A stretch of 64,000 bases of DNA from Hydrogenophaga sp. (lineage in GTDB: Bacteria; Pseudomonadota; Gammaproteobacteria; Burkholderiales; Burkholderiaceae_C). The position numbers were made by a program, and so were the translations under genes. Numbering within the stretch: the stretch's first letter is position 1; every line of letters starts with the position of its first letter. The stretch spans positions 1 to 64,000 of the forward strand of contig JAUXNG010000094.1 in assembly GCA_030682835.1 (NCBI GenBank), read 5' to 3'. Below are positions 1 to 64,000 of the stretch, piece after piece. The notes below the pieces were generated by a model. The model ran no database searches and was not told the DNA's origin. It worked only from the letters and a program-made list of their open reading frames with translations.

Positions 1-1716
1 GGCCTGACCGTTTTCCGCGACCAGGAATTCAGCATGGACCTGTGCGCCGAGCCCTCGGCGCGCGCCGTCAAACGGATTGAAGACGTGCGCGTGCTGCGCA
101 CCGCCCAGTTCCCCGAAGACGCCGGCCCCATGGCCCACCCGGTGCGGCCCGACAGCTATGTGGAAATCAACAATTTCTACACCGTCACCGTGTACGAAAA
201 AGGTGCCGAGGTCGTGCGCATGATGCAGACCCTGGTCGGGCGCGCGGGTTTTGCAGCCGGCATGAAGCTCTACTTCGAGCGGCACGACGGCCAGGCAGTG
301 ACCTGCGACGACTTCGCCCAGGCCATGGCCGATGCCAACCCCCAGTCCGACCTGGCCCGATTGCTGCCCCAGTTCAAGCGCTGGTACAGCCAGGCCGGCA
401 CGCCCCACCTGCGGGCCGACGGGCATTACGACCCCGCCGCGCGCACGTACACGCTGCGTTTTACGCAAAACTGCGCGCCCACGCCGGGCCAGGCGGTGAA
501 ACAGCCGTTCGTGATTCCAGTCGGCCTGGGCCTGCTCGATGCTCACGGGCACGAGCTGCCGCTGCAACTGGCCCACTGGAGCCAGGCCGAAGCCGGCACC
601 CGCACCTTTGTGCTGACCGAGGAAACCGAAGAGCTCACGTTCATCAACATCGACTCGGCGCCGGTGCCCTCCATCCTGCGCGGCTTTTCAGCGCCGGTGG
701 TGCTTGACGTCGAGTACACCGACGCCCAGCTGCTCAGCCTGCTAGCCTTCGACAGCGACGCCTTCAACCGCTGGGAAGCCGGTCAGCGCCTGGCGTTGCG
801 GCAGGCCCTGCAGGCCATTCGCGCCGAGGGCGCGGTGGTCGCTGCTCCGCTGGACACCGCCTATCTCGACGCCATGCGCGCCGTGCTGCGCCACCCCACG
901 CTCGACGCCGCGTTCAAGGAACTGGTGCTGACGCTGCCGGGGGAAACTTACATCGCCGAGCAGCTGGACGTGGTGGACCCGCAGCGCATCCACGCCGTGC
1001 GCGAAGCCATGCGCGAGCAAATGGCGCACGCCCTGCATGAAGACTGGGCCTGGGCCTTCGACGCCCACAAGGACAATGGCGCCTACCGCCCCGACCCGCT
1101 CGGCACCGGCCGCCGCGCCCTTTCGGGGCTGGCGCTCACCATGCTGTGCCTGGCCGCGCGCACCAACGGCGACCCGGTGTGGCCGGGCAAGGCCTACCAG
1201 CGCTTCAAGGACGCGGGCAACATGACGGACCGGTTCAACGCGCTCGCCAGCCTGGTGATCAGCGGCCATCCGCTCGCACAGGAAGCCCTGGCCCGCTTCC
1301 ACGCCATGTTCCGCCACGAAGCCCTGGTCATCGACAAATGGTTTGCCCTGCAAGCCGGCACGCCCGACCGGGGCGGCAACGTGCTGCCCGCGGTGCGCCA
1401 GCTGATGAACCACCCCGACTTCCAGCTCAAGAACCCGAACCGGGCCCGCAGCGTCATCTTCAGCTACTGCAGCGCAAACCCCGGCGCCTTTCACCGCCGA
1501 GACGCCGCCGGCTATGTGTTCTGGAGCGACCGCGTCATCGAGCTCGATGCCTTCAACCCCCAGGTGGCCGCCCGCCTGGCACGCGCGCTCGACCGATGGA
1601 AGAAGTTGGCCGAGCCCTACCGCAGCGCTGCCCGCGAAGCGATCGCCCGCGTGGCTGCCCGCCCGGACCTCAGCAACGACGTGCGCGAAGTGGTCAGCCG
1701 TGCGCTGGCAGACTGA
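1..1716 (+). CDS. pepN: Aminopeptidase N, C-terminal part (cut by window start)
   Basis: The reading frame is open from base 1 and the protein continues upstream, so only the last 571 residues are visible. The segments GLTVFRDQEFS, EDAGPMAHPVRPD, NNFYTVTVYEKGAEVVRMM and YFERHDGQAVTCDDF are typical of the catalytic-domain end of gammaproteobacterial-type PepN (M1 family), followed by the Ig-like and helical C-terminal domains (DUF3458). PepN is a cytoplasmic zinc aminopeptidase that trims N-terminal residues during peptide turnover. The zinc motif HExxH lies upstream of the window and cannot be checked. It ends 57 bases before fbp on the same strand. Family identification is secure; the 5' end is simply missing. 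Confidence 0.95.
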   Translation, partial: GLTVFRDQEFSMDLCAEPSARAVKRIEDVRVLRTAQFPEDAGPMAHPVRPDSYVEINNFYTVTVYEKGAEVVRMMQTLVGRAGFAAGMKLYFERHDGQAVTCDDFAQAMADANPQSDLARLLPQFKRWYSQAGTPHLRADGHYDPAARTYTLRFTQNCAPTPGQAVKQPFVIPVGLGLLDAHGHELPLQLAHWSQAEAGTRTFVLTEETEELTFINIDSAPVPSILRGFSAPVVLDVEYTDAQLLSLLAFDSDAFNRWEAGQRLALRQALQAIRAEGAVVAAPLDTAYLDAMRAVLRHPTLDAAFKELVLTLPGETYIAEQLDVVDPQRIHAVREAMREQMAHALHEDWAWAFDAHKDNGAYRPDPLGTGRRALSGLALTMLCLAARTNGDPVWPGKAYQRFKDAGNMTDRFNALASLVISGHPLAQEALARFHAMFRHEALVIDKWFALQAGTPDRGGNVLPAVRQLMNHPDFQLKNPNRARSVIFSYCSANPGAFHRRDAAGYVFWSDRVIELDAFNPQVAARLARALDRWKKLAEPYRSAAREAIARVAARPDLSNDVREVVSRALAD

Positions 1717-1773
1717 CACCCGCGCACCACACCAATAGCCTCGCCCGCTGCACCCAACACAACGGAGGAACCC

Positions 1774-2793
1774 ATGTCCAAACGCATCTCCCTCACCCGC
1801 TACCTCGTCGAGCAGCAGCGGGTTGATGGCCACATCCCCGGCGACCTGCGCCTGCTGCTCGAAGTGGTCGCGCGCGCCTGCAAGAGCATTAGCCAGGCCG
1901 TCAACAAAGGTGACCTCGGCGGCGTGCTCGGCGCCGCCACCACGGAAAACGTGCAGGGCGAGATGCAGAAGCAGCTCGACATCATCGCCAACGAGGTGCT
2001 GATCGAGGCCAACGAGTGGGGCGGCCACCTCGCCGCCATGGCCAGCGAGGAAATGGACAGCATCTACGTGGTGCCCAACCGCTTCCCCCAGGGCGAATAC
2101 CTGCTCATGTTCGACCCGCTCGACGGTTCGTCCAACATCGACGTCAACGTCAGCATCGGCACCATCTTCTCGGTGCTGAAAAAAGGCAACGAAGATCCGA
2201 CCACCATCGAGCCCGTGAACGAGCACGACTTCCTGCAACCGGGCATCCAGCAGGTGGCAGCCGGCTACTGCGTCTACGGCCCGCAGACCACGCTGGTGCT
2301 GACCGTGGGAGACGGCGTGGCCATGTTCACGCTCGACCGTGAGCAGGGGTCGTTTGTGCTCACCAAGGAGAATGTGCAGATTCCGCCCGACACCAAGGAA
2401 TTCGCCATCAACATGAGCAATATGCGCCACTGGGACGCCCCTGTGAAGCGCTACGTGGACGAATGCCTGGCGGGCAAGGAAGGCCCGCGCGGCAAGGACT
2501 TCAACATGCGCTGGGTGGCCTCCATGGTGGCTGACGTGCACCGCATCCTCACCCGCGGCGGCGTCTTCCTGTACCCCTGGGACAAGCGCGAGCCCGACAA
2601 ACCAGGCAAGTTGCGCCTGATGTACGAAGCCAACCCCATGGCCTGGCTGGTCGAGCAGGCCGGCGGCGCCGCCACCAACGCCCGCCAGCGCATCCTCGAC
2701 ATCCAGCCCACCAAGCTGCACGAGCGGGTGAGCGTGGTACTGGGCTCAAAGAACGAGGTCGAGCGCATCACGCGTTATCACACCGAGGTATAA
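1774..2793 (+). CDS. fbp: Fructose-1,6-bisphosphatase, class I
   Basis: A 339-residue protein of normal class I FBPase length. It hydrolyses fructose-1,6-bisphosphate to fructose-6-phosphate in gluconeogenesis (and in the Calvin cycle where that exists). The metal/phosphate motif FDPLDGSSN is at residues 113-121, and the sugar-binding region with [16 protein letters not shown] is near the C-terminus. A good Shine-Dalgarno sequence (GGAGGA) lies 7 bases before the ATG, fixing the start. The stop codon TAA overlaps a TATAAT box that probably drives the following tRNA-Thr gene. Confidence 0.97.
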
Positions 2794-2794
2794 T
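2789..2794 (+). promoter_or_regulatory. -10 box for tRNA-Thr
   Basis: A perfect TATAAT lies 11 bases upstream of the first tRNA base and overlaps the fbp stop codon. No convincing -35 hexamer is seen 16-18 bases upstream. The spacing matches the -10 boxes of the two other tRNA genes at 4190 and 4441. Confidence 0.6.
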
Positions 2795-2804
2795 TTGAAA
2801 CGTT

Positions 2805-2880
2805 GCCGGTGTAGCTCAGTCGGTAGAGCAGCTCATTCGTAATGAGAAGGTCGGGTGTTCGATTCATCTCTCCGGCACCA
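2805..2880 (+). tRNA. tRNA-Thr (anticodon CGT)
   Basis: The sequence folds as a full cloverleaf of 76 bases with CCA encoded. The anticodon loop is TTCGTAA, giving anticodon CGT (reads ACG). The acceptor stem has one T6:T67 mismatch and the first anticodon-stem pair is G:A, so the molecule is slightly irregular, but the D-arm and T-arm are intact. It sits between fbp and a strong terminator. Confidence 0.95.
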
Positions 2881-2889
2881 ATGAAATCA

Positions 2890-2926
2890 AGAAAAGCCCG
2901 CTATGGAGTTCATAGCGGGCTTTTCT
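2890..2926. terminator. Bidirectional intrinsic terminator
   Basis: A perfect 16-bp inverted repeat (2890-2905 with 2911-2926) with a 5-base loop. Each strand ends in a T-rich tail (CTTTTCTGTTTT on the plus strand). It would stop tRNA-Thr transcription from the left and the esterase gene transcription from the right. Confidence 0.93.
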
Positions 2927-3033
2927 GTTTTGGCGGCCGGTGCATGCGGAAAAGTTGAACGGACTGGCCACGCAGCCGCATGGTCCTCAAATGGCAAGCG
3001 CCCCGGAAGGCCCCCTTGCTCATCCGGCGCGCG

Positions 3034-4056
3034 CTACTTCCCCAGCAAACGGTCGACCATTCCCTTCACGGCTTTCATCTGTGGTCCGCTACGCGTGGCA
3101 TAAGCGTGGCCGCTGTATCCCCACCAGTCCCAGCAACCATTGGGCGCATCGCCACCGGTCTGGGGGTAAAGCACCACCATGCGGTTGGCTTCGGCCCACC
3201 GGTTGTAACCCGCCTTTTGCACAAACCGGTCTTTGACGTAGTCGCTGTTCTGGCGGCAGCCGTGCAGAGCAATATGCAGCCTGCAGGCCGAACCACCGGC
3301 TGCACAGCTCTCGGGCACGTATATCCATCCGGTGCCCGCCATTCCCTGGGCGGCGAAGGGCGTCTGATCGAATTCGCGCAAGCCAGCAGCTTTCTCCGCT
3401 TGGGCCTTCGGCTGGAGCGGTCCATACAGGTGGGAAAACATTTGCCCAACCAGGTCAAAGCCACAGTTGTTGATGAACGGAGACGCACTGGATGGGCACG
3501 CGTTGCCCGCGCCGTCGGTGACGATGCCATGTCCAGCGGCGATGTTCTGCTGGTAGACCCGCTGCGCCGCGGGCACCCAATGGGCGTAATACCGTGCCAG
3601 TTCACCGACCACCCCTGGCTTCACGGTGCCGTCCTCCGTGCCCGAAAAAAGATAGACGCGGCTGCGAGCCAGATGCTGAGTGGAATCGATGCGGTCCTGA
3701 TCGGCCCAGGCTTGCGTGGTGGCAACGAGCTTCTGGGTAGGAATGCCAGCCGGCCACTTCATGCACCGGGCCAGCGCGTGCACGGTCGAGTTTTCTGCAC
3801 AGTAGAACGGCCCACCGGCGATCGCACCCACCCCCTTGGTGAAAGTGCCTGAGTAGGCCACGTGCAACTGGACAGCCATGAACGCACCAGACGAAAGCCC
3901 TGACACAGTGACTTCGCTCCGATCGATCCTCAGCTGAGGCAAGGCCGCCGCAGCGTACAAGGCGGCTGGCAAGGCGCCTATCCCCGAGCCGAGCACCAGC
4001 GCCATCAGCCCTGGAAAACGCTTCTTGATGGCCAAAATGTTCATAGCAGAGCCCAT
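3034..4056 (-). CDS. Secreted PHB depolymerase-like alpha/beta-hydrolase
   Basis: A 340-residue protein with a positively charged, hydrophobic N-terminus (signal peptide up to about residue 35) followed by an alpha/beta-hydrolase. The lipase box GLSSG is at residues 53-57 (nucleophile Ser55), followed by AFMAVQLHVAYS. A C-terminal half with LHGC and CWDWWGY matches the PHB-depolymerase C-terminal domain of short-chain-length polyhydroxybutyrate depolymerases. It probably cleaves 3-hydroxybutyrate esters outside the cytoplasm; the natural substrate (polymer or oligomer) cannot be told from sequence. An alternative ATG at 4044 gives a protein four residues shorter; neither start has a strong ribosome-binding site. 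It stands alone and converges on the terminator at 2890. Confidence 0.85.
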   Translation of the reverse strand: MGSAMNILAIKKRFPGLMALVLGSGIGALPAALYAAAALPQLRIDRSEVTVSGLSSGAFMAVQLHVAYSGTFTKGVGAIAGGPFYCAENSTVHALARCMKWPAGIPTQKLVATTQAWADQDRIDSTQHLARSRVYLFSGTEDGTVKPGVVGELARYYAHWVPAAQRVYQQNIAAGHGIVTDGAGNACPSSASPFINNCGFDLVGQMFSHLYGPLQPKAQAEKAAGLREFDQTPFAAQGMAGTGWIYVPESCAAGGSACRLHIALHGCRQNSDYVKDRFVQKAGYNRWAEANRMVVLYPQTGGDAPNGCWDWWGYSGHAYATRSGPQMKAVKGMVDRLLGK

Positions 4057-4150
4057 GTTCTCAGCGGTTCAATATACATCTCGAACCGATGGGAGTGCGG
4101 CGCTGGCTGCTCATGCAAACCGAACAGGGCAAAAAGCGGGACGGCAAATA

Positions 4151-4181
4151 GAAAACCCCGGAAACCTTGCGATTTCCGGGG
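4151..4181 (-). terminator. Intrinsic terminator after tRNA-Arg
   Basis: Nine-bp perfect stem (4156-4164 with 4173-4181), 8-base loop, followed on the minus strand by TTTTC. It starts 9 bases after the tRNA-Arg 3' end. Confidence 0.88.
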
Positions 4182-4189
4182 TGACTATT

Positions 4190-4266
4190 TGGTGCGGCTG
4201 GCAGGAATCGAACCCACGACCCCTTGGTTCGTAGCCAAGTACTCTATCCAGCTGAGCTACAGCCGC
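4190..4266 (-). tRNA. tRNA-Arg (anticodon ACG)
   Basis: A 77-base cloverleaf including an encoded CCA. The anticodon loop is CTACGAA, giving ACG (A34 is normally deaminated to inosine so the tRNA reads CGU, CGC and CGA). All stems pair well. It is followed by its own terminator. Confidence 0.97.
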
Positions 4267-4276
4267 TAAGCCTCGT

Positions 4277-4282
4277 ATTGTA
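4277..4282 (-). promoter_or_regulatory. -10 box for tRNA-Arg
   Basis: TACAAT on the minus strand, 11 bases before the tRNA start. The same hexamer occurs at a similar distance (13 bases) before the CAT tRNA at 4441. No clear -35 element is seen. Confidence 0.45.
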
Positions 4283-4440
4283 GCAGGCTTTTTCACCGTC
4301 TCCTGCAGAACGTCAGATTTTGGATCTTGACGACCTGGACCGAAGTCATTCAGGGCTACTGCGCGAGCAGCTCTCGATTATAGGCCAGCGTTGACAGGTT
4401 TTAGCCCGCAACACTGCTTAATCGAGCGTTTTATGCGCGG

Positions 4441-4517
4441 TGGTAGGCCGTGACAGACTTGAACTGTCGACCAAAGGATTATGAGTCCTCTGCTCTAACC
4501 AACTGAGCTAACGGCCC
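4441..4517 (-). tRNA. tRNA with CAT anticodon, probably tRNA-Ile2
   Basis: A 77-base cloverleaf with encoded CCA and anticodon loop CTCATAA (CAT). CAT tRNAs are either elongator Met or Ile2, in which TilS converts C34 to lysidine. The acceptor stem has C4:G69 and C5:G68 and the anticodon stem begins with G27:T43; these are the pairs that TilS recognises in E. coli tRNA-Ile2 and that elongator tRNA-Met lacks. I therefore favour Ile2, although automated pipelines may label it Met. The tRNA call itself is certain. Confidence 0.9.
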
Positions 4518-4529
4518 GCCAGCGGGGGA

Positions 4530-4535
4530 TTGTAG
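4530..4535 (-). promoter_or_regulatory. -10 box for CAT tRNA
   Basis: TACAAT on the minus strand, 13 bases before the tRNA start, between the tRNA and hrcA. The upstream -35 region is poor. Confidence 0.4.
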
Positions 4536-4552
4536 AGGCTGGGGACGCCGCT

Positions 4553-5572
4553 TCACTTGTTGTGACTCAGGGCGTTGCTCACCAGCTTGGCGGTGACGTC
4601 CACGATCTGGATCATGCGTTCGTAAGGCATGCGCTGTGGACCGATTACCCCGAGTGTGCCGACCACCTGGCCATCGACCTCATAGGGCGCGGTGACCACG
4701 GACAAGTCTTCGTATGGAACGACTTGGCTTTCGCCACCGATGTAAATGCGCACACCATCGGCCTGGGCCGACACGTCGAGCAGGCGGATCAGCTGGGTCT
4801 TCTGCTCGAACAGGTCGAACATGCGGCGCAGGTTGCCCATGTCGCTGGAAAATTCGGACACCGAAAGCAGATTGCGCTCGCCCGACACCACCACCTCGTC
4901 CTGCGGGCTGTCGTCCCCGGTGCCGATTTCCACAGCCGCTTTCATGAGGTCGGCGATCTCGCCGCGCAGGGCTTCCACCTCGGTCTTCAGACGCTCGCGC
5001 ACGGCTTCCATGGTCAGGCCGGAGTAGTGAGCGTTCAGGAAGTTCGAGGCTTCGAGCAGCTGCGACTGTGTGAAGCTGACCTGGGTGTGGATGATGCGGT
5101 TCTGCACGTCGCCCTCGGGCGACACGATGATGACGAGCACCCGTCGCTCGGACAGGCTCAGGAATTCAATGTGCCGGAACACCGAGGCGCGTCGGGGCGC
5201 CATCACCACGCCGACGAACTGCGAGAGGCTGGAGAGCATCTGCGCCGCGTGGCTGATGACCTGCAGGGGCTGGCCGGCTTCAATGCCGGGCGCCCGCATG
5301 TCGCTCATCGGAGCCATGCCGTCGCGGCGCACGGTGAGCATGGTGTCGACGAAAAGCCGGTAGCCCCGCGGGGTGGGGATGCGGCCCGCCGAGGTGTGGG
5401 GACTGGCAATGAGCCCCAGCTCTTCCAGGTCACTCATCACGTTGCGGATGGTGGCGGGCGACAGTTCCATGCCGGCCGCCTTGGCGAGCGTGCGGGAACC
5501 CACCGGCTGACCGTCGGCAATGTATCGCTCCACGAGGGCTTTGAGCAGCAGCTTGGCACGGTCGTCTAACAT
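4553..5572 (-). CDS. hrcA: Heat-inducible transcription repressor HrcA
   Basis: A 339-residue protein, the usual length. The N-terminal winged helix contains [22 protein letters not shown] and the recognition segment [16 protein letters not shown], followed by [16 protein letters not shown], the HrcA signature. The C-terminal part is the GAF-like dimerisation domain. HrcA represses groESL/dnaK-type operons by binding CIRCE and needs GroEL for activity. I see no CIRCE element in the 92-base gap to the divergent nadK gene, so there is no sign of autoregulation here. Confidence 0.96.
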
Positions 5573-5664
5573 GGTTTCATTTTAGGTTCGTCTGTCTCTT
5601 GAGACCGCCTGGGCCAAGGGTTTGCGGGCAAACCACTACAAGGCACCTATGTTGTAATTTGCGC

Positions 5665-6582
5665 ATGACCCTGCCCTCTGCCCCCCGCCCAGCGCGCTCC
5701 TCGTCAGGACAAACCCTGCGGTTCGCCCATGTGGTCATCATCGGGAAGTATCAGGCACCGGGCTCGCGCAACGCGGTGGATGAAATTGCCCATTTTCTGC
5801 ACGATGAAGGCTGCGACGTGTCGCTGGAGCGGGAAACCGCTGCCAACACCGGGCTGGTGCAATACCAGGCGCTGGACGTGCCCGCCATGGCCCAGAACTG
5901 CGACCTTGCGCTGGTGGTGGGCGGCGACGGCACCATGCTCGGCATTGGCCGCCAACTGGCGCGCTACGGTGTGCCTCTTGTGGGCATCAACCAGGGCCGG
6001 CTGGGCTTCATCACCGACATCCCCTTCGAAAGCTACCGGGAAACGCTGCGACCGATCCTGCGCGGCGCGTTTGAAGAAGACCCCCGTGCCCTGATGGCGG
6101 CATCGGTCTGGCGCGATGGCCGCTGCGTGTTCGAGGCCACAGCGCTCAACGACGTGGTGGTCAACCGCGGCGGCGTGGCCAGCATGATCGAGCTGCGGGT
6201 GGAGGTGGACGGGCATTTCGTGGCGAACCAGCGTGCCGACGGCCTGATCATCGCATCGCCCACCGGCTCCACCGCCTATGCGCTCTCGGCTGGCGGGCCG
6301 CTGCTGCATCCCGCCATCGCGGGCTGGGTGATGGTGCCGATTGCGCCGCACACCTTGTCGAACCGGCCCATCGTGCTGCCCTCGAACAGCGAGATTGCGG
6401 TCGAGATCGTGTCGGGACGCGATGCCAGCGCGAACTTCGACATGCAGTCGCTCACCAGCCTGATGCACGGCGATCGTATTGTGGTGCGCCGCTCCGAACA
6501 CGCGCTGCGCCTGCTGCACCCGGTGGGCTGGAGCTACTTCGATACCCTGCGCAAAAAACTGCATTGGAACGAGGGCGGCTGA
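5665..6582 (+). CDS. nadK: NAD kinase
   Basis: A 305-residue ATP-NAD kinase that phosphorylates NAD to NADP. The GGDGT motif is at residues 86-90, followed by [12 protein letters not shown] and the substrate region [16 protein letters not shown]. The ATG at 5665 is chosen because homology begins shortly after it ([12 protein letters not shown]); the open frame reaches further upstream without similarity. It is divergent from hrcA and 55 bases ahead of recN, a linkage conserved in betaproteobacteria. Confidence 0.96.
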
Positions 6583-6637
6583 AAGGCGGGTCACAATACG
6601 GGCGTCAACCCACACCCGGACCGCACACCCGACGCCC

Positions 6638-8281
6638 ATGAGCCTCAGACGCATCGTTTTGCGCGACTTTGTGATCGTGCAATCCCTCGAACTCGATCTG
6701 GAAACCGGCTTTTCGGTGCTGACCGGCGAGACCGGTGCGGGCAAGTCGATCCTGATCGACGCGCTGCAACTGGCGCTGGGTTCGCGTGCCGAGAGCGGCG
6801 TGGTGCGCGAAGGCGCGGCGCGCTGCGAGATCGCGGCCGAGTTCGACTCCGCGCCCGGCCTGGGTGCCTGGCTTGAAGAGCAGGGCTTTGCGGTGGAAGA
6901 CGGCCTGCTGCTGCGACGCACCGTCGACACCGAAGGCCGCAGCCGCGCCTGGATCAACGGCAGCCCTGCCACCATGACACAGCTCAAGGCGCTGGCCAGC
7001 AGCCTGGTGGACATCCACGGTCAGCACGCCTGGCAAAGCCTCACCCGCGCCGATGCGGTGCGCGAACTGCTGGATGCCTACGCCGGCATCGATACTCGCG
7101 CGGCCGCTGCCGGCTGGGCTCAGTGGCGCCAGCGCCGCAAGGCACTGGAGACCGCTACCGAACGCCAGAACACCTTGCGCCAGGAAAGCGAACGCCTGGC
7201 TTGGCAGATTGCCGAGCTCGACAAGCTCGCTCCCCAACCCGGCGAGTGGGAAGAACTCAACACGCAACACAGCCGGCTGGCCAATGCCCAGGGCCTGCTC
7301 GATGCGGTGCAGACCGCCGTGACGGCACTGGACGACGAAGAGCCGAGTGCTGCCACGCTGATCAGCCGCGCGCTCACCGCGCTGCAGGCGCACAGCGCGA
7401 TCGAGCCACAGTTCGCCAGTACCATCGAGGCGCTTGAAGGGGCCCTCGCCCAGGTGCAGGACAGCGTGCACGGCCTGCACCAGTACGGCCGGCACACCGA
7501 GCTGGACCCGGGGAGCCTGGCCACCCTGGATGAGCGCCTGTCGCAATGGGTGTCGCTGGCACGGCGCCACCGGCGTCCGCCCGAAGAGCTGGCCGAGTTG
7601 CACGCGCAGTGGAAAGCCGAGCTCAACCAGATCGACGAAGCGCTGGACCTGGCCGCGCTGGAGCAGCAGGAGCGACAGGCCTGGGGGGCCTTCACCACCG
7701 AGCTGAAGACCCTGACGCGGCAGCGCCAGCAGGCGGCGCCCAAGCTGTCGAAGGCCGTGAGCGACACCATGCAGACCCTGGGCATGCAGGGCGGCCGCTT
7801 CGAGGTGGCACTGCAGAAGCTGGATGAGCCCCAGGCCCACGGCTGGGAGCAGGTCGAGTTCCTGGTGGCCGGCCACAGCGGCGTGACGCCACGCCCGGTG
7901 GGCAAGGTGGCCTCGGGCGGCGAGCTCTCACGCATCGCGCTGGCCATTTCGGTCGTCACCAGCCAGCTCGGGCAGGCGCCCACCCTGATCTTTGACGAGG
8001 TGGACGCCGGCATCGGCGGTGCCGTGGCCCACACCGTGGGCCAGCTGCTGCGCCAGCTGGGCCAAGACCGCCAGGTGCTCGCCGTCACCCACCTGCCGCA
8101 GGTGGCGGCGTGCGCCGACCAGCACCTGCTGGTGAGCAAGCAGCGCTCGGGCACGCAGACCGTGAGCCAGGTGCGCGCCATCGAACACGAGTCGCGTGTC
8201 GGCGAGCTGGCCCGCATGCTCGGCGGCAGCGACACGTCCGAGGTGTCGATGGCTCACGCGCGCGAGCTGCTCACCTCCTGA
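6638..8281 (+). CDS. recN: DNA repair protein RecN
   Basis: A 547-residue SMC-like ATPase that acts in recombinational repair of double-strand breaks. The Walker A motif GETGAGKS is at residues 30-37. A central coiled-coil region rich in Glu, Gln and Arg separates it from the C-terminal ABC signature ([14 protein letters not shown]) and Walker B ([12 protein letters not shown]). The ATG at 6638 starts the conserved [14 protein letters not shown]. It ends 8 bases before rapZ, so the two genes are probably co-transcribed. Confidence 0.96.
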
Positions 8282-8289
8282 ACCGCACC

Positions 8290-9216
8290 ATGCCCCATTC
8301 GCAGACCATCCAGCTGGTGCTCATCACAGGCATGTCGGGCTCCGGCAAGTCCGTGGCGCTGACCGCGCTGGAAGACATCGGCTTCTACTGCGTCGACAAC
8401 CTGCCGCCCGAGTTGCTGGAGGCTTTCGTGGCGCTGGAGAACAGCCACCAGGCCACCAAGGTTGCCATTGCGATGGATGTACGCAGCGCCGCTTCCCTGC
8501 CCGGCCTGCCCCAGCGCCTGGCCCTGCTGCAAAAGCACCCCAACCGCCGGGTGAACCTCACCACGGTGTTTCTGGATGCCACCACCGACACGCTGGTGCG
8601 CCGGTTTTCCGAAACCCGCCGCATGCACCCGCTCTCGCTCAAGACGGCGGACGACCAGAACCGGGCGCTGACAGACGCCATCGAACACGAGCGCGAACTG
8701 CTGGCCGAGCTGCGCGACAAGGCGCTGGTGCTCGACACCAGCCTGATCCGCCCGGCCCAGCTGCGCAGCCAGATCAAGGACCTGCTGGGCGCCACGCAGG
8801 CGCCGCTCACGCTGGTGTTTGAATCCTTCGCCTTCAAGCGCGGCATTCCCATGGACGCCGACTTTGTGTTCGACGTGCGCATGCTGCCCAACCCCCACTA
8901 CGAGCCAGCGCTCAAGCCCATGAGCGGTCGCGACGCACCGGTGGCGGCCTACCTGGCCGCCCAGCCCGAGGTGGTGCAGATGCGCGACCAGGTGATGGCG
9001 TTTCTGCGCCACTGGATGCCGCACATGCTGCGTGACCACCGCAGCTACGTCACCGTGGCGATCGGCTGCACCGGCGGCCAGCACCGCTCGGTGTACCTCG
9101 TGGAACAGCTGGCACTGGCCTTCGGCAAAGAATGGTCGACCCGTGTGCGCCACCGCGAAATCGACGGCTGGCCGCAGCGTCCGCCTGCCGAAGCCCCTGG
9201 CGCCTCGTCCCTTTAA
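8290..9216 (+). CDS. rapZ: RNase adapter protein RapZ (NTP-binding)
   Basis: A 308-residue protein. The Walker A motif GMSGSGKS is at residues 14-21, followed by [18 protein letters not shown], the family signature. The conserved C-terminal region includes [23 protein letters not shown] and [12 protein letters not shown]. In enteric bacteria RapZ guides RNase E to the small RNA GlmZ and so controls glucosamine-6-phosphate synthase; in other bacteria the target is uncertain. Its TAA stop overlaps the convergent mutY stop within TTAA. Confidence 0.95.
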
Positions 9217-10328
9217 TCGCGCGTTCTGGCGGTCAGCGACGCCAGCATCAGACGGACCGGCGCGGGCAAACCATGCTCGCCCAGCGCTGAAGCCTCGACC
9301 CACTGGCCTTGCAGAGGCGCTCCGTCTTGCGCGGCCGGTGCAATGAGTTCGTCGCACGTCAGCACACAGGGGTGCAAGCGCAATTCGCGGTGCGTCAGGC
9401 TGTGCGTCACCGCGTCCTGCAGCTGGATGCGATCCACCAGCGCGGCGGGCAGCGAAGCCTGCAATGACGCTTCACTGTCGAAAACCGGCGGGCAGTACAG
9501 CCCCGCCCAGATGCCCGGCGCGGGCCGCCGCTGCAGCCACAGGCGCAGCACACCGCCCGCATCGCGGTGCAGCATCATCAGCAGCCACCAGCTTTCATGG
9601 CGGCGCTTGAGCGTGCGGGTTTTGACGGGAAAACGGTCGGTGGTGCCGGTAGCCCGTGCGCGGCACAGACCCTCCACCGGGCAGCGCTCGCACTGTGGCC
9701 GGCTGCGGGTGCACAGGGTGGCGCCCAGATCCATCAGCCCCTGGGTATAGGCAGTCATGTCGGCGTGGGCCGGCTGGTCGGGCAGCAGCGCCTGGGCCAG
9801 CTCCCACAGCTCGCGCTGGCTGGCGAGCCGCGCCAGGTCGCCCTCAAACGCCAGCAGCCGGGCCAGCACACGCCGCACGTTGCCGTCGGCAATGGACACC
9901 CGCTCCCCGTGGCAGAAGGCCGCGATGGCTGCGGCGGTGGACGCGCCAATGCCGGGCAGCGTCTGCAGTTGCTGCGCCGTGTCGGGAAACACGCCGCCGT
10001 GTTCCTGCACGACCACCTGCGCACACCGGTGCAGGTTGCGGGCCCGGCTGTAGTAACCCAGTCCGCTCCACAGAGCCATCACCTCGTCGGGTGTTGCGGC
10101 GGCCAGACACTGCACGTCGGGAAACCGCTCCAGAAAGCGCGGGTAGTACTGCAGCACGGTGCTCACCTGCGTCTGTTGCAGCATCACCTCGGACAGCCAC
10201 ACGCGATACGGGTCGTGCGTGTGCTGCCAGGGCAGGCCGCTGCGGCCGTGGCGGCGCTGCCAGTCGATCAGCAGACGGGCGAAGTCCAGCGGCAGGCCGT
10301 GGCCTGTTGCGTGAGCCGGGGCGGTCAT
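9213..10328 (-). CDS. mutY: A/G-specific adenine glycosylase MutY
   Basis: A 371-residue base-excision repair enzyme that removes adenine mispaired with 8-oxoguanine. Catalytic Glu47 lies in [12 protein letters not shown], the helix-hairpin-helix is [12 protein letters not shown], and the catalytic Asp is in [11 protein letters not shown] [4Fe-4S] motif (C-x6-C-x2-C-x5-C, starting CTRSRPQC) follows. The C-terminal Nudix-like domain recognises 8-oxoG. The ATG overlaps the stop of the upstream dynamin-like gene by four bases (ATGA), implying translational coupling. Confidence 0.96.
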
Positions 10329-12268
10329 GCCGCGACGGCTTCGGCGATGCGTTCTTCCGGTGCCGCCAGCAAATGGTCGGTGAGCTCGGCCAGCTTGGCG
10401 TCGAGCAGGTTCAACTCGGCCTGTTGCGATTGCAGTTCGCGGATGCGCTCGTCCAGCCCGCCGGCCGCCTGCTGGATGCGCGAGACGGCTTCTATGCGGC
10501 GCGTGAAGTTGCGGCGGCGCTCGCGCAGCTGCGCGTCGAGCTGGGCGGCGGCCGATTTGTTCCAGAGTTCCACTTCGTTCACCGCCGTGTCGTACACGAC
10601 ACGCAGGCGGCTCATCAGCGCCCGGGCCAGCCGTTCGGCGAATTCTGGCTGCGCCAGTCGCAGGGCGTTGCCCAATGAAAGGTACTGCAGATGGCTTTTC
10701 TCGACCAGCTCCAGATCGCGAGCGTAGCGGCTGAGCTGGGGCGGTGTGGGCGCCTGAAGGGAGAAGCCGTACTCGGCGTTCAGCCCCTTGAAGCTGCCCT
10801 CCAGCATGGACTGGATCTCGCCCGCGAGCTGGTGCGCGCGCGCAAGATCGCGGCGCAGGTGATCGAATGTGACGGCATAGGCGCGTTTCACACCGAGCTT
10901 GATGCCCGGCTGCTTGAGCGCACGGGCGAGTTCGGTCACCTCGGTCTTGAGGTGGGTGGCGCCCAGCAGCCCGAACAGGTCTTTGAGCAGGCGCAGGTGG
11001 ACGGAACGCACCGCCTGGATCTTGGCTCCGCTGGCGTCGAAGTCGGCCTGCTCCTGCTCGATGCGCAGCCGCATCTGCTTGATCACCGCGGCGTTCTTTC
11101 CTCGCAGGCCTTCCAGCTCCTGCACCTGCTCGACCAGATCGCGCGCACGGGTGTGCACCAGCCGCCCCGTTTCTTGCCGCAGCAACTGGATGCCGTTGTA
11201 CACGGCATCTGCAAGGATCTTGCGGCGCTGGCCCAGCAGGCCCACGCCGAGCGCCGCCTCCAGCTCCAGCAGGTTGCTGGCTTCCAGCAGGGGTGCATCG
11301 CCGCTGACCTTGGCCAGCAGCCCCTTCTGCGCGGACACCGCCAGCACCTGGCGCGGCGAGAGTCCGAGAATGTCGGCCGAATCGGTGCGCTGCGAGGCAA
11401 TTTGCAGCTGCACCTGCTCAGGGGTGCTGAGCGCATCCCACATGGTGTCGATCTTGTTGAGCACCACCAGGCGCGATTCCTTGCCTTCGCCCAGCACCGA
11501 CAGGTGCTGGCGCCAGATGGTCAGGTCGGACTTGGTCACGCCGGTGTCGGCGGCCAGAATGAACACCACCGCATGGGCCTGCGGCAGCAGGCTCACGGTG
11601 AGTTCGGGCTCGGCGCCGATGGCATTGAGTCCTGGCGTGTCCAGAATCACCAGCCCCTGCTTGAGCAGCGGGTGCGCCATGTTGATCAGTGCGTGCCGCC
11701 ACTTGGGCACCTCGATCAGACCGTCAGGACCCACCAGCGGGTTGTCTTCGGGAACCTCGTCGTGCCAGAAACCCAGCGCCGCGGCCTCGGCCTGCGACAC
11801 CCGCCGCACCTCGGCCACTTTCTGGATGGCGCGTGCCAGCTGCTTCGGGTCATTCACGTCCAGGTCGACGCGCTCCCATTTGTCGGGCGCGTTGCGCCAG
11901 TCCAGCAGCGACTGGGGCTGCAGGCGCGTCTCGATCGGCAGCAGACGAAGGCAGGGCGGCACGTCGGCGTCAAAGCCCAGCTCGGTCGGGCACATGGTGG
12001 TGCGCCCGGCGCTGGCCGGCATGATGCGCCGGCCGTAGCCAGCGAAAAACACCGCGTTGATCAGCTCGGACTTGCCGCGCGAGAACTCGGCGACGAAGGC
12101 GACCATGATCTTGTCGTTCTTCACCTGCGCATGGAGCTGGTCCAGCCGCTCGCGCACCCCGGCTTCCATCAGGTCGTGGTCGGTGAGCCACTCCGACAGG
12201 AGCCTGAGCCGCAAGGCAAACTGCTTGCGCCACACACCGTGCTGATCGAAGTCCTGATTGAAGCTCAT
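10325..12268 (-). CDS. Dynamin-family GTPase
   Basis: A 647-residue protein with an N-terminal dynamin-like GTPase domain. The P-loop variant AEFSRGKS is at about residues 60-67, G3 is in LVILDTPGLNAIG, and G4 is in VVLNKIDTMWD. The C-terminal half is long and helical with Gln/Glu/Arg-rich segments that look like coiled coils. There is no transmembrane segment and no signal peptide. Bacterial dynamin-like proteins act on membranes (fusion, surveillance or cytokinesis); the role of this branch is not established. The ATG at 12268 begins the conserved N-terminus. The gene is upstream of mutY and overlaps it by four bases. Confidence 0.85.
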   Translation of the reverse strand: MSFNQDFDQHGVWRKQFALRLRLLSEWLTDHDLMEAGVRERLDQLHAQVKNDKIMVAFVAEFSRGKSELINAVFFAGYGRRIMPASAGRTTMCPTELGFDADVPPCLRLLPIETRLQPQSLLDWRNAPDKWERVDLDVNDPKQLARAIQKVAEVRRVSQAEAAALGFWHDEVPEDNPLVGPDGLIEVPKWRHALINMAHPLLKQGLVILDTPGLNAIGAEPELTVSLLPQAHAVVFILAADTGVTKSDLTIWRQHLSVLGEGKESRLVVLNKIDTMWDALSTPEQVQLQIASQRTDSADILGLSPRQVLAVSAQKGLLAKVSGDAPLLEASNLLELEAALGVGLLGQRRKILADAVYNGIQLLRQETGRLVHTRARDLVEQVQELEGLRGKNAAVIKQMRLRIEQEQADFDASGAKIQAVRSVHLRLLKDLFGLLGATHLKTEVTELARALKQPGIKLGVKRAYAVTFDHLRRDLARAHQLAGEIQSMLEGSFKGLNAEYGFSLQAPTPPQLSRYARDLELVEKSHLQYLSLGNALRLAQPEFAERLARALMSRLRVVYDTAVNEVELWNKSAAAQLDAQLRERRRNFTRRIEAVSRIQQAAGGLDERIRELQSQQAELNLLDAKLAELTDHLLAAPEERIAEAVAA

Positions 12269-12359
12269 GGGCCGTTTCTCGTTGATCGATTCAATATAGC
12301 ACCCGGCTTTCACCTCCCCGGTCCACGCACAGCCAGACGGCGGCATGGGCGCGACAGGA

Positions 12360-13175
12360 TCAGTTTTTCTGGCAGACCGGGCAGAAAAAGGTGGAGCGCT
12401 GGCCCTGGCGGATGGTCTTGATGACCGCCTCACACACCCGGCACGGCAGCCCCTGCCGCCCGTAAACCATGGCGTCCAGCTGGAAATAACCGCTCTGCCC
12501 CTGTGCACTGGAGAAGTCGCGCAGCGTGCTGCCGCCCAGGGCCACCGCCCGGTTCAGCACCGTGACGATGGCCGCGTGCAGCCGGGTGGCTCGAGGCTTG
12601 CTCAGGCGATCGGCGCGCAAGGTGGGGCGAATGCCCGCCATGAACAGCGCCTCGGATGCATAGATGTTGCCCACGCCCACCACGATGTCGCCCGCCAGCA
12701 GCACCTGCTTGATGCTGGCACGCCGCAGCTGCAGGGCACGGTGAAAGGCGGCGGCGTCAAACCCGTGTTCCAGCGGCTCCACGCCCAGGCCGCCCAGCAG
12801 CTTGAGCGCCCGAGGATCGTCCACCGACAGCACATGCACCACGGCGCCAAAGCGCCTGGGGTCGTGCAGTCGCAACACGCCACGGCTGGTGATCAGCTCA
12901 AAGTGGTCGTGCACCCCCTTCGGCGGCAGGGCCTGCGCAAACTGCAGGCTCCCCGACATGCCCAGGTGCAGCAGCAACAGGCCCTCGTCCAGCTGCAGCA
13001 ACAGGTATTTGCCGCGCCGCGTGACCCCCAGCACCGTGCGGCCCACCAGCTCGGCCGGACCGCATCCCAGTGGCCAGCGCAGGGGCTTGCCCAGCTGAAC
13101 CTCCAGCACCCGGGCGCCAGCAATGTGATCGGCAAAACTGCGTCGGGTGACTTCAACTTCCGGGAGTTCGGGCAT
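12360..13175 (-). CDS. mutM: Formamidopyrimidine-DNA glycosylase MutM (Fpg)
   Basis: A 271-residue glycosylase/AP lyase that removes 8-oxoguanine opposite cytosine. The N-terminal catalytic Pro-Glu is present ([13 protein letters not shown]), the conserved lysine lies in [11 protein letters not shown] context, and the H2TH region includes [12 protein letters not shown]. The zinc finger is two CxxC pairs (CRVC and CPVC) separated by 16 residues. The frame is open far upstream but homology begins at the ATG at 13175. It is divergent from the TPR gene, with 93 bases between them. With mutY it makes most of the GO repair system in this window. Confidence 0.97.
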
Positions 13176-13268
13176 GGCGCTCGCAAGGACAAAACCAGGG
13201 CTGGATGCACTGGCGGGGTCTTGAGGACACAGACCACTCCACCAGGGGGCTTCCATTATCATGATCCG

Positions 13269-15119
13269 ATGAATACCCTGCACCGCCGAGCGCCCTCTGT
13301 CAGAGGCCGTCTGGACACCGTCACAAGCTCCCGGCCAGCGGCACCTCGGCCACGCCAGTGGCTGCTGATGGGCCTGATGAGCGCGGCCTGTGCCAGCTGG
13401 GCGCAGACACCGCCTCAGCCCTCGCCCGTTCCCGCAGTAGCACCGACCGTTTTGCCCGGTGAGCCAGCCCAGCCACCAGCGGCGTCGGCACTCAATGCCC
13501 CGCTGTTTTATCAACTGCTGGTGGGCGAACTCAATGTGGTGGGCGGCGACCCTGGCAGCGGCTACTCGCTGATCCTCGATGCCGCCCGCAAGCAGCGTGA
13601 CACCCTGCTCTACCGCCGCGCGGTCGAGGTGGCGCTGCAGGCGCGTTCGGGCGAAGCCGCGCTGGCCGCTGCCCGCGCCTGGGCGCAAGACCTCCCACAG
13701 GACATCAACGCCCACCGATTCACCCTGCAGATTCTGCTGGCCCTCAACCGCCCGGAGGAAACCGGACCCGCATTGCGCGTGCTGCTGGACCGCACGCCAG
13801 CGGCCGAGCGCAACGAGACCATCCAGGCCATTCCCCAGACCTTCGCGCGACTGCCCGACAAGAGCCGTTCGGTGGCGGTGGTGCGCGAGCTGCTGGCCCC
13901 TTACCTGAAGCAGCGCGAACACGCCGCGGCCGCCTGGACCACCATCGGCCGCATGGAACTCGCAGTGGACCGGCTGCCCCTGGCCTACGCCGCCGCCCGC
14001 GAAGGCCACGCCGAAGACCCGGCCTCGCCCTATCCCACCCTGCTCGCACTCGAACTGATGGAACGCGGCCAGTCTGATGCCGAGGCGCTGGTGCGTCACC
14101 ACCTGCAGGTGGCACCACCGGCGAAGACGGCCGCCGTCGCCCTGCCCTACGCGCGTCTCCTGCTGGACTTGCAGCGCAACACCGACGCACGCCAGCAGCT
14201 CAACGCGCTCACCCGCAGCCAGCCCGAACTGCCCGAGCCCTGGCTGCTTCTGGCATCGCTGCAGGTGCAGGAAAACGCGCTGGGCGCGGCCACGCAGTCG
14301 CTGCAGACCTACATGGGTCTGGCCCGCCAGGCGGGTGACGAGCGTGCGGCACGCGGCCTGACCCAGGCTTACCTGCTGATGGCGCAGATTGCCGAGAAAC
14401 AGAATGACTTCGCGGGCGCCACCGCCTGGCTTGACCGGATCGAGAACGCAGACGACATCATGGCCGCGCAGATGCGCCGCGCCTCTTTATTGGCGCGCCA
14501 GGGACAGGTGGCGCAGGCCCGGGCCCTTCTGCGCAACCAGCCCGAACGCCGCCCGGCCGACGCCCGTCTCAAGCTCGTGGCCGAAGCGCAACTGCTGCGC
14601 GATCTCAAGTCGTACAAAGAGGCCTACGAGGTGTATGGCGAAGCGGCGCAGCGATTCCCCGAAGAAGCCGACCTCAAATACGACCAGGCCATGATGGCCG
14701 AAAAGGCCGGGCTGCTGAACGACATGGAGCGCCTGCTGCGTGAACTGATCGCGTTGCGACCCGACTACCACCACGCCTACAACGCCCTGGGCTACGCGCT
14801 GGCTGATCGCAACGTGCGCCTGACGGAGGCCAAGCAGCTGATCGAAAAAGCGGTCGAACTGGCGCCAAACGACGCTTACATACAGGACAGCCTGGGCTGG
14901 GTCGAATTCCGCCTGGGCAACACCGCCCGGGCCCTGCAGGTGCTGCAGGCCGCCTATGGCAAACGACCCGACGCCGAAATCGCGGCCCACCTGGGCGAAG
15001 TGCTCTGGGTGGCCGGCCGGCGCGACGAGGCCTTGAAAATCTGGCGCGAAGGCCTGCTGCTCGCCAGCGACAACGAAACCCTGCAGGAGGTGCTCAAGCG
15101 CTTCAAGGTGCAGCCATGA
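13269..15119 (+). CDS. Exported tetratricopeptide-repeat protein
   Basis: A 616-residue protein with a probable signal peptide or anchor at about residues 28-46 ([15 protein letters not shown]), then a Pro/Ala-rich linker and TPR-like helical repeats to the end. The best repeats are near the C-terminus ([19 protein letters not shown] and [19 protein letters not shown]). It overlaps lolB by four bases (ATGA) and lolB in turn overlaps ispE, so the three genes form one operon, as in other betaproteobacteria. The position suggests a role in envelope assembly, but the exact function is unknown. The frame is open upstream through mutM; the ATG at 13269 avoids that overlap. Confidence 0.88.
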
Positions 15120-15664
15120 TGGTGGCGACCCACGTCCACGCGCGCCTCGCCACGCCGCCGGGCCTATCCCGTTGCAACTGGTCAAGCCCTCGCGTCGCAC
15201 TGTCCACCTTGCTCGCCTGCGTTCTGCTGGCAGGCTGCGCCACGCCCCAGCGCACCGCCTTGCCGGGCGAGGCGGCCTGGAACGGGCGGCTGGCGGTGCG
15301 CGTGGACAGCACACCGCCGCAGTCGTTTTCTGCCGGCTTCGATCTGCGGGGCAGCGCCACCCAGGGGCAGCTGCAGCTCATGTCCCCACTGGGCAACACA
15401 CTGGCCAGCGTGGCCTGGACCCCCGCGGGCGCCGAGCTGCGCCAGGGCGACCAGGTCACCCGGCGTGGCAGCCTCGACGAACTCACCACCGAACTCGGCG
15501 GCACTGCGCTGCCCGTGGTGGCCCTGTTCGACTGGCTGCGTGGCGAGCCCACCGAGATCAGCGGCTGGCAGGCCGACCTCAGCCGCCACGGCGAAGGCCG
15601 CGTCACGGCCCGGCGCATCAAACCGCCACCGGGGGCGGAACTGCGCCTCGTGTTCGAGCCATGA
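15116..15664 (+). CDS. lolB: Outer-membrane lipoprotein LolB
   Basis: A 182-residue lipoprotein. The lipobox LLAGC places the lipidated cysteine at about residue 41, after an unusually long charged N-terminus (a later start is possible but no good alternative ATG exists). The mature part has WNGRLAVRV and the long beta-rich fold of LolB with LFDWLRG. LolB receives lipoproteins from LolA and inserts them in the outer membrane. It overlaps the genes on both sides by four bases. Confidence 0.88.
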   Translation: MMVATHVHARLATPPGLSRCNWSSPRVALSTLLACVLLAGCATPQRTALPGEAAWNGRLAVRVDSTPPQSFSAGFDLRGSATQGQLQLMSPLGNTLASVAWTPAGAELRQGDQVTRRGSLDELTTELGGTALPVVALFDWLRGEPTEISGWQADLSRHGEGRVTARRIKPPPGAELRLVFEP

Positions 15665-16560
15665 GCGCGCCCGTTCACGCGACGCCGCTGAAGCGGCTCA
15701 CCAACGTGCCCGCGCCGGCCAAGCTCAACCTGTTTCTGCACGTCACCGGGCGCCGGCCCGACGGCTACCACCTGCTGCAATCGGTCTTCATGCTGGTGGA
15801 CTGGTGCGATGTGCTGCACTTTGAGTTGCGCGGGGACGGCCTTGTCACGCGAGAAGATCTGCAGCCCGGGCTGAACCTGCCGGCCGACGACCTCACCGTG
15901 CGCGCCGCCCGCGCCCTGCAGCAGGCCACAGGCAGCACGCTGGGTGTCCACATCGGGCTCGACAAACGCTTGCCGGCCGAGGCAGGGCTGGGCGGCGGTT
16001 CGTCCGACGCTGCTTCCTGCCTGATCGCACTCAACCGCCTGTGGGGATTGGGGCTCACCCGGGCCCAGCTGGCCACGATTGGCCTTCGGCTGGGAGCGGA
16101 CGTGCCCTTTTTCATTGGGGGGCGCAATGCGTGGGTGGAAGGTGTGGGCGAAGAACTCACCCCGATGAGCCTGCCGCCCGCCCGCTTCGTGATCGTGAAG
16201 CCCCCCGGTGGTGCATCGACACAACGCATTTTTGCCTCACCCGATCTCAAGCGCGACACAATTCCAGCTATAATCTTAGGCTTTGCTGCAAACCAAGCGT
16301 TAGAAGCGTCAACGAGCCGAATCCAGAGCATTCTGGAAGCCACGCACAACGACCTTCAGCCCGTGGCGCAGGCCTTGTGTCCCGACGTTGGGCACTGCAT
16401 TCGGTGGCTTGAGAGTCACGGACTGCAGGGACGCATGACCGGCTCCGGAACCGCGGTGTTTGCACAGATGCGGCATCGTCCGGATCTGTCAGACGCCCCG
16501 GGCGACTGGCTGGTCAGGGAATGCAGCAACATGGATGCACATCCATTGCTTGACTGGTGA
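15661..16560 (+). CDS. ispE: 4-(cytidine 5'-diphospho)-2-C-methyl-D-erythritol kinase
   Basis: A 299-residue GHMP kinase of the non-mevalonate isoprenoid pathway. The opening PAPAKLNLFLHVTGRRPDGY is the IspE signature, the ATP-binding motif is LPAEAGLGGGSSDAAS, and the C-terminal motif is GRMTGSGTAVFA. The start overlaps the lolB stop by four bases (ATGA). The stretch around 16260-16310 is locally AT-rich and contains TATAAT by chance of coding. Confidence 0.95.
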   Translation: MSAPVHATPLKRLTNVPAPAKLNLFLHVTGRRPDGYHLLQSVFMLVDWCDVLHFELRGDGLVTREDLQPGLNLPADDLTVRAARALQQATGSTLGVHIGLDKRLPAEAGLGGGSSDAASCLIALNRLWGLGLTRAQLATIGLRLGADVPFFIGGRNAWVEGVGEELTPMSLPPARFVIVKPPGGASTQRIFASPDLKRDTIPAIILGFAANQALEASTSRIQSILEATHNDLQPVAQALCPDVGHCIRWLESHGLQGRMTGSGTAVFAQMRHRPDLSDAPGDWLVRECSNMDAHPLLDW

Positions 16561-16678
16561 AAACCGGCCTGGGTTCAGGTTAGAATCCTCGCTGTTCATC
16601 AGACAAGGCAGTCGATGGGCAACCAGCGACAGGTTTTGGTTATCTGTGCGGCCCCCGGGCCTGACAGCTGACCTGCGT

Positions 16679-16755
16679 AGGGGAGTCGCCAAGTTGGTAA
16701 AGGCACTGGATTTTGATTCCAGCATGCGAGGGTTCGAGTCCTTCCTCCCCTGCCA
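16679..16755 (+). tRNA. tRNA-Gln (anticodon TTG)
   Basis: A complete cloverleaf with encoded CCA. The acceptor stem AGGGGAG pairs with CTCCCCT, and the anticodon loop TTTTGAT gives TTG. It lies between ispE and prs. No -10 box is found at the 11-13 base distance seen for the other tRNAs; a TAGAAT at 16581-16586 could start a longer precursor. Confidence 0.97.
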
Positions 16756-16795
16756 TTACATTTCATCCGCACCACGCACACACTCTGTGCGAAAT

Positions 16796-16818
16796 GGCCA
16801 TCTTCGATGGCCTTTTTT
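16796..16818 (+). terminator. Intrinsic terminator after tRNA-Gln
   Basis: Seven-bp stem (GGCCATC with GATGGCC), TTC loop, followed by six T residues at 16813-16818. It separates tRNA-Gln from prs and argues that prs starts downstream at 16866 even though the frame is open through it. Confidence 0.9.
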
Positions 16819-16865
16819 CTAACGGCGATCCTGTGGGGCCGTCGCAAAAAGCAGCTGGGTACACC

Positions 16866-17840
16866 ATGCAAGTTCAGCCCCCCGATTTCATGATCTTCAC
16901 CGGCAACGCCAACCCGGTGCTGGCTGCCGAGATCGCTCATCACCTGAACACCCAGCTGGGTGCGGCCAACGTGGGCCGTTTCTCCGATGGTGAAGTCACC
17001 GTCGAGATCACGCAGAACGTGCGCGCTCGCCACGTGTTCGTCGTGCAGTCGACCTGCGCTCCCACCAACGACAACCTGATGGAACTGCTCATCATGGTCG
17101 ACGCGCTCAAGCGCGCCTCGGCCGAGCGCATTTCCGCGGTCATTCCCTACTTCGGCTATGCCCGCCAGGACCGCCGCCCGCGTTCGAGCCGCGTGCCTAT
17201 CACGGCCAAGGTGGTCGCCAACATGCTGCAGACGGTCGGTGTCGACCGTGTGCTGACCATGGACCTGCACGCCGACCAGATCCAGGGATTTTTCGACATC
17301 CCGGTCGACAACATCTACGCCTCGCCCGTTCTGCTGGGCGACCTGCGCCAGAAAAACTACCCCGACCTGCTGGTGGTCTCGCCCGACGTCGGCGGTGTGG
17401 TGCGCGCGCGTGCCCTGGCCAAGCAGCTCGGCTGCGACATGGCCATCATCGACAAGCGCCGCCCCAAGGCCAACGTGTCGGAAGTGATGCACGTCATCGG
17501 TGACATCGAAGGCCGCAACTGCGTGATCATGGATGACATGATCGACACCGCCGGCACGCTGGTGAAAGCGGCCGAGGTGCTCAAGGAGCGGGGTGCCCGC
17601 AGCGTGTACGCCTATTGCACGCACCCGATCTTCTCCGGCCCGGCCATCGAACGCATCGCCAAGGGCAACGCGCTCGACGAGGTGGTGGTCACCAACACCA
17701 TTCCGCTCTCGCAGGCCGCCCAGGCCTGCGCCAAGATCCGCCAGCTCTCCGTGGCACCGCTGATGGCCGAGACCATCGCGCGCATTGCATCGGGTGAGTC
17801 GGTCATGAGTTTGTTTGCCGATCAGGACCATCTCTTCTGA
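16866..17840 (+). CDS. prs: Ribose-phosphate pyrophosphokinase (PRPP synthetase)
   Basis: A 324-residue class I PRPP synthetase that makes PRPP from ribose-5-phosphate and ATP. The start at 16866 gives [17 protein letters not shown]. Key motifs are [30 protein letters not shown] (ATP loop), [13 protein letters not shown], and the PRPP loop [12 protein letters not shown]. It is followed by a weak terminator and then rplY, an order common in proteobacteria. Confidence 0.97.
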
Positions 17841-17866
17841 GACCCTGTCGCAACAAAAAGTGGAGG

Positions 17867-17891
17867 GCCTCCGAGTGGAGGCTTTCCTTTT
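17867..17891 (+). terminator. Probable intrinsic terminator between prs and rplY
   Basis: Six-bp GC-rich stem (GCCTCC with GGAGGC), GAGT loop, then TTTCCTTTT. It is short but well placed 27 bases after the prs stop. Confidence 0.65.
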
Positions 17892-17937
17892 GAAACCGAG
17901 GCGTTCTGGTCGCGGAACCCCTCAACAGGAGTAAGTT

Positions 17938-18561
17938 ATGCAATTTGTCGCTTTTGAGCGCGCCAAGCAGGGTACGGGTGCGAGCCGCCGTCTCCGCAAC
18001 ACCGGCCGTACGCCAGGCATCGTCTTTGGTGGCGAAGCCGATGCCATCACCATCGAGCTGGACCACAACGCACTGTGGCACGCGCTGAAGAAGGAAACCT
18101 TCCACGCGTCGATCCTCGACATGGAACTCGCCGGCAACGTGCACAAGGTGCTGCTGCGCGACGTGCAATACCACCCCTTCAAGCCTCTGGTCCTGCACGT
18201 GGATTTCCAGCGCGTGGACGAGAAGACCCGTCTGCACAAGAAAGTGCCGCTGCAGTTCATCAACGAAGAGAACTCGCCTGCCGTCAAGATCGACAAGTGC
18301 GTGATCAACCACGTGATGAACGAGATCGAAATCGAGTGCCTCGCCACCCAGCTGCCCGAGCACATCACGGTTGACCTGGGTGAAGTCACCAAGGGCACCA
18401 CCGTGCACACCGGTGACCTGAAGCTGGGCAAGGGCATCAAGCTCGTGATGCACGGCCGCAAGGACCTGACGATCGCCACCGTGGTCGAGCCCGTCGAGGA
18501 AATCGTGGCCGCTCCTGTCGCCGCCCCGGTCGACGACAAGAAAGGCAAGAAGAAAAAGTAA
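17938..18561 (+). CDS. rplY: 50S ribosomal protein L25 (long CTC-type)
   Basis: A 207-residue protein of the L25/general stress protein CTC type. The N-terminal 5S rRNA-binding domain includes [18 protein letters not shown], followed by a C-terminal beta domain and a Lys-rich tail (DDKKGKKKK). A clear AGGAG lies before the ATG. L25 binds 5S rRNA in the large subunit. It is followed by a strong terminator. Confidence 0.96.
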
Positions 18562-18589
18562 GTCCTTCCGGACCCTTTGCCTTCTGCTG

Positions 18590-18620
18590 GAAACGGCCCG
18601 CCCTGCGGGCCGTTTCTGTT
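18590..18620 (+). terminator. Intrinsic terminator after rplY
   Basis: Twelve-bp perfect GC-rich stem (18590-18601 with 18605-18616), 3-base loop, followed by TGTTT. Confidence 0.88.
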
Positions 18621-18644
18621 TCCGCCTCCCGCATAATTCTCCGC

Positions 18645-19325
18645 ATGATCCGACTCATCGCCGGCCTGGGCAATCCCGGGCCCGACTACGAACACACCCG
18701 CCACAACGCCGGTTTCTGGTGGGTGGACGAAGCCGCGAGGCTGCTCAAGGCACCCCTGCAGATGGAACGCGGCCATTTCGGGCTGGTGGCACGCGCCAAT
18801 GTGGACGGCCAGAGCGTGTGGCTGGTGGAGCCGCAGACCTTCATGAACCTCTCGGGCAAGTGCGTGGGCTCGGTGGCGCGCTTCTTCAAGATTGCACCGG
18901 AAGAGGTGCTGGTGGTGCACGACGAACTGGACCTTCCTCCCGGCGAGGCCAAGCTCAAGCGCGGTGGCGGACATGCCGGCCACAACGGCCTGCGCGACAT
19001 CCACGCCCAGCTGGGCAGCCCGGACTACTGGCGGCTGCGCATCGGCATCGGCCACCCCGGCAACCGCAACGAAGTGGCGAACTGGGTGCTCAAGAAACCC
19101 GCACCCGACGACCGCATTGCCATTGCCCAGACGCTGGACCGCAGTCTCAAGGCGCTGCCGCTGTTGATTGCCGGCGACATGGACAAGGCCACCGCCCTGA
19201 TCCACACCAGCAAACCACCACGCCCCAAACCACCCCGGCCAGCGCCGACCGGCGCGCCTCAGGTTCCGCTGGCGGGAGGGGAAGCGGCGCTGCCCGACGC
19301 GTCCGCTGCGGGCGACAAGGGCTGA
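18645..19325 (+). CDS. pth: Peptidyl-tRNA hydrolase
   Basis: A 226-residue enzyme that releases peptides from stalled peptidyl-tRNA. Asn10 and catalytic His20 lie in [17 protein letters not shown], with FMNLSG and HDELDLPPG also present. The last about 35 residues are a Pro/Ala-rich extension beyond the usual length. Its final 67 bases overlap the 3' end of the convergent ferredoxin gene on the other strand, which may explain the low-complexity tails of both proteins. Confidence 0.95.
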
Positions 19326-19573
19326 CCGGCTTTCTGCAGACGCTGGTATTTCTGCCAAAGCGTCTCCTGGCTTTCCAGGTATTGCGGGTTCAGAGGAATG
19401 CAGCTCACGGGGCAGACCTGCACACACTGCGGCTCGTCAAAGTGCCCCACGCATTCGGTGCAACGGCTGGGGTCGATCTCGTAGATCTCCGCGCCCATGT
19501 AGATGGCCTCGTTGGGGCACTCGGGCTCGCACACATCGCAGTTGATGCAATCGTCAGTGATCATCAAAGCCAT
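19259..19573 (-). CDS. 2[4Fe-4S] ferredoxin, YfhL type
   Basis: A 104-residue small ferredoxin. The first cluster motif uses Cys9, 12, 15 and 19; the second uses Cys38, 41, 50 and 54, with the eight-residue insertion between the second and third cysteines ([10 protein letters not shown]) typical of YfhL/alvinellan-type ferredoxins. GGAGGG lies 8 bases before the ATG at 19573, which decides the start over an upstream in-frame ATG. The C-terminal tail past residue 85 is Ala/Ser/Pro-rich and overlaps pth in antisense. It lies next to coaD, as in many betaproteobacteria. The electron-transfer partner is unknown. Confidence 0.92.
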
Positions 19574-19591
19574 TGTGAATCCCTCCAATGG

Positions 19592-19673
19592 CCGCCGCGC
19601 CGGGCCGCCCCAAGCAAGGCCGCACCCCCTTGGGGGGCAGCGAACCGCGCGAAGCGGGGAGCGTGGGGGTACA
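19592..19673. repeat. Intergenic hairpin-rich repeat element
   Basis: The space between coaD and the ferredoxin gene is filled with short GC palindromes: CCCCC-TT-GGGGG at 19625-19636, CCGC-GCGAA-GCGG near 19645, and the outer pair CACCCCC with GTGGGGG. From memory, similar GGGGGGCAGCGAA-type sequences recur between genes in Comamonadaceae; a copy count was not possible here. It may also end coaD transcription. Confidence 0.5.
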
Positions 19674-19679
19674 CCATGA

Positions 19680-20198
19680 CTAGGCCTGCAGCGGCTGGGG
19701 CTTCAAGTTTGAAGCCACCGATGAATTCACCATCTGCGAGACATCACCCCCCAGGGTGGCGATCTCGCGCACCAGGGTGCTGGAGATGCACTGCAGCTCG
19801 GCCTGCGGCAGCAGGAACACGGTTTCCACCGCCGGGTTGAGCTTGCGGTTCATGGCGCCCATCTGGGCTTCGTAGTCGAAGTCGGTCAGGTTGCGGATGC
19901 CGCGCACCACCGCGCAGGCGCCGTGCGTGCGGCAGAAGTCCATGATCAGGCCGTCGAAAGGCAGCACCCGCACCGTACCCGGCATGCCGGCGGCGGCCTC
20001 GGCCACCATCTCCAGCCGCTGCGCGAGACTGAAACGGGTCTTCTTGTGGTGGGCCACCGCCACCGCAATGATCAGCTCGTCAAACAGCCGCGCCGCGCGA
20101 CGGGCAACGTCTTCATGCCCCAGCGTGACCGGGTCGAAGGTGCCGCTGTATACCGCGATGCGCGGCTGGCCCGCTGGGCGGGAAAGGTCGGAAGTCAT
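19680..20198 (-). CDS. coaD: Phosphopantetheine adenylyltransferase
   Basis: A 172-residue enzyme that catalyses the penultimate step of CoA synthesis (4'-phosphopantetheine plus ATP to dephospho-CoA). The nucleotidyltransferase motif GTFDPVTLGHEDV is near the N-terminus, VRGIRNLTDFDYE in the middle, and the ISSTLVRE loop near the end. It is downstream of rsmD on the same strand (33-base gap), a conserved pair. Confidence 0.96.
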   Translation of the reverse strand: MTSDLSRPAGQPRIAVYSGTFDPVTLGHEDVARRAARLFDELIIAVAVAHHKKTRFSLAQRLEMVAEAAAGMPGTVRVLPFDGLIMDFCRTHGACAVVRGIRNLTDFDYEAQMGAMNRKLNPAVETVFLLPQAELQCISSTLVREIATLGGDVSQMVNSSVASNLKPQPLQA

Positions 20199-20231
20199 GC
20201 CGGGAATTATGCGCGAGGGGTCCGCGGTGGC

Positions 20232-20879
20232 TCAGGCCGCCAGCAATGGCCGCAACAAATGAAAGGCGACCTGACCGGCCTTGCCCTGGCGGTGAAGGGC
20301 CAGGCCCAGTGGTTCAAGATCGGCCTCGGTCCAGGCGCGAGGGGCTTCCAGATAAACGAGTCCGTTGTCGGCAATCGCGGCGCGGGCCGCCGTCAGCGCC
20401 GACAGCACCAGTGCATCGTTCTGCCCCTCGGCAAAAGGCGGGTCCAGAAACACCACATCGAGCCCGCTGCCGGCGCGCTGGCGCAGTGCGGCCACGCCGT
20501 CGCCGCGCTCCACCCGCACCATGTCGGCCTTCAGCCGCGTTTTGACTCGGCTCAATGCCATGAGCAGGCCGGCGTCCTGTTCCACCAGCACCACCTCGGC
20601 CGCGCCGCGTGAGGCAGCTTCGAAGCCGAGGGCTCCCGTACCGGCAAAGGCATCTACGCAGCGCAAGCCCCGCAGGTCCTGCCCGAGCCAGTTGAACAGG
20701 GTTTCGCGCACGCGCGAGGGCGTGGGCCGCAAACCGGCCTGGTCGGCCACCGGCAGGGGTGTGCGCTTCCACAGGCCGCCGATGATGCGGACCTCCTGCG
20801 GTGCGGTGCGGGGCTTGCCCGGCTGGGCAGGCTTGCCGGGTTTGGAGTGGGAAACGGGGTTCGGTGAACGAGGCTTCAT
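20232..20879 (-). CDS. rsmD: 16S rRNA (guanine(966)-N2)-methyltransferase
   Basis: A 215-residue SAM-dependent methyltransferase that modifies G966 of 16S rRNA. The signatures are RPTPSRVRETLFNWLG, the SAM motif DAFAGTGALGFEAASRG, and the catalytic DPPF. The first about 25 residues are a basic, Pro-rich tail. It lies 21 bases after the upstream M16 peptidase gene, so it probably shares that transcript. Confidence 0.94.
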   Translation of the reverse strand: MKPRSPNPVSHSKPGKPAQPGKPRTAPQEVRIIGGLWKRTPLPVADQAGLRPTPSRVRETLFNWLGQDLRGLRCVDAFAGTGALGFEAASRGAAEVVLVEQDAGLLMALSRVKTRLKADMVRVERGDGVAALRQRAGSGLDVVFLDPPFAEGQNDALVLSALTAARAAIADNGLVYLEAPRAWTEADLEPLGLALHRQGKAGQVAFHLLRPLLAA

Positions 20880-20900
20880 GGGGCGAGCTTAAGGCACGGC

Positions 20901-22262
20901 TCAGGGCCGGGCGCCAACCACCACCGTGGCCATGCGATCGGGCTGCAGCACACGGCCAAAGGCGCGCCGGATGTCGGCCACGCTCACGGCCTGCACCTGT
21001 TGCGTCCAGGTGTCCAGGTAGTCCAGCGGCAGGCCATTCCAGGCGATGTTGGCCACGTTGTCCAGCAGCTTGCGGTTGCTGTCGATGCGCAGCGCAAAAC
21101 CGTTGACGAGGAAGTCTTTGGCACCCTGCAGTTCGGCCTCGGTGGGGCCCTGTTCGACGAACTGGCGCACCACGTCGCGCGCCACGCCCACCGCCTGTGC
21201 CGCCTGGTCGGGCCGGGTGGTGAGGCCGAGCTGGAAAGCGCCAGCGTGCAGGCCGGGGGCGAAGTAGCTGTAGACGCTGTAGCTCAGGCCGCGCTTCTCG
21301 CGCACCTCGGTGGTCAGGCGCGACACGAAGCCACCGCCACCCAGGATGTAATTGCCGACGAAGAGCGGAAAGAAGTCGGGGTCGTTGCGCGGCACACCGG
21401 GCTGACCGATCAGCACCTGGGCCTGGGCCGCGTCGAAGGGCAGCTGCACGTCCACCGCACGCGCCAGGGGCAGCACCTGCCCCACCACCGGCAGCGCCTC
21501 GCAGCCGTGGGGCTGCAGCGCCTGCATGAACTGCCCCACGATGCGGTCGGCACGCGCACGGTCTATGGCCCCCACCAGCGTGACCTGCGCGCGGCAGCTG
21601 GCCACATGGCGGCGGTAGAAGGTGCGCACGTCGTTCACCGTGATGCGGTTGAGGGTGGCGGCCACCGGCTCGAAGCCATACGGATGCTCACCGAACACGG
21701 CGCGTGAAAACGCGCGCCCGGCGTGCGTGCCGGGGCGGGTCTCGGCTTCCTGCAACGAGGCCAGCAGGCGCTCGCGTTCGCGCTGCCAGACCCGCTCGGG
21801 CCAGGCGGGTGCGGCCAGCTGGCGCGCGGCCAGCGCCACCGCACGCTCCAGCAGGTCGGGCTCGGTCAGGGTGCGCAGCGAGACGCTGAAACGGTCGTTG
21901 CCGGCCTGGGCACCGAACTGGGCACCCAGGTCCACCCAGGCCTCGCTGAGCTGGTTTTCATCCAGCGCCGGCTGCCCGCCATGGGCGGCCACGCCGGCCG
22001 AGAACAGCTCGGCCGTGGCGCTGGCCAGCCCGGCGCGATCGGCCGGGTCGCGGCGGCTGCCGCCGTCCACATCCAGCTGCACGTCCAGCATGGGGATGGA
22101 CGGACTGGCCACGAGGTACACCCGGGCGCCGCTGGCGTGTGTCCAGTGTTCGATGGGAATGGCGGCCTGGGCGATCTGCCAGGGCAGGACCAGCAGGCTG
22201 AGCGCACAGAACACACGGGCACGGCGTGCCAGACGGGAAGCAAAAACAGGCAGTGGGTGCAT
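20901..22262 (-). CDS. M16-family peptidase-like protein, inactive partner
   Basis: A 453-residue exported protein (signal peptide to about residue 33, ending AQA). It has the two-lobed M16 (pitrilysin/mitochondrial processing peptidase-like) fold but lacks the HxxEH zinc motif; the aligned segment reads SATAELFSAGV. The glycine-rich loop (NYILGGGGFVSRL) is present, as in the non-catalytic alpha subunit type. It lies 8 bases after its catalytic paralogue, so the pair probably forms a periplasmic heterodimer. The natural substrate is unknown. Confidence 0.88.
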   Translation of the reverse strand: MHPLPVFASRLARRARVFCALSLLVLPWQIAQAAIPIEHWTHASGARVYLVASPSIPMLDVQLDVDGGSRRDPADRAGLASATAELFSAGVAAHGGQPALDENQLSEAWVDLGAQFGAQAGNDRFSVSLRTLTEPDLLERAVALAARQLAAPAWPERVWQRERERLLASLQEAETRPGTHAGRAFSRAVFGEHPYGFEPVAATLNRITVNDVRTFYRRHVASCRAQVTLVGAIDRARADRIVGQFMQALQPHGCEALPVVGQVLPLARAVDVQLPFDAAQAQVLIGQPGVPRNDPDFFPLFVGNYILGGGGFVSRLTTEVREKRGLSYSVYSYFAPGLHAGAFQLGLTTRPDQAAQAVGVARDVVRQFVEQGPTEAELQGAKDFLVNGFALRIDSNRKLLDNVANIAWNGLPLDYLDTWTQQVQAVSVADIRRAFGRVLQPDRMATVVVGARP

Positions 22263-22270
22263 GGTGGCTA

Positions 22271-23746
22271 TCAGTGACGCGTCAGGGCGGGGCGCGGTGT
22301 GGCGCCGGCGGGGCTGGTGGCAGCGCGGCGGCTGGGGTCGGGCACCAGCACCGCGGTGTTGAGCTGCTCGTCAGAGAAATAGCGCTGGGCAACCGATTGC
22401 ACCTGCGCGGCGGTCACAGCCTTGAGCTGCGCCATGAGGCGCTCGCCGGTGTCCACGTCCATGCCATTGATCCAGTAGCTGCCCAACTCGCGCGCCTGGT
22501 TGAACACCGAGTCGAGCTTGTAGACCTCGCCCGCGGTCCACTGCGTCTTGACGCGCCGCAGTTCCGCTTCGCTGATGCCTTCGCGAGCGATGCGGGCCAC
22601 CTCGGCCTTCAGCGCCGCGGCGGCGGCATCGGCCGTCACCCCGCGCGCCGGTACGGCGACCAGGGTGAAGACCTGCGGGCCGCGACCATACAGGCCGAAA
22701 GACGCGCCCGCGCTGTCGGCGATGCGCTTGCCGCCCATGCCGCCGCCCTGCACCAGCGACCGGTCCAGCCGAGCACCGCTGTAACCGTCGAGCACGGCCG
22801 ACAGCACGGTCAGCGCCAGCGCGTCCTGGCTGGCGGCGTCGGTCCCGCCGGTCCAGCTGGGGGCCTTGAACGCCAGCGCCACCACCGCCTGCTCGGCCGC
22901 GGCACGAAACTCCATGCGGCGAGGGCCAACCTGTGGGGGCTCTTCGCGCGGCTTGCGGGGCGGCACCGCGCGGGCTGGAATGACGCCGAAATGCCGCTCT
23001 GCCAGGGCGCGAACCTGTTGCACGTCGACATCGCCGGCGATCACCACCGCCGCGTTGGCCGGCGCGTACCAGCGCTGGTAAAACTGGCGCACATCCTCCG
23101 GCGTCATGGCGTCGAGGTCGCTCATCCAGCCGATGATGGGCCGCCGGTAGGGGCTGGCCTGGAAGACCATGGCGTTCATCGCCTCGAACATGCGGGCGCG
23201 GGGCGACTCCTCGGTGCGCTGGCGTCGCTCCTCCTTGATCACCTCGATCTCGCGGCGAAATTCCTCGTCGTCCCACTGGTTGCGGGCGAACCGGTCGGCT
23301 TCCAGCCGCATCACTTCTTCCAGTTTGGCGGCGGGCACCTGCTGGTGGTAGGCCGTGGCGTCGCGGCTCGTGAAGGCGTTCTCGCGCCCGCCCAGGGCCG
23401 CGATGCGGCGCGAGAACTCGCCGGGCTTGAGGTCGGGCGTGCCCTTGAACAGCATGTGTTCCAGCACATGGGCCACGCCGCTGGTGCCGTCCACCTCGTC
23501 GATGGAACCCACCCGCACCCACAGCATGTGCGCCACGGTGGGCGCGCGGCGATCCGGCCGCACGATCAGCGTCATGCCGTTGGACAGCGTGAATTGATGT
23601 GCCTGGTTCTGAGCGGTGCTTTGAGGCGCGGGCGGGGCCTGCACCACGCTGGCCGGCGACTGGGACCATGCCCCTGCGCTGGCCATCGAAAGGGCAAGAA
23701 AGCAGGCGGCGGCGCGTGTGTCAAGCAGGTGCATGGGGCGTTTCAT
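22271..23746 (-). CDS. M16-family zinc metallopeptidase, catalytic partner
   Basis: A 491-residue exported peptidase with a signal peptide to about residue 29. The inverted zinc motif HVLEH is at residues 93-97 (His93, Glu96, His97) and the distal Glu lies about 75 residues later (EVIKEERRQR region). The ATG at 23746 is chosen over an in-frame TTG at 23755. It is divergent from ftsY with only 29 bases between starts, so the promoters overlap. It heads the operon M16-M16-rsmD-coaD. Confidence 0.9.
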   Translation of the reverse strand: MKRPMHLLDTRAAACFLALSMASAGAWSQSPASVVQAPPAPQSTAQNQAHQFTLSNGMTLIVRPDRRAPTVAHMLWVRVGSIDEVDGTSGVAHVLEHMLFKGTPDLKPGEFSRRIAALGGRENAFTSRDATAYHQQVPAAKLEEVMRLEADRFARNQWDDEEFRREIEVIKEERRQRTEESPRARMFEAMNAMVFQASPYRRPIIGWMSDLDAMTPEDVRQFYQRWYAPANAAVVIAGDVDVQQVRALAERHFGVIPARAVPPRKPREEPPQVGPRRMEFRAAAEQAVVALAFKAPSWTGGTDAASQDALALTVLSAVLDGYSGARLDRSLVQGGGMGGKRIADSAGASFGLYGRGPQVFTLVAVPARGVTADAAAAALKAEVARIAREGISEAELRRVKTQWTAGEVYKLDSVFNQARELGSYWINGMDVDTGERLMAQLKAVTAAQVQSVAQRYFSDEQLNTAVLVPDPSRRAATSPAGATPRPALTRH

Positions 23747-23775
23747 AGAATGCAATGGATTCTAGAGATTGAAAA

Positions 23776-24909
23776 ATGTTCTCGTTCTTCCGCAAAAAAG
23801 CCCCTGTTCCCCCTCCAGCGCCTGCTGAACCACCGCCCCCCCCACCGGCGGCGCCCGCCCCTGCGCCTTCACCGCAGCCGGCGTCCCCCGTGGCGCCGGC
23901 CGCCGCGCCCGTTGCGGCACCCCTTGCAAGGCCCGCGGTGACGGTGGCGCCAGCGCCCGCTGCAGCGCCAGTGCCTCCCCCGCCCGCCCCCCTGGAAGAA
24001 GCCGCACCTGCGCGCAAGGGCTGGCTCGACAAGCTCAAGGCCGGCCTGAAGAAGACCGGCTCCAGCATCGCCACCGTGTTCACCGGCACGCAGATCGATG
24101 ACGCGCTGTACGAGGACCTGGAAACGGCGCTGCTGATGGCCGACACCGGCGTGAAAGCCACCGAGCACCTGCTGGCCGACCTCAAACGCCGCGTGAAAGA
24201 ACAGAAGACCACCGACCCGGCGAAGGTGAAGGGCCTGCTGGCCGACGCCATCACCGACCTGCTGGCGCCGCTGCAAAAGGCGCTGGTGATCGGCGAGCAC
24301 AAGCCCACCGTGATCATGGTGGCCGGTGTCAACGGTGCCGGCAAGACCACGTCCATCGGCAAGCTCACCCGCCACCTGGCCAACGAAGGCGCCACCGTGC
24401 TGCTGGCCGCGGCCGACACCTTCCGCGCCGCGGCGCGCGAGCAGCTGGCGGTCTGGGCCGACCGCAACACGGTGGAAATCATCACCCAGCAGGGCGGTGA
24501 TCCGGCCGCGGTGAGTTTCGACGCCGTCACTGCCGGCCGCGCCCGCGGGCGCGACGTGGTGCTGGTCGACACCGCCGGCCGCCTGCCCACACAGCTGCAC
24601 CTGATGGAAGAGCTGCGCAAGATCCGCCGCGTGGTGCAGAAAGCCGACGCCACGGCGCCTCATGAAGTCCTGCTGGTGATCGACGGCAACACCGGGCAGA
24701 ACGCGCTGATGCAGGTGAAGGCGTTTGACGACGCGCTCACGCTCACGGGGCTGGTGATCACCAAGCTCGATGGCACGGCCAAGGGCGGTGTGCTCTGCGC
24801 CATTGCGCGCGAGAAGCCGGTGCCGGTCTACTTCATCGGTGTGGGTGAAAAGCTGGAAGACCTGGAAACCTTCAACGCCCGCGAGTTTGCGCAGGCGCTG
24901 CTGAACTGA
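23776..24909 (+). CDS. ftsY: Signal recognition particle receptor FtsY
   Basis: A 377-residue SRP-receptor GTPase that docks SRP-ribosome complexes at the inner membrane. Residues 9-75 are almost only Pro and Ala, replacing the acidic A domain of E. coli. The N domain starts near residue 82. G1 is GVNGAGKT (184-191), G3 is DTAGR, and G4 is TKLDG. A normal C-terminus ends GVGEKLEDLETFNAREF. The linkage to rsmD and the M16 genes is conserved. Confidence 0.96.
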   Translation: MFSFFRKKAPVPPPAPAEPPPPPPAAPAPAPSPQPASPVAPAAAPVAAPLARPAVTVAPAPAAAPVPPPPAPLEEAAPARKGWLDKLKAGLKKTGSSIATVFTGTQIDDALYEDLETALLMADTGVKATEHLLADLKRRVKEQKTTDPAKVKGLLADAITDLLAPLQKALVIGEHKPTVIMVAGVNGAGKTTSIGKLTRHLANEGATVLLAAADTFRAAAREQLAVWADRNTVEIITQQGGDPAAVSFDAVTAGRARGRDVVLVDTAGRLPTQLHLMEELRKIRRVVQKADATAPHEVLLVIDGNTGQNALMQVKAFDDALTLTGLVITKLDGTAKGGVLCAIAREKPVPVYFIGVGEKLEDLETFNAREFAQALLN

Positions 24910-24935
24910 ACTGACAGGCCAGGCGACCGCGTTGC

Positions 24936-25181
24936 TCAGGCGCCGTCGCGCTCGCTTTGTTGTTCGCTTTCTTGCTCGCTGTAGTGCCGCCACTGCCGCA
25001 TGGCGGTGCGCATGGTCAGCAGCTGGGCCTCGAAATTCGGGCACGCCTTGCACATGGACAGGTGCACGCGCAGCGCCCAGCGCTCGGTCGCACGCAGCGC
25101 GCGGTCTTCGCGGGCGACCATGAGCGCTGCGGCTTCCTTGCAGGAGCGCATCAGCGGCAGGCTTCGAAGCAGAGCGTTCAT
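24936..25181 (-). CDS. Zinc-finger anti-sigma factor (zf-HC2)
   Basis: An 81-residue cytoplasmic protein. Cys14, His40, Cys44 and Cys47 give the H-x3-C-x2-C zinc-binding pattern with an upstream cysteine that is typical of ZAS-type anti-sigma factors. It has no membrane segment. The ATG at 25181 overlaps the stop of the sigma factor gene (ATGA), so the two are translated together and the protein probably binds and inhibits that sigma factor. It may respond to oxidants, as other zinc anti-sigma factors do; this is inference. Confidence 0.8.
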   Translation of the reverse strand: MNALLRSLPLMRSCKEAAALMVAREDRALRATERWALRVHLSMCKACPNFEAQLLTMRTAMRQWRHYSEQESEQQSERDGA

Positions 25182-25753
25182 CGGGCGGCAAACCAGTTCA
25201 GTTCCAGGCACTCGCGCAGACGCAGACGGGCGCGGTGCAGTTGCACATACAGGTTGGTCGGTGTGAGGCCCAGGCCCTTACAGATCTCGTCGCTGGAGAG
25301 TTCCAGCCATTCGCGCATGAGGAACAGCCGGCCCTGCAGGGGTGGCAGCTTGTCGGTGCAAGCCTCGAGAATGGCGAAAAACTGCTGCCGGTTCAGGTCC
25401 TGCTCGGGGTTGCCCCAGTCGGCAGGCGCCTCGGCAAAGTGGCCGTCCGGGCGAAACGCCATGTGATCCAGCGGGTCGGCGCGTTCGTCGTCGCCGGCGG
25501 GGGCCACGCAGACCTCGCGCTGGTGCTGCCGCAGGGCGTCGATGATCTTGTGCTTGAGGATGCCCACCAGCCAGGTCTTGAGCTGCGAGCGGCCCTCAAA
25601 GGCCTGAGGGCGCGCCAGCGCCGCCAGCACCGCTTCGGACACCGCGTCTTCGGCCCAGGCCTCGTTGCGCAACTGCAGCCGGGCGAACTTGAGCAGATAG
25701 CCCCGTTGCTCAGCCACCAGCTGGTCAAACGGAAGGGCGGCAGCGGTGCTCAT
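25178..25753 (-). CDS. ECF-type RNA polymerase sigma factor
   Basis: A 191-residue sigma-70 family protein with region 2 (AEDAVSEAVLAALARP, SQLKTWLVGILKHKIIDALR) and region 4 (LSSDEICKGLGLTPTNLYVQLHRARLRL), and no region 1 or 3. An insert between regions 2 and 4 contains an acidic stretch. The ATG at 25753 is preferred because homology starts soon after it. It lies upstream of, and overlaps, the zinc anti-sigma gene. The target regulon is not evident. Confidence 0.9.
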   Translation of the reverse strand: MSTAAALPFDQLVAEQRGYLLKFARLQLRNEAWAEDAVSEAVLAALARPQAFEGRSQLKTWLVGILKHKIIDALRQHQREVCVAPAGDDERADPLDHMAFRPDGHFAEAPADWGNPEQDLNRQQFFAILEACTDKLPPLQGRLFLMREWLELSSDEICKGLGLTPTNLYVQLHRARLRLRECLELNWFAAR

Positions 25754-25864
25754 GGGTCGCGAGTGTAATGATTTCGGACCAGCGCCGACCAAGGTGTAAA
25801 CCCCGCGTGACCAGCCCGCGCCACCACTGCATTAAGCTCAAACCACTGTCCAGGAGACCCTGCC

Positions 25865-27097
25865 TTGCACCGCTCTTCCCATGCCCTCTCCCGCCGCCAC
25901 TGGCTGCTCGCCGCCGGCGCCACCGCTGCCCACATCACCCTGCCCGCCTGGGCACAGGCGAGCAGCCAGGTCTCCGCGACCTGGCCCGACATTGAACAGG
26001 CCGCGCGCGGCCAGACCGTGCACTTCAACGCCTGGGCCGGCAGCGAGCGCATCAACGCCTACCTGCAGTGGGCCGTCGCCGAATTGAAAGCCTCCCACGG
26101 CGTGACCCTGGTGCATGTGAAGGTGAGCGACGCGGCCGATGTGGTCAAGCGCGTGCGCGCCGAAAAAACAGCCGGCCGCGGGGCTGGCCAGGGCACGGTG
26201 GACCTGATCTGGATCAATGGCGAGAATTTCGCGGCGATGAAGCGCGAGGGCCTGCTGGGGGCCCCCTTCGCGCAGGACCTGCCCCACTTCCGCTACGTGG
26301 ACACGGTGGGCAAGCCCACCACGCTGAGCGACTTCTCCATTCCCACGGACGGCCTGGAAGCGCCCTGGGGCATGGCGCAGCTGACCTTCTTCGCCGATGA
26401 GAAGCGCCTGCCGCGGCCTCCTCAAAGCATGGCCGAGCTGCTGGACCTGGCCCGCCGCCAGCCCGGCCGCGTCACCTACCCGCGCCTGCCCGATTTCCAC
26501 GGCACCACATTTGTGAAGCAGGCCTTGCTGGAAACCGCGCCCGACCCGGCTGCACTGGGCCGGCCGTACACACCAGAGGCCTTTGCCACCCAGACCGCGC
26601 CCCTGTGGCGTTTTCTGGACAGCCTGCATCCGCTGCTGTGGCGCAATGGCCGGCAGTTCCCGCAGAACGCCGCGGCCATCCGACAGATGATGGCCGACGG
26701 CGAACTGCTGATGGCCCTCACCTTCAACCCCAACGAGGCCGCCAACGAGATTGCCGCCCGGCGTCTCAGCCCCACGGTGCAGAGCTGGCAGTTCAAGAAG
26801 GGCAGCATCGGCAACACGCATTTCGTGGCCATTCCCTACAACGCGCCGGCGCGGGCGGGCGCGCAGGTGGTCGCCAACTTCCTTCTGTCACCCCAGGCGC
26901 AGGCCCGCAAGGCCGACATCGCCCACTGGGGCGACCCCACAGTGCTCGATGTGGGCCGCCTGCCGCCCGCCGAGCGCGCCCTGTTCCAGACCGCCGCGCA
27001 GCCCGGCCAGGTGCGCGTGACCGCGCCCGCGCTGCCCGAGCCACACGCCTCGTGGGTGGAGCCGCTGGAACAGGCGTGGACCCGGCGCTTTGTCTGA
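25865..27097 (+). CDS. ynjB: ABC transporter substrate-binding protein, YnjB-like
   Basis: A 410-residue exported solute receptor with an N-terminal twin-arginine-like motif (SRRHWLLAAGATAA) and a cleavage site near WAQA. The sequence VDLIWINGENFAAMK and EAPWGMAQLTFF match YnjB-type receptors in E. coli ynjABCDEF. The start codon is TTG, supported by AGGAG 8 bases upstream; no ATG fits the homology. It heads ynjB-ynjC-ynjD-ynjF. The substrate is unknown. Confidence 0.85.
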   Translation: MHRSSHALSRRHWLLAAGATAAHITLPAWAQASSQVSATWPDIEQAARGQTVHFNAWAGSERINAYLQWAVAELKASHGVTLVHVKVSDAADVVKRVRAEKTAGRGAGQGTVDLIWINGENFAAMKREGLLGAPFAQDLPHFRYVDTVGKPTTLSDFSIPTDGLEAPWGMAQLTFFADEKRLPRPPQSMAELLDLARRQPGRVTYPRLPDFHGTTFVKQALLETAPDPAALGRPYTPEAFATQTAPLWRFLDSLHPLLWRNGRQFPQNAAAIRQMMADGELLMALTFNPNEAANEIAARRLSPTVQSWQFKKGSIGNTHFVAIPYNAPARAGAQVVANFLLSPQAQARKADIAHWGDPTVLDVGRLPPAERALFQTAAQPGQVRVTAPALPEPHASWVEPLEQAWTRRFV

Positions 27098-27160
27098 TCC
27101 GGCACCGCGCAGGCACCCGAGCGCTCTTGCCCCGGGCGTGAGACACCGTCTTCTGGCTGT

Positions 27161-29038
27161 ATGACGGCCTCGCGTGGGCTCCTCGCTTCGGCCTTGCTGC
27201 TGCTCGCAGCGCTGCCAATGGCCGCCACGGCGGTGCTGGCCCTGGGTGCCCTGTTCGACGCCGCCGCATGGCGGGGCCTGTGGCAAGACCCCCTGTGGCT
27301 GCGCGCGCTGGGCCTGAGCCTGTGGACCGGGCTGGTCTCCACCGCACTGGCCTGGGGCATCTGCGCCGCGCTGCTGGCGCAGGGCTTCGTGCAGCGCTCG
27401 CTGGGGGTTCTGCTGCGCAACCTGCCGGTGATGCTGGCCACCCCGCACGCGGCGTTTGCCATCGGGTTGGTGTTCCTGGTGTCGCCCAGCGGCTGGGTGC
27501 TGCGCGCACTCTCACCCTGGCTCACCGGCTTCGAGTGGCCGCCCGCCTGGCCCACCACGCAAGACCCGTGGGGACTGGGCCTGATCGTGGCCCTGGTAGC
27601 CAAAGAGGTGCCCTTCCTGCTCTGGACCGCCGCCACCCAGCTGCAGCGTGACGATGTGCGCGCGCGCTGGCGGCAGGAGCACGCACTGGCGCAGACGCTG
27701 GGCTACAGCCCGCACAAGGCCTGGTGGCGCGTGATCTGGCCGCAGCTGGCCGGCCGGCTGCACTGGCCGCTGCTGGCGGTGCTGGCCTACGGCCTCACCG
27801 TGGTGGACATGGCGCTCATCATCGGCCCCGCGTCGCCGCCCACGCTGGCGGTGCTGGCCTGGCAATGGCTGCAGGACGCCGACCTGGCGGTGAACGCCCA
27901 GGGTGCCGCGGCCGCGGGCCTGCTCGCGCTGGCGGTGCTGCTCGCGGCCCTGTGCTGGCTCGGTTTGCAGCGCCTGGGCCTGCTGCGAACGCGGCAGACG
28001 AACGGGGTGCGGGGCGGGCGGGCTGAGCGCGCGACGCCACTCGCGGTTGACCCTGAGCCCCTTTGCCCTGAGCCCACCTCCGTTCGGACTGAGACCACCT
28101 CCGTTCGCCCTGAGCCTGTCGAAGGGCTCACGCAAGGTCCCCGCCTCTTTCCGGGGCTTCGACAAGCTCAGCCCGAACGGAGACGGTGGCGTGACGCGAG
28201 GGACATCCCCTTCCCCCAAGGGCTTCGACAGGCTCAGCCCGAACGGGGTGTGTGGCGGCGCATGTGGTCTCGCATGTCCAGCACCGCGGGCTGGTGGCTG
28301 CTCGGCCTGCTCTACGCCGCCGTGCTGCTCGCATTGGCCGTGGGCAGCGTGGCGGGCGTGTGGCCGTTTCCGACTGTCTGGCCCGAGGCGCTGAGCAGCC
28401 AGGCCTGGCAGAGCGTGTGGGCCAGCCGGGGCACGGTCGGCACCACGCTGTGGCTGGCGGCGGCCTCGGCGGCGCTGGCGCTGGTGTGGAGCGTGGCCTG
28501 GCTCGAATGCGCGCCGCCCCGGTGGGACGCCGCCCTGCGGCCGCTGCTCTACCTGCCGCTGGTGCTGCCGGCCGTGCTGTGGGTGGTGGGCCTGTACGGG
28601 CTGGCGCTTTGGCTGCGCCTGGAAGGGCGCTGGCCCGCGCTGCTGCTGGCGCACACGCTCATGGTGCTGCCCTACGTGCTGCTGTCGCTGGCGCCGGCCT
28701 ACAGCGGCTTCGACCCGCGCTACCGCGCCATCAGCGACAGCCTGGGCCGCAGCCGCGCGCACTTCCTGCTGCGCATCAAATGGCCGCTGCTGCGCCGCGC
28801 GCTGGCCGCCAGTGCGGCGGTGGGTTTCGCCGTGAGCGTGGCGCAGTATCTGCCCACGCTGTACCTGGGGGCGGGCCGCTGGGCCACCGTGACCACCGAA
28901 GCCGTCAACCTCGCGGCCGGCGCCCAGCGCTCACTCACCAGCGCCTATGCGGGACTGCAGTTCGTGCTGCCGGTGCTGGGCTTCGGGCTGGCCGCCTGGG
29001 TCGGGCGGGCACGCCGGTTTACAGTGGGCACCCCATGA
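27161..29038 (+). CDS. ynjC: ABC transporter permease, YnjC-like, with inserted repeat
   Basis: A 625-residue inner-membrane permease made of two homologous halves, each with about six membrane helices and a binding-protein-dependent transport loop (AQTLGYSPHKAWWRVIWPQ in the first half, SDSLGRSRAHFLLRIKWPL in the second). Between the halves, about residues 296-362, is an in-frame low-complexity insert made of palindromic repeats (RPEPVEGL, LRQAQPER twice). The protein is about 100 residues longer than E. coli YnjC mainly because of this linker. Its stop overlaps the ynjD start (ATGA). Confidence 0.85.
   Translation: MTASRGLLASALLLLAALPMAATAVLALGALFDAAAWRGLWQDPLWLRALGLSLWTGLVSTALAWGICAALLAQGFVQRSLGVLLRNLPVMLATPHAAFAIGLVFLVSPSGWVLRALSPWLTGFEWPPAWPTTQDPWGLGLIVALVAKEVPFLLWTAATQLQRDDVRARWRQEHALAQTLGYSPHKAWWRVIWPQLAGRLHWPLLAVLAYGLTVVDMALIIGPASPPTLAVLAWQWLQDADLAVNAQGAAAAGLLALAVLLAALCWLGLQRLGLLRTRQTNGVRGGRAERATPLAVDPEPLCPEPTSVRTETTSVRPEPVEGLTQGPRLFPGLRQAQPERRRWRDARDIPFPQGLRQAQPERGVWRRMWSRMSSTAGWWLLGLLYAAVLLALAVGSVAGVWPFPTVWPEALSSQAWQSVWASRGTVGTTLWLAAASAALALVWSVAWLECAPPRWDAALRPLLYLPLVLPAVLWVVGLYGLALWLRLEGRWPALLLAHTLMVLPYVLLSLAPAYSGFDPRYRAISDSLGRSRAHFLLRIKWPLLRRALAASAAVGFAVSVAQYLPTLYLGAGRWATVTTEAVNLAAGAQRSLTSAYAGLQFVLPVLGFGLAAWVGRARRFTVGTP
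28101..28246. repeat. RPEPVEG/LRQAQPER palindromic repeat cluster inside ynjC
   Basis: One copy of a 27-base unit (28101-28127, beginning CCGTTCGCCCTGAGCCTG) is followed by two inverted copies (28155-28180 and 28220-28246). Weaker relatives precede it from about 28050. All keep the ynjC frame open and encode RPEPVEGL and LRQAQPER. Outward and inward copies can pair to form long hairpins. The same element occurs in the flavoprotein fusion gene at 34699. Confidence 0.9.
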
Positions 29039-29703
29039 CGCTATCAGTCCGCATCGACACTCTCGGCAGCGCGCAGCGTGTGCTGGTGCACGGGCTGCGT
29101 TTTGACGTGGCGCCCGGGCAGATCCTCACCCTCATGGGCGCCAGCGGCCGCGGCAAGAGTTCGGTGCTGGGCGCCATCGCCGGCACGCTGGCCAGCGTGG
29201 CTGAAGGCAGCGAGGCCCTGCGTTTTGAGGGCAGCGTGCAGCTGAATGGCCACGAGCTGGCACACCGGGCCACGGCGCAGCGCGGCATCGGCCTGCTGTT
29301 CCAGGACCCGCTGCTGTTCGCCCACCTCAGCGTGGCCGAGAACCTGCTGTTTGCGGTGCCGCCTGGCCAGCGGGCGCAGCGCCTGGCCAGCGTGCAGCAG
29401 GCCCTGAGCGAAGCCGGACTGGCCGGCTATGGCGAGCGAGACCCTGCCACGCTGTCTGGCGGCCAGCGCGCGCGGGTGGCGCTCATGCGCGCCCTGCTCG
29501 CACAACCGCGCGCCCTGCTGCTGGACGAACCTTTCTCGAAACTCGACGCCACCCTGCGCGAGCAGTTCCGCGCCTTCGTGTTCGGCCACATCCGCTCCCG
29601 CGGCATTCCCGCCGTGCTGGTGACGCACGACGCCGCCGACATCGCCGATCCGGCGCTGGTGCTGGACCTGGGGCAGGAACAGGTGGTGAACGATGCTGGA
29701 TAG
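29035..29703 (+). CDS. ynjD: ABC transporter ATP-binding protein, YnjD-like
   Basis: A 222-residue ATPase. Walker A is GASGRGKSS, the Q-loop is GLLFQDPLLF, the signature is LSGGQRARVAL, Walker B is ALLLDEPFSKLD, and the H-loop is VLVTHD. It energises the YnjBC importer. The start overlaps ynjC by four bases and the end overlaps ynjF by 11 bases. Confidence 0.9.
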   Translation: MTLSVRIDTLGSAQRVLVHGLRFDVAPGQILTLMGASGRGKSSVLGAIAGTLASVAEGSEALRFEGSVQLNGHELAHRATAQRGIGLLFQDPLLFAHLSVAENLLFAVPPGQRAQRLASVQQALSEAGLAGYGERDPATLSGGQRARVALMRALLAQPRALLLDEPFSKLDATLREQFRAFVFGHIRSRGIPAVLVTHDAADIADPALVLDLGQEQVVNDAG

Positions 29704-30298
29704 GGCCATCCAGCAGGCGCTGCGCCCGGTGATGACGCGGGCCGCTCGTGCACTGGTGCGCGCGGGTGCGGGGGCCGACGCAATCAGCTTCACCGGCATG
29801 GCCATCGGCATGGCCGCCGCTGCGGCCATCGCGTTTGAGCATTACCTGACCGGGCTGGCGCTGCTGCTGCTCTCACGCCTGCTGGACGGGCTGGACGGCG
29901 CCGTGGCCCGGGCCACCGCGCCCACCGACCGCGGCGGCTTTCTGGACATCACGCTGGACTTTCTGTTCTACGCAGCCATCCCGCTGGGTTTCGCCCTGGC
30001 CGACCCGGCCGCCAACGCCCTGCCCGCGGCCGTGCTACTGGCCAGCTTCATCGGCACGGGCAGCAGCTTTCTGGCCTTTGCCGTCATGGCCGAGAAACGC
30101 CGGCTGCAGTCGCTCGCCTTCCCCGACAAGAGCTTCTTTTTTCTCGGTGGCCTGACGGAGGCCACCGAGACCATCGCGGCCTTCGTGGCCATGTGCCTGT
30201 GGCCACAGTGGTTCGCGCCCATCGCCTATGGTTTCGCGGCTTTGTGCGGCATCACCACCGTGCTGCGCATCGCCTGGGGCTACGCCGCGTTCCGCTGA
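29693..30298 (+). CDS. ynjF: CDP-alcohol phosphatidyltransferase, YnjF-like
   Basis: A 201-residue integral membrane enzyme of the CDP-alcohol phosphotransferase family. The catalytic motif runs from Asp65 to Asp89 (DGLDGAVAR followed by GGFLDITLD) and has all required Asp and Gly residues. About five to six hydrophobic segments follow. The alcohol acceptor (inositol, glycerol phosphate or other) is unknown. Its location at the end of ynjBCD matches E. coli ynjF, suggesting the importer and this enzyme act on a related compound. The 3' end overlaps the convergent ATPase gene by 19 bases. Confidence 0.85.
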   Translation: MLDRAIQQALRPVMTRAARALVRAGAGADAISFTGMAIGMAAAAAIAFEHYLTGLALLLLSRLLDGLDGAVARATAPTDRGGFLDITLDFLFYAAIPLGFALADPAANALPAAVLLASFIGTGSSFLAFAVMAEKRRLQSLAFPDKSFFFLGGLTEATETIAAFVAMCLWPQWFAPIAYGFAALCGITTVLRIAWGYAAFR

Positions 30299-33039
30299 CG
30301 CAGCACCCACTTCTCCAGCTCCAGCAGCACCAGCACGGCCAGGCCGACCAGGGTGCAGAGCAACAGCTCGAACAGGCTCAGCGAGCGCGTGCCAAACCAG
30401 GTCTGCATGAAGGGTGCATAGGTGAACAGTGCCTGCAGCAGCACCACCGCGCCCACGGCCAGCAGCACGCGCGGCGTACCCTGCACCCCGGCGGCGGTGA
30501 ACGAAGGCGCCTTGAGGTAGCGCACGCTGAACAGGTAGAACACCTCCATGGCCACCAGGGTGTTGACGGCCATGGTGCGCGCCTCTTCCACCGGCGAGCC
30601 GCTGGCCAGCGACCACTGGAACATGCCGAAGATGCCCAGCGTGAACAGGGTGGACACCAGCACGATGCGCCAGATCACGAAGGGGCTGAGCATGGGCTCG
30701 CCCGGCGGCCGTGGCGCGCGCTGCATCACCCCGGGCTCCGTGGGCTCGAAGGCCAGCACCATGGCCAGCGCCACCGAACTGACCATGTTCACCCACAGGA
30801 TCTGCACCGGCAGGATGGGCAGGGCCAGGCCGAACAGCACCGCGGCCAGCAGCGACATGGACTCGCCACCGTTGATGGGCAGCAGGAAGGTGATGGTCTT
30901 GCGCAGGTTGTCGTAAACGGTGCGGCCCTCTTCCACCGCATGCGCGATGGAGGCGAAGTTGTCGTCGGCCAGCACGATGTCGCCCGCCTGCTTGGCGGCT
31001 TCGGTGCCCTTGCGTCCCATGGCCACGCCCACGTCGGCCTGTTTGAGCGCGGGGGCGTCGTTGACGCCGTCGCCCGTCATGGCCACCACCTCGCCGCGGG
31101 CCTGCAGCGCCTGCACCAGGCGCAGCTTGTGCTCGGGGCTGGCACGCGCGAACACGTCGGCCTGTTGCACCACCTCGCGCAGCGCTTCATCGCTCATGGC
31201 CTCGATCTCGGGGCCGGTGACGGCTTTCAGCTGCTGGCCCATGCCGAGCTGGGTGGCGATGGCGCTGGCCGTGACGCCGTGGTCGCCGGTGATCATCTTC
31301 ACGCGGATGCCCGCCGTGCGGCACTGGGCCACGGCGTCAATGGCTTCCTGTCGGGGTGGATCGATGATGCCGACCAGCCCCAGCAAGGTCAGGCCATCGA
31401 CACCGCGGCGGCTGTCCAGCGCGCTGGCCGCGTCCACATGCCCGCGCGCCAGCGCCAGCACGCGCCGGCCCGCGCGGGCCTGTTCGTCGATGGCGCGCTG
31501 CCAGCCGGCCTCGTCGAGCGGCTGCGCCTGGCCGTCATCGGCCAGCTGGTGGCTGCACATGGCCAGCACCCGCTCGGGCGCACCCTTGAGCAGCAGGTCG
31601 TGCCCGGCTGGTGCGTCCTCGGCCGCGGCGTGGGCGGTGGCCATGTAACGGTGCTCGGACTCGAAGGGAATGCCCCCGGTGCGCGGGCGTTCGCGGGCAA
31701 GTTCCAGCGGGTCAATGCCGGCCTTCATGGCAAGGGTCAGCAGGGCGCCCTCGGTCGGGTCGCCGGCCAGCTGCCACTGGCCGCCCTCAAGGTGCAGACT
31801 GGCGTCGTTGCACAGGGCGGCGGCCTCGGCCAGGGCCAGCAAGGCCGGCGCCTCGCGGAACAGCTCGGCGGGCTGCAGGTGGTGGCCGTCGCGGCGCAGC
31901 GCACCCTCAGGGGCGTAGCCGGCGCCCTCCACCTCCACCACACCACCGGCCAGCACCACCTGCTGCGCCGTCATTTCGTTGCGCGTGAGCGTACCGGTCT
32001 TGTCGGAGCAGATCACCGTGACGGAGCCGAGCGTTTCCACCGCGGGCAGGCGCCGGATCACCGCATGGCGCGCGGCCATGCGCTGCACCCCAATGGCCAG
32101 GGTGATGGACATGACGGCCGGCAGCCCCTCGGGAATGGCCGCCACCGCCAGGCCCACGGCGGTCATGAACATCTCGGCCGCCGGCATGCCACGCACCAGC
32201 GTGCCGAACGCGAACAGGGCAGCGGCGGCGGCCACCACCGCCAGCGTCACCCAGCGCGCCAGCTGGGCCATCTGGCGCACCAGCGGCGTCGTCACCTGCT
32301 CCACCGATTCGAGCAGGCGGCCGATGCGGCCCATTTCGGTGGCACTGGCGGTGGCCACCACCACGCCGCGCGCCTGGCCCTGCGTGACGAGGGTGCCGGC
32401 GTAGCCCATGCACAGGCGGTCGCCCAGCGCCGCGTCCGGCGCCACCGGGGCCAGGGCCTTTTCCACCGGCACCGATTCGCCCGTGAGCGCCGATTCGTCC
32501 ACCCGCAGGTTGTTCAGCTGCAGCCAGCGCAGGTCGGCCGGCAGGCTGTCGCCAGAGGCCAGCTGCACCACGTCACCCGGCACGAGGTCGGCGGCATCGA
32601 TGTCTTGCAGCCGGCCGTCGCGCAGCACGTTGGCGTGCGGCGCGAGCAGGTGCCGGATCGCCTGCAGCGCCTTTTCGGCCTTGCCCTCCTGCAGCACGCC
32701 GATGGACACATTGAGCAGCACCACCGCCAGGATGACGGCCGAGTCGAGCGTGTGGCCGATCAGGGCCGTGACCACAGCCGCTGCGAGCAGCACCAGGATC
32801 AGCAGGTTGTTGAACTGCGCCACCACGCGCCGCCACAGGCCGGGGCCGTCGGCCATCTCCAGCCGGTTGGGGCCGTGCCGGGCCAGGCGCTCGCGCGCTT
32901 GCGCGCTGGTCAGCCCGCGTTCGTGGCTGTCCAGCGCCTGCAGCGCCTCGGCAGCGGGCAGGGCATGCCACGTGGGGGTGGCGGACGGTTCAGGCCGGTC
33001 GGAGGGGGAAGGGGCGGCAGCAGGGCGTGGCGTCGTCAT
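30280..33039 (-). CDS. Cation-transporting P-type ATPase, SERCA/PMR1-like
   Basis: A 919-residue P2-type ATPase. It has the N-terminal cation ATPase domain (about 25-90), TGES at 186-189, PEGLP in membrane helix 4 at 303-307, the phosphorylation motif DKTGTLT at 346-352, and the hinge motif MTGDGVNDAPALKQADVGVAMG. The C-terminal membrane block is of the calcium-ATPase type (VNMVSSVALAMVLAFE). PEGLP and the helix-4/6 sequences suggest calcium or manganese export rather than heavy-metal transport (no CPx motif, no metal-binding N-domain). The ATG at 33039 begins a Pro-rich cytoplasmic tail. It is divergent from the 33222 gene with a 182-base promoter region. Confidence 0.9.
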   Translation of the reverse strand: MTTPRPAAAPSPSDRPEPSATPTWHALPAAEALQALDSHERGLTSAQARERLARHGPNRLEMADGPGLWRRVVAQFNNLLILVLLAAAVVTALIGHTLDSAVILAVVLLNVSIGVLQEGKAEKALQAIRHLLAPHANVLRDGRLQDIDAADLVPGDVVQLASGDSLPADLRWLQLNNLRVDESALTGESVPVEKALAPVAPDAALGDRLCMGYAGTLVTQGQARGVVVATASATEMGRIGRLLESVEQVTTPLVRQMAQLARWVTLAVVAAAAALFAFGTLVRGMPAAEMFMTAVGLAVAAIPEGLPAVMSITLAIGVQRMAARHAVIRRLPAVETLGSVTVICSDKTGTLTRNEMTAQQVVLAGGVVEVEGAGYAPEGALRRDGHHLQPAELFREAPALLALAEAAALCNDASLHLEGGQWQLAGDPTEGALLTLAMKAGIDPLELARERPRTGGIPFESEHRYMATAHAAAEDAPAGHDLLLKGAPERVLAMCSHQLADDGQAQPLDEAGWQRAIDEQARAGRRVLALARGHVDAASALDSRRGVDGLTLLGLVGIIDPPRQEAIDAVAQCRTAGIRVKMITGDHGVTASAIATQLGMGQQLKAVTGPEIEAMSDEALREVVQQADVFARASPEHKLRLVQALQARGEVVAMTGDGVNDAPALKQADVGVAMGRKGTEAAKQAGDIVLADDNFASIAHAVEEGRTVYDNLRKTITFLLPINGGESMSLLAAVLFGLALPILPVQILWVNMVSSVALAMVLAFEPTEPGVMQRAPRPPGEPMLSPFVIWRIVLVSTLFTLGIFGMFQWSLASGSPVEEARTMAVNTLVAMEVFYLFSVRYLKAPSFTAAGVQGTPRVLLAVGAVVLLQALFTYAPFMQTWFGTRSLSLFELLLCTLVGLAVLVLLELEKWVLRQRNAA

Positions 33040-33221
33040 GAATGGGACACTACAGGAACTCGGCCGTGTGTGGCCAGCGCGGCACGCCAAGGCGCTGCGG
33101 CACGCCACCTGCGCAGGCGGCTTTCTTGATGTGCCTCAAATCCGCTTCCGCTGCGCAGCGTGTGTAAGAAAGTGCCACCGCGCCCGACTGCTGTTCACCT
33201 TCCCTCACCGGCGACCTCCGC

Positions 33222-35525
33222 ATGAAACCTGCCAAAGCCCTTGTCATCCTCTGCCTGGCCCTGGCGGTGGCGGCGTTCTTCGTGTTCGACCTGGGGCGTT
33301 ACCTGAGCCTGGACGTGCTCAAGGACAGCCAGGCCCGGCTGGCCGCGCTCTATGCCGAACGGCCGCTGACCGTGGCCGCGCTGTACTTTGGGCTTTACAC
33401 GGTGGCCACGGCCGTCTCGTTCCCCGGGGCGGTGGTGCTCACGCTGGCGGGCGGCGCCATCTTCGGCCTGGGCTGGGGCCTGCTGCTGGTGTCGTTTGCA
33501 TCTTCCATCGGCGCCTCGCTGGCCTTTCTGGCCGCTCGCTTCGTGCTGCGCGACAGCATCGAGGCACGCTTCGGCCCGCGCCTGGCCGAGATCAACCGCG
33601 GCATCGAGAAAGACGGCGCCTTCTACCTGTTCACGCTGCGGCTGATTCCGGTGGTGCCCTTCTTCGTCATCAACCTGGTGATGGGGCTCACGCAGATGAA
33701 GCTGCGCACCTACTACTGGGTGAGCCAGCTCGGCATGCTGGTGGGCACCGCGGTGTACGTGAACGCGGGCACGCAGCTGGGGCGCCTCGATTCGCTGCAG
33801 GGCATTCTGAGCCCGGCGCTGATCGGCTCCTTTGTGCTGCTGGGCCTGTTCCCGCTGCTGGCCCGCTGGATCGTGGACGGGGTGAAGCGCCGCCGCGTCT
33901 ATGCACGCTGGGCCGGCGTGCGCCCGCGCCATTTCGACCGCAACCTGATCGTGATCGGCGGTGGCGCAGGCGGCCTGGTGTCGGCCTACATCGCGGCCGC
34001 CGTGAAGGCCAAAGTGACATTGATCGAAGCGCACAAAATGGGCGGCGACTGTCTGAACTACGGGTGCGTGCCGAGCAAGGCGCTGATCAGGAGCGCGAAG
34101 CTCGCGCACCAGATGCGCCACGCCTCGAATTACGGCCTGAGCGACGCGGCGCCGGCCTTCAGCTTCAAGGCCGTGATGGCGCGCATCCAGGCCGTCATCC
34201 GCGCCATCGAACCGCACGACAGCGTGGAGCGCTACACCGCGCTGGGCGTGGAGGTGCTGCAGGGTTACGCGAAACTGGTCAACCCGTGGACGGTGGAGAT
34301 CGCGCTGAACGGCGGCGGCACGCAGACCCTCACCGCCCGCAGCATCGTGATCGCCGCCGGTGCCCGGCCCTTCGTGCCACCGCTGCCCGGACTGGACGAC
34401 GTGGGTTATGTCACCAGCGACACGCTGTGGGACACGTTCGGACAGCTCGACGAAGTGCCCCCGCGCCTGGTGGTGCTGGGCGGCGGACCGATTGGCACCG
34501 AACTGGCGCAGGCCTTTGCCCGCCTGGGCTCGGCCGTGACGCAGGTGGAAATGGGCCCGCGCATCCTGCCGCGCGAGGACACCGAGGTGAGCACGCTCGC
34601 CCAGGCCGCGCTGCAGGCCGACGGCATGGCGGTGCTAACGGGGCACAAGGCGCTGCGCGTGGAGCCACACCCATCCCCTGTTCACACCCAGTACCCCTCC
34701 GTTCGGCCTGAGCCTGTCGAAGGCCTCGCGAGCACTTCGACAGGCTCAGTGCGAACGGACAGTGGACGGTACGAACCAGCTGCCAGCACCCGAACAGGGA
34801 CAGGCTCGGCACCCACCGGCGGGGTGCTGATCGTCGAACACGAGGGCAGGGAGAAACGCATCCCTTTCGACCAGCTGCTCTGCGCCGTGGGCCGCAGTGC
34901 GCGACTGGAGGGCTATGGGCTGGAGGCGCTGGGCATTCCCACCCACAAGACCGTGGACACCAACGAGTACCTGCAGACCCTCTACCCCAATATCTACGCG
35001 GCCGGCGACGTGGCCGGGCCCTTCCAGTTCACCCACGTGGCAGCACACCAGGCCTGGTACGCCGCGGTGAACGCGCTGTTTGGCGAGTTCAGAAAATTCA
35101 AGGCCGATTACCGCGTGATTCCCTGGGCCACCTTCATCGACCCCGAGGTGGCGCGGGTGGGCCTGAACGAGCAGGAGGCGAAAGAGAAAAACATCCCTTT
35201 CGAGGTCACGAAATACGGCATCGATGACCTTGACCGCGCCATTGCCGACAGCGAGGCCCACGGCTTCGTGAAAGTCCTCACCGTGCCGGGCAAGGACACG
35301 ATTCTGGGCGTGACCCTCGTCGGCACGCACGCGGCCGACCTGCTGGCCGAGTACGTGCTGGCCATGAAGCACGGCCTGGGGCTGAACAAGATCCTGGGCA
35401 CCATCCACACCTACCCCACGCTGGCCGAGGCCAACAAGTACGCGGCAGGGGAATGGAAACGCGCGCACGCCCCGCAGCGCCTGCTGGCCTGGGTGCAGCG
35501 CTACCACGACTGGAAACGCGGATGA
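33222..35525 (+). CDS. DedA/VTT membrane domain fused to mercuric-reductase-like flavoprotein
   Basis: A 767-residue fusion. Residues 1-220 are a TVP38/TMEM64 (VTT/DedA-like) membrane domain (SFPGAVVLTLAGGAIFG, RLIPVVPFFVINLVMGL). From about residue 240 it is a pyridine nucleotide-disulfide oxidoreductase with FAD loop GGGAGG (246-251), redox pair Cys277-Cys282 (GDCLNYGCVPSK), an NAD loop GGGPIGTE and a C-terminal dimerisation domain (HTYPTLAEAN). It therefore resembles dihydrolipoamide/mercuric reductases tethered to the membrane. There is no N-terminal HMA domain and no C-terminal Cys pair for mercury. Residues about 485-535 are an in-frame palindromic insert. The stop overlaps the DUF3047 gene start (ATGA). 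The physiological oxidant is unknown. Confidence 0.9.
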   Translation: MKPAKALVILCLALAVAAFFVFDLGRYLSLDVLKDSQARLAALYAERPLTVAALYFGLYTVATAVSFPGAVVLTLAGGAIFGLGWGLLLVSFASSIGASLAFLAARFVLRDSIEARFGPRLAEINRGIEKDGAFYLFTLRLIPVVPFFVINLVMGLTQMKLRTYYWVSQLGMLVGTAVYVNAGTQLGRLDSLQGILSPALIGSFVLLGLFPLLARWIVDGVKRRRVYARWAGVRPRHFDRNLIVIGGGAGGLVSAYIAAAVKAKVTLIEAHKMGGDCLNYGCVPSKALIRSAKLAHQMRHASNYGLSDAAPAFSFKAVMARIQAVIRAIEPHDSVERYTALGVEVLQGYAKLVNPWTVEIALNGGGTQTLTARSIVIAAGARPFVPPLPGLDDVGYVTSDTLWDTFGQLDEVPPRLVVLGGGPIGTELAQAFARLGSAVTQVEMGPRILPREDTEVSTLAQAALQADGMAVLTGHKALRVEPHPSPVHTQYPSVRPEPVEGLASTSTGSVRTDSGRYEPAASTRTGTGSAPTGGVLIVEHEGREKRIPFDQLLCAVGRSARLEGYGLEALGIPTHKTVDTNEYLQTLYPNIYAAGDVAGPFQFTHVAAHQAWYAAVNALFGEFRKFKADYRVIPWATFIDPEVARVGLNEQEAKEKNIPFEVTKYGIDDLDRAIADSEAHGFVKVLTVPGKDTILGVTLVGTHAADLLAEYVLAMKHGLGLNKILGTIHTYPTLAEANKYAAGEWKRAHAPQRLLAWVQRYHDWKRG
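34699..34758. repeat. RPEPVEG palindromic repeat inside flavoprotein gene
   Basis: A 27-base arm (34699-34725) and its near-perfect inverted copy (34732-34758) with a 6-base spacer. The left arm is read in the same frame as the copy in ynjC and encodes SVRPEPVEGL. It would form a hairpin of about 27 bp in the mRNA. Confidence 0.9.
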
Positions 35526-36340
35526 ACACGCTGCCCTTCATGCCTTTCAGGCCGCGCAACGCCTCAGCCCGCCTAGCCGTGACCGCCCTGTTGGGCGCGC
35601 TGGCCGCTCCGCTGGCGGCGCAAGCGGCCACGCCGCTGGCGCCCCTGCTGCAGGCCGACGGCACGCTCTCGCCCGCCTGGCGCTTCGTGGGCTTTCCGAA
35701 AAAACACGCCGACCTGCCCCCCACCCGCTTCGAGCCCGGTGCGGTGGATGGCCAGCGCGCGGTGCGCGTGGGCACCGTCGCGTCTTACGGCACGCTGGTG
35801 CACGACGCACAGGGCCCGGCGCCGGGCCGCCTGCAATGGCGCTGGCGCCTGGACGCGCCACTGGCCGGCGGCACCGCCGCGCCCGACATCCTCACCAAGG
35901 CCGGCGACGACGCCGCGCTGAAGGTCTGCGTGATGTTCGACCACGCACTCGACCGTGTGCCCTTCGTGGAACGCACCGTGCTGCGCCTGGCCCGTGGCGT
36001 GAGCGGCGAGCCGCTGCCAGCCGCCACCCTCTGCTACGTGTGGGACAGCACCCACCCGGCGGGCACCCAGGGCGCCAACCCCTACACCCGGCGCGTGCGC
36101 TTCATCAGCCTGCAGGGCCGTGGCGCCCCGGTGCAGCGCTGGGTGAACGAATTGCGCGACCCGGCGCAGGATTTCATCGAGCTGTTCGCCGACGAACTGC
36201 CGCAAGGCCGCCAGACCCCGCGCGAAGCCGCCCCGGCCATCACCCGCGTGCTGCTGGGTGCGGACAGCGACAACACCGCCAGCACCAGCACCGGCTGGGT
36301 GGCCGATCTGCGCTGGTCCGTCGGCAACGCCACACCGTGA
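35522..36340 (+). CDS. DUF3047-family exported protein
   Basis: A 272-residue protein with a signal peptide (about residues 1-36, ending AAQA) and a DUF3047 domain: LQWRWRLDAPL, DDAALKVCVMFD, LCYVWDSTHPAG and SLQGRG. The biochemical role of the family is unknown. The ATG at 35522 overlaps the stop of the flavoprotein fusion (ATGA), so the two are translationally coupled and may work together at the membrane/periplasm interface. Confidence 0.8.
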   Translation: MNTLPFMPFRPRNASARLAVTALLGALAAPLAAQAATPLAPLLQADGTLSPAWRFVGFPKKHADLPPTRFEPGAVDGQRAVRVGTVASYGTLVHDAQGPAPGRLQWRWRLDAPLAGGTAAPDILTKAGDDAALKVCVMFDHALDRVPFVERTVLRLARGVSGEPLPAATLCYVWDSTHPAGTQGANPYTRRVRFISLQGRGAPVQRWVNELRDPAQDFIELFADELPQGRQTPREAAPAITRVLLGADSDNTASTSTGWVADLRWSVGNATP

Positions 36341-36434
36341 TGCGGGCCCCACGCGCAGCGGGCACATGCCCGCTGTCGCAGCCGCGCTCGGGCCGTGCGG
36401 CGTTTACGGATGAGCAGAAGCCTAAGATCGGCTC

Positions 36435-37601
36435 ATGCACCACGGCATTCGCAAACTCCTGCTGCTGGGCGCCGGCCATGCCCACGTGCATGTGCTGGCC
36501 CAGCTGGCCCAACACCGCCCGGCCGATCTGGACGTGACCCTGCTCACACCCTTCGGCTACCAGACCTACAGCGGCATGACGCCCGGCTTCGTGGCCGGCC
36601 ACTACACCGAGGCCGAGTGCCAGATACCGCTGGAGCCGCTGGCCCGTGCGGCCGGCGTGCGCTGGGTGCAGGGCCGATGCACGGGCATCGACGCGACCGC
36701 CCGCCGCGTGCAGTGGGCCGCCACGGGCACGGCGCCCGCCGATGCCGCCCTGCCCTACGACCTGCTCTCCATCGACACCGGTGCCGTGCTGGACCGCCGC
36801 CGGCTCGATGCCGACATGCCCGGCGTCTCGGCCCACGCGCTCATCGTGCGGCCCATCGAAGGCTTTGCGAAGCTGTGGCCGCAGGTGCTGGAGATGGCGC
36901 GCAGCCGGCCCCTGTCGGCGGCGGTCATCGGGTCCGGGGCGGCCGGGCTGGAACTGCTGTTCGCGGCCGAACACGCCCTGCGCACGCAGTGTCTGCCGGG
37001 CTCGCAGTTCACGCTGGTCACCGGCGGCGCCGACGTGGCGGGCAACTACCCGCCCGGCGTGCAGGCACGCGTGCTGCAGCAGCTCAAACGGCGCGGCATC
37101 ACGGTGCTGCGCGACAGCTGCACCGGCATGGAAGCCGGCGCCGTGCAGCTGGGCAGCGGCGCAACGCTGGCCTGCGACGTGCCCATTCTCGCCATCGGCA
37201 CGCATGCGCCGCCCTGGCTGCAGGGCAGCGGCCTGGCGCTGGCCGAGACCGGCCACGTGCTGGTGAACGCCCACCAGCAAAGCACCAGCCACCCCGAGGT
37301 GTTCGCAGCCGGTGACGTGGCCAGCCGCGCCGACGCACCGCACCCCAAGAGCGGCGTGTACGCGGTACGCGCCGGCCCGCCGCTGGCACACAACCTGATG
37401 GCCGCGCACCACGGCAAGCCCCTGAAGCCACACCACCCGCCGAAGCACACGCTGAACCTTCTCTCGTGCGGGCCGGGCCATGCCATCGCGAGCTACGGCC
37501 CCCTGCACGCCCAAGGCGCCTGGGCCTGGCGCTGGAAAGACCGCATCGACCGGGGATTTGTGGCGAAGTACCTGCGCGCTGCGTCCGCGCAGGCAGGCTG
37601 A
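36435..37601 (+). CDS. FAD-dependent oxidoreductase of the SelD N-terminal partner family
   Basis: A 388-residue NDH-2-like flavoprotein. It opens LLLLGAGHAHVHVLAQLA, with GAGHAHVHV at residues 12-20, then YSGMTPGFVAGHY, VIGSGAAGLELLFAAE and VFAAGDVA. This opening and the SGMTPG/PGxxAGHY segment match the family (TIGR03169, from memory) that occurs either alone or fused to the N-terminus of selenide, water dikinase. Here it is a stand-alone gene about 3.5 kb from selD. It lacks a CxxxxC redox pair. A role in selenium handling is plausible but not shown by the sequence. Confidence 0.8.
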   Translation: MHHGIRKLLLLGAGHAHVHVLAQLAQHRPADLDVTLLTPFGYQTYSGMTPGFVAGHYTEAECQIPLEPLARAAGVRWVQGRCTGIDATARRVQWAATGTAPADAALPYDLLSIDTGAVLDRRRLDADMPGVSAHALIVRPIEGFAKLWPQVLEMARSRPLSAAVIGSGAAGLELLFAAEHALRTQCLPGSQFTLVTGGADVAGNYPPGVQARVLQQLKRRGITVLRDSCTGMEAGAVQLGSGATLACDVPILAIGTHAPPWLQGSGLALAETGHVLVNAHQQSTSHPEVFAAGDVASRADAPHPKSGVYAVRAGPPLAHNLMAAHHGKPLKPHHPPKHTLNLLSCGPGHAIASYGPLHAQGAWAWRWKDRIDRGFVAKYLRAASAQAG

Positions 37602-37660
37602 GCCTGCGCCCCGGCCGGACGGGCGGTATGCTCGCGCGTCCCTGCTTTTCTGCGTGCCTC

Positions 37661-38467
37661 ATGACCTCTTCATTTCGCCACCTGAGCACAGCCGCGCTGC
37701 TGATGTTCGCCACCGCCTCGTTGGCTCAGCCCGCAGCACCGGCCGACGCACCCCTGCTGCACCCCTGGCAGGCGCCCACGCCACGTGCCAATGCCGAGGC
37801 CTATTTCACCAACCTCAAGGACGGTGACGTGATCGACACGCCCTACGTGCTGCGGTTCGGCCTCTCGGGCGGCTGGGGGCTGGCGCCCATCACCAAGGCC
37901 GCCCGCGCCAGGAGCGGGCATCACCACCTGCTGGTGAACCGCGACCTGCCGCTGAACTTCAAGGAACCGCTGCCCTTCAACGAGCAATACATCCACTTCG
38001 GCAAGGGCCAGATGGAGCATGTGCTGAACCTCGGCCCCGGCACCTACACGCTGCGCATGCTGCTGGCCGACCAGCGCCACCTGCCGCATTTCGTGTTCAG
38101 CAAGCCGGTGCGCGTCACCGTGCGCCAGAAAACCGCCACCGACCCGAAGAGCCTGCAACCCAAGGGCATCGAACTGCTGCTGCCCGGCGGCCAGGACACC
38201 CGCACGCCCTTTCTGGTGCAGTTCCATGCGGCAGGCCTCAACGTGGGCCACGCCGCGCAGCGGGAAAGCGACACGGGTCACTTCCGCCTGACGGTCACGC
38301 CGCGTGGGGGTGGTGCTCCCCAGGTGATGGACTTTGTCGACGGGCAGACCGAAACCTGGCTGGCACCGCCGTCCGGCAGCTACACGATGCAGCTGGACTT
38401 CGTGGACAACCTGAATCCCCACCTCACCCTGGCGCGGGTGAACAGCGCGTCGCTGCTGGTGCGCTGA
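37661..38467 (+). CDS. DUF4399 exported protein
   Basis: A 268-residue exported protein with a signal peptide (about residues 1-22, ending SLAQ). The DUF4399 domain (about 45-140) has LKDGDVIDTPYVLRFGLSG, SGHHHLLVNRDLP, FGKGQMEHVLNLGPGTYTLRMLLADQRH. The C-terminal part is a second beta-rich domain of unknown type. The His cluster GHHHLL is conserved in the family, suggesting metal or substrate contact. The ATG at 37661 starts the signal peptide; an earlier in-frame ATG at 37628 is possible. It ends 3 bases before the convergent rhodanese gene. Confidence 0.75.
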   Translation: MTSSFRHLSTAALLMFATASLAQPAAPADAPLLHPWQAPTPRANAEAYFTNLKDGDVIDTPYVLRFGLSGGWGLAPITKAARARSGHHHLLVNRDLPLNFKEPLPFNEQYIHFGKGQMEHVLNLGPGTYTLRMLLADQRHLPHFVFSKPVRVTVRQKTATDPKSLQPKGIELLLPGGQDTRTPFLVQFHAAGLNVGHAAQRESDTGHFRLTVTPRGGGAPQVMDFVDGQTETWLAPPSGSYTMQLDFVDNLNPHLTLARVNSASLLVR

Positions 38468-38470
38468 AGC

Positions 38471-38932
38471 TCAGTGGGTGGACGCCCTGGTGGCCCGTGC
38501 CGCCGCGTCAAAGCCACCCTTGGCTTTCCACTCTTCCATCCCACCCTGCAGCACCCTCACGTTGTCCCAGCCGGCCACGCGCAGTGCAAAGCCGGCCTGG
38601 GCCGAAAGCGAACCGGTGTTGCAGTAGACCAGCACCGGCTTGTCCTTCGGGATGGACTGGCGCTTGGCCAGCACCTGGCGCCAGTCCATGTTCACCGCGC
38701 CGGGGATGTGCCCCTTGGCAAACTGCCCGGCGTCACGCGCGTCGATGACGAGCATCTTTTTCCACTCGTCCGCCGGGATCTGTTCGGCAAAGATCACGCC
38801 GCCGCCATAGTCCACGAACTCCAGGTAAGCCTCCATCTCGTCGACGGCCAGCGCCTTGTTGTCGGCGTGGGCCAGGGGCATGAAGGCACAAGCGGTGGCC
38901 AGCAAGGCCGAAGGAATCCAGGGGTGAGGCAT
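38471..38932 (-). CDS. Periplasmic rhodanese-domain protein
   Basis: A 153-residue protein with a signal peptide (about 1-24, ending AHAD) and a single rhodanese domain. Catalytic Cys104 lies in the loop VYCNTGSLSA, with the CH2-A motif VIDARDAGQFAKGHIPGAVN before it. The loop is six residues, as in sulfurtransferases acting on small thiols or persulfides. It could move sulfur (or selenium) in the periplasm. GGAG precedes the ATG at 38932, separated by a run of eight C on the coding strand. Confidence 0.87.
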   Translation of the reverse strand: MPHPWIPSALLATACAFMPLAHADNKALAVDEMEAYLEFVDYGGGVIFAEQIPADEWKKMLVIDARDAGQFAKGHIPGAVNMDWRQVLAKRQSIPKDKPVLVYCNTGSLSAQAGFALRVAGWDNVRVLQGGMEEWKAKGGFDAAARATRASTH

Positions 38933-39022
38933 GGGGGGGGCTCCGGTGGATCGGGGTCCGACATGGACCCCGGAGCGCCAAATATAAGCCAATGCTGATT
39001 TACAACCACCCGGTAGCAGGCT

Positions 39023-39721
39023 TCAGCAACCCAGCTGAGCCGCCAGATCCACCAGATCGCGCGCGTGCCAGGTGTTGGCCGGGTCGGGCGAAACGTCCTT
39101 GATGTGCCCGGCGCCGAACTCCAGCGGGCGCTCGATGTAAGCCGTGGACAGGCCGCAGGCGCGGGCAGCGGCCAGGTCGTCCTGGTGCGCGGCGACCAGC
39201 ATCACCTGCTCGGGGGGCACGTCAAAGATGTTCGCGGCGCCCAGGTACACCGCCGGGTCGGGCTTGTAGGCGCGGAACACCTCGGCCGAGAGGATGCAGT
39301 CCCAGGGCAGGCCTGCGCGCTTGGCCATGTTCGTCAGCAGGCCGATGTTGCCGTTGGACAGGGTGCACAGCGTGTGGCGGGTCTTCAGGCGCGTGAGGCC
39401 CTGCACGGCGTCGGGCCAGGGGTTGAGCCGGTGCCAGACGCGGTTGAGGTGCTGGCGCTCGGCCTCGCTCAGATGGGCCAGCCCGAAGCCGGGCAGCAGC
39501 CCGTCGAGGATGAGGCGGTGCAGGTCGTCGATGAGCGTCCAGCCCAGCTCACCCGAGCGCACGCGCTGCATGGCGGGCTGATAGCCGGCGCGCCAGGCGA
39601 GGGCAAATGCGTCGGCGTCCACCTGCGGGTACAGCGCCTGCACGTCCCGCACGATGCTGCCGTGCCAGTCGACCACGGTGCCGAAGATGTCAAAAACCAG
39701 GATGGGGGTGGGCGAGTTCAT
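39023..39721 (-). CDS. Haloacid dehalogenase, type II (HAD hydrolase)
   Basis: A 232-residue HAD-superfamily protein. The nucleophile is Asp11 in VFDIFGTVVDW, motif II is LSNGN, the conserved Lys is in FRAYKPDPAVYLGAA, and motif III is VAAHQDDLAAARACGL. This pattern is that of L-2-haloacid dehalogenases, although most homologues have not been tested on halogenated substrates. It lies 3 bases after the methyltransferase-like gene. Confidence 0.87.
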   Translation of the reverse strand: MNSPTPILVFDIFGTVVDWHGSIVRDVQALYPQVDADAFALAWRAGYQPAMQRVRSGELGWTLIDDLHRLILDGLLPGFGLAHLSEAERQHLNRVWHRLNPWPDAVQGLTRLKTRHTLCTLSNGNIGLLTNMAKRAGLPWDCILSAEVFRAYKPDPAVYLGAANIFDVPPEQVMLVAAHQDDLAAARACGLSTAYIERPLEFGAGHIKDVSPDPANTWHARDLVDLAAQLGC

Positions 39722-39724
39722 GGG

Positions 39725-40204
39725 TCAGAGCCAGCGCCGGACGCGCTGCGTGTAGTCGGTGTAGGCGGTGCCGAACAGGGTGGCGAGCACGCGCTCTTCG
39801 GGCTGGATCTGGAAACGGGTGATGTAGGCGATGAAGACCAGCGGGCCCAGGAACGCGCCCAGTGCACCGAGCCACACGGCCCAGGCCAGCAGGAAGCACG
39901 CCATGCCCACGTACATGGGGTTGCGTGTGAGGCGGTAAACACCGCCGGTGACCAGCGACGACGACTTGGCCGGGCTCAGCGGGTTCACCGTGGTGCGCTG
40001 GCGGTGGAAGGCCCAGAGGCCGGCCATGTCGAAGCTGCCGCCGATCACCACCAGCGCGAGTGCCAGGCCAGCGCGCAAGGCGGATGGCCATTCCAGCGCC
40101 ATGGCGTGGGGAGCCAGCCACCACATGGCGGCACCCAGCAGCAGGGCCACGGCCGGGGGTGGCAGTTTGAGTTCAAGGCCGCTCAGCCAGCGGGATTCGG
40201 GCAT
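39725..40204 (-). CDS. Isoprenylcysteine carboxyl methyltransferase-like membrane protein
   Basis: A 159-residue polytopic membrane protein with four hydrophobic segments. The C-terminal block GGVYRLTRNPMYVGMA followed by QIQPEERVLATLFGTAYTDY is typical of the ICMT/PEMT-like family. These proteins are predicted to methylate small membrane substrates, but bacterial members are poorly characterised. The ATG at 40204 starts the conserved part; it is 5 bases from the mipA-like gene. Confidence 0.83.
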   Translation of the reverse strand: MPESRWLSGLELKLPPPAVALLLGAAMWWLAPHAMALEWPSALRAGLALALVVIGGSFDMAGLWAFHRQRTTVNPLSPAKSSSLVTGGVYRLTRNPMYVGMACFLLAWAVWLGALGAFLGPLVFIAYITRFQIQPEERVLATLFGTAYTDYTQRVRRWL

Positions 40205-40209
40205 GAAGG

Positions 40210-41076
40210 TCAGTCCGGCACCAGGGTGGTGGAACGGGCCCAGGTGTAGCTCAGCCCCATGCCCACGGTGGCGCCGCTGCGTTGCTCCACCAGCGGGCTC
40301 GCGCCGTTGGCCGCGCCGGCCACCGAATCGAGTCGGGCGAAGCCGAACAGCAGCCAGTCGCGGTTCAGGCTCTTGCTGGCGGTCAGGCCCAGCCGCCAGG
40401 CCACCAGGCCGCCGTCGGCTGCATAAGCGGGCCGGCTGCCGGTGGCGAACTCGGGCGCCACGCCGTACAGGGTGTCGCCCAGCCGGCGGTTGCCGGCCAC
40501 CAGGCCAAGGCTGGCGCTGTGGTTCCAGCCCGAGCGGCTGCGGTTCTCCAGCACCAGCCGGGGTTCGAACGCGAGGCCACGGTAGGCCAGGCCGTCGCTC
40601 AGGTCGAGCACGCCGCGCAACGCGGCTTCGGCACGCAGGCGGCTGCCGCCGGGGCCGGCACCCAGGTGCCATTTCACCCGCGGGCCAAACTCGACCAGCG
40701 TCCCCAGGTCGGGCATGCCGCTGCGCGCCGGCAGGTCGTCGGAGCTGGTGCCGAAGGAGCCGGCGAAGCCCACGTCGAGTTCAAAGGTGGGGGTCTTGAC
40801 GGCGCGCAGGCCCACGGTATCGCGGTCCACCCGCCAGAACTCGCCGCGGTACACCGCGTAGGGCACGACCAGGCCGCGGTTGGTGCGGACGCCCGAGCCG
40901 GGATAGGCCGGCTGCGAGCTGCTGAAACCCACCACGCCCAGCTCCCACAGGGGCTTGCCGGTGCCGGGCAGGCCGGGCTGAGCCTGAGGAGCCTCTTCAG
41001 CGTGTGCCCCCGGCGAAAACAGGGCCAGCGAGACCAGCAGCGCGGCCGGTCGACTCACTCTGGAATGGGTGCTCAT
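40210..41076 (-). CDS. MipA/OmpV-family outer-membrane protein
   Basis: A 288-residue protein with a signal peptide (about 1-26, ending AHAE) and a beta-barrel ending in alternating hydrophobic strands. The start of the mature part (WELGVVGFSSSQPAYPGSG, RGLVVPYAVYRGEFWRVD) and TPTFELDVGFAGSF are family hallmarks. MipA scaffolds murein synthases in E. coli; OmpV-like members may be porins. It is the last gene before selD on the same strand (31-base gap). Confidence 0.88.
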   Translation of the reverse strand: MSTHSRVSRPAALLVSLALFSPGAHAEEAPQAQPGLPGTGKPLWELGVVGFSSSQPAYPGSGVRTNRGLVVPYAVYRGEFWRVDRDTVGLRAVKTPTFELDVGFAGSFGTSSDDLPARSGMPDLGTLVEFGPRVKWHLGAGPGGSRLRAEAALRGVLDLSDGLAYRGLAFEPRLVLENRSRSGWNHSASLGLVAGNRRLGDTLYGVAPEFATGSRPAYAADGGLVAWRLGLTASKSLNRDWLLFGFARLDSVAGAANGASPLVEQRSGATVGMGLSYTWARSTTLVPD

Positions 41077-41107
41077 GGCGGTCTCTACCGGAAGGGACTC
41101 AGCCCGG

Positions 41108-42187
41108 TCAGGACACCACGAGTCGCACGCCACCGTCTTGTGGCGCCCCGATCTCGCCCACCTCCGCAGCCGCCTCGAAGCCGTGGCGCGCGAAGATGGC
41201 CAGCACCTCGGCCACCGCGTCGGGCGCGCAGGCCACGAGCAGGCCACCACTGGTTTGCGGGTCGGACAACAGGGCCTGGTCGACCGGCTGCAGGCCCGCG
41301 CCCAGGCGCACCTCTTGGCCGTAGGCGGCCCAGTTGCGGCCGCTCGCGCCCGTGACCATGCCCTGCGCGGCCAGATCGCGCACGCCGGCGATCAGTGGCA
41401 CGCGGGCCATGTCGATCTGCACCGTGGTGTTCGAGCCGCGCGCCATTTCCAGCACGTGGCCGGCCAGGCCAAAGCCGGTGATGTCGGTCATGGCGTGCAC
41501 GCCGTCCAGGGCCGACAGGTCGGGGCCGGGGGTGTTGAGCTTCGTGGTGTTGGCGATCATCTGCGCGTAGCCCTCGGGGCTGAGCGCGTCTTTCTTGAGC
41601 GCGGCCGACAGCACGCCAACGCCCAGCGGTTTGCCAAGGATCAGGCGGTCGCCCACGCGGGCGTCGGCGTTGCGCTTCACGCGCTTGGGGTGCACCAGGC
41701 CCAGCGCCACCAGGCCGTAGATGGGCTCCACCGAGTCGATGGTGTGGCCACCGGCAATGGGAATGCCGGCTTCGCGGCACACGCTCTGGCCGCCGTCGAG
41801 GATCTTGCCGATGGTCTCGACCGACAGCACGCCGATGGGCATGCCCACCAGGGCCAGCGCCATGATGGGCGTGCCGCCCATGGCGTACACGTCGCTGATG
41901 GCGTTGGTGGCAGCGATGCGCCCAAAGTCGAACGGGTCGTCGACGATGGGCATGAAGAAATCGGTGGTGGCGATCAGCGCCTGCTCGTCGTTGAGCTGGT
42001 ACACCGCGGCGTCGTCCGCCGTTTCAATGCCCACCAGCAGCTCCTTCGGGATAGGCATGGCGCTGGTGCCCTTGAGGATCTCGCTCAGCACGCCGGGCGC
42101 GATTTTGCAGCCGCAGCCGCCGCCGTGCGAAAGGCTGGTGAGGCGGGGCTCGGCGCGGGGCGTGGCGGGGGTGGCGGGTGTGGTCAT
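41108..42187 (-). CDS. selD: Selenide, water dikinase (SelD; SenC of the selenoneine pathway)
   Basis: A 359-residue enzyme that makes selenophosphate from selenide and ATP. The active-site loop is SHGGGCGCK with Cys25 and Lys28 (Cys27 precedes Lys), matching Cys17/Lys20 of E. coli SelD; the residue is cysteine, not selenocysteine. DDAAVY, TTDFFMPIVDDPFDFGRIAA, DITGFGLAGH and SDPQTSGGLL complete the family pattern. The ATG at 42187 is preferred because GGAG lies 9 bases upstream; an in-frame ATG at 42262 would overlap senB by 13 bases and add a low-complexity tail. The gene is directly downstream of senB on the same strand, so it probably serves selenoneine synthesis as SenC. No selA or selB is in the window. 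Confidence 0.95.
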   Translation of the reverse strand: MTTPATPATPRAEPRLTSLSHGGGCGCKIAPGVLSEILKGTSAMPIPKELLVGIETADDAAVYQLNDEQALIATTDFFMPIVDDPFDFGRIAATNAISDVYAMGGTPIMALALVGMPIGVLSVETIGKILDGGQSVCREAGIPIAGGHTIDSVEPIYGLVALGLVHPKRVKRNADARVGDRLILGKPLGVGVLSAALKKDALSPEGYAQMIANTTKLNTPGPDLSALDGVHAMTDITGFGLAGHVLEMARGSNTTVQIDMARVPLIAGVRDLAAQGMVTGASGRNWAAYGQEVRLGAGLQPVDQALLSDPQTSGGLLVACAPDAVAEVLAIFARHGFEAAAEVGEIGAPQDGGVRLVVS

Positions 42188-42249
42188 CGGCGAAGGCTCC
42201 GGAATCAGATGAAGGGGTCGGTCAGGCGCAGGCTGTTCGGCATCGGCAC

Positions 42250-43233
42250 TCACGGGCGGCATTCGTGCAACACCTGCAGCAAGGCCGCCTGCTCGGCGCG
42301 CGGCTCAAACAGCGGCGCCCGTGCTGCACATTGTGCTTGCAGCAGGGCCAGGCTGCTGCCACCCGTGGCGATGTCCTGGCGGCACTGCCGAAAGCGGGCG
42401 GCAAGGGCGGGCGCGTCGCCCACCGGGAAATAGCCCGCGTAGTCCACACCCAGCATGCCCACGTTGCCCGACATGTGCGAGGCCAGCACCGGCGTGCCGC
42501 TGCACACGGCTTCCATGATCACGTGGGCACCGCCTTCCATGCGGCTGGGGTGCACCAGCAGGTGGGCGCGCTGGATGTGCAGGCGCGCCACGCCATGCGG
42601 CAATGCACCCAGCCAGCGGTAGTGCAGGCAGTCGCGCGCGGTCTCCCGCGCCGCCTCGCCCAGCGCGGGGTCCAGCGCGGCGCCGATGTGGTCGATGCGA
42701 ATGCCCTCGTCCGGCCGCAGCAGGCGGGCCGCGGCCATCAGCGTGAGGGGGTCCTTTTCATCACGCAGATGGCCCACCGCCACCACGCGCAGGTGACGGC
42801 TGGACTTGGGCAGGGTCTGGCGCCGGGTACTGGACTGCAGCACCACACGGCACTTGTCGCGCCACTGGGGCGGCAGGGCCAGCGGCGCCTGGTCCTGCAG
42901 CACGATGAGCCGGTGCGCCAGGGCCAGCGAGCGCTGCGCGCTGGCATCGTGGTCGATGTCGCGGTAGAGGTCGGTGCCGGTCAGCGCGACCAGCAGCGGG
43001 CGCTGCGGATGAGCCTGCGCCCAGGCGGCGATGGAAGAGGCCGAGCGGCGCGCGTGCAGGGCCAGCAGCAGGTCGGCGTCTGGCAGGCCAGGGCCTGCGT
43101 CGGGCCAGGCCCGGGCCAGCTGAACCGCATAATGACCCGAGAGCATTTGCGCCCAGCGCCGGGCGGTCTGCCAGTTGCCGTTGTTGGCATCGGCCAGGGC
43201 CGGTGTGACGATACAAAGCGAAGGAAGTTTCAT
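42250..43233 (-). CDS. senB: Selenosugar synthase SenB (GT-B glycosyltransferase)
   Basis: A 327-residue GT-B fold protein. The N-terminus (SLCIVTPALADANNGNWQTARRW) is the SenB hallmark. The C-terminal nucleotide-sugar domain has VVAVGHLRDEKDPLTLMAA and the E-x7-E motif EGGAHVIME at 233-241. In the characterised Variovorax pathway SenB uses selenophosphate and a UDP-N-acetyl-hexosamine to form a 1-seleno sugar, which SenA then joins to hercynine. It sits between selD (downstream, same operon) and senA (divergent). The identification comes from sequence resemblance plus this context. Its ATG shares two bases with the senA ATG on the other strand. Confidence 0.9.
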   Translation of the reverse strand: MKLPSLCIVTPALADANNGNWQTARRWAQMLSGHYAVQLARAWPDAGPGLPDADLLLALHARRSASSIAAWAQAHPQRPLLVALTGTDLYRDIDHDASAQRSLALAHRLIVLQDQAPLALPPQWRDKCRVVLQSSTRRQTLPKSSRHLRVVAVGHLRDEKDPLTLMAAARLLRPDEGIRIDHIGAALDPALGEAARETARDCLHYRWLGALPHGVARLHIQRAHLLVHPSRMEGGAHVIMEAVCSGTPVLASHMSGNVGMLGVDYAGYFPVGDAPALAARFRQCRQDIATGGSSLALLQAQCAARAPLFEPRAEQAALLQVLHECRP

Positions 43234-44491
43234 GGATGAGCGCGCCGCCGCCATTGTGGCGGCAAAGCATTCACTGCACGCCGGGCAGGGCCACGAGGCC
43301 CGCACGCTGGGCCGGGCTGCGCTCGGGCAAGCCCTGCAGGCGGTGCGGCGGCGCACGCTGCAGCTCTTTGACGCGTTTGAGCTGGCGCTCGGCCCCGGCC
43401 TGCCGGTGCCCTGCACGCCCGAACTGAACCCGCCGCTGTGGGAACTGGGCCACACCGGCTGGTTCGCCGACTGGTGGATCGCCCGCAACCCGCAGTGCGC
43501 CCTGGGCCCGCGGGCCGACCCACTGGTGACCCGCCGGCCCGCGCGCCGGGCCAACGCGGATGCGCTCTACAACTCCAGCACGGTGCCACACGAGCAACGC
43601 TGGCAGCTGGACCTGCCGGATGCCGACCACACGCGCGCCGACCTGGCGACCAGCCTGGCTGACACGCTGGCCCTGCTGGACACGACAGCCGACGACGACC
43701 AGGGCCTGTACTTTTTCCGTCTCGCACTGTTCCACGAGGCCATGCACGCCGAAGCCGCGGTTTACATGGCGCAGACCCTGGGCATCGACCCCTTCACCGC
43801 GGGCGCCGAGCCGCTGGCCTCACCTGCCGCCAGCCTCAACGACGCGGTGCTGAAGATCCCCGCGCAGCGGTGGACACTGGGCTGGGCAGGCCCCGGCTTC
43901 GCTTTCGACAACGAGCTGGCGCCGCACACGGTGGCGCTGGATGCCTTTCACATCGACGCCCAGGCCCTGCGCTGGGCAGACTTTCTGCCTTTCATGACGG
44001 ACGGCGGTTACGAACAGCAGCGCCTGTGGGGCGAGGCCGGCTGGGCCTGGCGGCAGCAGCACAGCGCGGGATTTCCGCGCCACCTGCGCCGCGGCCCCCA
44101 CGGCTGGGAGCAACAGAACTTCGGACGCTGGCGGCCACTGGATCTGCAGGCCGCTGCCACACACCTGAGTGGGTTCGAGGCACAGGCCTGGTGCCGCTGG
44201 GCCGGTCGGCGCCTGCCCACCGAAGCCGAATGGGAAGCCGCTGCCCTCACGGCCCCCGGCTTTGTCTGGGGCGAGGTGTGGGAATGGACCGCCAGCCCGT
44301 TCGCGCCCTTCCCCGGTTTCGAGCCCCACCCCTACCGCGACTATTCCGCGCCCTGGTTCGATGGCCGGCCCGTGCTCAAGGGCGCCTGCCCGGCCACGCT
44401 GCCGCTGATGCGCCACCCCCGCTACCGCAACTACTTTCCCGCCGCGCGCAACGACATCGTGGCGGGCTTGCGGACCGTGGGCCTGCGCTGA
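43232..44491 (+). CDS. senA: Selenoneine synthase SenA (EgtB-like)
   Basis: A 419-residue nonheme-iron enzyme with an N-terminal DinB-like domain and a C-terminal FGE-sulfatase domain. Iron ligands are His74 (LWELGHTGWF) and the H-x3-H-x-E block HEAMHAE at 168-174. SenA couples a selenosugar to hercynine to make the selenoxide that collapses to selenoneine. The N-terminus (RTLQLFDAFELA, NPPLWELGH) is nearer SenA than EgtB, and the window has a separate true egtB. The ATG follows AAGGAAG; a GTG at 43256 is an alternative. It overlaps senB at the start (CATG) and converges on egtD with 4 bases between stops. Confidence 0.9.
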   Translation: MDERAAAIVAAKHSLHAGQGHEARTLGRAALGQALQAVRRRTLQLFDAFELALGPGLPVPCTPELNPPLWELGHTGWFADWWIARNPQCALGPRADPLVTRRPARRANADALYNSSTVPHEQRWQLDLPDADHTRADLATSLADTLALLDTTADDDQGLYFFRLALFHEAMHAEAAVYMAQTLGIDPFTAGAEPLASPAASLNDAVLKIPAQRWTLGWAGPGFAFDNELAPHTVALDAFHIDAQALRWADFLPFMTDGGYEQQRLWGEAGWAWRQQHSAGFPRHLRRGPHGWEQQNFGRWRPLDLQAAATHLSGFEAQAWCRWAGRRLPTEAEWEAAALTAPGFVWGEVWEWTASPFAPFPGFEPHPYRDYSAPWFDGRPVLKGACPATLPLMRHPRYRNYFPAARNDIVAGLRTVGLR

Positions 44492-44495
44492 GGCC

Positions 44496-45494
44496 TCAGG
44501 CGACCGGCGCCCAGAACACGCTGAACCAGCCGCGCTCGTCGGTCCAGTGCGTGGCGGGGCCGAAGCCGGCATCGGCCAGCAACTGCTGGAAGGTCTGAGG
44601 CTCCCATTTGCACGAGTTTTCGGTGTGCACACGCTCGCCCGCCGCGAATGTGCGGTGGCCGCCCGGCCAGGAAACGGTCTGGGCCGAACGGGCCTGCAGG
44701 TGCATTTCGATGCGGGAACGCGCGGCGTCGAAGAAGGCCACATGGTCCCACTGCGCGGGCGCGAAGTCGGCCTGCAGCCAGCGGTTCACGTTCAGCAGCA
44801 GGTTGCGGTTGAAGGCAGCGGTGACACCCAGTGCGTCGTCGTAGGCAGGTTCCAGCACGTTGGCCGCTTTCACCCGGTCCACCCCGATCAGCAGGCCACC
44901 ACCGGGGCCGCCCGCCGCGCACGCCGCGTGGGCCTGGCGCAGCAAGGCCAGCGCCTCGTACGGCGTGAAGTTGCCGATGCTGGAGCCGGGGTAGAACACC
45001 ACGTGCGGCTGGCTGTGCAGTTGCTGCGCAGCCAGCCAGTCGGTCACGTCGCCGCCCAGCGCGAGGGTGGCCGAAAAGTCCAGCCCTAGGCCGAGCATGG
45101 GCAGGGCCGGGTGGCGCTGCTGCAGCGCCTGCAGCGACTCGCGCAGGTAATCCACCGAAATGTCCACCGCCACATAGGCTGCCGTGTGCATCACGTCAAA
45201 CAGGCGGGCCGCCTTGGCACAGCTGCCGGCGCCCAGGTCGATCAGCACGGCCTGCGGGGGCACGTGCTGCGCCATGTCGGCGCCGTGCTGCGCGAAGATA
45301 GCGGCCTCGGTGCGGGTCGGGTAGTACTCGGGCAGCTCGGTGATGGCGTCAAACAGGCGCGAGCCCAGGGCGTCGTAGAGGAACTTGGGGGCGATGCGCG
45401 ACGGCTGTTCGGCCAGGCCGGCCAGCAGCTCGGCGCGCACGGCCGCGTCGTCGCTGCGGTGCAGCTGGACAAAGCGCGGGCTGGGCGCCGTCAC
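44496..45494 (-). CDS. egtD: Histidine N-alpha-methyltransferase EgtD (hercynine synthase)
   Basis: A 332-residue SAM-dependent methyltransferase that converts histidine to hercynine by three methylations. The signatures are FDAITELPEYYPTRTE, the SAM loop LIDLGAGSC (86-92 region), FYPGSSIGNFTPYEA and, near the end, SCKWEPQTFQQLLADAGF. The start is GTG at 45494, overlapping the egtB stop (GTGA); the open frame upstream has no homology. Hercynine is the shared precursor of ergothioneine (EgtB) and selenoneine (SenA). Confidence 0.94.
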   Translation of the reverse strand: MTAPSPRFVQLHRSDDAAVRAELLAGLAEQPSRIAPKFLYDALGSRLFDAITELPEYYPTRTEAAIFAQHGADMAQHVPPQAVLIDLGAGSCAKAARLFDVMHTAAYVAVDISVDYLRESLQALQQRHPALPMLGLGLDFSATLALGGDVTDWLAAQQLHSQPHVVFYPGSSIGNFTPYEALALLRQAHAACAAGGPGGGLLIGVDRVKAANVLEPAYDDALGVTAAFNRNLLLNVNRWLQADFAPAQWDHVAFFDAARSRIEMHLQARSAQTVSWPGGHRTFAAGERVHTENSCKWEPQTFQQLLADAGFGPATHWTDERGWFSVFWAPVA

Positions 45495-46828
45495 AGGCTG
45501 CGCGCCAGACGCAGGCCGCTGAACTGCCAGCGGGCCTCGGCCGGGAAGAAGTTGCGGTAGCTGACCCGCACATGCTCGGCCGGCGAAGCACAGGAGCCCC
45601 CACGCAGCACCAGCTGGTTGACCATGAACTTGCCGTTGTATTCGCCCACCGCGCCCTCGGCCGGGTGAAAGCCGGGGTAGGCGCTGTAGCTGCTGCCGGT
45701 CCATTCCCACACGTCGCCATACAGCTGGCAAAGACCCGGTGTGGCGCCCCCTTTGGGAGCCGGCGCCGGCATGGGGTGCAGCGCGCCACTGTCAGCAAAG
45801 TTGCCGGCCACTGGCAGGGGCGCGGTGGCGGCCTCCCACTCGGCCTCGGTGGGCAGGCGGGCGCCGGCCCAGTCGGCCCGCGTGGCCGAGGCCCAGTGGG
45901 CAAAGGCGTGGGCCTCGAAGGCACTGATGTGGGTCACGGGTGTGTGCGGGTCCAGCGGCACCGGCCCATGCAGGGTAAACACCGTGGGGCGGGCGCCTGC
46001 CTCCTGCGGCAGCGTCCAGTAAAGCGGCGCGCGGATGCCCTGGGCGCGCACCCAGTCCCAGCCGGCGGCGAGCCACCAGCGCGGATCGCTGTAGCCGCCG
46101 TCTTCCACGAAGGCCAGCCATTCGCCGTGCGTGACCGGGCGGTTCATGAGCGCATACGGCTCCAGCCAGGTGCGGTGGCGCGGGCATTCGTTGTCGAAGG
46201 CAAAACCCCCGCCGCTGTGGCCGATCTCCACCAGCCCGCCGGCACAGGCGACCCACTGCGCGGCCACCTCGGCCACGCTGGCCAGCGGCCAGCCACCCTG
46301 GTACACGGGCTGCAGCGGGTTGAGCGACAGCAGGTGCTTCACGTCGGTGAGCATCAGTTCCTGGTGCTGCTGTTCGTGTTGAAGGCCCAGTTCGACCAGT
46401 TGCAGGGCTTCGTCGCTGCGCGTGCTGGCGATCAGCTCGGCCATGCGCGCGTCCACCTGGGCGCGCCACTGCCGCACCGTGTCCAGATCGGGCCGGGTCA
46501 CGAGGCCGCGCTGGGCGCGCGCAAAAGGCTCGCCGACGCCGTTGTAATAGCTGTTGTAGAGCGCACGGAAGCCAGGGTGAAACGGCTCGAAACCCGGTTC
46601 GAAACGCTCCAGCACGAAGATCTCGAAAAACCAGGTCACATGCGCCAGGTGCCACTTCACCGGGCTGGCGTCGGGCATGGACTGCGCCTGGCAGTCTTCC
46701 GGCGACAGCGGGGCGGCGAGCGCCAGGCTGCGGTCGCGCACCGCCTGGTAGCGGGCGATCAATGCGGAACGCGGCGCCTCGGCGGGGTCGATGCCCGGTG
46801 CGGGCATCAGCAGGGGAAGAGAACTCAT
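45491..46828 (-). CDS. egtB: Ergothioneine biosynthesis sulfoxide synthase EgtB
   Basis: A 445-residue nonheme-iron enzyme with an N-terminal DinB-like domain and a C-terminal FGE-sulfatase domain. Iron ligands are His63 (KWHLAHVTWFF), His151 and His155 (HEQQHQE, 151-157). It forms the C-S bond between hercynine and a cysteine or gamma-glutamylcysteine donor. RLPTEAEWEAA and GDVWEWTGSSY are typical. It overlaps egtD by four bases and the upstream sugar dehydrogenase by four bases. The later lyase step (egtE) and egtC are not in the window. Confidence 0.94.
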   Translation of the reverse strand: MSSLPLLMPAPGIDPAEAPRSALIARYQAVRDRSLALAAPLSPEDCQAQSMPDASPVKWHLAHVTWFFEIFVLERFEPGFEPFHPGFRALYNSYYNGVGEPFARAQRGLVTRPDLDTVRQWRAQVDARMAELIASTRSDEALQLVELGLQHEQQHQELMLTDVKHLLSLNPLQPVYQGGWPLASVAEVAAQWVACAGGLVEIGHSGGGFAFDNECPRHRTWLEPYALMNRPVTHGEWLAFVEDGGYSDPRWWLAAGWDWVRAQGIRAPLYWTLPQEAGARPTVFTLHGPVPLDPHTPVTHISAFEAHAFAHWASATRADWAGARLPTEAEWEAATAPLPVAGNFADSGALHPMPAPAPKGGATPGLCQLYGDVWEWTGSSYSAYPGFHPAEGAVGEYNGKFMVNQLVLRGGSCASPAEHVRVSYRNFFPAEARWQFSGLRLARSL

Positions 46829-47979
46829 CGGGGGGGCTCCAGGCGCAGAAGCTGGCCGTTGCGGTCGTCGGTCAGCAGGTAGATCAGGCCGTCCGGGCCT
46901 TCGCGCACATCACGCACGCGCTGGCCCAAGTCGGGCAAGAGTTTTTCTTCGTTTCGCACCCGCGCGCCGTCCAGCTCGAGGCGGGCAAGGTAACGGAATT
47001 TGAGCGAGCCCACGAGCAGGCTGCCTTTCCACGCCGGGCCGTAGCGGTCGCTGCGCACAAAGGCCATGCCCGAGGGCGCGATGGAAGGCGTCCAGTGGTG
47101 CAGGGGCTGCTCCAGCCCCTCACGGCTGGTGATGCCCTGGCCGATGCGCCCGCCCCCGTAGTTTTCACCGTGGGTGATGATGGGCCAGCCGTAGTTCTTC
47201 CCGGCCTCGGGGCGGTTGATTTCGTCGCCGCCCTGCGGGCCGTGTTCGATCACCCACAGGCGCCCGTCGGGGCCCATGGTGGCACCCTGTGCGTTGCGGT
47301 GGCCCAGGCTCCAGATCTCGGGCAGCGCACCGCTGCGGTTCAGAAACGGGTTGTCAGGGTGGGGGCTGCCGTCGGGGCGCACGCGCACCACCTTGCCGTG
47401 GTGGGTGTCCAGCGTCTGCGCATCGTTCATGCGCTGGTAGCGGTCACCCAGCGCCAGGAACAGGCTGCCGTCTTCGGCCTGCACGATGCGGCAGCCGAAA
47501 TGCAGCCGGCTCGCCACCTTGGGCTGCTGGCTGAAGATGACCTTTACGTCTTCCAGCCGCGTGGCGTCGGCTGAGAGCTTCGCGCTGGCCATGGCCGTGG
47601 AATTGCCGCTGCCCGTGCTCGCCGGCTCGGCGTAGCAGAAGTGCACGGTGCGGTTGGTGGCGAACTGGCGGTCGGTGATGAGGTCGAGCAGGCCGCCCTG
47701 CCCCGCGGCTTCCACCCGGGGCACGCCCGCCAGAGGCTCGCTGAGCTGGCCGGCGCTCGAGACCACCCGCATGCGCCCGGGGCGCTCGGTGACCAGCATG
47801 CGCCCGTCGCCGATGAAGGCCACGGCCCAGGGATTCTCCAGCCCGCGGGCGATCACGGTGGTGGTGACGCCCACACCCTGGCCCTGAGCGCTGGTGACCG
47901 CCGCAAGTCCAACGGCCAGCACGCAGACGCGCGTTTTCAGGAAAGACAGGCGATGAGGGCGTGGCAGGGGTCGGGTCAT
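46825..47979 (-). CDS. PQQ-dependent soluble aldose sugar dehydrogenase
   Basis: A 384-residue periplasmic beta-propeller of the soluble glucose dehydrogenase (YliI/Asd) type. A signal peptide (to about residue 32, ending AQGQ) precedes ENPWAVAFIGDGRMLVTERPGRM, VASRLHFGCRIV, LGHRNAQGATMGPDGRLWVIEHGPQGGDEIN and NYGWPIITHGENY. The last motifs bind calcium and PQQ. It oxidises aldoses and passes electrons to a quinone or dye acceptor. It overlaps egtB by four bases (ATGA), so it heads the operon, though a link to thiol synthesis is not obvious. No pqq biosynthesis gene is in the window. Confidence 0.9.
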   Translation of the reverse strand: MTRPLPRPHRLSFLKTRVCVLAVGLAAVTSAQGQGVGVTTTVIARGLENPWAVAFIGDGRMLVTERPGRMRVVSSAGQLSEPLAGVPRVEAAGQGGLLDLITDRQFATNRTVHFCYAEPASTGSGNSTAMASAKLSADATRLEDVKVIFSQQPKVASRLHFGCRIVQAEDGSLFLALGDRYQRMNDAQTLDTHHGKVVRVRPDGSPHPDNPFLNRSGALPEIWSLGHRNAQGATMGPDGRLWVIEHGPQGGDEINRPEAGKNYGWPIITHGENYGGGRIGQGITSREGLEQPLHHWTPSIAPSGMAFVRSDRYGPAWKGSLLVGSLKFRYLARLELDGARVRNEEKLLPDLGQRVRDVREGPDGLIYLLTDDRNGQLLRLEPPR

Positions 47980-48131
47980 GGGCGGAGCACTCCAGTTCTA
48001 GATCTGCGGGGCAGCTTCTGGCACCCGGCAACCCCATGATGAAGCGCGATCCGCCCCGGCACAAGCCCGGCCGGGCGGGCGTGTGGGGGCTTTTACGCGC
48101 AGCAGGCGCGTCCGGGCAGATGGGCCCTGGG

Positions 48132-48710
48132 TCAGCGCGGCTCGTTGCCGGGCAGGCCGTCGAGCAGGTCGGACAGCTCGTCGGCATGCTCTTCCTCCAC
48201 CGCCAGGATCCGCTTGAGCAGGTCGCTGGTAGTGGGGTCCTGGTGACCCAGCAGCTGCACCATCTCGCGGTAGCTGTCGATGGCGATGCGCTCGGCCACG
48301 AGGTCTTCACGCATCATCTCGACCAGCGTGTTGCCGGGAACGTATTCGGCGTGGCTGCGCGAGGTCAGGGTGTCGGGCGAGAAGTCGGGTTCACCCCCCA
48401 GCTGAACGATGCGTGCGGCCAGATCGTCGGCATGGCTCTGCTCTTCCCTGGCGTGCTCCATGAACTCCTTGGCGATGCCCTGCGCATGGATGCCACGCGC
48501 CATGAAATGGTGGCGGCGGTAGCGGAGCATGCACACCAGTTCGGTGGCCAGCGCATCGTTGAGCATTTTCAGCACCTGCTCGCGGTCGGCCGTGTAGCCC
48601 GCCGTGACCGCGCCGCTTTCAATGTGCTGGCGGGCCCGGGCCCGCAGCGTAGCCACGTCGGTGAGCTGCTGCGGTGCGGTCACGGTGCCGTCTGGGCTCT
48701 GCGGGTTCAT
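48132..48710 (-). CDS. Ferritin-like diiron protein (bacterioferritin family)
   Basis: A 192-residue four-helix protein with ferritin-type ligands: ALATELVCML (Glu), FMEHAREEQSHADDL (Glu/His), VAERIAIDSY and ILAVEEEHADELSDLL. The sequence suggests iron storage or peroxide detoxification rather than a full 24-mer bacterioferritin, because the haem methionine region is not clear. It overlaps the BON-domain gene by four bases (ATGA), so the two form a small stress operon. Confidence 0.82.
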   Translation of the reverse strand: MNPQSPDGTVTAPQQLTDVATLRARARQHIESGAVTAGYTADREQVLKMLNDALATELVCMLRYRRHHFMARGIHAQGIAKEFMEHAREEQSHADDLAARIVQLGGEPDFSPDTLTSRSHAEYVPGNTLVEMMREDLVAERIAIDSYREMVQLLGHQDPTTSDLLKRILAVEEEHADELSDLLDGLPGNEPR

Positions 48711-49336
48711 TGCTTCACCCGCAGCTGGTTCTGCACGCTGCGCGTACCTTCAGCCGACGATGCGATCTGTGCTGCGCGGTCGATCTGCGCCTGGTTGTCA
48801 ACGTCGCCGGTGAGTTGCACCACGCCGTTGGTGGTTTCCACGCTGATGGCAAATCCGCTGACTTCGGACTCGGCCAGCAGGGCCGACTTCACGCGGGCGG
48901 TGATGGCCGTGTCGTCAGCTGCCTGGCCCAGGGTGGAGGAGTCGCCGCTGGCGGTGCCGGTCCCCATGCCCATGGTGCCGGTGGCGCCGGCGGAACGCAG
49001 CGTCAGATTGCTGTTGACTTCGCGCACGCCGGACACATTGCGCGCCACGGACACAGCCTGGTCGATCTGGGTCTGGCTTTCCACCTGACCGTTGAGCGCA
49101 ACTTCACCGTTGCGGGTTTCCACGTCGATGTCGAAGCTGCGCACGGTATCGTCTGCCATCAGCGCCGATTTCACGCTGGAGGTGAGTGCTGTGTCGTCAA
49201 TCTGCGTCCCGACGGTCGTGCCCGTCCCAGCGCCCGTGGCGGTGGTGTCGGTGTTGCGGTTGCAACCAACCAGGGCGAGAGCTGCAATACCGGCCACGGT
49301 GGCGCTGACGATAAAAGAGGATTGGCGTTTTTTCAT
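48707..49336 (-). CDS. BON-domain lipoprotein, OsmY-like
   Basis: A 209-residue protein. The lipobox LVGC gives a lipidated cysteine at about residue 25. Two BON domains (about 48-115 and 137-209, each with TRNGEVALNGQV or TTNGVVQLTGDV) follow, separated by a Gly/Thr linker. BON domains bind phospholipid or sugar surfaces; OsmY-like proteins help the envelope tolerate osmotic stress. It is the first gene of the BON/ferritin pair. Confidence 0.87.
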   Translation of the reverse strand: MKKRQSSFIVSATVAGIAALALVGCNRNTDTTATGAGTGTTVGTQIDDTALTSSVKSALMADDTVRSFDIDVETRNGEVALNGQVESQTQIDQAVSVARNVSGVREVNSNLTLRSAGATGTMGMGTGTASGDSSTLGQAADDTAITARVKSALLAESEVSGFAISVETTNGVVQLTGDVDNQAQIDRAAQIASSAEGTRSVQNQLRVKQ

Positions 49337-49393
49337 GGTGGTTCTCCGGTGGTGAAAAAAAGATAAGTGAGCCTTGAGTCAGGGAGAGGGCAA

Positions 49394-50152
49394 TCAGCGC
49401 GCCAGGTAGCCGCCATCGACCGGGTAATACGCGCCCGTGACGAAGGACGCACGCTCCGAGGCGAGCCAGATCACCAGCTCGGCCACTTCGTCGGGCTGGC
49501 CCAGGCGACCGATCGGGTGGGCGGCCACCAGCATGGCGTTGGCGGCGCTGTCCTGCTCGAGCGCGTGAATCATGGGGGTGTGGATGAAGCCCGGCCCAAC
49601 CACGTTGACGCGCACGCCATGCTGGCCATATTCCAGTGCGGCGGCCTGTGTGAGCCCGACCACGCCGTGCTTGGCCGCCGTGTAAGCAGCTGCATTGGCA
49701 AACCCCACCGCGCCCAGAATGGACGCGACATTGACGATCGACCCCCCGCCGCTGGGCAGCATGGCGGCGATCTGGTATTTCATGCCGTAGAAAACGCCCG
49801 ACAGGTTGATGTCGATCACCTGCGCCCAGGCTTCCAGCGGGTAGTCGGCCACAGGCGCCTGCACGCCGCCGATGCCGGCGTTGTTGCAGGCAATGTCGAG
49901 TTGACCAAAGTGGTGCACGGCCTGTGCGACCAGCGCCTCACATTCCTGCGGCTGTGCCACGTCGGCGGAAACAAACAGGGCTTCGCCGCCCTGGGCCTTG
50001 ATCAACGCCGCCAGTTCAAGGCCTTGCTCGGCCTGCAGGTCGGACAGCACCAGGCGTGCGCCCTCTCGGGCAGCCACGAGGGCAATGGCGCGACCAATGC
50101 CAGAGGCCGCGCCGGTGATGAGCATCACTTTGTCTTTGAGCATGCGTTCCAT
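49394..50152 (-). CDS. Short-chain dehydrogenase/reductase
   Basis: A 252-residue classical SDR. The cofactor loop TGAASGIG is at about 13-20, then NNAGIG, catalytic Ser in VNVASILG, and Tyr/Lys in AYTAAKHG. The position of an acidic residue after beta-2 (LVLSDLQ) favours NAD. In the aldarate cluster it may oxidise a sugar acid or lactone, but its place in the pathway is not fixed. Start is uncertain between ATG 50152 and ATG 50143. Confidence 0.85.
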   Translation of the reverse strand: MERMLKDKVMLITGAASGIGRAIALVAAREGARLVLSDLQAEQGLELAALIKAQGGEALFVSADVAQPQECEALVAQAVHHFGQLDIACNNAGIGGVQAPVADYPLEAWAQVIDINLSGVFYGMKYQIAAMLPSGGGSIVNVASILGAVGFANAAAYTAAKHGVVGLTQAAALEYGQHGVRVNVVGPGFIHTPMIHALEQDSAANAMLVAAHPIGRLGQPDEVAELVIWLASERASFVTGAYYPVDGGYLAR

Positions 50153-50431
50153 GAGGTGGGTTGGACAGGGAAACCTGTCACCAGCCTGGAGCGGTCTCAC
50201 CGACTCGCCAGACAACTCTTCCGGGTCACGGCAGCGGACGGTCTGGCCAAAGCCAGGACCCGCACGCGGTCAGTAACCAGGATGGGTTCACCTTAGAAAC
50301 GCGGGCGACCAGCGTCTGTGCGCTGTCGCACTTTGGGTGCGTGTTCAAAACACCGGGTCAGCGGGTGCAGCCGCACGGGGCGGCGCATGCTCACGATGGG
50401 TAAAAGCGGCAACTTGGTGGCCGCCACCCGC

Positions 50432-51904
50432 TCAGCAGGGTTGGCCGCCGCGCGCCACCAGCCAGGCCGGCGCGTCCTGCAAGCACACGGGACGCAGGAA
50501 ACGGTCGAGCGCTGCGTCGCCCACCGAGGTCGTCATGGGCGCGGTGGAGGCCGGCCAGGGGCCGCCGTGGTGCTGGGCAGCGATAACGGCCACGCCGGTG
50601 GGCACACCCGCGAACAGCACGCGCCCGGCGATCGCCATGGCGCCGCGCACCAGCGCGCGGTTGTCGGCCGTGTCGGTGTCGGCACCCCACACCGTCACGG
50701 TCAGGCTGCCGGCCACGGCGGCGAGCACCTGCAGCACCTCGGCGGTGGAGACTGCGCGGACGATCAGGCTGGCGGGGCCGAACACCTCGTCCTGCAGCGC
50801 TGGTTCGGCCAGGAAGCGGGGGGCAGGCACCTGCAGCAACTGCGGGCCGGGAGCGCTGCCATTGTCAGGCTGCTGCACCAGCGTGCTGGCACCCAGCATG
50901 CGCCAGCGGTCCACGCCGCTCGCGAAGGCCTGGCGCATGCCAGCGGTGAGCATGGCATGGGGCTGCTGCGCCTTGAGGGCCTCGGTCAGCGCCGCCACGA
51001 ACCGCTCGGAGTCGGCACCGTCCACCAGCACGATGAGGCCGGGGTTGGTGCAGAACTGCCCGCAGCCCATGGCGATGGAAGCGGCCAGGGTCGTCGCCAG
51101 TTCGCCGCCTTTGGCTGCCAGCGCGGCCGGCAGGGCCAGTACCGGGTTGATCGAGCCCAGTTCGCCGTAAAACGGGATCGGACGGGGCCGCGCATTCGCC
51201 TCGGCCTGCAGGGCCGCGCCGCCGCGCGTGGAACCGGTGAATGCACCGGCGGCGATCAGGGGGTGGCGGATCAGGGACACGCCCACCTCGACCCCCGCGC
51301 CCTGCACCAGGCCCACCAGGCCGGCGGGAAGACCCTGCTCGGCCAGCACGCGCTGCACCAGGCCGAACACGCGCTGTGACAGGTGGGGGTGGCCCGGGTG
51401 TGCCTTCACCACCACCGGGCAGCCGGCGGCCAGAGCCGAGGCCGTGTCGCCACCCAGCACCGAGAAGGCAAACGGAAAGTTGCTGGCCGCGAACATGGCC
51501 ACCGGCCCCAGCGGCACGCGCTGCAGCACCATGGCCGGGTGACCCACGGGCGGCGCGCCCGGCACAGCCGGGTCGTCCAGCACCTCGAACGGCACGCCGC
51601 GGCGCGCGATGTCGGCAAAGCGTCGCAGCTGGAAGGCGGTGCGGTCGAGCTCACCGTTCAGGCGCCCGGTGCCGAGCGCCGTCTCGCGGTCCGCCAGGGC
51701 CACGAGAGCTTCGCGGTCGGTCTCCAGCGCGGCGGCCAGGCCGTCGAGCAGGGCGGCTCGCTGGGCACCGTCGCTGCTGCCCCAGGCGGGCGCGGTGGCG
51801 TGCGCGACCTGAACCGCGGTGTCGATGTCGGCGGCGGTGGAGGGCGTGAGGGCTTCACCGTGGGAGGCGCCGGTGCGCGCGTCAAATGATGTGAGTGGGT
51901 TCAT
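50432..51904 (-). CDS. Alpha-ketoglutarate semialdehyde dehydrogenase (2,5-dioxovalerate dehydrogenase)
   Basis: A 490-residue NAD(P)-dependent aldehyde dehydrogenase. Catalytic Cys285 (GCGQFCTNPG), Glu248 (FYGELGSINP) and Asn142 (SNFPFAF) are present, the last being typical of the 2,5-dioxovalerate dehydrogenase branch. It would convert the KdgD product to 2-oxoglutarate, finishing oxidative aldarate breakdown. The ATG at 51904 is used; the open frame extends upstream without homology. It is downstream of, and on the same strand as, the gntR gene. Confidence 0.88.
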   Translation of the reverse strand: MNPLTSFDARTGASHGEALTPSTAADIDTAVQVAHATAPAWGSSDGAQRAALLDGLAAALETDREALVALADRETALGTGRLNGELDRTAFQLRRFADIARRGVPFEVLDDPAVPGAPPVGHPAMVLQRVPLGPVAMFAASNFPFAFSVLGGDTASALAAGCPVVVKAHPGHPHLSQRVFGLVQRVLAEQGLPAGLVGLVQGAGVEVGVSLIRHPLIAAGAFTGSTRGGAALQAEANARPRPIPFYGELGSINPVLALPAALAAKGGELATTLAASIAMGCGQFCTNPGLIVLVDGADSERFVAALTEALKAQQPHAMLTAGMRQAFASGVDRWRMLGASTLVQQPDNGSAPGPQLLQVPAPRFLAEPALQDEVFGPASLIVRAVSTAEVLQVLAAVAGSLTVTVWGADTDTADNRALVRGAMAIAGRVLFAGVPTGVAVIAAQHHGGPWPASTAPMTTSVGDAALDRFLRPVCLQDAPAWLVARGGQPC

Positions 51905-52048
51905 GGCGGCATTGCCCTTGGTGGGCTTTTGGAGGAAAGAAGAGAAGAGAGGAAGAGAGGAAGACTGGCGCTGCACAGGCCGCCTGCCCCGGCGGCTCGG
52001 CGGTCTTTGCATCGGGCGTCGGTGCGCCCCGGGAAGGGGCAGCCGGGT

Positions 52049-52837
52049 TCAGTCCGCAGGCGTGCCCGGAGCCGAAGGCTCGGGTTGCGAACGGCGCAGG
52101 CGCTCGCGGCTGTTGGACAGGTGCGTGCGCATCGCGGCGCGGGCGGCCTCGCCGTCCTGGCGCCGGATGGCGTTGAAGATGTTCTCGTGCTCGTGGTGCA
52201 CCCGCAAAAGATAAGCCAGTCGACCTTCGGGTGCACTGCTGGCGGTATTGATCCGCGTGCGAGGGATGATCATGGTGCCCAGGTAGGTCATGAGGTCGGC
52301 AAAGTGGCGGTTGCCGGTGGCACGGGCCACCTCCATGTGGAACTGGAAATCGGACGGCACGGCGTCCGACTCGGCATGGATCGAGGCCTCGAAAGCCGCC
52401 AGCGCCACACCCATGTTGTGCAGGTGCGTCTCGTCCCGGCGCTGCGCGGCCAGGCTGGCCGCTTCGCTCTCAAGGCTGATGCGCAACTCCAGCAAGGAGA
52501 CCACGTCGGCCGCGGTGGCGAAGTCTTCAGGCGCGATGCGGAAGTTGCGCTGCTCGGCCGGCGCCATCACGAAGGTGCCGATGCCGTGGCGCGTTTCCAC
52601 CAAGCCCGACGCCTGCAGTCGTGAGATGGACTCACGCACCACTGTGCGGCTGACATCGAAACGCTGCATCAGCTCGGCCTCGGTGGGTAGCTTCTGCCCT
52701 TCGACCAGGCGCCCCTCCCGGATGTCCGCTCCCAGCGAATCGACGATCTCCTGCACCAGGCCGCGCGGCCGCCGCGCCCGGGTGACGATGGCCACCGCCT
52801 CCGCATCGGATTCGACTAGGGTTTTCACTGAGCACAT
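52049..52837 (-). CDS. GntR-family regulator, FadR subfamily
   Basis: A 262-residue regulator. An N-terminal winged helix (LPTEAELMQRFDVSRTVVRE and LVETRHGIGTFV, about 50-90) precedes an FCD effector domain with Asp/His metal ligands (DFQFHMEVARATGN, VHHEHENIF). It is divergent from the enolase/receptor/kdgD/gudD/garD genes and probably represses them in the absence of an aldarate or its product. Its promoter region carries two candidate operators (52886 and 52900). Confidence 0.9.
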   Translation of the reverse strand: MCSVKTLVESDAEAVAIVTRARRPRGLVQEIVDSLGADIREGRLVEGQKLPTEAELMQRFDVSRTVVRESISRLQASGLVETRHGIGTFVMAPAEQRNFRIAPEDFATAADVVSLLELRISLESEAASLAAQRRDETHLHNMGVALAAFEASIHAESDAVPSDFQFHMEVARATGNRHFADLMTYLGTMIIPRTRINTASSAPEGRLAYLLRVHHEHENIFNAIRRQDGEAARAAMRTHLSNSRERLRRSQPEPSAPGTPAD

Positions 52838-52885
52838 GGTTTTTTCCTTGACTTCGGCACGCGGGGTTCACACAATCCGCATCTA

Positions 52886-52898
52886 GTTGTCTGACAAC
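52886..52898. promoter_or_regulatory. Candidate GntR operator 1
   Basis: Perfect palindrome GTTGTC-T-GACAAC, 49 bases upstream of the regulator ATG. The TTGTCxGACAA form is what FadR-subfamily regulators of sugar acids typically bind. Confidence 0.75.
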
Positions 52899-52899
52899 A

Positions 52900-52912
52900 T
52901 ACAACAGACAAC
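52900..52912. promoter_or_regulatory. Candidate GntR operator 2 (imperfect)
   Basis: On the minus strand this reads GTTGTCTGTTGTA, sharing one full half-site with operator 1 and lying one turn of helix away from it. Confidence 0.5.
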
Positions 52913-52983
52913 ATTTCATAAGTCAACTGTAGCAAACACACCGCGAAATGTCCAAGACTTCGCAAGCACGGATCAAGCACAAC

Positions 52984-53124
52984 ATGGAAATCAACCTCAA
53001 GACCCATCACCGGATCCTGCTGACCGGCGCGGCAGGCGGCTTGGGGACAACCTTGCGTTCGCTCTGGGAGGCACAGTGCGGGGTACTGATGTTGTCTGAC
53101 AAGTACCCGTCGTGCCAGCCCTAA
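52984..53124 (+). pseudogene. udh: Truncated uronate dehydrogenase remnant
   Basis: A 46-codon open frame encodes RILLTGAAGGLGTTLR and, later, GVLMLSDKYP. This is the N-terminal Rossmann beta-alpha-beta of uronate dehydrogenase (Pseudomonas-type Udh has LLLTGAAGGLGKVLR and LRLSDI). It stops at TAA after residue 46, whereas the family is about 265 residues, and no later part is found. Udh feeds hexuronates into the aldarate pathway served by the flanking genes, so the cluster seems to have lost this entry step. There is no good ribosome-binding site. A candidate operator (53091) lies inside it. Confidence 0.75.
53091..53103. promoter_or_regulatory. Candidate GntR operator 3
   Basis: GTTGTCTGACAAG, identical to operator 1 in 12 of 13 bases, 58 bases before the enolase start. 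It is placed to control the rightward aldarate genes. Confidence 0.65.
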
Positions 53125-53161
53125 GTTGACACCCTTTTCTGCCCCTTTCGGAACCCGGCCC

Positions 53162-54454
53162 ATGACCTCCCACGCCATCCGACACGTCCGCGTCACGCCC
53201 ATCGCGTTCCGCGACCCTCCACTGCTGAATGCTGCCGGCATCCACGAGCCCTGGGCGCTGCGCTCGATCATCGAGATCGAAACCGACTCGGGCCTGGTCG
53301 GCATCAACGAGAGCTACGGCGACCTGCCCATGCTGGAAGCCCTGGCGAAAGCCGCGCCGGCACTCACCGGCCTCTCGCCCTGGGCACTGAACGAAATGGA
53401 CACCCGCGTGGCCGCGCTGGTGGCGCCAAAGCAGAGCGCCGCGTCGGAATTCCTGGGCACGCAGATCTCGCTGGCACCGGGCACCCACGTGTCCAAGACC
53501 GTGGCCAAGGTGATCAGCGCCTTCGAGGTCGCCATGATGGACCTGCAGGGCCAGCTGGCGAACGCGCCGGTGGTGGACCTGCTGGGCGGCGCCGCGCGCA
53601 CGGCCGTGCCCTTCAGCGCGTACCTGTTCTTCAAGTACGCCGAGCACATCGACCAGCCCTACGCGCCCGACCCCTGGGGCGAAGGCATCACGCCCGAGCA
53701 GCTGGTCACGCAGGCACGGCGCATGATCGACCAGTACGGCTTCAAGAGCATCAAACTCAAGGCCGGCGCGCTGCCGCCGGAACAGGAAGTGGCCGGCTTG
53801 CTGGCCCTGGCCAAAGCCTTCCCCGGCACGCCGCTGCGCATCGACCCCAACGCCAACTGGAGCGTGCCCACCAGCCTGAGGGTGGTGGAACAGCTGCGCG
53901 GCGTGCTCGAGTACTTCGAGGACCCGGCGCCGGGCCTGGACGGGATGGCAGCCGTGGCCGCCGCTTGTGACGTGCCGCTGGCCACCAACATGGTGGTCAC
54001 CGATCTGAAGGAGTTCCGCCGCAACGCCGAGATGGGCTGCCCGGTGAAGATCGTGCTCAGCGACCACCACTACTGGGGCGGCCTGCGCGCCACGCAGCGC
54101 CTGGCGCTGATGTGCGAGACCTTCGGCCTGGGCCTTTCCATGCACTCGAATTCGCACCTCGGCATCAGCCTGACGGCGATGACCCACCTGGCCGCCTCGG
54201 TGCCGCTGCTGTCCTATGCCTGCGACACCCACTACCCCTGGCAGGACGACGAGGTGGTGCAGGGTGGCCGCCTGAAATTTGAAGACGGCAGCCTGCACGT
54301 GCGCACCACACCCGGCCTGGGCGTGCAGATCGACCGCGAGGCCCTGGCCCGCCTGCACGACAACTACCTGGACACCCCCATCCGCAACCGGGACGACCTC
54401 GCGCAAATGCGCAAGTACGAACCCACCTTCACCGGACACCAACCGCGTTTCTGA
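53162..54454 (+). CDS. Glucarate dehydratase-family enolase (first copy)
   Basis: A 430-residue member of the glucarate dehydratase branch of the enolase superfamily. The full catalytic set is present: Lys198 and Lys200 (IKLKAG), metal ligands Asp228, Glu253 and Asn276, Asp301 and His328 (SMHSNSHLGISL). It differs clearly from the second copy at 56660 and lacks its GGxGL loop, so it may act on a different acid sugar (GudX-like or an epimer). It is the first gene rightward from the operators, followed by a transport receptor. Confidence 0.82.
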   Translation: MTSHAIRHVRVTPIAFRDPPLLNAAGIHEPWALRSIIEIETDSGLVGINESYGDLPMLEALAKAAPALTGLSPWALNEMDTRVAALVAPKQSAASEFLGTQISLAPGTHVSKTVAKVISAFEVAMMDLQGQLANAPVVDLLGGAARTAVPFSAYLFFKYAEHIDQPYAPDPWGEGITPEQLVTQARRMIDQYGFKSIKLKAGALPPEQEVAGLLALAKAFPGTPLRIDPNANWSVPTSLRVVEQLRGVLEYFEDPAPGLDGMAAVAAACDVPLATNMVVTDLKEFRRNAEMGCPVKIVLSDHHYWGGLRATQRLALMCETFGLGLSMHSNSHLGISLTAMTHLAASVPLLSYACDTHYPWQDDEVVQGGRLKFEDGSLHVRTTPGLGVQIDREALARLHDNYLDTPIRNRDDLAQMRKYEPTFTGHQPRF

Positions 54455-54508
54455 AAACCCTGGCCAATCCCACCCCTGCAACTTCCCCCAAACCCAAGGA
54501 GACATACC

Positions 54509-55504
54509 ATGCAACGCCGCACCCTGATTCGTCACACCCTCGCCACCGCCACTGCCTTGCTGGCAGGCGCATTGGCCACCCTGCCCGCCGCTGCGCAGGG
54601 CAGCTGGCCCACAGCCAAAGTCATCACCTACGTGGTGCCCTTTGCCCCCGGTGGCAACACCGACACGCTGGCCCGCCTGATCGCGCCAGCGTTGGCCTCG
54701 GCGCTGGGTACCCAGGTGGTGATCGACAACAAGGCCGGGGCCGGCGGCAGCGTCGGTTCCGCCGCTGCAGCGCGCGCACCGGCCGATGGTTTCACCATCC
54801 TCGGTGGAACGATCAGCTCCCATTCCATCAACGTCAGCCTGTACACCAACCCCATCGGATACGACCCGGTGAAGTCCTTTGAGCCGATTGCCATGCTGGG
54901 CTCGGGGCCCCTCGTGCTGGCGGTGCCGGCGTCCAGCCCATACAAAACACTCAACGACGTGCTGGCCGCCAGCAAGGCCAAAAATGGCCTGACATCAGCT
55001 TCGCCTGGCGTGGGAACGTCGCCACACATGGCGATGGAGTTGCTGGCACACCAGACCGGGGTGAAGTTCACCCACGTGCCCTACCGGGGATCTGGTCCCG
55101 CGGTGCAGGATCTGCTGGGTGGTCAGGTGGACATGATGTTCGACACCGCATTGATCGTGGGCCCCCACATCCAGTCGGGTCGTCTGCGCGCCATAGCCGT
55201 GACCAGCTCCAAACGGCTCGAGTCGATGCCTGATGTGCCCACCATTGCCGAAGCGGGTCAGCGCGGTTTCGACATGGGGTCCTGGCAGGCCGTGTTCGCG
55301 CCCGCAGGCACGCCAAAGCCCGTCGTGGACCGTCTGCACGCCGAAATCATGAAGATCGTGGCCACGCCAGACGTGCAGGCCCGACTGAAAGGCTTTGGCA
55401 TGGTGCCCTCCACCATGACGCCGGCAGAACTCGGCCAGTACCAGAAGGCCGAAGTGGCCAAGTGGGCCGAGGTGATCAAGGCGGCGGGTATCAAGGCTGA
55501 ATGA
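54509..55504 (+). CDS. Tripartite tricarboxylate transporter receptor (Bug family)
   Basis: A 331-residue periplasmic receptor with a signal peptide (to about residue 28, ending AAAQ). The family pattern is [50 protein letters not shown] and [14 protein letters not shown]. Bug receptors bind organic or sugar acids; the small and large TctB/TctA membrane parts are not in the window. The location suggests an aldarate ligand. AAGGAGA lies 7 bases before the ATG. Confidence 0.9.
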
Positions 55505-55539
55505 CCGCCCCCCATCTTTCCTTACACCCAAGTACCTCC

Positions 55540-56457
55540 ATGCAATACGCCCCCCAAGACCTCAAGCAAGTCATGTCCTGCGGCCTGCTGTCCTTCCCCG
55601 TGACGGACTTCGACGCTCAGGGCAACTTCAACGCAGGCTCCTATGCTGCCCGTCTGGAGTGGCTGGCGCCCTACGGTGCCAGCGCGCTGTTCGCCGCCGG
55701 CGGCACGGGCGAGTACTTCTCGCTCTACGGTGATGAATACGGCAAGATCATCAAGACGGCGGTGGACACCTGCCGTGGCAAGGTGCCCATCATCGCCGGC
55801 GCAGGTGGCCCCACCCGCACGGCCATTGCCCACGCGCAGGAAGCCGAGCGCCTGGGCGCCCACGGCGTGCTGCTGCTGCCGCACTACCTGACCGAAGCGG
55901 GTCAGGACGGCCTGGTCGCGCATGTGGAGCAGGTCTGCAAGAGCGTGAAGTTCGGCGTGATCGTCTACAACCGCGACCGCACCAAGCTCACGCCCGAGTC
56001 GCTGGCCATCCTGGCCGAGCGCTGCCCCAACCTGATCGGCTTCAAGGACGGCGTCGGCAACATCGAGACCATGTCATCCATCTACATGGCCATGGGCGAC
56101 CGCTTCGCCTACCTGGGCGGCCTGCCCACGGCAGAGGTGTACGCCGCCGCCTACAAGGCGCTGGGCACGCCGGTGTACTCGTCCGCCGTCTTCAACTTCA
56201 TTCCGAAGACCGCGATGCAGTTCTACGAAGCCGTGCGCACCGACGACATGGCCACGCAGCACAAGCTGCTCAAGCAGTTTTTCATGCCTTATCTGAAGAT
56301 CCGCAACCGTGTCGAAGGCTACGGCGTGAGCATCATCAAGGCCGGCGCCACGCTGGTCGGCCACAGCGCCGGCCCGGTGCGAGCGCCGCTGACGGACCTC
56401 AAGCCCGCCGAGATGGAAGAACTCAAGGCGCTGATCGACGCCCTGGGCCCGCAGTAA
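55540..56457 (+). CDS. kdgD: 5-dehydro-4-deoxyglucarate dehydratase
   Basis: A 305-residue enzyme of the dihydrodipicolinate synthase family. The Schiff-base Lys169 lies in IGFKDGVGN and Tyr143 in VYNRD, with [11 protein letters not shown], the family's pyruvate-side loop, near residues 52-62. It dehydrates and decarboxylates 5-keto-4-deoxyglucarate to alpha-ketoglutarate semialdehyde. Homology starts at the ATG at 55540; an ATG at 55501 overlaps the receptor stop (ATGA) and would add 13 residues. Confidence 0.93.
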
Positions 56458-56460
56458 CAA

Positions 56461-56610
56461 GGCACCCCCGCGCCGCCTGCGGCGTGCCTTGCAGGCCGCA
56501 GCATCGGCAGAGCCGATGCCTCTTCCGGCAGTCCAAGCCTGCGCAGGCAGGCTCGGAGCCGCGGCCCTCAGCCCCCCATGGGGCGGCGCTGGCGGCCCGG
56601 CAAAGCCGGT
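56461..56610. repeat. Intergenic cluster of short hairpins (REP-like)
   Basis: Between kdgD and gudD are five GC-rich palindromes: CGCCGC-CT-GCGGCG at 56471-56484, GCATCGG-CAGAG-CCGATGC at 56501-56519, GCCTGCGCAGGC at 56537-56548, CCCC-AT-GGGG near 56574, and CCGGC-AAA-GCCGG at 56597-56609. The last part resembles the element at 19592 in the opposite sense. It could act as a terminator or mRNA processing site after kdgD. Confidence 0.5.
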
Positions 56611-56659
56611 TCCACGGCGCCCTTGAAAGCTCCCCCTCGTTCCACCTTCTCTGGTTTCT

Positions 56660-57994
56660 ATGAGCGCTTCTTCTGCCCCTGTCGTCTCGTCCATGCGCGT
56701 TGTCCCGGTTGCGGGGCGCGACGGCATGCTGCTCAACCTCTCGGGTGCGCACGCGCCCTTCTTCACGCGCAACATCGTCATCGTCACCGACAACGCGGGC
56801 CACACCGGCCTGGGCGAGGTGCCGGGCGGTGAGAAGATCCGCCAGACGCTGGAGGACGCCCGCCCGCTGGTGGAAGGCCAGACCGTCGGCAAGCTCCAGG
56901 CCATCCTGAATGCCATGCGCGTGAAGTTCGCCGACCGCGACAGCGGCGGGCGCGGCCTGCAGACCTTTGACCTGCGCACCACCATCCACGCCGTCACGGC
57001 CGTGGAATCGGCCCTGCTGGACCTGCAGGGCCAGCACCTGGGCGTGCCGGTGGCGGCCCTGCTGGGCGAAGGCCAGCAGCGCGATGCGGTGCAGATGCTG
57101 GGTTACCTGTTCTTCGTGGGCGACCGCAACAAGACGGATCTGCCCTACGCGAGTGAACCCGACAACGCCGACGACTGGTGCCGCCTGCGCCACAACAAGG
57201 CCATGACGCCTGAGGCCGTGGTGCGCCTGGCCGAGGCGGCGCAACAGCGCTACGGCTTCCAGGACTTCAAGCTCAAGGGCGGCGTGCTGGCCGGTGACGC
57301 CGAAGTCGAAGCCGTGACCGCCCTGCACCAGCGCTTCCCCGACGCCCGCGTGACGCTGGACCCCAATGGCGGCTGGCTGCTGAAAGATGCGATCCGCCTG
57401 GGCGAGAAGATGCGCGGCATCGTCGCCTATGCCGAAGACCCCTGCGGCGCCGAAGACGGCTTCAGTGGCCGCGAGGTGATGGCCGAGTTCCGCCGCGCCA
57501 CCGGCCTGCCCACCGCCACCAACATGGTCGCCACCGACTGGCGCCAGCTGGCCCACTCGCTGGCGCTGCAGAGCGTGGACATTCCGCTGGCCGACCCGCA
57601 TTTCTGGACCATGGCCGGCAGCGTGCGCGTGGCGCAGACCTGCCGCGACTGGGGCCTGACCTGGGGCAGCCATTCCAACAACCACTTCGATATCTCGCTG
57701 GCCATGTTCACCCATGTGGGCGCGGCCGCACCGGGCAAGGTCACGGCCATCGACACGCACTGGATCTGGCAGGACGGCCAACGCCTGACGAAGGACCCGC
57801 TGAAGATCGAAGGCGGCTACGTGCAGGTGCCCCAGAAGCCCGGCCTGGGGATCGAGATCGACATGGCCGAGGTCGAGAAGGCCCACCAGCTCTACCTGCA
57901 GCACGGCCTGGGCGCGCGCGACGACGCCATGGCCATGCAGTACCTGATCCCGGGGTGGACCTTCGACAACAAGCGTCCCTGCCTGGTCAGATGA
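56660..57994 (+). CDS. gudD: Glucarate dehydratase
   Basis: A 444-residue enolase-superfamily enzyme close in length and numbering to E. coli GudD. Catalytic residues are Lys204 and Lys206 (FKLKGG), metal ligands Asp234, Glu259 and Asn288, and Asp312 and His338 ([12 protein letters not shown]). [14 protein letters not shown] and the C-terminal [15 protein letters not shown] are GudD-specific. It dehydrates D-glucarate to 5-keto-4-deoxyglucarate, the KdgD substrate. Confidence 0.94.
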
Positions 57995-57998
57995 CGCC

Positions 57999-58677
57999 AT
58001 GAACAGAACCACGGTCCTGCAGATCGGCCCGCTGATGCCGGCGCTGGAAGCCGCCTTGCGCCAACAGCACGAGGGGCTGAGCGCGCAGGCGCCGGACGCG
58101 GACGCGCCGCTGGCGGAGATGGACGACGCACCGCGAATCGCCGCGGCCGACTGCTTCATGCGGCGCGGCGACTGGCTCAAGGGCCGCTATCCGTTGACCA
58201 CGCGTGTGAGCGGCAAGCGGCTGGGCATCCGTCGGGCTGGGTCGCATCGGCCATGCCGTGGCGCGGCGTGCAGCCGGGTTCGACATGTCCGTGAGCTATC
58301 ACAACCGCCGCCCCGTGGAGGGCATCACCTGGCGTCACGAACCCTCCTTGCTGGCGCTGACACCCGCCACCTGGTCAACGCCGAGGTGCTGCGTGCCCTG
58401 GGGCCGCGGGGCATCCTGGTGAACGTGGCGCGCGGCAGCGTCGTGGACGAAGCCGCGCTGATCGCCTGCCTGCAAAGCGGTGAGTTCGGCGGCCGCGCTG
58501 GACGTGTTCGACGACGAGCCGCGCGTGCCCTAGGCCCTGCTCGCCATGGACCAGGTGGTGCTGGCGCCGCACACGGCCAGCGGCACCCACGACACGCGCC
58601 AGGCCATGGCCGATCTCGTGCTGGCCAACCTGCGGGCCGGGCTGGCGGGTGAGCCCCTGCCTGCCCAGGCGCGCTGA
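57999..58677 (+). pseudogene. Broken 2-hydroxyacid dehydrogenase
   Basis: Pieces of a D-isomer 2-hydroxyacid dehydrogenase (glyoxylate/hydroxypyruvate reductase type, normally about 315 residues) are spread over several frames. An extra C near 58229 shifts the frame just before the NAD loop ([13 protein letters not shown]), a second shift near 58355 returns to the first frame for [11 protein letters not shown] and [15 protein letters not shown], and a third near 58493 precedes [14 protein letters not shown] at 58531 follows, and the tail [18 protein letters not shown] remains readable. About 60 residues before [15 protein letters not shown] are missing. It is therefore non-functional. It sits between gudD and garD. 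Confidence 0.87.
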
Positions 58678-58709
58678 ATCCCCCTTTGCTTTCACCGGAC
58701 GGTATTTCC

Positions 58710-60272
58710 ATGGACACCCAGCCCCGAACCCCTGCCGCTCCGCGCGGCATCCGCATGCACGCGGCAGACAACGTGGCCATCGTCGTCAACGACGGTGGCC
58801 TGAAACCGGGCGCGGCCCTTGCTGACGGGCCGGTGCTGGTCGAGGCGGTGCCGCAAGGGCACAAGGTGGCGCTGGTGGACCTGCCCGCAGGCACCCCCGT
58901 GCGACGCTACAACGTGGTCATCGGCCATACAGCGGTTGACATCCCGGCTGGCGGCTGGGTCAATGAGCAGCGCCTGGTGATGCCGGCTGCGCGCTCACTC
59001 GAAGGCCTGCCCGCCGCCAGCCCGCCGGCCGAGCTGCCACCGCTGAGCGGCCACACGTTCCAGGGCTACCGCAACGCCGACGGCAGCGTGGGCACGCGAA
59101 ACCTGCTCGCCATCACCACCACCGTGCAGTGCGTGGCCGGCGTGCTGGCCTGTGCCGTCGAACGCATCCAGCGCGAACTGCTACCGCTCTACCCGAACGT
59201 GGACGGGGTGGTCGGCTTGGAACACACCTACGGCTGCGGTGTGGCCATCGACGCACCCGACGCCATCATTCCCATCCGCACCCTGCGCAACATCTCGACC
59301 AACCCCAACTTCGGCGGCGAGGTCATGGTGCTCAGCCTGGGCTGCGAGAAGCTGCAGCCCGAGCGCCTGCTGCCACCGGGCAGCATTCCGATCAACGATC
59401 CGCGCGGCAGCGACCTCGACGTGGTCACCCTGCAGGACGAGGCCCACGTCGGCTTCATGTCCATGATCGATTCCATCCTCCGACAAGCCCGTGTGCACCT
59501 GGAGCGCCTGAACCGTCGCCAGCGCGAGACCTGCCCGGCGTCCGACCTGGTGGTGGGGGTGCAGTGCGGTGGCAGCGATGCGTTTTCGGGTGTCACGGCC
59601 AACCCGGCGGTGGGCTATGCGACCGACCTGCTGGTGCGCGCCGGCGCCACCGTGCTGTTCAGCGAGGTCACCGAGGTGCGCGATGGCATCGACCTGCTCA
59701 CCACGCGCGCCGCCAGCCCCACCGTGGCCGACGCCCTGGTGCGCGAAATGGCCTGGTACGACGCCTACCTGAGCAAGGGCCTGGTCGACCGCAGCGCCAA
59801 CACCACGCCGGGCAACAAGAAGGGCGGCCTGTCCAACATCGTGGAAAAGGCCATGGGCTCCATCGTCAAGAGCGGCACCGGCCCGATCCACGGCGTCAGT
59901 TCGCCTGGCGAGAAGGTGAAACAGAAGGGCCTGATATTCGCGGCCACGCCGGCGAGCGACTTCATTTGCGGCACGCTGCAGCTGGCCGCCGGCATGAACC
60001 TGCATGTCTTCACCACCGGCCGCGGAACGCCCTACGGCCTGGCCGAGTGCCCGGTGATCAAGGTGGCCACGCGCGATGACCTGGCACGCCGCTGGCACGA
60101 CCTGATGGACCTCAACGCCGGGCGCATCGCCAGCGGCGAGGCCACCATCGAGGACGTGGGGACCGAGCTGTTCCAGTTGCTGCTGGACGTGGCCAGCGGC
60201 CAGAAAACCTGGGCCGAGCACTGGAAGCTTCAGAACGCGCTGGTGCTGTTCAACCCGGCGCCCGTGACCTGA
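58710..60272 (+). CDS. garD: Galactarate dehydratase, GarD/UxaA family
   Basis: A 520-residue protein with an N-terminal SAF domain (about 10-100) and a C-terminal UxaA/GarD catalytic domain. [50 protein letters not shown] and [15 protein letters not shown] are family signatures; they include the Cys/His residues that bind iron. It dehydrates galactarate (or altronate in related proteins) to the same keto-deoxy acid that GudD makes. Galactarate is favoured because of the gudD/kdgD context. Confidence 0.88.
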
Positions 60273-60290
60273 ACCAGACTTCGCACAGCC

Positions 60291-60316
60291 GGGGTCACCC
60301 ATCCGCGCCTGACCCC
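60291..60316 (+). terminator. Weak hairpin after garD
   Basis: Seven-bp inverted repeat (GGGGTCA with TGACCCC), 12-base loop, followed only by TTCC. Possible terminator for the aldarate operon. Confidence 0.3.
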
Positions 60317-60389
60317 TTCCATCCACAGTTTCCGCGGGCGTCGCGCTTTAGCGCATCGCGGTCGAAAACGGCCATCTAGGCCAGGGAGC

Positions 60390-61268
60390 TCAGCTCAGCA
60401 AGGCCGCCAGCCCACCCTCGGCCTCAAACCGCTGGTTGCGGTAAATCAGCCGCGTCGGCCCGGCCCACACCCGCTCGGCCACGGTGTGCCGCGGATCGCC
60501 GGGGTAGCAGATGACGCGGCAGCCCTCTTCATCAAACGGCTCCGGCGCCACCAGCGCGGGCGGGCGGCTGCGGGCGGCGTCCAGCACCTCGGCCACGTTG
60601 CGCAGCCGGCTGAACTGGCTCAGCGTCATGATCTGAGGCGGCGCCAGGTCGATCTCGCCGGCCCAGTAGCGTTCCAGCCCGGTGCGCGGTGCCAGCCACA
60701 CCGCTTCGGTGGCCTCGAACGTGCAGTGCTCGGCCAGCTGCCCGGCCGGGGCCGCGGCGACAAAAAAGCGGGTGTCAAAGCGCTTGTTGGTGACGGAGGG
60801 CACGCGCGGTGTGACCCAGCGCGACCAGGGCAGCAGGCCGGCCAGTGTCGGGCGCAAGCCGGCGCGTTGCAGGGCAGTACCGAAGGGCTCGCCCGCGGTG
60901 GTGAGCGCTCGCACCTGCTGCACCGCGGCCGGTGTGGCGGCCTGCGCGAGCAGGAGCGCGCATTCCTCAAAGGTTTCTCGCAGGGCCGCCATGTGCAGGC
61001 CCACTGCCGTCCCGGCGTCGAGCCCGGGCTCTGCCAGGGCCTGCAGGCAATCGGCCGGGGAGCGGTCTAGCCAGGCCAGATCGACCGCGTGGTCGGACGG
61101 GTCGAGCTTGCCACCGGGGAACACATGCACGCCACCGAGCACGCCGGAATTGCCGTGCCGGCGGACCAGCAGCACCTCCAGCCCCTGCAGTCCGTCGCGC
61201 ACCAGCATGACGGTGGCGGCGGGCACGGGCGGGGTGTGGACGATGTCGGAATTGATCGGAATGGCCAT
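60390..61268 (-). CDS. Nudix hydrolase, NUDT7/NUDT19-like
   Basis: A 292-residue protein with a split Nudix box: FPGGKLDPSD is separated by about 35 residues from ALRETFEECALLLA, as in the CoA-diphosphatase-like NUDT7/NUDT19 group. The insertion and the C-terminal 130 residues are typical of this longer family. It may hydrolyse CoA esters or another nucleotide derivative. The ATG at 61268 starts MAIPINSD. It lies between convergent and divergent sugar-oxidation genes without an obvious link. Confidence 0.8.
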   Translation of the reverse strand: MAIPINSDIVHTPPVPAATVMLVRDGLQGLEVLLVRRHGNSGVLGGVHVFPGGKLDPSDHAVDLAWLDRSPADCLQALAEPGLDAGTAVGLHMAALRETFEECALLLAQAATPAAVQQVRALTTAGEPFGTALQRAGLRPTLAGLLPWSRWVTPRVPSVTNKRFDTRFFVAAAPAGQLAEHCTFEATEAVWLAPRTGLERYWAGEIDLAPPQIMTLSQFSRLRNVAEVLDAARSRPPALVAPEPFDEEGCRVICYPGDPRHTVAERVWAGPTRLIYRNQRFEAEGGLAALLS

Positions 61269-61405
61269 GGCGCATTGTCCACGGGGCGGGTGCACCGCCG
61301 CGGACGCCCGGGTGACGGCGGGGCTCTGTGTGCGTCAGCGGACAGACCCGCCCTGCCCCGCACCGCAAAGTGACCCGGGCACCTTTGCCGCGCGACGAGA
61401 CCCCC

Positions 61406-62791
61406 ATGCCCCACCACACCGCTTTTATCTCCAGCCCGACCCCCGGCACACTACCCGGCTGCCCCAGCACGCGGGCACGGCGGGGCTGGCTGACCGCCGG
61501 GGTGGCGGGTGCCGTGCTGGCCTTGAGCGCCTGTGGCGAGTCGGCCCGGCTGCAGGTGGAGCAGGGCTTTGGCCCCAACCCCGAACTGCCGCCGCCCAAC
61601 AAGACGCTGATCCCCACGGTCAACATCGCACCCGCCACCGGCTGGGTGGACGGGGCGCTGCCGCAGAGCGCACCGGGCACTCGGGCGGTGGCTTTCGCCT
61701 CCGGTCTGGACCACCCGCGCTGGCTGCACGTGCTGCCCAACGGCGACGTGCTGGTGGCCGAAAGCAACCGCCCACCGAAGGACAAGGACGAGACCGGGTT
61801 CAAGGACGTCGTGATGGGCTTCTTCATGAAGCGCGCCGGTGCTGGCGTGCCCAGCGCCGACCGCATCACCTTGCTGCGCGATGCCGACGGTGACGGCGTG
61901 GCCGAGGTGAAATCGGTGCTGCTGAGCGGCCTGTACTCACCCTTCGGTATGGCGCTGATGGGCGAGCGCCTGTACGTGGCCAACGCCGACGCGGTGGTCT
62001 CATTCCCCTACCGCGCTGGCGACACCACCATCGACGCCGCGCCCACCGAACTGGTCAAGTTGCCGGGCGGACCGAACAACCACCACTGGACCAAGGGCCT
62101 GATCGCCAGCCCCGACGGGCAGCGCCTGTATGTGAGCATCGGCTCCAACAGCAACGTGGCCGAAAACGGCATGGAAGCCGAGCAAGGTCGCGCCGCCATC
62201 TGGGAAGTGGACATGAACTCGGGCGCGCACCGCGTGTTCGCCTCAGGCCTGCGCAACCCCGTGGGCATGGCCTGGGACGGCAGCGGCAGCACGCTGTGGA
62301 CGGTGGTGAACGAGCGCGACGAGATCGGCAGCGATCTGGTGCCCGACTACCTCACCTCGGTGCGCGACGGCGCTTTCTACGGCTGGCCCTACAGCTACTT
62401 CGGCCAGCATGTGGACGAGCGCGTGAAGCCGCCGCGACCCGACCTGGTGGCCAGCGCGGTGAAGCCCGACTACGCGCTGGGCGCCCACACCGCCTCGCTG
62501 GGCCTGAGCTGGTCGGGCGGGAATGCGCTGCCCGCGCCCTTTGCCGAGGGCATGTTCATCGGCCAGCACGGCTCGTGGAACCGGCGCCCGCACAGCGGCT
62601 ACAAGGTGATCTTTGTGCCCTTCACGGGCGGCAGGCCCAGCGGCGAGCCGGTGGACGTGCTGACCGGCTTCCTGAGCGACGACGGCAAGGCGCGGGGCCG
62701 CCCGGTGGGGGTGGCCATTGACCAGCGCGGCGCCCTGCTGGTGGCCGACGACGTGGGCAACATCATCTGGCGCGTGGCGCCCGCGCAGTGA
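61406..62791 (+). CDS. PQQ-type sorbosone/glucose dehydrogenase lipoprotein
   Basis: A 461-residue exported beta-propeller. A hydrophobic N-terminus ends in a lipobox (LSAC). The catalytic part has [46 protein letters not shown] and [14 protein letters not shown], as in L-sorbosone dehydrogenases. The first 75 residues include a linker. It probably oxidises a sugar or aldehyde in the periplasm using PQQ. It is followed 6 bases later by an NADH dehydrogenase gene. Confidence 0.85.
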
Positions 62792-62797
62792 GCGCCG

Positions 62798-64000
62798 ATG
62801 GAGAATGAAATCGTGATTGTGGGCGGCGGTGCGGGTGGGCTGGAGCTGGCCTGCCAGCTGGGACGCCAGCTGGGACCGCAGCGCGTGACGCTGGTGGACC
62901 TGAAGCTGTTCCATATCTGGAAACCCTCGCTCCACGAAGTGGCCGCCGGCACGCTGGACATCCACCAGGAGGGTCTGTCATACGAAATGCTGGCGCACGA
63001 CAACGGCTTCAACTTCGTGCTCGGCCCCATGACCGATCTCGACCTGGAGCGCCGAGACATCGGGGTGGGACCGGTGAACGACGCGATGGGCGAGCAGCTG
63101 ATACCGGCGCGGCGCCTGAGTTTTGCGCAGCTGGTGATCGCCGTGGGCAGTACCGCCAACCACTTCAAGGTACCGGGGGCGGCCGAGCACACCCTGTCGC
63201 TCACCCGGGCCGCGGACGCCGAGCACTTTCGCCTGCGCATGCTCAGCCTGCTCACCAGCGCCGAGCTGCGCAAGAGCCAGGGCGAAGCGGGGCAGGCGCG
63301 CATCGTCATCATCGGCGGCGGGGCCACGGGCGTGGAGCTGGCCGCCGAGCTGCGCGAGGCCAGCGAGGTGCACGCCCGCTACGGTTTTCGCCGGCTGGAC
63401 CCGCACACCGACGTGCGGATCACCCTGCTCGAAGGGGGCGACCGCATCCTGGAACCATTGCCCGACAAGGTGGCGGTGGCCGCCACCGAGCTGCTGCACC
63501 AGCGCTTCGTGCGCATCGAGACCGGCTGCCGCGTGGCGCGGGTCACGCCGCAGGCGGTGACGGATGAGACCGGGCGCGTGTTCCCGGCCGACCTGGTGGT
63601 GTGGGCGGCCGGCACCCAGGCGCCGCCCTTCCTGAAAACCCTGGGCCTACCGTCGAACAAGACCGGCCAGATTGAGGTGGACGCGCACCTGCGCGTGCCC
63701 GATCAGCCCGGCGTGTATGCGCTGGGCGACTGCGCCGCATGCCCCATGCCCGATGGCGGGCGGGTGCCGGCGCGTGCACAGGCTGCGCATCAGCAGGCCA
63801 GCTACCTCTACCGCCAGCTGCTGCGCCGCGCCCGTGGCGAATCCGAACGCGACGCACCCTTTGTGTACCGCGACCGCGGCTCGCTGGTGTCACTGGGCAC
63901 GCGCACGTCGGTGGGCAACCTCATGGGCAACCTGTTCCGCTCGACCTGGTTCGTGCAGGGCACCTTGGCCCGCCTGATGTACCTGAGCCTGCACCTCATG
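62798..64000 (+). CDS. Type II NADH dehydrogenase-like flavoprotein (cut by window end)
   Basis: 401 residues are visible and the frame is still open at the window end. It has two Rossmann loops: FAD loop GGGAGG at 9-14, NAD loop IIGGGATGVELAAEL near 170-185, and the second FAD motif VYALGDCAACP. HIWKPSLHEVAAGTLD and GSLVSLGTRTSVGN match NDH-2 (NADH:quinone oxidoreductase). It probably oxidises NADH at the inner membrane without pumping protons. The C-terminal membrane-attachment region lies beyond the window. Confidence 0.92.
   Translation, partial: MENEIVIVGGGAGGLELACQLGRQLGPQRVTLVDLKLFHIWKPSLHEVAAGTLDIHQEGLSYEMLAHDNGFNFVLGPMTDLDLERRDIGVGPVNDAMGEQLIPARRLSFAQLVIAVGSTANHFKVPGAAEHTLSLTRAADAEHFRLRMLSLLTSAELRKSQGEAGQARIVIIGGGATGVELAAELREASEVHARYGFRRLDPHTDVRITLLEGGDRILEPLPDKVAVAATELLHQRFVRIETGCRVARVTPQAVTDETGRVFPADLVVWAAGTQAPPFLKTLGLPSNKTGQIEVDAHLRVPDQPGVYALGDCAACPMPDGGRVPARAQAAHQQASYLYRQLLRRARGESERDAPFVYRDRGSLVSLGTRTSVGNLMGNLFRSTWFVQGTLARLMYLSLHLM

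Follow-up and report, generated by a model that had tools for sequence, protein, structure and literature searches.

A selenoneine locus joined to ergothioneine genes in Hydrogenophaga, with one EgtD likely serving both branches

The 64,000-nt stretch of Hydrogenophaga DNA analysed here (the window) carries, at positions 41,108-46,828, what we read as a complete selenoneine locus joined to ergothioneine genes, in which one EgtD would serve both branches; as judged from sequence, the probability of this reading is about 0.87. The genes, order and coordinates of the five-gene locus, as proposed in the earlier note, are borne out by the reading frames and by curated family scores, all five proteins exceeding their NCBIfam cut-offs with concordant Pfam domains, and the placing of senA, senB and selD within 3.4 kb agrees with a measured 3.38 kb (41,108-44,491). 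Because of these scores, and because the block is kept in relatives, chance is excluded as an explanation of the locus, which lies on contig 78 of an assembly of 3.6 Mb and 87% completeness. The features referred to below are as follows.

36435..37601, plus strand: stand-alone flavoprotein, TIGR03169 (Nterm_to_SelD), 327 bits (cut-off 310)
41108..42262, minus strand: selD/senC, selenide, water dikinase (selenophosphate synthetase), Cys form; NF002098 547 bits (cut-off 299), TIGR00476 436 bits
42250..43233, minus strand: senB, selenosugar synthase (Se-glycosyltransferase); TIGR04348 442 bits (cut-off 300)
43231..43234, no strand: CATG in the sequence, divergent overlapping start codons of senB (minus) and senA (plus)
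43232..44491, plus strand: senA, selenoneine synthase, non-heme iron, EgtB-like family; NF041186 517 bits (cut-off 420)
44492..44495, no strand: 4-nt gap in the sequence between the convergent senA and egtD stop codons
44496..45494, minus strand: egtD, L-histidine N-alpha-methyltransferase (hercynine); TIGR03438 363 bits (cut-off 290.9), PF10017 339 bits
45491..46828, minus strand: egtB, ergothioneine sulfoxide synthase, Cabther (8qf6/6o6l) type; TIGR03440 545 bits (cut-off 360)
46825..47979, minus strand: GSDH, glucose/sorbosone dehydrogenase family; PF07995 449 bits, 4-nt overlap (ATGA) with egtB

senA alone lies on the plus strand, with selD, senB, egtD and egtB all on the minus strand, where selD and senB overlap by 13 nt, egtB and GSDH by 4 nt, and egtD, which starts with GTG, overlaps the egtB stop by 4 nt as GTGA. 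The starts of senB, senA and selD are in some doubt: a further in-frame ATG lies 7 codons upstream in senB, a GTG 8 codons downstream in senA would give a 22-nt gap to senB, and the selD profile match starts only at residue 37-40. An Rfam scan at gathering thresholds returned only four tRNAs in the 64-kb window, which rules out a known RNA element at the locus.

Read by homology to characterised enzymes, as every enzymatic step is here, SelD would produce selenophosphate, SenB would move selenium onto a UDP-sugar, EgtD would trimethylate histidine to hercynine, and SenA would combine the selenosugar with hercynine into selenoneine; EgtB would use hercynine and, by its subtype, cysteine on the way toward ergothioneine, and the same SelD would also feed selenocysteine and 2-selenouridine.

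SenA and EgtB share a family and iron-ligand motifs, and those claimed for them in advance (H74 and HEAMHAE in SenA, H63 and HEQQHQE in EgtB) were found by residue check at H74 and H168-E-A-M-H172 and at H63 and H151-E-Q-Q-H155, respectively. As SenA moreover reaches 240 bits on the EgtB model, it might be taken for a second EgtB-like sulfoxide synthase in a locus making ergothioneine only; this is barely credible, however, since that score lies below the EgtB cut-off of 360 whereas its 517 bits lie above the SenA cut-off, the tree described next places it with a solved SenA, and senA adjoins senB in 31 of the 43 SenB-positive genomes (those with SenB over cut-off in a family sample of 120; 42 genera). 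EgtB, for its part, reaches 366 bits on the SenA model, under the cut-off of 420. The maximum-likelihood tree, whose 70 rows comprise the window, named relatives and three solved proteins, splits 56 SenA rows (including the window and 8ryz) from 13 EgtB rows (including the window and 8qf6) with 100/100 support, and each group stayed on one side of the branch in all 200 bootstrap trees; the tree tool flagged a long-branch join of OvsA with the EgtB rows, and OvsA was kept in. Grouping with EgtB, named beforehand as the outcome that would speak against SenA, was not seen: over its curated cut-off and inside the SenA group with 8ryz, the protein is nearest to Hydrogenophaga-type proteins, and its assignment as an EgtB is ruled out by curated scores and tree. 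Its best PDB match is selenoneine synthase 8ryz/8k5i (E about 8e-131), and that of EgtB is 8qf6 (near full-length, E 5.9e-132, as against 6.2e-40 for 4x8b), the Cabther-type proteins 8qf6 and 6o6l resembling the window EgtB over nearly their full length. Of the two candidate substrates of EgtB, cysteine and gamma-glutamylcysteine, the subtype makes us take cysteine as the putative one here. Both ergothioneine proteins are over their cut-offs (EgtD 363/290.9, EgtB 545/360).

The senABC selenoneine cluster of Variovorax paradoxus DSM 30034 was reportedly described by Kayrouz et al. in 2022. Carried by that strain according to PMC9814287, PMC10891094 and PMC10702425, it has the same three enzymes as the window locus. 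The nearest Variovorax locus found, that of V. beijingensis (L081), has the same divergent senA/senB-selD order, with a 13-nt overlap of the starts on ATG choice, but no egtD or egtB in its 10-kb flanks, whereas both directly follow senA in the window; its SenA and 8ryz share 91% identity across 373 residues, so that 8ryz is anchored near Variovorax. Loci of Hydrogenophaga and other Burkholderiales (such as L036, L042 and L044) share with the window an egtD convergent with senA and a divergent senB-selD, and in L036 and L044 egtB and GSDH follow as they do in the window. The best PDB match of SenB is 8fbx (E 7.5e-114), identified as V. paradoxus SenB in PMC10702425, and the NNGNW signature ascribed to the window protein is present. 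According to PMC10891094, the sugar-donor and catalytic residues of SenB are N20, T23, K158 (a putative catalytic lysine), E231 and EGGAHV in V. paradoxus numbering; in window numbering N20, T23, K160, E233 and EGGAH are invariant in alignment A1, with K160/E233 equated with K158/E231 by motif and spacing. PMC11929427 has SenB reducing selenate, at odds with the other SenB papers.

SelD/SenC had been counted as a gene of the selenoneine pathway. Its identity as a SelD stands (547 bits, Cys-form motif GGGCGCK at residues 47-53), and it adjoins SenB with the 13-nt overlap; a role dedicated to selenoneine is ruled out, as the sole selD found in the genome is the window's own (profile search, 87%-complete assembly) and SelA, tRNA-Sec and MnmH are encoded as well. 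The tRNA-Sec lies 70 bases from the selA match and scores 71 bits, the gathering score being 47, and mnmH and selA are present in the same genome as the locus, so that selenophosphate probably has three outlets: selenoneine, selenocysteine and 2-selenouridine. Of the 43 SenB-positive genomes, 41 yield one SelD match only; SelD lies within 3 kb of senB in 42, MnmH is present in all 43 and SelA in six. SenC is therefore most likely the general SelD of the SenB-positive genomes of the family. It could be argued from the single selD, needed also by SelA and MnmH, that the main task of the selenium genes is to supply selenocysteine and tRNA selenouridine, with SenB and SenA silent or minor, but this is improbable, given that selD adjoins senB in all but one of those genomes, that so few of them have SelA, and that senB and selD overlap in the window.

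Feeding of both SenA and EgtB by one EgtD, as the earlier note had it, is the natural reading of a genome in which profile search of the 87%-complete assembly found a single egtD alongside both enzymes. Because there is one EgtD, one SenA over cut-off and one EgtB (plus a 64-bit partial match elsewhere), the two enzymes are likely to draw on a single hercynine supply; because of the same incompleteness, a second egtD or selD could be missed. As one EgtD would serve both branches, these probably compete for hercynine. Within the family sample, SenA is over cut-off in 39 of the 43 SenB-positive genomes, and EgtD is found in all 39 (exactly one in 38), as against 42 of 77 genomes without SenB over cut-off, two of the 42 falling under the EgtD cut-off (Fisher p = 2e-8, kinship uncorrected). 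In 30/43, SenA is accompanied by a single EgtD and by an EgtB-like protein, defined by a score under the SenA cut-off alone. On these counts, a shared EgtD is usual in the family and no peculiarity of this window.

What is uncommon is the company of egtB. In the SenB-positive genomes egtD lies within 6 kb of sen genes in 22/43, has an EgtB-like gene within 2.5 kb in 9/43, and is near both in 1/43, the window's own genome, although broken assemblies could hide joined loci in these counts. At least 564 relatives were confirmed, of which the named loci are the best 80, so that their shares apply to close relatives: egtD lies within 1.5 kb of senA or senB in 39 of them, and egtB is also beside egtD in three, namely L036, L044 (Hydrogenophaga taeniospiralis) and L112, in which the egtD/egtB pair is 1.5 kb from senB and the proteins are divergent (43-44%). 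In L083 it is egtB, not egtD, that abuts senA, egtD being 2 kb further out, and the EgtB rows near sen loci form two sub-clades, each with its own placement and orientation. Proximity of egtD to sen genes is thus common in the family, and only the added egtB is rare; because so few relatives join egtB to egtD and sen, its place in this locus may be incidental. A literature search, with the founding 2022 paper outside its reach, returned no account of sen loci with egtD, or with egtD and egtB. The enzymes and their chemistry are known, and it is the rare joined layout that sets the locus apart.

A further point, absent from the earlier note, is that senA lies antisense between egtD and senB. 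Among the same best 80 of at least 564, 55 loci have senA within 3 kb, and in 54 of these it diverges from senB; where egtD lies within 1.5 kb of senA, the two genes are convergent in 30/30 loci. The CATG start overlap is shared by the window and 11 named loci, on ATG choice; with the latest plausible starts, senA and senB are no more than 60 nt apart in 39 of 45 sequences (46 of 81 had both anchors found, and L074 was dropped for a false SenA anchor in a genome without a SenA match). In a set of 30 loci with egtD within 2 kb, on the same strand as senB by selection, the egtD and senA stop codons lie no more than 30 nt apart in 16 and no more than 100 nt apart in 25; these 30 differ from the 30 within 1.5 kb by one locus each (L099, L041). 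A crude scan detected a terminator-like site between senA and egtD in 0/30 related junctions, and a separate scan of the region listed none at that of the window. Eight loci lack a senA between egtD and the senB that follows it. In six of these the egtD stop is 1-17 nt ahead of the senB match, which begins with ATG in four of the six; in L085 and L112 it is more than 1.3 kb ahead. Where the two are closed up, senA is on another contig of the genome (L050, L071, L075, L097), elsewhere in the locus (L054) or present in the genome only as sub-cut-off pieces (L066). Because egtD can close up to senB in this way, egtD, senB and selD can form a single unit, and in the window senA sits within it in the opposite direction. 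Since the minus-strand genes are packed so tightly around it, senA transcripts likely overlap those of its neighbours.

This layout recalls the noncontiguous operon described in Staphylococcus aureus (menE-menC-MW1733-ytkD-MW1731; PMC7154746), in which same-strand genes are likewise broken by one opposite-strand gene with hardly any spacer; the likeness is one of layout only, and comprises an opposite-strand gene with no terminator-like site listed between. Conceivably, the sen-egt locus forms a conserved operon of the noncontiguous kind, in which one transcript, egtB-egtD-(antisense senA)-senB-selD, would serve to make hercynine and selenosugar, the senA mRNA being fully antisense to it, and overlapping transcription would tie substrate supply to selenoneine synthesis and to the choice between selenium and sulfur. 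We consider this proposal doubtful. To roughly even odds, the genes are instead neighbours by history, with no regulatory coupling and with spacing that reflects ordinary genome compaction. A shared EgtD would make adjacency convenient, egtB is away from sen genes in most relatives examined, and the two EgtB sub-clades near sen loci are placed and oriented differently. In addition, synonymous conservation over the first 45 codons of each gene in 14 sequences was not raised at the 5' end of senB (0.568 vs 0.638, p 0.94) or of senA (0.560 vs 0.587, p 0.70), and positions 40,000-48,200 contain no sigma-70-like site (0.2 expected) and no excess of terminator-like sites (3 vs 3.4 expected), so that the synonymous test and the sigma-70 scan found no conserved embedded promoter or operator signal in senA/senB. 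Against compaction, the antisense senA and its egtD neighbourhood recur across many genera. As the match is one of layout only and the search for embedded signals was negative, simple compaction is the likelier of the two.

Two neighbouring genes extend this picture. Of the 12 named loci showing egtB (among the best 80 of at least 564), four have GSDH next to it, and in the window GSDH is predicted to be the probable upstream gene of an egtB-egtD operon. The TIGR03169 flavoprotein lies 3.5 kb from the selD end of the locus and is of a kind fused to SelD elsewhere: in 28 of the best 80 named loci such a domain stands directly ahead of SelD, after senB, mostly in one open frame with it, and in nine further named loci with a stand-alone SelD the flavoprotein stands alone too. 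It may help to supply selenide to SelD.

In summary, the locus would offer a natural setting for deriving both a selenium and a sulfur product from one hercynine supply within 6 kb of DNA, in a layout shared by the named strain Hydrogenophaga taeniospiralis. Because SenC is indicated as the general selenophosphate synthetase of these genomes, selenoneine would have to share the selenophosphate pool with selenouridine and, in some genomes, with selenoproteins. The recurrent antisense senA provides a cheap test case for control by overlapping transcription in a biosynthetic locus, and where SenB occurs in a genome in which SenA or an intact EgtD was not detected, as in Limnohabitans parvus and Tepidicella baoligensis (SenB and SelD in the locus, no match to SenA or EgtD), another selenium metabolite is indicated.

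Immediately upstream of egtB in the window, with a 4-nt overlap, lies a gene of the glucose/sorbosone dehydrogenase family (46825-47979); among the 12 named loci in which egtB is visible, 4 have a gene of this family adjoining it. The Nterm_to_SelD flavoprotein is encoded separately in the window (36435-37601, plus strand), whereas in 28 named loci a domain of the same kind directly precedes SelD, after senB; this arrangement suggests that the flavoprotein has a part in selenium supply. Besides a true MnmH, the tRNA selenouridine enzyme, genome G000 encodes an additional, weak MnmH-like protein (G000:C75:29940-30863; 115 bits, under the cut-off).

Sen genes are also carried by plasmids. On pBPS33-1 of Hydrogenophaga sp. 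BPS33 (L117), an EgtB/SenA-type gene and senB are divergent (7843-9954) and lie between arsenic genes and a stretch with genes relating to chromate, mercury and copper. The 25-kb plasmid pMPOP01 of the alphaproteobacterium Methylorubrum populi BJ001 (L118) carries senA and senB (4726-6963), likewise divergent and separated by a 27-nt gap, with an IS6-like transposase adjoining.

At an E-value cut-off of 1e-20, no SenA match was found in 9 of the 22 SenB genomes tested, and none of these nine had an EgtD match at the same threshold.

SenB loci from genomes without a SenA match at this threshold: L048, L052, L053, L058, L060, L072, L074, L076, L077
Genomes of these loci: G120, G122-G125, G128, G129, G131, G132

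SelD adjoins senB in six of the nine loci, and an 80-residue egtD fragment is retained ahead of senB in L052. Two genes lie immediately upstream of senB in two Limnohabitans isolates belonging to this set (L074, 7669-9715; L076, 7689-9714), encoding an exported protein that by eye appears rhodanese-like and a membrane protein.

In two SenB genomes that are 99-100% complete (G019 and G034), neither EgtD nor SenA was detected above the cut-off, though G019 gave a 75-bit partial match. Possibly, SenB genomes devoid of SenA and EgtD matches make a selenosugar-derived product different from selenoneine.
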